Source of the DNA: Bacteroidales bacterium
GTDB taxonomy: Bacteria > Bacteroidota > Bacteroidia > Bacteroidales > UBA932
Length of the DNA: 5,817 bases
Direction of reading: 5' to 3'
NCBI GenBank assembly: GCA_017535125.1
Contig: JAFXUS010000041.1
Coordinates: forward strand, 1 to 5,817
Shown: in pieces, positions 1 through 5,817 of the stretch
Layout: each line of letters begins with the position of its first letter
Numbering within the stretch: position 1 is the stretch's first letter
Translations under genes and position numbers: made by a program
The notes under the pieces: model-generated
Seen by the model: only the letters and a program-made list of their open reading frames with translations
The model's database searches: none
Told to the model about the DNA's origin: nothing

Positions 1-19
1 CACTTGATATAAAGATGCA

Positions 20-1114
20 TTAAATGTTAATAACGCTGTCTACGTTTTCCCAATCGTCCACGCCGGGCTTCAGACCGCCGCTGTCATCTTCGCCGGGCGG
101 CGGCTCGGGAATCTTGATTTCGAAATCGAGCAGGAGCCACTGGCGCTCGATGGCGTCGTCCTTGAGAAACTCGAGGGCGATGTTGAAGGTCGTGTCCACC
201 TGGCGCCCGTAGGTCGTGGTGAACTCGAAGGAGGCCTTGAGGATGTTCTGGGAGCCGGGAAGGCGGCCGAAGGTCCCGAAGGTGGAATAGATGCAGCGGT
301 AGTCCGTGACCCCGGGCTTGTAGCCGTCGGGGTAGGCGCCGGGGTGCATCTCGAAGTACAGTGTCGTCTCCAAGGACTGCTCGAAGTCGGGCTCGAGCAT
401 GTGGGTGGAGGCGGCCATGCCGGAGAGCAGGCAGGACGAGGACGCGATGTATTGCGCGTTCACGACGCCGATCTGGATGTAGTAGGCTTTGACGACGGTC
501 TCCGCGTCGAACCAGGGCTCTCCCGTCGCGCTGCGCAGGGTGTCGATGCCCTGGTGCGGGAGGATACGGATGCCTTCGCTGCCCGCGACGAAGAGCGGGT
601 CGGCGTCGTAGCGGATCTTCTCGTCGGACTTGGTCCCGGCCCCCGTCGTGTTTTCTCCGCCTACGGCGCTCCTGTTCTGGATGGTGCTCTTGAGCTTGCT
701 CATGAGCGACGGGGAGATTTCGTGCGTTGTCGCGGCCATGCCGTAGCAGTTGTCCTCTTCATCGACGATGGTGGACTCTGTGCCGAAATTGTAGGCCAGG
801 AGGTTGTAGGTGCCTGGCGCGGCAACGATGTATCCTTCAAAATAGGTGCCTTTCTCATCCTCGCCCACGTTGCGCAGGTAGCGCTCGGCCACCATCTGTC
901 CGTTTTCGGTATCGAACAGCGCGACGCGGAGCACCTCCGGGCGCTGGAAGTCCGGATGGATGAAATCGGGGTTGTAGAATCCCGTCGTGACGTTGAGGTC
1001 CTGCTCGCCCACATAGACGCGCACGTAGCTGACGTTGCTCGGATCCTCCAGCGGGCGGAACTCGCAGGCGGCCAGGACAAACAGGACGGGCAGGAGCAGG
1101 AGATGCTTCATCAT
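20..1114 (-). CDS. DUF5119-family surface lipoprotein (fimbrial-cluster type)
   Basis: The product is a 364-aa predicted lipoprotein. Residues 1-16 form a short hydrophobic signal, followed by the lipobox LAAC with the lipidated cysteine at 17 and then EFRPLEDP, which resembles the start of Bacteroidales DUF5119 proteins as I recall them. The body is beta-rich and contains a GTYNLLAYNF strand (101-110) and an AYYIQIGV strand (210-217). The tail is Pro/Gly/Asp-rich and ends in a VDDWENVD-type motif (352-359), also typical of the family. No catalytic residues are visible. Family members sit in operons with DUF3575 proteins and fimbrillin-like subunits, so a role as an outer-membrane-anchored surface or fimbrial accessory protein is inferred, not shown. 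The chosen ATG overlaps the stop of the upstream gene as ATGA, which implies translational coupling. The frame is open for 151 further codons upstream, but that stretch is Arg/Pro/His-rich antisense-like sequence inside the neighbour and has no signal peptide. The next residue of the start is also Met, so the start could be 3 nt later. Confidence 0.8.
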   Translation of the reverse strand: MMKHLLLLPVLFVLAACEFRPLEDPSNVSYVRVYVGEQDLNVTTGFYNPDFIHPDFQRPEVLRVALFDTENGQMVAERYLRNVGEDEKGTYFEGYIVAAPGTYNLLAYNFGTESTIVDEEDNCYGMAATTHEISPSLMSKLKSTIQNRSAVGGENTTGAGTKSDEKIRYDADPLFVAGSEGIRILPHQGIDTLRSATGEPWFDAETVVKAYYIQIGVVNAQYIASSSCLLSGMAASTHMLEPDFEQSLETTLYFEMHPGAYPDGYKPGVTDYRCIYSTFGTFGRLPGSQNILKASFEFTTTYGRQVDTTFNIALEFLKDDAIERQWLLLDFEIKIPEPPPGEDDSGGLKPGVDDWENVDSVINI

Positions 1115-2967
1115 CTGCGGGCGCCCTCCCGTGCGCGGGTCGTAATCTGAATGGGCCAGACGAGGCTGACCTGCAGTTTGGTCGGACCGAAATAATAGGT
1201 GATGCCGGAGCCCTCCGTGTCGCGCCACAGGATCTGCCAGTCGTCGGACGGGATGTAGCGTTGGTAGGGGATGCTGGCGTAGCCGAAGCTGGCGGACAGC
1301 TCGAGGTTGAGGTGCCGGCTGATCGGGAAGGCGTAGCCGTAGGTGAGGCCGACGCTCCAGATGTTCTCGCACTGGTAGCAGCCGATGCGGTCCCACTGCA
1401 GGTCCGTCTTGCCCCAGAGGCCGTACACGCCGAGGAAATGGCCGACCAGGCGGTCGCGCTGGGCGCGTTTTTCCGTCGCGGGGCGCGGCCGGGGGAGGAA
1501 CCACCAGCGGGCCTCGCCGCCGAGGGTCAGATACTGGATGCAGGTGCGGTTGCCGCGCATGACCCACCAGGGGAAATAGTGCTCCCAGGCCAGTGAGAAG
1601 CGGTCTCCGATCGGAATTTCGATGGCGTAGTTCAGCATCGTGACCGCGTCGTAGAGCAGGTTGGTCTTGACGGCGAGGATGGTCCGCTTCTGCTGCCCAT
1701 AGCGCTTCTGCGTCAGCGTCGGCACGGTGAGCCGGTCGGGACGCAGTTCGATGGCCGGGGCGTCCAGCTCCAGGCTGAGTCCCGGGATGAACAGCTCGCT
1801 GTCGCGGAGCCGGAAACGGTCGGAGATGAAGTCCGTCTCGATGCTCGCGGCCCGGAAGTCCGGGTAGAGCGAGCGGTAATAGCGCTGCCAGGACGTGAGT
1901 TTGCGCAGGGCGGCTTCCTTGTCGTCCACGGAAATGGTGGAATCGATGATGTCCAGCGCACGGCGGCTGTCTGCCTCGGAGAGCTTCGTGTCGGCCTGGA
2001 CCGCTGCGCGGAAGTCTTCCCAGGCTTCGCCTTCGACGGTCACGGACACGGCGTCCGCGAATTCAGGCCAGTGCGCGGCGATGTATTTGCGGAGGGATTC
2101 TGCGCGGCGGCGTGCGAGGGTGTTGTTGATGCGCTCCGAGCCTTCTGGAGAGGCCATGCCGACCACGCGGATGATGTCGCCGGTCACATAGCTGCGGTTG
2201 TCCATCATGCTGCGCAGCTGTTCCAGCGAGGCGGCATTGTTCCGGAACTCCGGGCGTATGGTGGTGTCGCTCACGCGGAAATAGATCCGGATGGCGCCGG
2301 CGGGCGTTTCTTCGTCGTCCGTCGCCGACGTCCCCGTCCCGTCATTCGCCGACGTGATCGGCGAATCTCCTCCGAACAGGAACTCCACCCGCGTGCGCTG
2401 CAGCTGCGGGAAGATCGTTTCGCGCATGGCGTTCCACGTCTGTCCGCCCCGCAGGTCCATCAGCTGCTTCTTGCGTCCGTCAACGACGACGCCGGAAGCG
2501 TCTGTAATCCAGATGGGGACGGTGCGGATGATCTCGGCGGCGCGATCGGCGCCGGGAATGTCGGACTGCTCCAGCAGGGCGCAGAGCGCTTCGTAGTCTT
2601 CGCCGGCAGAGGTGACGACGAAAGGAACGCGCTCCAGTTCGGGCATCGCGGAAAGGAGATAGAGGCGGGTGTCGTCGGCACGCTGGTCGGAACGGGCGCG
2701 GTTGCCGTCCGTGTTGCCGTCCGGCGATGCGGCAGAGCGGATGCGCACGCAGACGAGCTGGTTCTCAGGGTCGGCGGTCATCGTCTGCAGGCACTCGTGC
2801 ACGCGTAAAAAAGAAGCGTCGTCGCTGATCTCGAAGCGTTGCAATACGTCGCCGTTCCGCGAGACGAAACGCACAGTGGCGTCCGGCGTCCCGGGGACGG
2901 TTTGTGCGATGGCGGTCAGCGAGACCGTCATCAATAAACACAAGAATATTGCTTTGCTAGTAATCAT
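1111..2967 (-). CDS. DUF3575 outer-membrane protein with duplicated OmpA-like units
   Basis: The product is a 618-aa exported protein. Residues 1-21 are a signal peptide with likely cleavage at AIA|Q. Two OmpA-like units follow, at about 31-199 and 225-382. Each has a beta strand and helix, an ASPDG or ASPEG motif (unit 2: MASPEGSERINNT, then ARRRAESLRKYI at about 285-296), a GE-x-[YW]-E helix, and a closing FP/YP segment. A Gly/Asp/Thr-rich linker (about 200-224) separates them. Residues 429-607 match DUF3575: the opening KTNLLYDAVTMLNYAIE, Trp-rich strands, a CYQCE motif, GLTYGYAFP and a closing YYFGPTKLQVSLVWPI, consistent with a beta barrel in the outer membrane. The OmpA-like parts may bind peptidoglycan or form periplasmic scaffolding; this is inferred. 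The frame is open 31 codons further upstream, but the ATG at 2967 was chosen because it starts the signal peptide and leaves a promoter-like box upstream. It is the first gene of an operon with the DUF5119 lipoprotein. An in-frame palindrome encodes residues 201-209. Confidence 0.85.
   Translation of the reverse strand: MITSKAIFLCLLMTVSLTAIAQTVPGTPDATVRFVSRNGDVLQRFEISDDASFLRVHECLQTMTADPENQLVCVRIRSAASPDGNTDGNRARSDQRADDTRLYLLSAMPELERVPFVVTSAGEDYEALCALLEQSDIPGADRAAEIIRTVPIWITDASGVVVDGRKKQLMDLRGGQTWNAMRETIFPQLQRTRVEFLFGGDSPITSANDGTGTSATDDEETPAGAIRIYFRVSDTTIRPEFRNNAASLEQLRSMMDNRSYVTGDIIRVVGMASPEGSERINNTLARRRAESLRKYIAAHWPEFADAVSVTVEGEAWEDFRAAVQADTKLSEADSRRALDIIDSTISVDDKEAALRKLTSWQRYYRSLYPDFRAASIETDFISDRFRLRDSELFIPGLSLELDAPAIELRPDRLTVPTLTQKRYGQQKRTILAVKTNLLYDAVTMLNYAIEIPIGDRFSLAWEHYFPWWVMRGNRTCIQYLTLGGEARWWFLPRPRPATEKRAQRDRLVGHFLGVYGLWGKTDLQWDRIGCYQCENIWSVGLTYGYAFPISRHLNLELSASFGYASIPYQRYIPSDDWQILWRDTEGSGITYYFGPTKLQVSLVWPIQITTRAREGARR
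2343..2369 (+). repeat. Palindromic repeat copy C, in frame in the DUF3575 gene
   Basis: A perfect 9-bp inverted repeat, ATTCGCCGA / TCGGCGAAT, encloses the 5-nt loop CGTGA. The flanks CATTC and GAATCTC and the loop pattern CNTGA are shared with copies at 3189-3213 and 3992-4016, but the stem core differs (GCCGA against CGGA), so this is the most divergent member. It is read in frame in the host gene as about residues 201-209 (DSPITSAND), inside the linker between the two OmpA-like units. Membership in the family is an inference. Confidence 0.5.
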
Positions 2968-3005
2968 GCGTGCGTATGTGTGTGCTTCCACAGTATAAAT
3001 TGTTG

Positions 3006-3013
3006 CGAAGATA
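3006..3013 (-). promoter_or_regulatory. Possible Bacteroidetes -7 box for the DUF3575 operon
   Basis: On the minus strand this reads TATCTTCG, one mismatch from the Bacteroidetes -7 consensus TAnnTTTG. It lies about 38 nt upstream of the chosen ATG at 2967 and follows an AT-rich stretch. I found no good -33 TTTG at the usual 19-21 nt spacing, so the call rests on the -7 box and its position. Confidence 0.4.
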
Positions 3014-3144
3014 GCACATATAATTTTGAAATTGTTATCCGTTCGTATAATTCTTATCACTGATTTGGCAATTTCTATTGATTTTGCGTCAATGATTTGT
3101 AAAAGTTGCCGAATCGGAAAAATGGGGGGGGGCTATTTAACGCA

Positions 3145-3171
3145 ATTACGCGGTTGTTTGGACCGCGTAAT
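3145..3171 (-). terminator. Hairpin downstream of the PspC operon
   Basis: A 9-bp perfect inverted repeat, ATTACGCGG / CCGCGTAAT, surrounds a 9-nt loop and lies about 40 nt past the long PspC stop codon. It may stabilise or end the operon transcript. There is no U-run after the stem on the minus strand (TGCGTTAAATAG follows), so it is not a standard rho-independent terminator. The plus strand also has GGTTGTTT twice, at 3152-3159 and 3172-3179, around the right arm. Confidence 0.35.
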
Positions 3172-3188
3172 GGTTGTTTTTGCTCGGA

Positions 3189-3213
3189 GATTCCGGGCTT
3201 GACCCGGAATCTC
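3189..3213 (+). repeat. Palindromic repeat copy A at the PspC stop codon
   Basis: A perfect 11-bp inverted repeat spans 3187-3213 with loop CTTGA (3198-3202). The 25-nt core matches the minus strand of copy B (3992-4016) at 21 of 25 positions. Two of the four differences (A/G and T/C) form one stem pair and so preserve base pairing. The last base, 3213, is also the G of the TAG stop codon of the long PspC gene. No U-run follows on either strand, so it is better explained as a repeat than as a terminator. Confidence 0.7.
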
Positions 3214-4319
3214 TAAACGGAGAGGAACTCCGTGGTGATGAAGCCGGTTGCGATCAGGATTCCGGTCGCTATGACCGACATCAGCCAGAGGATGAAAATG
3301 ACCAGGCCGGGATGCCACTTCGGCGACTTGAATCCGAAGAGCAGCTGCAGTGCACCGTAGAGCAGGCCGAGGAACGGCAGGAACACCACGAGCATCACGA
3401 GGATGCTGGCGCCCGGCTGGGCGAGCGCCATGGCGGCATTGGGGGCGAAGTGATGGAGCTCCGCCATACCCTGGTCGTAGAGGCGGTTGAGGCCCAGGAT
3501 GCCGTGGCCGTGCCGACGGCCGAACCATCCGCTGCCGAAGCCCCACAGGCTGCCGGTGAACAGGCCGGCGAAGCCGACGACCAGCAGGATCACGCCGATG
3601 AATTTCTCGATGAATCCGCCTATCTCCGTCCAGGCCTTGGACTTCCCGACGGACTGGAGCGCATTGTCCACTTCCCGTGCCCCGGACTCGATCCCCCGCT
3701 CGATGTTCCGCTTGATGCTGTCGAGCGTTCCGTCTTCGCCGCGCTGCTCCCAGCGCTGGCGGACGGTCTTGGCGGCCGGCATGCAGATCCACAGGAGGAC
3801 GTACAGGACCGGGAAGCTCATGCGGATGACGAAGAATCCATGGTGCCAGCGGCCGAGGAGGCTCGCGACGGTGCCGATGGCGAAGATCAGTCGCGGCAGC
3901 GTGGCTTCGATGTTCAGATAGGCCGCCAGGCCGCTGCACACGCCCGCGACCATCTTGTCGGTCATGTCGCGGTAGAGCTTCTTTTTGGGACGAGATTCCG
4001 GATCAGGTCCGGAATGAGGTTCTGTGGCCTCGCGCTGCTCCTCTTTCGCCTCTTCTTCTCCCGCTTCAATGTCCTCCGGGCGGCCGAGGATGCCGATGAC
4101 TTCCTCGATCATGGCGTGGGATACCACGCCGTCGCGGCCGGCCTTCTCCATCAGGAGCTCCGCCATCCGTTCCTCGATGCAATCCATGATCTCCCCGCCG
4201 CCGGTGCGGCCGTCGTAATGCTTCTCCAGCTGGCCGAGGTATTCCTCGGTCAGGCGCGCTGCGTCGTCATTCAGGGTGAAGGCGTAGCCGCCGAGACTGA
4301 CTCTTTCTACTTCTTTCAT
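3213..4319 (-). CDS. PspC-domain membrane protein, long form
   Basis: The product is a 368-aa predicted inner-membrane protein. Residues 1-85 form a soluble, helical domain also present in the short PspC gene upstream (KEVERVSL..., IEERMAELL, IGILGRPEDIE). An acidic linker (86-111) follows. The PspC domain, about 112-183, has the family pattern KKLYRDMTDKMVAGVCSGLAAYL and a second hydrophobic helix ending in LYVLLWICMP. An amphipathic charged region lies at 184-230, and three more hydrophobic segments at about 239-262, 305-330 and 338-362. PspC proteins act in envelope-stress responses; the precise job here is unknown. The ATG overlaps the stop of padR as ATGA, so it is translationally coupled as the last gene of the operon. 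Residues 102-110 (HSGPDPESR) are encoded by an in-frame palindromic repeat in the linker, and the stop codon overlaps another copy. Confidence 0.85.
   Translation of the reverse strand: MKEVERVSLGGYAFTLNDDAARLTEEYLGQLEKHYDGRTGGGEIMDCIEERMAELLMEKAGRDGVVSHAMIEEVIGILGRPEDIEAGEEEAKEEQREATEPHSGPDPESRPKKKLYRDMTDKMVAGVCSGLAAYLNIEATLPRLIFAIGTVASLLGRWHHGFFVIRMSFPVLYVLLWICMPAAKTVRQRWEQRGEDGTLDSIKRNIERGIESGAREVDNALQSVGKSKAWTEIGGFIEKFIGVILLVVGFAGLFTGSLWGFGSGWFGRRHGHGILGLNRLYDQGMAELHHFAPNAAMALAQPGASILVMLVVFLPFLGLLYGALQLLFGFKSPKWHPGLVIFILWLMSVIATGILIATGFITTEFLSV
3992..4016 (-). repeat. Palindromic repeat copy B, in frame in the long PspC gene
   Basis: An 8-bp perfect inverted repeat, ATTCCGGA / TCCGGAAT (3995-4002 and 4008-4015), has a 5-nt loop that reads CCTGA on the minus strand. 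On the minus strand it aligns without gaps to copy A at 21 of 25 positions. It is read in frame as HSGPDPESR (residues 102-110), exactly between the N-terminal domain and the PspC domain. The equivalent linker of the paralogue at 4653-5240 has no such palindrome. Confidence 0.7.
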
Positions 4320-4648
4320 ACGCGCTTGAGGTTTTCGACCGAATCAATGATTTCCCGCCATGCGGCGTCCATCTGGGCCAACTGCTCGCGGCCCTTGTCC
4401 GACAGGACGTAGTACTTGCGGGGCGGTCCCTGGGTGGACTCTTCCCAGCGGTAGCTGAGCAGCCCCTGGTTCTTCTGGCGGATCAGGAGCGGGTAGAGCG
4501 TGCCTTCGACGACGATCATCCCGGCACTCTTGAGTTCTTCGATCAGGGAAGAGGCGTAGGCCTCGTGCTTGCCCAGGATCGACAGGATGCAATAGTCGAG
4601 CAATCCTTTGCGCATCTGTGCGCGAATGTTGTCAAGTGTATTCTCCAT
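4316..4648 (-). CDS. PadR-family transcriptional regulator
   Basis: The product is a 110-aa cytoplasmic DNA-binding protein, the normal size for a short (subfamily 2) PadR repressor. Residues 10-45 (MRKGLLDYCILSILGK, then YASSLIEELKSAG) form the helices leading into the winged helix. The signature EGTLYPLLIRQKNQGLL (48-64) is the recognition-helix region, and the wing is GPPRKYYVLSDKGREQL (74-90). A final helix (91-108) is the likely dimerisation element. The chosen ATG lies 4 nt after the stop of the short PspC gene; the open frame continues upstream only as antisense-like Arg/Pro/Ser-rich sequence. Its stop overlaps the start of the long PspC gene (ATGA). PadR proteins commonly repress their own operon and are relieved by a ligand or by an associated membrane protein, so autoregulation of this operon is likely but inferred. 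Confidence 0.93.
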   Translation of the reverse strand: MENTLDNIRAQMRKGLLDYCILSILGKHEAYASSLIEELKSAGMIVVEGTLYPLLIRQKNQGLLSYRWEESTQGPPRKYYVLSDKGREQLAQMDAAWREIIDSVENLKRV

Positions 4649-4652
4649 AGGG

Positions 4653-5240
4653 CTATTTCTTTTGGGATTTGGAGAAACGGGCGAGGTTTTCGGCCGTGAC
4701 GGGAAGGCCGTACATTTCGCATTTCTGCGTGGCCGTGACGGCCTTCGGGATGGCGATCCAGCAAATGACGTAGATCCAGAAACCGGCGGTGCCGGCCACG
4801 AAGGCCACAAGCATCAGGACGCGCGCCAGGACGACGTCGATGTCCAGGTAGGTGGCGAGACCGGCGCAGACGCCGGCGATGCGCCGGTTGTCGTCGTCGC
4901 GATAGACTTTCTTGCGCACGGGTTCGTCGTCATTCCCGATAGGGGAGGGGTCCGCGTCAGGGCTCTCCGGCGCGCCGTCCGGCATGCCGAGCTGGCGGGT
5001 GACGCGGTCCACGAGGTCGATCTTGACGACGCGGCCGTCGGTGCCGACCTCCTGGATGAAGAGCTCCGCGATACGGGACTCGAGATCATCCATCACTTCG
5101 GCGCTCTGCGTATAGGGTACGCCCGACGATGCCGCGAGGCGGGTGCGGAAGTGCTCCAGGTAGTCGCTCAGACGCTTGTAGGCGTCTTCTTCCAGGGTAA
5201 AGCTGCGATTCGCAAGGCTGATGTTCAGTACTTTTTTCAT
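4653..5240 (-). CDS. PspC-domain membrane protein, short form
   Basis: The product is a 195-aa protein and the first gene of the PspC-padR-PspC operon. Residues 1-87 match the N-terminal domain of the long paralogue (KKVLNISLANRSFTLEEDAYKRL, LESRIAELF, VTRQLGMP). An acidic Pro/Asp-rich linker (88-107) follows. The PspC domain is about 109-166, with KKVYRDDDNRRIAGVCAGLATYLDIDVVLAR, a first hydrophobic helix (about 138-151) and a second (153-166) ending in WIAIP. The tail KCEMYGLPVTAENLARF (173-189) resembles the segment after PspC in other Bacteroidales proteins, but this copy stops there and lacks the extra membrane helices of the long form. The ATG at 5240 was chosen over an upstream TTG, because that TTG lies inside the promoter box. 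An A-rich leader (CTAAAGAA) precedes the start. An envelope-stress or signalling role with PadR is inferred. Confidence 0.87.
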   Translation of the reverse strand: MKKVLNISLANRSFTLEEDAYKRLSDYLEHFRTRLAASSGVPYTQSAEVMDDLESRIAELFIQEVGTDGRVVKIDLVDRVTRQLGMPDGAPESPDADPSPIGNDDEPVRKKVYRDDDNRRIAGVCAGLATYLDIDVVLARVLMLVAFVAGTAGFWIYVICWIAIPKAVTATQKCEMYGLPVTAENLARFSKSQKK

Positions 5241-5261
5241 TTCTTTAGAACTTTTACTATG

Positions 5262-5269
5262 CAAAGATA
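5262..5269 (-). promoter_or_regulatory. Bacteroidetes -7 promoter box of the PspC-padR-PspC operon
   Basis: On the minus strand this reads TATCTTTG, a perfect match to the Bacteroidetes -7 consensus TAnnTTTG. It lies 21 nt upstream of the ATG at 5240, which would give a very short leader, in AT-rich sequence. A TTTG is present upstream (5296-5299), but at 26 nt spacing, longer than the usual 19-21, so the -33 element is uncertain. Confidence 0.7.
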
Positions 5270-5280
5270 TATAAAAATTC

Positions 5281-5295
5281 TAATACCTTGTATCA
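5281..5295. promoter_or_regulatory. Candidate regulator-binding palindrome in the PspC promoter
   Basis: The arms ATAC (5283-5286) and GTAT (5290-5293) around CTT form a small palindrome that lies 11 nt upstream of the -7 box, where a repressor would block RNA polymerase. Known PadR operators are also short dyads, often of ATGT/ACAT type with a longer spacer, so the fit is only loose. Chance occurrence in AT-rich sequence is quite possible. Confidence 0.25.
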
Positions 5296-5357
5296 CAAAG
5301 TACCAAAAAATTAAAAGAATTTTATGCCGTTTTTGTAATATACTGATTGATAATAAT

Positions 5358-5401
5358 TTACAAAATTGCTTGAAGGCATTTATCCTCAAGCAATTTTGTA
5401 A
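5358..5401 (-). terminator. Long AT-rich hairpin, possible terminator after proC
   Basis: A 16-bp perfect stem (5358-5373 with 5386-5401) is followed inward by one bulged A and a 2-bp GG/CC pair around the loop CATTTAT. It lies about 145 nt past the proC stop and upstream of the PspC promoter. In the minus direction the 3' arm ends in CAATTTTGTAA, then ATTATTATC, which is U-rich but not a clean U-tract. It could serve as a terminator for proC or be a separate regulatory or repeat element. Confidence 0.5.
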
Positions 5402-5435
5402 CTAATTGGTAATAGTAGATTTATAGAAACGTTCT

Positions 5436-5542
5436 GCCCCGCGTCCGGCAGGTCCTGCCCCGGCAGAAGTATTTCCGCAGCGAAGCGAGGACGTTTTTTG
5501 CTTCTGCGGGGCAGGGGCCTGCCGGCGCGGAAGCAATGGGGC
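5436..5542. repeat. GC-rich nested inverted repeat (REP-pair-like)
   Basis: Two arms of about 28 nt (5441-5469 and 5501-5528) are inverted copies with only a few mismatches or bulges, separated by about 31 nt. An outer GCCCC/GGGGC pair (5436-5440, 5538-5542) extends them. Each arm is itself a palindrome: GGCAGG-T-CCTGCC (5447-5459) and GGCAGG-GG-CCTGCC (5510-5523). Two mutually inverted hairpins with a short spacer is the layout of REP doublets (REPINs). No U-run follows on the minus strand, so a plain proC terminator is less likely. Whether it is dispersed in the genome cannot be seen here. Confidence 0.6.
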
Positions 5543-5543
5543 G

Positions 5544-5817
5544 CTAGGCCTTCGGTTTCCAGGCCTTGAGGCCGGCGATGACGGCGGCGGAGAAGCCCGC
5601 CTCTTCCATGGCGTTGAGTCCCTTGATGGTGATGCCGCCGGGCGTGGTGACACGGTCGATTTCGGCCTCGGGATGTGTCCCGCGCGCCTCCAGCAGGGCA
5701 GCGGCGCCTTTGACGGTCTGCAGCGCGGCGGCGAGCGCCTCCTGCGGATAGAGCCCCATCTCCACGCCGCCCTCGGCCGAGGCGCGGACGTAGCGGAGCG
5801 CGAACGCGGTGCCGCAG
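5544..5817 (-). CDS. proC: Pyrroline-5-carboxylate reductase, C-terminal part
   Basis: Only the last 90 residues are in the window; the gene continues past the right edge. ProC reduces 1-pyrroline-5-carboxylate to L-proline with NAD(P)H in the cytoplasm, the last step of proline synthesis. The visible part is the helical dimerisation domain. It begins CGTAFALRYVRASAEGGVE, a Bacteroidetes-like form of the segment that is usually SGSGPAY in other bacteria. QTVKGAAALLE follows, then HPEAEIDRVTTPGGITIKGL, which is the conserved ProC signature with the Val-Thr-x-Pro-Gly-Gly motif, and then the final helix MEEAGFSAAVIAGLKA. The reading frame is intact and ends in TAG. The N-terminal Rossmann domain is outside the window. 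No operon partner is visible downstream, since the next gene has its own promoter. Confidence 0.94.
   Translation of the reverse strand, partial: CGTAFALRYVRASAEGGVEMGLYPQEALAAALQTVKGAAALLEARGTHPEAEIDRVTTPGGITIKGLNAMEEAGFSAAVIAGLKAWKPKA

Follow-up and report, generated by a model that had tools for sequence, protein, structure and literature searches.

CGTC-tagged REPs include the Rickettsia elements RPE-4 and RPE-6 and the Neisseria repeat dRS3 (in CGTC-1). In the 2013 description by Di Nocera et al. (PMC3733652), they are recognized by a terminal unpaired CGTC, often TGTC or CCTC, an 8–9 bp stem with A-T pairs at its first two positions, and a loop of 4–5 nt; the unpaired tail is CCA in most, though not all, and is not an absolute criterion. 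Head-to-head dimers predominate, copies are dispersed and lie partly in genes, Bacteroidetes are among the several phyla known as hosts, and the authors found no transposase for the repeats. The literature matches listed contain no later report of a CGTC-repeat transposase and none of CGTC repeats in Bacteroidales or the rumen.

An earlier note on this DNA likened three short palindromes to the Rickettsia palindromic elements and knew of no such description for this lineage. The likeness holds, in that RPE-4 and RPE-6 share the CGTC superfamily according to the same paper. The second statement stands narrowly, with nothing on Bacteroidales, and fails more broadly, with Bacteroidetes already named in that source. 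The earlier reading was essentially right, for a kind of element that was already known. We find that the palindromes of the window (the whole 5,817-nucleotide stretch analyzed, from a gut Bacteroidales contig) are very probably CGTC-tagged REPs that spread by copy-and-insert, with the linker of a PspC-domain protein as a permissive and repeatedly hit site.

Palindromes of the window and their host genes

A hairpin scan of the window agreed with the earlier note on three perfect palindromes with the ends ATTC...GAATCTC and the loop CNTGA: a 9-bp stem at 2344–2366 with loop CGTGA (copy A), an 11-bp stem at 3187–3213 with loop CTTGA (copy B), and an 8-bp stem at 3995–4015 with minus-strand loop CCTGA (copy C). 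All three loops are 5 nt long, and the stem of copy B reaches 11 bp because its tag, GGAG, pairs with the tail. The match at 21 of 25 positions with one compensatory stem change is true for the copies at 3189–3213 and 3992–4016; copy A carries a longer stem of another type (GCCGA), which recurs in 2 of the 20 GCC-type copies of the genome sample described below. Copy C has two mismatches to a family consensus. The GTC tag is absent from two of the three window copies (GGAG in B, CCTC in C), and a strict scan for GTC-tagged palindromes gave no matches in the window.

Table 1. Palindromes of the window, with their most probable assignment, and the genes that host two of them
Feature	Position	Strand	Details
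Copy A, very probable CGTC-REP, GCC stem type	2340..2369	+	tag CGTC, loop CGTGA, tail CTC; arms ATTCGCCGA/TCGGCGAAT
Copy B, very probable CGTC-REP, CCGG stem type	3187..3213	+	loop CTTGA, tail CTC
Copy C, very probable CGTC-REP, CCGG stem type	3992..4019	-	tag CCTC, loop CCTGA, tail CTC
DUF3575 / OmpA-like protein gene, 618 aa	1111..2967	-	host of copy A
Long PspC-domain protein gene, 368 aa	3213..4319	-	host of copy C

Two palindromes lie in frame within genes, as had been claimed: copy A in the DUF3575/OmpA-like ORF and copy C in the PspC ORF. In the minus-strand PspC gene, copy C translates as HSGPDPESR and occupies the linker directly N-terminal to the PspC domain (residues 113–182), and copy B abuts the stop codon of the same gene (ORF end at 3213). 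In the DUF3575 gene, likewise on the minus strand, copy A translates as GDSPITSANDG, a peptide found in the homologues P0121, P0122, and P0156 and in a near form in P0157 among 50 aligned rows; it is missing from the remaining 46, of which P0123 and P0126 resemble it weakly. The DUF3575 match of this ORF lies at residues 430–605, and copy A falls between the N-terminal region and residues 229–314, which match OmpA weakly. The earlier placement of both copies in domain linkers stands for PspC; for the DUF3575 protein, the position "between the two OmpA-like units" has partial support, since the OmpA match, at 26.5 bits, is below the cut-off of 27.2.

A dispersed family with two main stem types

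The repeats form a dispersed family with two main stem types. In the window and 23 related loci, 15 ATTC-arm hairpins were found, 13 of which belong to the family as judged by eye. The same 24 sequences gave none in three rounds of dinucleotide shuffling; the hairpins are therefore not due to chance. Among related genomes, surveyed within the phylum of the richest genome (G002), the CCGG type was present in 17 of 20 (maximum 79 copies) and the GCC type in 15 of 19 (maximum 48), and patterns read backwards gave zero counts in all genomes but G016 (one count). A bin labelled Clostridia but holding a Bacteroidales contig (G001) was part of the first genome search and was omitted from later ones. 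Copies per genome ranged from none (G018 and G020) to the 79 + 37 of the two stem types in G002 (about 110). Across the genus of G002, 28 of 200 sampled genomes carry the CCGG pattern in its strict form. The real sequence of the G002 stretches holds 50 tagged palindromes, whereas each of ten dinucleotide shuffles held one at most, in a scan whose length limit excluded the 23-nt GCC type. The excess over shuffled sequence anticipated in the earlier note was thus seen both in the 24 loci and in the G002 stretches, where shuffles gave zero or nearly zero.

A 1.17 Mb sample of G002 yielded 66 ATTC hairpins, of which 62 were kept as family hairpins after removal of four whose arms differed or whose stems were short; 40 are of the CCGG type and 20 of the GCC type. 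CCGG-type copies carry the tag AGTC (34/40) or CGTC (5/40), the loop core GCTTGAC (32/40), and the tail CTC (23/40), and four of six reading frames of this type are stop-free; the GCC type has the tag CGTC in 14 of 20 copies and the tail CTC in 12. Loops across all 66 hairpins measure 5 nt in 41, 6 in 17, 4 in 4, 3 in 3, and 7 in 1. Family members are non-autonomous hairpin repeats of ∼24–30 nt, with a (C/A)GTC tag, an 8–9 bp stem beginning with AT, a loop of mostly 5–6 nt, and a short tail, mostly CTC. By eye rather than by formal count, G002 copies mostly look single.

We compared G002 with genus mates carrying 2–12 copies each. Fifteen G002 elements had both flanks matched in a relative; four were unalignable (other strand or too large a gap), and all 11 alignable elements were missing from the same sites in G010, G011, or G008. 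At several of these sites the difference is one 23–38 bp piece alone, and some junctions are clean. The relatives are ∼74–90% identical in the test region, so that additional sequence changes obscure the junctions, and a target duplication could not be fixed. In single cases, absence in a relative could reflect loss. The HrpB site lacking the element already holds CGTC, suggestive of a target site; other junctions disagree.

Copies inside genes and probable repeated entry into the PspC linker

Of the 62 copies sampled from G002, at least 13 are read in frame within genes matching Pfam, including MetH, HrpB, FtsK, Tricorn protease, and others. Many open frames overlapping G002 elements are unsupported; of 17 frames extracted, ten were compared with Pfam and all ten matched. 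In-frame palindromes occur in unrelated genes of one genome, a trait of the Rickettsia palindromic elements. Relative to orthologues, in-gene copies correspond to 12 additional residues in HrpB, 8 in GT2, and 26 in GSCFA, and MetH carries the element at two places. Copy numbers against near-zero controls, element-free orthologous loci, and these 13 in-gene copies bear out the earlier suggestion of a spreading palindrome tolerated in coding DNA.

The element (≤ 5 mismatches) is present in 11 of 20 PspC orthologues, always in the same linker. Outside the linker, these 20 genes hold no element at ≤ 8 mismatches, and none of 300 codon shuffles of PspC contained one at ≤ 6 mismatches. In a PspC tree built with the linker excluded, stem types are mixed among close relatives, and because stem type varies between them, the linker has probably been entered repeatedly.

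Possible routes of spread and comparison with known systems

We infer that the family is mobile. Spread by copy-and-insert would depend on a trans-acting activity whose most likely substrate is the single-stranded hairpin. In-gene copies would persist only where extra residues are harmless, in linkers and presumed surface loops, and intergenic copies often beside stop codons, with the PspC linker as a permissive site hit repeatedly. Searches of related genomes with Y1 and IS110 profiles found no mobilizing enzyme. Y1_Tnp (PF01797) matches 18 of 19 genomes irrespective of copy number, with 12 of them above the cut-off of Pfam, and IS110 (PF01548, DEDD domain) matches 1 of 23, only the copy-poor G019.

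The palindromes could be the cognate hairpins of a Y1 (RAYT/TIRYT-like) transposase that the same genomes encode and that moves them, and a CGTC-type palindrome does lie within ∼3 kb in 5 of 30 Y1 loci (30 of at least 38 matches). At L085, L088, and L103 it lies 75–80 bp past the Y1 stop codon, though L088 and L103 are near-identical, making two cases rather than three. We consider this route unlikely, since each of these Y1 genes lies between longer hairpins of its own, different in sequence (ACCTTCGGAG/CTCCGAAGGT), and only 2 of 33 loci of that protein family, both counted before, have a palindrome within 400 bp. Moreover, in G002, the richest genome, Y1 matches once and weakly, at a locus without the palindrome, whereas G018 and G020, with zero copies, are also matched by Y1, in G018 at a score under the cut-off. 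A "CGTC REPtron", in which the same palindrome would flank the Y1 gene, was rejected, as flanking hairpins, where present, are another sequence. Y1 genes in G010 and G008 occupy a site where G002 carries a CGTC copy; a search of the DNA around these Y1 genes gave no CGTC hairpin. Alternatively, hairpins could give rise to copies without a dedicated enzyme, through slippage during replication or template switching together with gene conversion. Partial and tandem copies beside full ones in the L009 and L013 linkers and downstream in L103, and the failure to find a transposase, are consistent with this, but we rate it as rather improbable: dispersed, unlinked copies with near-constant tag and tail need a copying step at a distance.

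Recombination between fixed recognition sites of a filamentous phage integrase or invertase would fit the dRS3 subtype targeted by the Nf1 prophage integrase, dRS3 being a CGTC-1 repeat. This is very unlikely to explain the distribution, as the absent sites that differ by the short piece alone point to single-palindrome differences, insertions within single genes require no recombination between copies, and PF01548 occurs in none of the copy-rich genomes tested. Selection of the palindromes next to gene ends as functional RNA hairpins (terminators or mRNA stabilizers) would account for TAGTC at the tag of 26 of 40 CCGG copies in the G002 sample and for copies at stop codons. It is nevertheless highly improbable, given in-frame copies inside conserved genes, the near-absence of tagged palindromes from the G010 sequence sampled, G010 being a genus mate of G002, and unconserved position at the 11 sites tested across relatives; the window hairpins also lack an Rfam match and, as read from the window sequence, a 3' T-run. 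A search of viral contigs in IMG/VR gave 10 stretches with the exact CCGG core, with tails mostly CCA, and none with the GCC core; these stretches may come from other bacteria rather than be vectors.

Under copy-and-insert, the range from none to ∼110 copies, together with the element-free sites, offers a direct comparative route to the missing enzyme. More tentatively, a very small CGTC-type repeat may still be in active movement among uncultured Bacteroidales of the rumen, driven by an enzyme other than a Y1/RAYT or IS110 transposase, with a few tolerant linkers (PspC, MetH) as recurrent landing sites where new disordered peptides would be written repeatedly, in different frames. If such movement is real, these genomes are a place to identify the missing CGTC mobilizer.

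GTAG REPs with RAYT are likewise tagged and palindromic, comparable in size, presumed to spread, and at times located in genes, but have their own GTAG tag and an associated transposase, neither seen here. The family shares with the CGTC superfamily the AT-starting 8–9 bp stem, the 5-nt loop, in part of the copies a CGTC-like tag (the CCTC variant being reported there too), a short tail, in-gene copies, many dispersed copies, and no transposase found. It differs in the AGTC tag of most CCGG-type copies, tails that are mostly CTC rather than CCA, frequent 6-nt loops among GCC-type copies, and probable repeated entries into one PspC linker. Neisseria dRS3, an ATTCCC-N8-GGGAAT palindrome in CGTC-1, is described as forming largely intergenic arrays used by a prophage integrase, in contrast to the many single copies, some in genes, seen here. 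RPE-4 and RPE-6, which Di Nocera et al. assign to the CGTC superfamily and which are likened here by description, also have in-frame copies in many genes, but belong to the Rickettsia lineage, and the RPEs described in the review PMC10969869 measure ∼150 bp, against ∼24–30 bp here. The PspC linker adds a protein stretch that in-frame selfish DNA has probably remade repeatedly, as is known above all from Rickettsia.

Palindromes in the window and across related genomes

The 5,817-base window (61% G+C) carries the genes and palindromes listed in the table. An earlier note had reported three palindromes here, two of them in frame, and was right: our hairpin search recovered all three as perfect hairpins, of two stem types (CCGG and GCC). 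Across the window and 23 related loci, we found 15 hairpins with ATTC arms, two of them (L003, L011) of other sequence, and none after three dinucleotide shuffles. The long PspC protein has 23 relatives among genome contigs, mostly Bacteroidales MAGs and many of rumen origin.

Features of the window and in-frame host genes in the copy-richest genome, G002
Feature	Position	Strand	Basis
DUF5119 gene	window	minus	ORF + Pfam
DUF3575/OmpA-like gene	window	minus	ORF + Pfam
Long PspC gene	window	minus	ORF + Pfam
PadR regulator gene	window	minus	ORF + Pfam
Short PspC gene	window	minus	ORF + Pfam
Pyrroline-5-carboxylate reductase gene, partial	window	minus	ORF + Pfam
Copy A: CGTC-ATTCGCCGA-CGTGA-TCGGCGAAT-CTC	2340-2369	strand of loop CNTGA	hairpin search
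Copy B: GGAG-ATTCCGGG-CTTGA-CCCGGAAT-CTC	3186-3213	strand of loop CNTGA	hairpin search
Copy C: CCTC-ATTCCGGA-CCTGA-TCCGGAAT-CTC	3992-4019	minus	hairpin search
Further perfect hairpin, unrelated sequence, 10-bp stem, 7-nt loop; PspC/DUF3575 intergenic	3145-3171		
Inverted repeat, intergenic, adjoining pyrroline-5-carboxylate reductase gene	5352-5407		
Inverted repeat, intergenic, adjoining pyrroline-5-carboxylate reductase gene	5439-5530		
In-frame host: AcrB-type efflux protein	G002		Pfam
In-frame host: OEP efflux protein	G002		Pfam
In-frame host: HrpB	G002		Pfam
In-frame host: MacB/FtsX permease	G002		Pfam
In-frame host: Tricorn protease, two elements	G002		Pfam
In-frame host: FtsK, two elements, between membrane and alpha domains	G002		Pfam
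In-frame host: GT2	G002		Pfam
In-frame host: MetH, two elements	G002		Pfam
In-frame host: VKOR	G002		Pfam
In-frame host: GSCFA	G002		Pfam

The CCGG pattern (ATTCCGG-N3-8-CCGGAAT) occurred at least once in 17 of 20 genomes, with 79 counts in G002, 60 in G007, 40 in G003, 35 in G013, 25 in G009, 13–24 each in G004, G005, and G012, and 0–9 in the remaining 12. The GCC pattern was present in 15 of 19 genomes (G007 48, G009 38, G002 37), and backwards-read control patterns gave zero, save one count in G016. A stricter pattern, GTCATTCCGG-N5-7-CCGGAATC, is patchily distributed: of 200 genomes sampled from the G002 genus 28 contain it, and of 395 sampled from the phylum 30 (G002 included in both).

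A G002 sample of 60 stretches (1,168,389 bases) contained 66 ATTC hairpins, 62 of them family members (40 CCGG-type, 20 GCC-type, 2 others). The tag 5' of the stem was AGTC in 34 and CGTC in 5 CCGG-type copies, with the 3' tail CTC in 23; 14 GCC-type copies had the CGTC tag and 12 the CTC tail. Scanning for GTC-tagged palindromes of any stem, in a length range that excludes the 23-nt GCC type, gave 50 in this sample, including rarer stems such as ATGCCCGA, vs 0 or 1 in each of ten shuffles. The same scan gave three in 838 kb of G010, unlike those of G002, and none in the window, whose copies B and C are tagged differently. The palindromes are a family, not a coincidence.

Copies inside genes and sites without the element

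Four of the six frames of the CCGG element are stop-free, reading SHSGLDPES, VIPGLTRNL, EIPGQARND, and RFRVKPGMT. The G002 sample held at least 13 in-frame elements in 10 ORFs with Pfam matches, a lower bound because the count covers just the ORFs submitted to Pfam. Compared with orthologues, HrpB has 12 extra residues, GT2 8, and GSCFA 26 (element plus flanks), and MetH has short extra stretches in two places. The elements of HrpB, GT2, GSCFA, MacB, and AcrB, and one of those in MetH, lie within Pfam domain matches, not linkers.

Counting both patterns, the genus mates G010, G011, and G008 (74–90% identical in a test region) have 8, 2, and 12 copies, respectively. Both flanks were matched in the compared loci for 15 of the 62 G002 elements, 11 of which could be aligned across, and at all 11 the same element was absent from the relative. 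Some junctions are clean, as in AATAG/CTATTT of G010 vs AATAG/TCATTCCGGGCTTGACCCGGAAT/CTATTT of G002; at others, e.g. the two in MetH, additional changes obscure the junction, and one site in G008 MetH (L189) has a third stem type, CGTC-ATGCCCGG-CTTGA-CCGGGCAT, where G002 has a CCGG-type copy. From these alignments, gain in G002 is the simplest reading of the empty sites, and loss in the relative may account for single cases. Copy counts, empty sites, and in-frame copies bear out in substance the earlier idea of a spreading palindrome tolerated in coding DNA.

The PspC and DUF3575 linkers

We compared the window PspC gene and 19 orthologues with a family consensus. At ≤ 5 mismatches, 11 of the 20 genes contain the element, always within the linker (78–177 nt) that separates GRPED from KRKLYR; the rest of the ∼1.1-kb gene had no place at ≤ 8 mismatches in any of the 20, and the best match in 300 codon-shuffled genes had 7. 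Linker matches in L010 and L016, at this shuffle level of 7 mismatches, were left out of the 11, which amount to about 10 cases because L001 and L002 carry nearly the same gene. (L001 is a Bacteroidales contig in G001, a bin labelled Clostridia and without CCGG-type palindromes; this is probably mis-binning.) Linker elements occur on both strands, in both stem types and at several positions, with two each in L007 and L009. Close relatives differ in stem type on a linker-free PspC tree, which places L003 (CCGG) beside L001/L002 (GCC; support 95/97) and L004 (GCC) beside L005 (CCGG; support 86/81).

Among protein sequences, 120 of 1010 PspC homologues supplied 82 distinct linkers. Of these, 41 fit one of five frame-class patterns, which gave no matches outside the linker or in shuffled linkers. 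Because these patterns were derived from the same protein data, the DNA test carries the weight. Among 50 aligned DUF3575 rows, GDSPITSANDG or a near form occurs in the linker of P0121, P0122, P0156, and P0157, with weak resemblance in two of the other 46 (P0123, P0126); this linker shows the PspC pattern on a smaller scale.

Mobiliser candidates and known repeats

No mobiliser was found among Y1 and IS110 transposase candidates. Of 19 genomes, 18 had Y1_Tnp (PF01797) matches, 12 of them above the cut-off; G002 had one weak match. A CGTC-type palindrome was present in 5 of 30 fetched Y1 loci, 75–80 bp past the stop in three. Each of these three Y1 genes is flanked on both sides by longer hairpins of its own; only two of 33 fetched loci of that Y1 family, both counted before, had a palindrome within 400 bp. 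We rejected Y1 because matches also occur in copy-free genomes and the flanking hairpins differ in sequence, and IS110 because, of 23 genomes, a single copy-poor one contains its domain (PF01548). Judging by its hairpin form and tag, the element may be handled as a single strand, as for GTAG REPs.

Bacteroidales also carry Y1-transposase-like genes of ∼310 aa (L103, L088, L143, L118, L102, and others of L114–L146), many bracketed by long gene-specific hairpins, different from one gene to the next, whose stems reach 22 bp. These genes are similar to the TIRYT type in Di Nocera et al. (PMC3733652) and to the Bacteroidetes subclasses in PMC6006769.

The palindromes are a new set of members of the already known CGTC repeats; none of the literature matches listed describes these copies by title and abstract, subscription papers being thinly covered. 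In Di Nocera et al. 2013 (PMC3733652), CGTC repeats have 8–9 bp stems beginning with AT, loops of 4–5 nt, CGTC/TGTC/CCTC tags, and mostly CCA tails, occur in five phyla including Bacteroidetes and also inside genes, include RPE-4, RPE-6, and dRS3, and likewise yielded no transposase. Our repeats fit this description apart from three points: most CCGG copies are tagged AGTC, the tail is CTC, and many loops have 6 nt. IMG/VR contigs also contain the exact core GTCATTCCGGGCTTGACCCGGAATC, mostly followed by CCA tails. One 16-kb contig filed as viral (IMGVR_UViG_3300003667_000196; L180 and L186) has 23 GTCATTC...GAATC palindromes, mostly with CCA tails and in places ∼48 nt apart, probably a bacterial repeat array.

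Two features are noteworthy: the strong copy-number contrasts in this lineage, where the mobiliser could be sought, and the PspC linker as a recurrent site, for which Di Nocera et al. offer a precedent in two Xanthomonas species whose REPs lie at nearly the same recB position.
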